From positions 1 through 8,096 of the forward strand of contig CAJCHQ010000251.1 in NCBI GenBank assembly GCA_903970295.1: a DNA stretch of 8,096 nucleotides, written 5' to 3'. This DNA is from Bryobacterales bacterium. GTDB lineage: Bacteria; Cyanobacteriota; Vampirovibrionia; Obscuribacterales; Obscuribacteraceae. Below the pieces are notes generated by a model. It ran no database searches, was not told where the DNA came from, and saw only the letters and a list, made by a program, of their open reading frames with translations. This document shows positions 1 to 8,096 of this stretch, piece by piece (within the stretch, counting starts at the first letter, position 1; every line of letters begins with the position of its first letter). The translations under genes were made by a program, and so were the position numbers.

Positions 1-278
1 CCACTTGGTTTGCGAGAAAATGATGCTCTTGAATTTTCTACTCGATGCTCTTGACCGCTCTTCAACACTCGAATACAAACATTCACTCAAATTTTGAATT
101 TGTTCATGAATTATCTGGGGATTAGTCAGTTGTGCTCGACCCCATTCTCGACGCCTTTTCGTTTCGAAGAAATTGCCGAAAAGAAACATATTCAGCATAT
201 AATGATATAAGGGGAAACCGTGAGAGATTTTAAGGTTCGCAGGATTCCCCTGGATTTAGCTAGTAGCCGTGCAATCTT
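1..278. other. AT-rich intergenic region, no gene seen
   Basis: I see no convincing reading frame here on either strand. The stretch holds an 11-bp direct repeat (listed separately), a small dyad CTTTTCG (155-161) / CGAAAAG (177-183), and a weak inverted repeat AGGGGAA (210-216) / TTCCCCT (245-251). The last lies downstream of the minus-strand gene ending at 279 and is followed in that direction by AT-rich sequence, so it might be a weak terminator, but its 28-nt loop argues against that. Confidence 0.6.
22..54. repeat. 11-bp direct repeat, two copies 22 bp apart
   Basis: GATGCTCTTGA occurs at 22-32 and again at 44-54. The start-to-start distance of 22 bp is about two helical turns, the spacing expected when two protein protomers bind one DNA face. 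The target gene would lie to the left, outside the window. A chance repeat cannot be excluded. Confidence 0.4.
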
Positions 279-494
279 TCAGCTAACGGTTTCAGTGTTT
301 TCGGCTGGTGTGCCTGCGCCTTTTGCCTTCCCGAATAAATCGCTGTAACGGCAATACGTGCACATTTGCGTTTGCGTGCATTTGCAGGTGTATGCCGGAG
401 CGGGTCCTGTGTTGTGTTCTACGAAGATTTGATTGGTGACAAGTTCGTCCACCGGATAACCACCTTCAAAAGGGTCCTTCAACTCAAAAGACAT
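279..494 (-). CDS. Small CxC-x5-CxxC protein, function unknown
   Basis: A 71-aa protein that I do not recognise. The start is well supported: ATG at 492-494 is preceded on the minus strand by AAGGAGA (502-508) at good spacing. The visible feature is a four-cysteine cluster, C37-x-C39-x5-C45-xx-C48, followed by a short polar tail (about residues 55-71). Such spacing suits a bound metal (Zn) or a redox site, but no named family follows from it. There is no signal peptide or membrane segment, so it is probably cytoplasmic. The region encoding the cysteines is built of short TTTGCG/TTTGCA-like iterations, so part of the motif may have arisen by local duplication. It stands alone, about 165 bp from its upstream neighbour on the same strand. 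Confidence 0.7.
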   Translation of the reverse strand: MSFELKDPFEGGYPVDELVTNQIFVEHNTGPAPAYTCKCTQTQMCTYCRYSDLFGKAKGAGTPAENTETVS

Positions 495-628
495 GTGAGT
501 ATCTCCTTGATTCAGATTTTTCTGCGTGCGTTTTTATGGCTGCGGGCGTTGATCCTGCAGGAAAAATTCCAGTTATGTTCGTACCCTGGAGCTTTTTTGC
601 TCACGGATATGCTGACATCTAATTAAAT

Positions 629-650
629 CTGGCCATTTGTGACGGGCCAG
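629..650 (-). terminator. Possible terminator after the TPR-like gene
   Basis: CTGGCC (629-634) and GGCCAG (645-650) form a 6-bp GC-rich stem with a 10-nt loop, 8 nt beyond the stop codon at 659. In the minus direction the stem is followed by ATTTAATTAG, which is AT-rich but not a clean U-run, so the call is modest. Confidence 0.45.
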
Positions 651-658
651 TCCAAGCT

Positions 659-1303
659 TTAATCGTCGTTGTCGTCTTCGATTTTCGGCTTCTTGCCGCC
701 TTTTTCACCGTCGACAACTTTACCGGCAACGCGCGCATTGCTTGGATTGCCAACTCGTTTCAAGTACTTGGCGTCGGTTTCCCACACCCGTGGCAGTGAA
801 CCGCACAACTTTTTCAACTCGACCCGTGCGACGGTGCCGCGCTCAGCGTCTGAATATTGACCGGAGAGCCCGGGGACACTCAAACCATGCCAGGACATGC
901 CGATTTCGTCGCCGACTTCATTGCGTAGAACAATCAAATATTCCTGGATGCATTTTTTGAAAAGCTCAGGATCTCGCTTGTCGGCTGGTTGGGTTTGCAG
1001 TTTCTTTTGCAGGCATTGCGCGTAGGTGAGATGTGTATCACAATCGTTGTTGTCTTTGTTTACTGCCTTCTGGCAATACTTGATTGCTTTGTCTATGTAT
1101 CCTGCCTTCAGGCACTGGTGCGCTTGCAGCATGTAAGAGTTGCCGGTCGCTTCGCCAATTGAATAGCCTTCGATTGAACTGACAGCACTAGGATATTCGC
1201 GACTGCCGGTCGTGGCGTCTCCATCGGGTCCATCCTCTGCGAACGCGATAGGCGTTTGCAAAAGCAAAAACAATTGCAAAGCGATGAGAGTTGGAGCGCG
1301 CAT
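659..1303 (-). CDS. Exported TPR-like protein
   Basis: A 214-aa protein starting at the ATG at 1301-1303. That start places a typical signal peptide at the N-terminus (basic residue 2, hydrophobic core about 5-20, likely cleavage after AFA near residue 22) and has GAGGA (1308-1312) as a ribosome-binding site. The frame stays open upstream to a TTG at 1414, but that start would bury the signal peptide behind 37 extra residues. Residues about 57-82 look like a tetratricopeptide helix pair (YMLQAHQCLKAG, then DKAIKYCQKAV), with a degenerate second unit about 88-125. The mature protein has six cysteines (64, 77, 88, 97, 118, 167), compatible with disulfides outside the cytoplasm. The C-terminus is a charged tail: a Lys/Gly run and then Asp-rich. 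TPR proteins are scaffolds, and the partner cannot be read from sequence. Confidence 0.82.
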   Translation of the reverse strand: MRAPTLIALQLFLLLQTPIAFAEDGPDGDATTGSREYPSAVSSIEGYSIGEATGNSYMLQAHQCLKAGYIDKAIKYCQKAVNKDNNDCDTHLTYAQCLQKKLQTQPADKRDPELFKKCIQEYLIVLRNEVGDEIGMSWHGLSVPGLSGQYSDAERGTVARVELKKLCGSLPRVWETDAKYLKRVGNPSNARVAGKVVDGEKGGKKPKIEDDNDD

Positions 1304-1444
1304 AGTGTCCTCATTGACGGAAAGTGTCATATTGACATGGTTAGTCAAGATACCAGGGCGGGGCTGATTTGGTCCAATTAGTTTAAACCCATAAGTCATA
1401 ATTGCCGGTCTCAATCATCCCTCCCTCTTTCTCTGCCAATGCTA

Positions 1445-1488
1445 GAAATCGGCGCATTGTCGTCTTCGAATAACACTGCGCCGATTTC
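1445..1488 (-). terminator. Perfect 12-bp inverted repeat, putative terminator
   Basis: GAAATCGGCGCA (1445-1456) and TGCGCCGATTTC (1477-1488) are exact reverse complements separated by 20 nt. The element starts 8 nt beyond the stop of the minus-strand gene ending at 1497, where a terminator is expected. No U-tract follows in the minus direction (the next bases are TAGCATTGG), so it may instead be a 3' stabilising stem or a factor-dependent end. Confidence 0.5.
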
Positions 1489-1496
1489 GGTTTGAG

Positions 1497-2540
1497 TTAG
1501 ACGGTCGGAATCTCGCTCTGAAACTTTGCCAGATCGTCGGCGACCAGAAGGCGGTAAGCCTTATCGTTGAGGAAGCGCACTGGCATAATCGGGTCAAACA
1601 ATCCTGTGCCCAAGCCAAGCAGACCAGTACCTTGCCTTATTGTCGGAAGACTGAGACGCTCGTCCCACTCCTCGCAACAAGCAATGCATGTCCAATGGGC
1701 TTGTGATTGAGCGCCGATGAAAAGTCCCGACCAGTCATACCCGGTGACCCGGAATTTTGTCGTGAGCTTAGTCAGCAATGCTGCCGGCAAGAATGGGGCG
1801 AGGTGGCTGAAGAAGCGATCGCGCGCAGCTTGTTGGGCTTTCCGCCAACGGTCATTTTCTTCCAGCATGAAATTGGCGATTTCCCAGCCGACGCTCATCT
1901 TCCTTTCGCTCAATGGTTCAACCAGGCGAAGAATCACATACATGCCGGCAGAGGCGCGAGCATTGGCTACTTGCTCGATCGGCTGGAGGACCACTCCTTG
2001 CTGCATGTATGAACTTAACGCCCATAGTTTCCCCTGCGGACCGCGGATGATTTTTTCTCCGTGTCCAAGGGGATCGCCTGCGGCTTTGGCGAATCTGCCA
2101 TAGGTCAGCATTAGATCGCCGGGTTGCATTGCTTCTGCCGGAGGATTGAGCCAAGTTGCAGCCGGCAGCCAGCGCTGTTTTCCGGTGCGCAAATATTGCT
2201 TCTTATGCAATTGGTATTGCAGGAAGACAAACGCCCAACTACCGAGAAGTGCCGCCGCCACCAACTTGAGCAGCCAGGCGCCGGGAGTGAAAAAGACGAT
2301 CACTGAAAGTGTGACGCCGATTATTGTTGGAATCACCAACTCTAGACGCGAAACACTGTCGTAATAAGTATGCAGGCAAGTGCGCAGCTCGAACAGTGTG
2401 ATTGCCAGCCATAGTCCGCTGATAATTGCGCAACCGGTGGAAAACTGGCCGTCGAAAGCATGATGGTGGGCGAATCGCCAGGTGAGCACGATCAATCCCA
2501 AATAGGAAAAGCTATGAGCGATTTTTAGTAGTCGATACAT
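1497..2540 (-). CDS. Multi-pass membrane protein with probable permuted papain (YiiX/NlpC-P60-like) domain
   Basis: A 347-aa protein from the ATG at 2538-2540. Among several in-frame starts (GTG 2621, ATG 2546, ATG 2540), only this one sits at proper distance (7 nt) from AAGG. The first 110 residues contain three or four hydrophobic segments (about 7-23, 34-53, 68-84, 88-108). The soluble part resembles permuted NlpC/P60 enzymes of the YiiX (peptidase C92) type: a P-G-D turn (140-142) opening the domain, a possible catalytic His160 in a GHGEK context, G-Y-D at 267-269, and a late Cys cluster (C285, C288, C289) in a WTCIACCEEW segment like the CSEL/V Cys of that family. His160 lacks the usual Ser/Thr-His-Val/Ala context, so activity is unproven. 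If active it would hydrolyse an amide or ester near the membrane. The gene is certain; the domain call is moderate. Confidence 0.6.
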   Translation of the reverse strand: MYRLLKIAHSFSYLGLIVLTWRFAHHHAFDGQFSTGCAIISGLWLAITLFELRTCLHTYYDSVSRLELVIPTIIGVTLSVIVFFTPGAWLLKLVAAALLGSWAFVFLQYQLHKKQYLRTGKQRWLPAATWLNPPAEAMQPGDLMLTYGRFAKAAGDPLGHGEKIIRGPQGKLWALSSYMQQGVVLQPIEQVANARASAGMYVILRLVEPLSERKMSVGWEIANFMLEENDRWRKAQQAARDRFFSHLAPFLPAALLTKLTTKFRVTGYDWSGLFIGAQSQAHWTCIACCEEWDERLSLPTIRQGTGLLGLGTGLFDPIMPVRFLNDKAYRLLVADDLAKFQSEIPTV

Positions 2541-2684
2541 ATACATCCCTTCTCGTCTGGACTTTGTCCAAACTAAGTCGATTTGTCGGTGTGTGGAAAG
2601 ACGAGATGCGCTATCCGACACCGTGTGGTCTGATAGTCGTTGGCAGCTGATTGGGTAATACTTTGGGGAAACGTGAGGTTCTGA

Positions 2685-2921
2685 TTGATTCCCATAACAA
2701 GTGAAAAAGCTATTGTTGCTTCGATACTAGTCCTGGCTGGATCGGCTTTACAAGATATGTTCGCGGGACAGGTTTTGCAGGTTAGCAATTTCTTCTGGTG
2801 CCGCTTCATGGGGCCTGTTCCAGGCGACAAAAACTGGTACGGTCCCCGGGCGCATTATCTGGCACTACTGGTGGTGCAAGAAGCGCTGCGGAAATTGCGA
2901 AATCAAGTCGGTGCTGATTAG
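2685..2921 (+). CDS. Small hypothetical protein, TTG start
   Basis: A 78-aa frame starting at TTG 2685-2687, preceded by GAGG (2675-2678) at 6-nt spacing; no other start with a comparable site is present. The product is not recognised. It has a moderately hydrophobic N-terminal stretch (about residues 9-21) that may be a membrane anchor or uncleaved signal, an aromatic/Gly/Pro middle (NFFWCRFMGPVPGDKNWYGP, about 35-54), and an amphipathic C-terminal helix with basic residues (about 57-74). It diverges from the membrane protein gene starting at 2540, so the two share the 144-bp gap at 2541-2684. Codon use looks coding, and the overlapping minus-strand frame looks poorer. Existence is likely but not certain. 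Confidence 0.5.
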   Translation: MIPITSEKAIVASILVLAGSALQDMFAGQVLQVSNFFWCRFMGPVPGDKNWYGPRAHYLALLVVQEALRKLRNQVGAD

Positions 2922-3301
2922 AAAACTGCTTGGATCGATCTAAGAAAGCACCCTCTGAGCACTTTCGCGCGTTTGTTTTCGTGGCTTCTTAGCGCGGCGT
3001 GCGCGAAGTCAGGCGCGAGTTTGGCTTCTGCCCAATGGCTGAAAGCACCACTAAATGGTAGTTTGGAGTATTTGATCCGGTCGTCAAGGAAGATTAAGAA
3101 CGTCCTGGCAAAATAAGTTGTTTTGTCACGCTGACGCCGTTTCGTAAGACATTGGAGTTCACCCATTCCCAAACTTCTGAAAGAGAGCTGCAGCTAAAAC
3201 ACAACAACCTCCACAACACCGGCACCGATCTGTCACGCTTTAGTGATACCAGTGTTTTCTACTTCTTAACGACCATCACACCAACTAAGAGGTCTAAGAC
3301 G
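2922..3301. other. Intergenic/leader region before the 145-aa gene
   Basis: I see no supported gene. Possible contents: a weak plus-strand promoter TTGTCA (3123-3128), 16-bp spacer, TAAGAC (3145-3150); a 9-bp direct repeat TGTCACGCT at 3124-3132 and 3231-3239; and an inverted repeat TTCGCGC (2964-2970) / GCGCGAA (3001-3007) with a 30-nt loop and no T-run. If the promoter is real, the next gene has a leader of about 145 nt. Confidence 0.35.
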
Positions 3302-3739
3302 ATGTGTGAGACAGGCACAATGACTAGAGAACGTTTTCCGCGCTCCGCTGCTACTGCGCAAGAGCTTCGGGTCATAGATGAAGCGCACAAAGCGTTTCTG
3401 CAGGCGCCTTCTTGCTTCGCAGGAATCGCCGTTTTCGGTCGCACGAAGGAAGACCGAACTATGTGTATGAGTTTGGCTCAAATCAAGCGCTCGGATGTAT
3501 GCAGTGATGCGGAGATGTTTCGTGAGGTGTTCGGCAGTTTTGAGCTGATTGCTATGGAGATGCACAATGACGACGCCTGGCCTTGTCTTGAATTCCTGAT
3601 CTCTTTGCGCACTTTCAGCAAATTCAGCGTGGTGCGCATCTGTAAGGACGGAAATTTCGAACGGTGGCGATTTGGGGATGTTCTCAAAGACATCCACGAA
3701 AAAGGTCGCGCAAGGAATAAACGTCGCGCCGGGGCCTGA
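3302..3739 (+). CDS. Cys-containing cytoplasmic protein, function unknown
   Basis: A 145-aa protein beginning at ATG 3302-3304, with AAGAGG (3287-3292) 9 nt upstream. An earlier in-frame ATG would add 50 residues of low-complexity, leader-like sequence and has no ribosome-binding site. There is no signal peptide or membrane segment. A helical segment (about 17-34) precedes an alternating hydrophobic core with short beta-like runs (AGIAVFGRT 40-48, LIAMEM 82-87, FSVVRICKDG 108-117), and the C-terminus is strongly basic (KGRARNKRR, about 134-142), which could touch nucleic acid. Cysteines fall at 2, 38, 55, 67, 95 and 114 without a named metal motif. I do not recognise the family. The strand choice is supported by the ribosome-binding site and by a good terminator immediately downstream; the long minus-strand frame over it has neither. 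Confidence 0.68.
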   Translation: MCETGTMTRERFPRSAATAQELRVIDEAHKAFLQAPSCFAGIAVFGRTKEDRTMCMSLAQIKRSDVCSDAEMFREVFGSFELIAMEMHNDDAWPCLEFLISLRTFSKFSVVRICKDGNFERWRFGDVLKDIHEKGRARNKRRAGA

Positions 3740-3750
3740 AGTTTCAATCA

Positions 3751-3802
3751 CTCCGAGCGGTGAATAGCCAAAGCGCCTTTTCCGCTCGGGGAAAAATTTT
3801 TT
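3751..3802 (+). terminator. Rho-independent terminator
   Basis: CCGAGCGG (3753-3760) pairs with CCGCTCGG (3782-3789), and a further U-G and C-G pair extends the stem outward. After an AAAAA run comes a run of six T (3797-3802). It begins 12 nt beyond the stop at 3739, so it ends the plus-strand transcript of the 145-aa gene. Confidence 0.75.
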
Positions 3803-3824
3803 GTCTCCTCAACTTTCCGTAAAG

Positions 3825-3845
3825 CTCAACCGATATCGGTTTGAG
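3825..3845. promoter_or_regulatory. Near-perfect palindrome, possible operator
   Basis: CTCAACCGAT (3825-3834) is followed directly by its reverse complement with one inserted T (ATCGGTTTGAG, 3835-3845). The centre lies about 77 bp upstream of the start predicted for the promoter at 3877-3905, a position typical of a dimeric activator site. No protein can be assigned. Confidence 0.4.
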
Positions 3846-3876
3846 TTTCTAGCGAAAGCCTCTTCAATTTCAAATT

Positions 3877-3905
3877 TTGCAATTGTAGGTACTAAGTGTT
3901 ATAGT
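3877..3905 (+). promoter_or_regulatory. Sigma-70-like promoter on the plus strand
   Basis: TTGCAA (3877-3882) and TATAGT (3900-3905) are separated by exactly 17 bp, close to the vegetative consensus in both boxes. No plus-strand gene follows: the DUF1304 gene downstream is on the opposite strand. The transcript would start near 3912. Confidence 0.55.
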
Positions 3906-3981
3906 GGCGACCGGGGAATGGCTAGCCGAGGGAGGCTTTTGCCTGCCACCTAGTTTCTGGGCTGAACTGATCCAGGCCTTC

Positions 3982-4344
3982 TTAATTGGTCAAAAGCGCC
4001 GCTGCAATCGCGCACAAGGCTGGAACTGCCTGGACAAAGAAAATTTTGCGCGAGACAGTGGCGGCACCATAGAGTCCTGCGACGGTTACGCAACCAGCGA
4101 AAAAAAGTGTCAGCTGCTTGCCCAGTTCAGGTGGAGCAACCAGAGCCCAGAGCAATCCAGCGGCCAAAAAGCCATTGTATAAGCCTTGATTGCCGGCAAG
4201 CCTCTTCGTTCCCTCCGCCATTTCGGCAGTCATGCCGAACGCTTTCAAAGTCTTGGGAGCTGTCCAGCGAAACATCTCGAGGTAGAGAAAGTAAAAGTGG
4301 GCCAAAGCCACAACAGCGACGAGGACCTTGGTAATTATGGACAT
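3982..4344 (-). CDS. DUF1304 family membrane protein
   Basis: A 120-aa integral membrane protein of the DUF1304 family. The family pattern is clear: an N-terminal hydrophobic helix leading into HFYFLYLEMFRW (about 16-27), then F-G-M-T and a stretch of acidic and Lys residues, the hallmark NQGLYNGFLAAGLLWAL (about 52-68), a third helix, and the near-invariant GLYGAATVSRKIFFVQ segment (about 90-105) leading into the last helix. Four transmembrane helices fit the usual length of about 120 aa. No biochemical role is established for the family. Two adjacent ATGs exist (4347 and 4344); GGGAG (4351-4355) is 6 nt from the second and 3 nt from the first, so I take the second. It is on the same strand as the LRV gene, 145 bp downstream of it, and may be covered by an antisense transcript. 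Confidence 0.93.
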   Translation of the reverse strand: MSIITKVLVAVVALAHFYFLYLEMFRWTAPKTLKAFGMTAEMAEGTKRLAGNQGLYNGFLAAGLLWALVAPPELGKQLTLFFAGCVTVAGLYGAATVSRKIFFVQAVPALCAIAAALLTN

Positions 4345-4453
4345 CATGCGCTCCCAGTTAGATTCGCAGGCACTTCAGCCCCCGGCAGTTTAGCCCCGGG
4401 CACGCCACATTCTGGCAGAAATCTTCGAACCTGTCATTCTCAGTATCGGGATA

Positions 4454-4491
4454 GGATCGAAACATTTGTGCGTTTGCCGATCCGGGTTTTT
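4454..4491 (+). terminator. Rho-independent terminator read on the plus strand
   Basis: GGATCG (4454-4459) pairs with CGATCC (4478-4483). Inside it AAAC pairs with GTTT after a two-base bulge, leaving an 8-nt loop. GGG and five T (4487-4491) follow on the plus strand. In the minus direction, just after the LRV stop codon, no T-run follows, so the polarity fits plus-strand transcription although the hairpin could still protect the LRV mRNA end. Confidence 0.5.
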
Positions 4492-5239
4492 ACCTGGAAG
4501 CCGTGCGGCGATGTTCGTGAACGAACTTTTCAAAGTTGCCTACGTGCACCTCGGTTCTCGTCAATCGTGACACCGTTCGTTGAGAACGGCTGGCCACATA
4601 TGGATTTTCATCTTCCGCCAGGGCTGCCAAAATAGCGAGCGGGATGTTGTGATTTTCGGCAACCGCATATCTAACGTCGGCGTCCTCGTCCGCAGACAAT
4701 GCCGTTAGGGTCTCAAGGTAGGTGTGTACGTTGTCTGCGACTGCGGCCCTGACATGGGCGCATTCGTGCCTGGCTAGAGCGCCAAGCAAACTGGGGTTAT
4801 CGATTGTTTCGGCAATGCGTGAGAGCAGTCGCCAGGCTCCTTTTTCGGCTTGAGCGAGATTGGCGCGCTGCGACATTTGTAAGCGCCGCCACTCGATCAG
4901 GCTCGGCGCGAATTCGGATTTCTGTCCGTTGACCGGCTCGGAATGAGATTTTCGCGTCTTGCCTAATGACCAGTATTCGATTGCTGTTCGGCGAATCTGC
5001 TGCAAGTGTATGCGTTTCTCGCGGCTCAGTAATTTGCTGAGCGCTGGCGTATTTAGATAAACTGGCGCGATCTGCCGGGCTCTGGCAAATTTGCTGCCCG
5101 TTTGTCGCAGCTTCTTTATGGTCAGGTTGCTGAATATTTCTGTGTATGCCTTAAGCCTTGCGGAAATCTGGTTCAGGTAAAACATGACGATCCCCCGCGT
5201 TGATGGATAAAGGAGAATCCATATCAAGGTTGCCTGCAT
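4490..5239 (-). CDS. LRV (variant leucine-rich repeat) protein
   Basis: A 249-aa protein from the ATG at 5237-5239, chosen because AGAGGG (5247-5252) lies 7 nt upstream. Two other in-frame ATGs also have G-rich upstream sequence: 5284 (264 aa, GGGG at 5292-5295) and 5185 (231 aa, GGGGG at 5191-5195), so the start is uncertain. Residues about 144-223 hold three tandem units of roughly 26 aa of the LRV type: ...LLGALARHECAHVRAAVADN, ...LETLTALSADEDADVRYAVAEN, ...LAILAALAEDENPYVASRS. The D-x-x-V-R-x-x-V-A-x-N signature is typical of alpha/3-10-helical LRV solenoids, which usually mediate protein binding. The N-terminal 110 residues are basic and unassigned; with this start the first 20 are hydrophobic and could anchor the protein. 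There is no N-terminal 4Fe-4S cysteine cluster such as some LRV proteins carry. Confidence 0.85.
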   Translation of the reverse strand: MQATLIWILLYPSTRGIVMFYLNQISARLKAYTEIFSNLTIKKLRQTGSKFARARQIAPVYLNTPALSKLLSREKRIHLQQIRRTAIEYWSLGKTRKSHSEPVNGQKSEFAPSLIEWRRLQMSQRANLAQAEKGAWRLLSRIAETIDNPSLLGALARHECAHVRAAVADNVHTYLETLTALSADEDADVRYAVAENHNIPLAILAALAEDENPYVASRSQRTVSRLTRTEVHVGNFEKFVHEHRRTASR

Positions 5240-5355
5240 CCATGATCCCTCTAAACTTGCTGCGGCGGGTATGCAATAACCCATAGATTCACCCCGATTA
5301 GCATATATAAAGTGTTTCTCCGGGCTGCTGGGCTAGGGTTTTAGATCTCCGCTAG

Positions 5356-5517
5356 CAACTGCTGAGCGAAACTATTTTCGGCAGTCTATCGCTCGAAATT
5401 TTCTTATTGAAAGCGTTATCTCAAGAAAAAGGCATCCGCGCCCGAGTCGCTCAAAATGCAGCAGCCTCAATGCAATCAATGCTGCTGATACTGAACGATT
5501 CGGACGCGTATGTAGAA
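5356..5517 (+). pseudogene. Remnant of an LRV-repeat coding sequence
   Basis: The plus-strand frame after the TAG at 5353 reads about 54 codons, the last 38 of which match the LRV pattern: LLKALSQEKG, IRARVAQNAAAS, then MLLILNDSDAYVE. This parallels the units in the neighbouring LRV gene on the other strand. It has no ribosome-binding site, and the repeat signature stops at 5517, four bases before the agt stop codon at 5522-5524; beyond that the frame is only the reverse of agt. I read it as a truncated fragment left by a rearrangement, not a working gene. Confidence 0.45.
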
Positions 5518-5521
5518 GGCG

Positions 5522-6529
5522 TCAACGGCCGCGGCAAGGTACGAGGTTGTTGGCGAATTGCAGGGCGCAGGCTTGCCATGAGTGTGTCAGAGCGAATTCG
5601 CGACAAGCCAAGGGTGAGAGTTTGAGAGCTTTTTCAGCGGCTAGTTGCAAATTCTCGTCGAGGCTGCCGACTGTGTCGGAAGTGATCACATCGATCGGAC
5701 CGGTGACAGGATAGGCAGCGACTGGAAGTCCTGAAGCGAGAGCTTCAAGTAAGACCAGTCCGTAAGTGTCACTCTTGCTGGGAAAGACGAAGACGTCGCT
5801 GGCGGCATAATATCGGGCAAGTTCTTCTCCCGTTTTCTGACCGACAAAGTGCACGTCCGGATACTCTCTTTTCAGTTCAGCCAGCTGCGGACCATCCCCG
5901 ACTACCAGTTTGCTTCCTGGTAAAACGAGAGAGAGGAAAGCGCTGATGTTCTTTTCCACCGAGACTCGCCCGACATTCAGCCATATTGGCCGGGGTAAAT
6001 GGAGAAAGCCTTTGTCAGGGTTGGGTGCAAATAAGGCAGAGTCCACTCCCCTCGACCAGCGTACGATGTTTCGGAGACCGTGATCTTTGAGTTCTCGCTC
6101 CAGGGTTGGGGTTGCCACCATCACCGCCGAGGATGGTGCATGGAAGCGACGGACAAAAGCGTAAGTCAGTCCTTGTGGCACCCGAAATTGATGATGCAAG
6201 TATTCGGGAAATTTGGTGTGATACGCGGTTGTGAAAAGCAGGCTACGATCCAGGCAATATCGTCGAGCAACACGTCCCAAAGGTCCTTCGACCGAAATGT
6301 GAATCGCATCGGGGTTGAAGGCGTCGAGCATTGCTGGCAATTTTGTACCGGCGTTGAGGCTTAGTCTGATTTCACTGTAACCGGGGCAGGGTATGGTTCT
6401 GAACAAACCTGGAGTGAAGACCGTGACTTCGTGCCCTGTGCGGCGAAGTTCATCGACTGTAGATGAGAGGGTACGAACGACGCCGTTTACCTGGGGAAAC
6501 CAGGCGTCAGTAACTATGGCGACTCGCAT
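5522..6529 (-). CDS. agt: GT4 glycosyltransferase, probable diacylglycerol glycosyltransferase Agt
   Basis: A 335-aa GT-B fold glycosyltransferase of family GT4. The N-domain shows the glycine-rich acceptor loop (FPQVNGVVRT, about 11-20), EGPLG (81-85) and HTKFPEY (104-110). The C-domain shows SRGVD (159-163), NVGRVSVEKN (185-194), GDGP (211-214), and the donor motif SKSDTYGLVLLEAL, with D254 and E262 in the E/D-x7-E spacing that binds the nucleotide sugar. It belongs to the SqdX/MgtA/Agt-like group. Its position directly after plcP is the known arrangement of Agt, which transfers glucose or glucuronate to diacylglycerol at the inner membrane leaflet under phosphate limitation. The ATG at 6527-6529 has AGGAG (6536-6540) 6 nt upstream. 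The gap to plcP is 81 bp, consistent with one operon. Sugar specificity cannot be read; a mannosyl- or sulfoquinovosyltransferase is the main alternative. Confidence 0.85.
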   Translation of the reverse strand: MRVAIVTDAWFPQVNGVVRTLSSTVDELRRTGHEVTVFTPGLFRTIPCPGYSEIRLSLNAGTKLPAMLDAFNPDAIHISVEGPLGRVARRYCLDRSLLFTTAYHTKFPEYLHHQFRVPQGLTYAFVRRFHAPSSAVMVATPTLERELKDHGLRNIVRWSRGVDSALFAPNPDKGFLHLPRPIWLNVGRVSVEKNISAFLSLVLPGSKLVVGDGPQLAELKREYPDVHFVGQKTGEELARYYAASDVFVFPSKSDTYGLVLLEALASGLPVAAYPVTGPIDVITSDTVGSLDENLQLAAEKALKLSPLACREFALTHSWQACALQFANNLVPCRGR

Positions 6530-6574
6530 GAGAGGCTCCTGCGTCAGTTGATTGATGAAGATCAGTTGTGGGTG

Positions 6575-6594
6575 GCGACTGAATAATCAGTCGC
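6575..6594 (-). other. Intercistronic hairpin between plcP and agt
   Basis: GCGACTGA (6575-6582) and TCAGTCGC (6587-6594) form a perfect 8-bp stem with a 4-nt loop in the 81-bp gap. No U-run follows in the minus direction, so it is more likely an mRNA-processing or stabilising stem tuning the PlcP:Agt ratio than a full terminator. Confidence 0.5.
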
Positions 6595-6610
6595 ATGTGG
6601 TGCGGGCAAG

Positions 6611-7420
6611 TCAGTCACAAGTTGAGAGCACAGGCTCTGCGATTGTTTGTGCAGGAGCCATTTGCCAGTGGATCAGATGCAAGCTGCCGTCGAAATCTTC
6701 GACCAGAGCACTGCAACTCTCCACCCAGTCACCGTCGTTACAGTAGAGAATGCCGTTGATTTCACGCATCTCGGGATGATGAATGTGTCCGCAGACGACA
6801 CCATCAGCCCCCCTTCGCCTTGCTTCTTCCGCAAGCGCGAATTCGAAGTCACTGATGAAGTTGACGGCATGCTTGACGCGCCGCTTCAGATACATGGAAA
6901 GCGACCAGTAAGGCAATCCGAGTCGGCGCCGCAGTGTGTTCAATCCGCCATTCAGGCGCAAGGCGAAGCTGTAGGCGCTGTCGCCAAGAAGAGCGAGCCA
7001 TTTGGCATAATGCATGACGACATCGAACTGGTCGCCATGAATTACCAGAAGGTGCTTGCCATCAGCGGTTTCGTGAATGAGATCGGGCACAATCTCGATG
7101 TCTCCAACGTTTAAACCGAGAAAGTCGCGAGCAAATTCATCGTGGTTGCCGGGAATATAAAATGCCTTCGTGCCCTTTCGTACCTTGCGCAGAATCTTTT
7201 GCAGAATGTCATTGTGTTCTTGCAGCCAGTACCAGGCTTTCCTCAGTCTCCAACCGTCGACGATATCGCCGACGAGATATAAAAATTGGCTGTCATTGTG
7301 GCGTAAGAAGTCGAGAAGCAAGGGCGATTTGCAACCGCGGGTGCCGATATGAGTGTCCGAGATCCAAATGCTGCGCCATTGCCGGGGAGCAGTGCCAAAG
7401 GCAGCCTGAAGGTTTTCCAT
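6611..7420 (-). CDS. plcP: PlcP-type phospholipase C (calcineurin-like metallophosphoesterase)
   Basis: A 269-aa metallophosphoesterase with all metal-binding motifs of the calcineurin-like fold: D22-x-H24 (SDTHIG), G51-D52-xx-D55, G91-N-H-D-E95, H128-G-D, and G211-H-I-H-H215. Generic annotation would call it LpxH-like (UDP-2,3-diacylglucosamine diphosphatase), but the segments TRGCKSPLLLDFL, GDIVDGWRLRKAWYW, ILRKVRKGTKAFYIPGNHDE, LGLPYWSLSMYLK and GILYCNDGDWVESCSALVE match the PlcP group, described in Sinorhizobium as a phosphate-starvation phospholipase C. PlcP cleaves phosphatidylcholine, phosphatidylethanolamine or similar lipids to diacylglycerol, recovering phosphate. The protein has no signal peptide, so it acts at the cytoplasmic membrane face. 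The ATG at 7418-7420 has AAGGAG (7427-7432) 6 nt upstream. A Pho-like 8-mer lies just before it and Pho-box clusters lie further upstream. It is first in the pair with agt. Confidence 0.92.
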   Translation of the reverse strand: MENLQAAFGTAPRQWRSIWISDTHIGTRGCKSPLLLDFLRHNDSQFLYLVGDIVDGWRLRKAWYWLQEHNDILQKILRKVRKGTKAFYIPGNHDEFARDFLGLNVGDIEIVPDLIHETADGKHLLVIHGDQFDVVMHYAKWLALLGDSAYSFALRLNGGLNTLRRRLGLPYWSLSMYLKRRVKHAVNFISDFEFALAEEARRRGADGVVCGHIHHPEMREINGILYCNDGDWVESCSALVEDFDGSLHLIHWQMAPAQTIAEPVLSTCD

Positions 7421-7438
7421 TGTCGACTCCTTGAGATG

Positions 7439-7446
7439 TGGTTAAG
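7439..7446 (-). promoter_or_regulatory. Single Pho-box-like 8-mer beside the plcP ribosome-binding site
   Basis: CTTAACCA on the minus strand (TGGTTAAG, 7439-7446) fits the PyTTAAPyPy(A/T) half-site at all positions, 6 nt upstream of the AAGGAG of plcP. No good second repeat lies 11 bp away on either side, so alone it is weak evidence of binding; bound protein here would block transcription rather than activate it. Confidence 0.3.
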
Positions 7447-7576
7447 TTTGACTGGTGGCGAGCCTCTGCATGCAGCATCTGTGCGTCATGACGATGCGGC
7501 AGAAACTAACCGGGGAAAAACCAGGGAATTGAGTTTAAGAAGAAGTCGGTGGCGTAATTGAGCTGAGTGAGATACG

Positions 7577-7601
7577 ACAGGTGAGAAGGGTTACAGGTGA
7601 G
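7577..7601. repeat. 9-bp direct repeat, 16-bp period
   Basis: ACAGGTGAG occurs at 7577-7585 and 7593-7601, about 160-180 bp upstream of plcP. It may be an operator for plcP, but it matches no site that I can name. Confidence 0.3.
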
Positions 7602-7713
7602 ACTGACTGCAACTTAGTCGGAACAGATAAGCCGGCCAAAGAGAAACTAGTAACGAAAAATACTTCGCAATGATCTCGCAGAGCCATCCATTTACTCAGG
7701 AGCAGCGGCTATC

Positions 7714-7750
7714 GGCGCGGCAATCTGCCGCGCCAAATATATTTGGGCGC
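7714..7750. other. Two overlapping, mutually exclusive hairpins
   Basis: Hairpin 1 is GGCGCGGCA (7714-7722) with TGCCGCGCC (7726-7734), nine perfect pairs around a 3-nt loop. Hairpin 2 uses GCGCCAAATA (7730-7739) with TATTTGG and CGC (7740-7750), with one bulged G. They share 7730-7734, so only one can form at a time. A weaker outer pair GAGCAG (7700-7705) / CTGCTC (7751-7756) encloses both. No T-run follows on either strand. It may be a leader switch, a REP-like palindrome or a protein site. Confidence 0.5.
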
Positions 7751-7794
7751 CTGCTCAGTTTAGTTGCCTGAAGATTATTTACGGAGGCATACCA

Positions 7795-7851
7795 GTGTGG
7801 AAGTTCGCGCCGCTGGCCGAGCCAAAAGCTCGATGGAAACCAGGTCTGTGA
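7795..7851 (+). CDS. Possible 18-codon leader peptide
   Basis: A GTG at 7795-7797 preceded by GGAGG (7783-7787) at 7-nt spacing, the strongest ribosome-binding site in this stretch, opens a frame of 18 codons reading MWKFAPLAEPKARWKPGL and ending at TGA 7849-7851. Its end overlaps the first degenerate Pho repeat. The product has two Trp and no recognisable motif. Frames this short arise by chance, so support rests only on the ribosome-binding site. Confidence 0.22.
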   Translation: MWKFAPLAEPKARWKPGL

Positions 7852-7882
7852 GGGGTTAAGGTGTGGTTAAATGGCGGTTCCG
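7842..7882 (-). promoter_or_regulatory. Pho-box cluster A, cyanobacterial type
   Basis: Two strong 8-bp units, TGGTTAAA (7864-7871) and GGGTTAAG (7853-7860), are spaced exactly 11 bp apart. They read TTTAACCA and CTTAACCC on the minus strand. Degenerate units continue the 11-bp period on both sides (CGGTTCCG at 7875, AGGTCTGT at 7842), all four sharing GGT at positions 2-4. Cyanobacterial SphR/PhoB boxes are PyTTAAPyPy(A/T) repeats with 3-bp spacers. Orientation points toward plcP, though about 430 bp from its start codon. Confidence 0.6.
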
Positions 7883-7918
7883 AAGCGTAATCAAAATGCA
7901 CTCATTCGCTGCCGCGTC

Positions 7919-7937
7919 TGGTTAAGAAGTGGTTATG
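7919..7937 (-). promoter_or_regulatory. Pho-box cluster B, two repeats
   Basis: TGGTTAAG (7919-7926) and TGGTTATG (7930-7937) are again 11 bp apart, reading CTTAACCA and CATAACCA on the minus strand. The first is exactly 55 bp (5 x 11) from TGGTTAAA of cluster A, placing both clusters on the same helical face. It lies about 130 bp upstream of the plus-strand gene starting at 8066 and could serve it, plcP or both. Confidence 0.55.
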
Positions 7938-7992
7938 GCGAGCCTGGGCGTGACAACCCGGATTATTCATGAAGGGTAAGTAGTCAAAGATT

Positions 7993-8062
7993 GAAAGACC
8001 TCTGAAAATGGCTCAGAATCAGTGTTGCAACACATTGATCAAGTCAAAAGCAGAGGTCTTTC
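7993..8062 (+). promoter_or_regulatory. Leader stem that would bury the ribosome-binding site of the 8066 gene
   Basis: GAAAGACCTCTG (7993-8004) and CAGAGGTCTTTC (8051-8062) are exact 12-bp reverse complements. The right arm contains AGAGG (8052-8056), the ribosome-binding site for the ATG at 8066, so folding of the leader would hide it. The 46-nt loop contains a 12-bp palindrome GTGTTGCAACAC (8022-8033) flanked by ATCA and TGAT, which would make a second, apical hairpin. The layout suggests translational control; a terminator or a protein-binding dyad are the alternatives. Confidence 0.45.
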
Positions 8063-8065
8063 TAA

Positions 8066-8096
8066 ATGACGAATTGTACGGAAAGCGCACAGCAGC
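8066..8096 (+). CDS. N-terminal start of a gene running off the window
   Basis: ATG at 8066-8068 follows AGAGG (8052-8056) at 9-nt spacing. Ten codons are visible (MTNCTESAQQ) and remain open to the window edge. The product cannot be identified from so little. It is divergent from plcP and sits downstream of Pho-box cluster B and the leader stem, so it may be phosphate-regulated. Confidence 0.45.
   Translation, partial: MTNCTESAQQ

What the first reader, a model, noticed from the sequence alone, without database searches (positions are those of the whole stretch)
5522..7420. plcP-agt phospholipid-remodelling pair, possibly in a cyanobacterial relative
Seen: a PlcP-type metallophosphoesterase with all metal motifs, followed on the same strand after 81 bp by an Agt-like GT4 glycosyltransferase. 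Known: PlcP releases diacylglycerol from phospholipids and Agt glycosylates it during phosphate starvation, described mainly in Proteobacteria (Sinorhizobium, Agrobacterium, marine heterotrophs). Inferred: the nearby Pho repeats are of cyanobacterial type, so this would be the same lipid-renovation module wired to a cyanobacterial-type phosphate regulator, possibly by gene transfer.
Basis: partly seen in the sequence, partly recalled or inferred. Interest (0 to 1): 0.75.

Follow-up and report, generated by a model that had tools for sequence, protein, structure and literature searches.

The report
Phosphate-saving lipid gene pair in Obscuribacterales
This stretch carries two neighbouring genes that look like a known bacterial kit for swapping phosphate-containing membrane lipids for sugar lipids, here in a non-photosynthetic relative of cyanobacteria and placed behind DNA repeats that resemble the cyanobacterial phosphate-starvation switch.

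Summary
On the minus strand, a PlcP-type metallophosphoesterase (6611-7420) is followed after 81 bp by an Agt-like GT4 glycosyltransferase (5522-6529). The phosphoesterase is PlcP-like, not LpxH: GNHD where E. coli LpxH has GNRD, scores far below LpxH cut-offs, 53.5% identity to a Sinorhizobium meliloti PlcP-type protein. Nearest named relatives are Obscuribacterales (Melainabacteria) MAGs, then Alphaproteobacteria. Close plcP homologues occur in 9 of 53 Obscuribacterales genomes searched, in no further genome of 289 drawn from the class, and in 386 drawn from the phylum only in the centre genome plus one distant copy. This suggests acquisition by one order; donor, direction and number of events are unproven. 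The new result is regulatory: tandem CTTAACC-type (SphR-like, 11-bp period) box pairs lie upstream of plcP, correctly oriented, in 10 of 10 members (window plus nine genomes) against 0 of 65 other plcP loci; where agt is divergent (2 genomes) it has its own pair. Against a simple Pho-regulon reading: pairs rather than triplets, pst-like genes mostly lack them, and no response regulator passes the PhoB cut-off. Verdict: a known module in a new host lineage with cyanobacterial-style wiring; enzyme activities and phosphate response are inferred.

The parts
6611..7420 (-). plcP: PlcP-type calcineurin-like metallophosphoesterase, 269 aa; predicted phospholipase C releasing diacylglycerol from phospholipids
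   Evidence: best fold matches are LpxH structures at about 20% identity
5522..6529 (-). agt: GT4 glycosyltransferase, 335 aa; predicted to glycosylate diacylglycerol (MGDG and/or GADG; which one cannot be predicted here)
7853..7871 (-). SphR-like box pair 2: TTTAACCA cac CTTAACCC, 432 bp before the plcP start, oriented towards plcP
7919..7937 (-). SphR-like box pair 1: CATAACCA ctt CTTAACCA, 66 bp (6 x 11) from pair 2, same orientation
7421..7852 (-). long leader between boxes and plcP; no ORF of 60 aa or more lies wholly within it on the plcP strand (two of 40 and 50 aa do start in the 517 nt before plcP); holds a GC-rich inverted repeat at 7714-7734

Best explanation
A plcP-agt membrane-lipid renovation operon in an Obscuribacterales-type (non-photosynthetic cyanobacterial) genome. 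Under phosphate shortage an OmpR/PhoB-family regulator is thought to bind the CTTAACC box pairs and switch on plcP and agt. PlcP then removes the phosphate-bearing head group from membrane phospholipids, leaving diacylglycerol, and Agt adds a sugar from a UDP-sugar, giving a phosphate-free glycolipid. Shown here: the genes, their order, their family placement and the conserved boxes. Inferred: enzyme activities, phosphate control, and acquisition of the module by Obscuribacterales from a proteobacterium-like source.
For: LpxH models score 31.9 against a cut-off of 190.35 and 31 against 134. GNHD, not GNRD as in E. coli LpxH. 53.5% identity to an S. meliloti plcP-type protein, which lies with the window in a group of 22 rows (support 81/83) that leaves out only LpxH and one distant row. 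Of 66 other loci with both genes, 64 have the order plcP then agt. lpxB is in 50 of 53 genomes of the order while close plcP is in 9, so plcP is not the lipid A enzyme. Boxes: 10 of 10 members versus 0 of 65 others; own pairs on the divergent agt of G001 and G044; background 6 pairs of at least 12 bits in 195,165 bases, both strands. Published: SAR11 Agt expressed in E. coli makes MGDG and GADG (PMC4796936), a Methylosinus plcP-agt mutant loses GADG (PMC9239053), and P. aeruginosa plcP, agt1 and agt2 mutants lose or lower MGDG/GADG (PMC8528852); passages read.
Against: No expression or lipid data. Two boxes per site, not the three or more described for SphR. pst-like PF12849 loci in the nine genomes: a pair of at least 12 bits in 1 of 10 loci, one of the ten having no upstream DNA. 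No regulator over the PhoB cut-off in 9 of 9 genomes, though only 2 of 14 control genomes pass it. 3 of 9 plcP genomes have no close agt: G017, G040 and G030, whose contig ends just past plcP. G017 also has a strong pair in the opposite direction.
Confidence: 0.8

Rival explanations
1. The phosphoesterase is the lipid A enzyme LpxH (UDP-2,3-diacylglucosamine diphosphatase), as many source annotations name its relatives, and the glycosyltransferase is an envelope polysaccharide enzyme.
For: Source names; best fold matches are LpxH structures; no LpxH over the cut-off in the nine genomes, the only six weaker matches being the plcP genes themselves.
Against: Scores far below LpxH cut-offs; GNHD instead of GNRD; patchy, 9 of 53, while lpxB is in 50 of 53; beside agt and behind conserved boxes; groups with the S. 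meliloti protein.
Confidence: 0.05
2. A genuine plcP-agt module, but the CTTAACC pairs bind a different OmpR-family regulator, so the trigger is not phosphate.
For: Pairs rather than triplets; pst-like genes mostly lack them; other strict matches lie before amidohydrolase, CAP-domain, DUF2207 and response-regulator genes; 19 to 55 PhoB-like regulators per genome at E<=1e-45.
Against: Box letters and spacing fit the SphR consensus CTTAACCT with 3-bp linkers; G001 pstS-like gene has a 14.3-bit pair in the right orientation; the module's published function is phosphate-linked.
Confidence: 0.2
3. Vertical inheritance: the pair is old in the cyanobacterial phylum and was lost elsewhere, rather than acquired by Obscuribacterales.
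For: In the reduced Agt tree the Obscuribacterales rows lie outside the 51 mainly proteobacterial rows (support 89), so nesting inside Proteobacteria is not shown.
Against: No close plcP in the 289 class genomes beyond the nine of the order, and one distant copy (41%) besides G001 in 386 phylum genomes; up to 67% (PlcP) and 64% (Agt) identity to named Alphaproteobacteria.
Confidence: 0.15

Closest known systems
plcP-agt lipid remodelling module of SAR11, Agrobacterium (agt), Methylosinus and Pseudomonas (PMC4796936, PMC9239053, PMC8528852)
   Same: Gene order plcP then agt, metal motifs, GT4 partner, short gap.
   Different: Host is a non-photosynthetic cyanobacterial lineage; CTTAACC-type box pairs (best pair about 270-450 nt before plcP in the ten members), against 0 of 65 other plcP loci.
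SphR Pho boxes of Synechocystis and other cyanobacteria (PMC1906773)
   Same: 8-bp CTTAACCT-like units with 3-bp linkers, 11-bp period, upstream and in gene orientation.
   Different: Two units per site here, with two sites 66 bp apart in the window; the target is a lipid module rather than pst or phoA.
LpxH (UDP-2,3-diacylglucosamine diphosphatase)
   Same: Calcineurin-like fold and metal motifs.
   Different: GNRD in E. coli LpxH, GNHD here; model scores far below cut-off.

Membership tests
PlcP phospholipase C family | calcineurin-type metal motifs DxH, GD, GNHD, HGD, GHxH | tested here: met
PlcP phospholipase C family | groups with a PlcP-type protein of S. meliloti and apart from LpxH | tested here: met
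   (group support 81/83); that this S. meliloti protein is the characterised SMc00171 is recalled, not shown
PlcP phospholipase C family | phospholipase C activity releasing diacylglycerol | not testable with these tools
   needs an assay
Agt GT4 diacylglycerol glycosyltransferase | GT4 domains, conserved acidic-x7-E donor motif (D254, E262), close homology to agt genes beside plcP | tested here: met
   the motif name is recalled; no characterised Agt sequence was available for direct comparison
Agt GT4 diacylglycerol glycosyltransferase | makes MGDG or GADG from diacylglycerol | not testable with these tools
   needs an assay
LpxH | score above TIGR01854 / PRK05340 cut-off | tested here: not met
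   31.9 vs 190.35 and 31 vs 134 bits
SphR-type Pho box | 8-bp CTTAACCT-like tandem repeats with 3-bp linkers | tested here: met
   two pairs
SphR-type Pho box | at least three tandem repeats | tested here: not met
   third unit weak in both sites; best triplet reached by 68 of 2000 simulated sequences
SphR-type Pho box | bound by SphR/PhoB and induced by low phosphate | not testable with these tools
   no experimental data; no regulator over the PhoB cut-off in 9 of 9 relatives, a strict cut-off that 2 of 14 control genomes pass

The most novel reading that the evidence does not exclude
A non-photosynthetic branch of the cyanobacterial phylum captured a proteobacterial lipid-renovation module and gave it a nearly private promoter cassette (SphR-like box pair, a TAG...GGTG block and a CGCTAGC...GCG inverted repeat) that moves as a unit: in G044 it recurs on the separated agt gene and on an unrelated metallophosphoesterase.
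Probability: 0.35. Interest if true: 0.6.

Novelty: new variant of a known kind. Interest (0 to 1): 0.45.

Why it matters
PlcP was reported as largely absent from cyanobacterial genomes (PMC4796936, passage read). If this reading is right, one non-photosynthetic order of the phylum, whose named member Ca. Obscuribacter phosphatis carries polyphosphate genes (PMC4040986, passage read), has the heterotroph route to phosphate-free membranes and controls it with a cyanobacterial-style switch. That makes the re-wiring of an acquired pathway testable by comparing promoters.

Full report
What is there. The window carries two minus-strand genes: plcP (6611-7420, 269 aa) and, 81 bp downstream, agt (5522-6529, 335 aa). 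Pfam places the first in the calcineurin-like phosphoesterases and the second in GT4 glycosyltransferases, above cut-off. No tRNA and no Rfam family at gathering score was found. GC content over the pair (about 0.51-0.55) does not stand out from the rest of the window (0.44-0.55).

Host and distribution. Agt has a 99% identical fragment on a 1,011-bp metagenome contig; its best named relatives are an 'Oculatellaceae cyanobacterium' MAG (72%), a Candidatus Obscuribacterales MAG (64%), and SZAS LIN-3 and REEB67 (62% each), both titled Cyanobacteria (L002). Relatives of another window protein (1497-2621) include a Candidatus Melainabacteria and a 'Chroococcales' MAG. No marker gene lies in the window, so the assignment to Obscuribacterales or a close sister rests on these proteins. 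Searches centred on the L002 genome (G001): PlcP in 10 of 53 genomes of its order (9 at 56-72% identity, one at 32%); Agt in 10 of 53 (6 at 62-64%, 4 at 45-50%); PlcP in 9 of 289 genomes drawn from the class, the same nine; PlcP in 2 of 386 drawn from the phylum, G001 itself and a 41% copy. Completeness and contamination of these MAGs were not told, so absence in any one is soft and a mis-binned contig cannot be ruled out in each. A published survey says PlcP homologues are 'largely absent' from cyanobacteria (PMC4796936, passage).

Gene order. Of the 79 genome loci other than L002 brought in by Agt, 66 also show plcP and 13 do not; in 64 of the 66 plcP precedes agt on the same strand within 307 bp, L040 and L058 being the exceptions. 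Among the nine Obscuribacterales genomes, four have the operon order (G021, G048, G049, G011), two have agt divergent (G001 at 666 bp, G044 at about 3.5 kb), and three show no close agt (G017, G040, and G030, whose contig ends just beyond plcP). Apart from plcP and agt no neighbour is widely shared; small 109-129 aa proteins recur in four genomes.

Trees. Window PlcP and Agt each fall in a clade with L002 and top database hits (SH-aLRT 99 for PlcP; 95-96 for Agt). Most other Obscuribacterales form a second clade (100 and 99); the G030 PlcP stands apart. For the clade tests I used reduced sets of 55 and 69 rows, leaving out long-branched, near-identical and some database rows of the 83 and 85 first used. 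Holding all Obscuribacterales PlcP together is not rejected (p-AU 0.581; likelihood 3.16 higher); for Agt they are together in the best tree with weak support (73). In the larger PlcP tree the second clade instead fell among Magnetospirillum-like rows on a long branch. Acquisition from a proteobacterium-like source is likely from the distribution, but neither donor, direction nor number of events is shown.

Boxes. I built a matrix from the 30 sites in Table 1 of PMC1906773 (section read; passages). In the window the two best pairs are at 7853-7871 and 7919-7937 on the minus strand, oriented towards plcP, 66 bp apart (six 11-bp periods). The best pair is reached in 1 of 200 simulated windows and 5 of 2000 simulated upstream regions; the best triplet is not significant (26 of 200, 68 of 2000). 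A consensus search with up to two mismatches agrees (3 matches, expected 0.13). Across relatives, a forward pair of at least 12 bits lies within 600 nt upstream of plcP in 10 of 10 (window plus nine genomes; best pair 270-451 nt before the start as extrapolated from the match) and in 0 of 65 other loci with at least 150 nt upstream (one of 66, L044, was dropped for lack of it; many of the others are Proteobacteria, whose DNA may be richer in GC, which lowers the chance of such a motif). In reverse, 2 of 10 and 2 of 65 have a pair; of the two, G001's belongs to the divergent agt and G017's is unexplained. Controls: 0 of 168 tiles of L002 and window DNA and 196 of 5000 simulated regions; 6 pairs in 195,165 bases on both strands around pst-like and PhoB-like genes of six genomes. 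The ten are related, so they are not ten independent draws, but their leaders align poorly outside the box region and the gene start. In G001 and G044, where agt is divergent, agt has its own forward pair (17.1 and 15.3 bits); the four distant agt-like genes (G051, G052, G053, G007) have none of 12 bits.

Limits of the Pho reading. The strict pattern YWTAACCNNNNYWTAACC occurs 15 times in the nine genomes (reversed-pattern control 10), 5 of them at plcP. Of the ten others, six downstream ORFs were scanned: two amidohydrolases, DUF2207, a CAP-domain protein, a response regulator, and one without a Pfam family that reads as a metallophosphoesterase. Of ten pst-like loci one (G001) has a pair of at least 12 bits; one of the ten has no upstream DNA. 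The wider stretches show that pair again and five more whose genes I did not identify; one, in G040, lies between a PhoB-like regulator and a divergent ORF. PhoB-like regulators abound (19 to 55 per genome) but none passes the curated cut-off, which only 2 of 14 control genomes pass. PhoD is in 1 of 9. So the boxes are cyanobacterial in letters and period, but their regulator and trigger are inferred.

Promoter cassette. After the pair, most plcP promoters share, by eye, a block like TAGTGCCGTATTTGGTG and a CGCTAGCT..CGCGAGC inverted repeat; both recur before the divergent agt and before a metallophosphoesterase in G044. The block is not seen in the window or G001, though G001 keeps the inverted repeat. 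A pattern made from these sites hits 15 places in nine genomes (control 11); 8 have a box pair (plcP in six genomes, G044 agt, G044 phosphoesterase) and 7 do not. The pattern was designed on these sites, so only the lack of further pair-bearing hits is informative.

Verdict. A known enzyme module (shown by others in SAR11, Methylosinus and Pseudomonas; passages read), in a lineage where it was not expected, with conserved cyanobacterial-style boxes. Ordinary in chemistry, moderately interesting in regulation and distribution.

Noticed in passing
window 7714-7734: GC-rich inverted repeat (9 pairs, 8 of them G-C) inside the plcP leader; terminator-like on the plus strand.
   Followed up: no
window 7853-7937: The two box pairs are spaced 66 bp, six periods of 11 bp, so they may lie on the same helical face.
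   Followed up: no
window 1497-2621 (-): Protein of 374 aa without any Pfam family; 174 homologues at E<=1e-5, named ones among the 120 listed from a Melainabacteria and a Chroococcales-titled MAG.
   Followed up: partly
window 4490-5284 (-): Leucine-rich-repeat-variant (LRV) protein with HEAT similarity, downstream of agt.
   Followed up: no
window 3982-4347 (-): DUF1304 protein.
   Followed up: no
L122:1985-2986 (G044): A second metallophosphoesterase (PHROG 221) behind the same box pair and promoter block as plcP.
   Followed up: partly
L124, L130 (G049, G011) and L123 (G048): CTTAACC pairs before amidohydrolase-type genes; Pfam Amidohydro_3 checked for L124 and L130 only, L123 by eye.
   Followed up: partly
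L129:1536-2282 (G049): An OmpR-family response regulator with TTTAACC repeats just before it, possibly self-regulated; best NCBIfam match RppA, below cut-off.
   Followed up: partly
L174:3056-3074 (G040): A 12.2-bit box pair between a PhoB-like regulator gene and a divergent 571-aa ORF.
   Followed up: no
L089:1311-1329 (G017): A 15.9-bit box pair in the direction away from plcP, in addition to the forward pair.
   Followed up: no
L166, L167, L169, L170: Small 109-129 aa proteins without Pfam family recur near plcP in four of nine genomes.
   Followed up: partly
L171:8209-9321 (G017): In place of agt, plcP is followed by a 370-aa protein with a sub-threshold Metallophos match.
   Followed up: partly
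plasmid listing, (H31-H33): agt beside an LpxH-named gene on three Pseudomonas aeruginosa plasmids: the pair is also found on plasmids.
   Followed up: no
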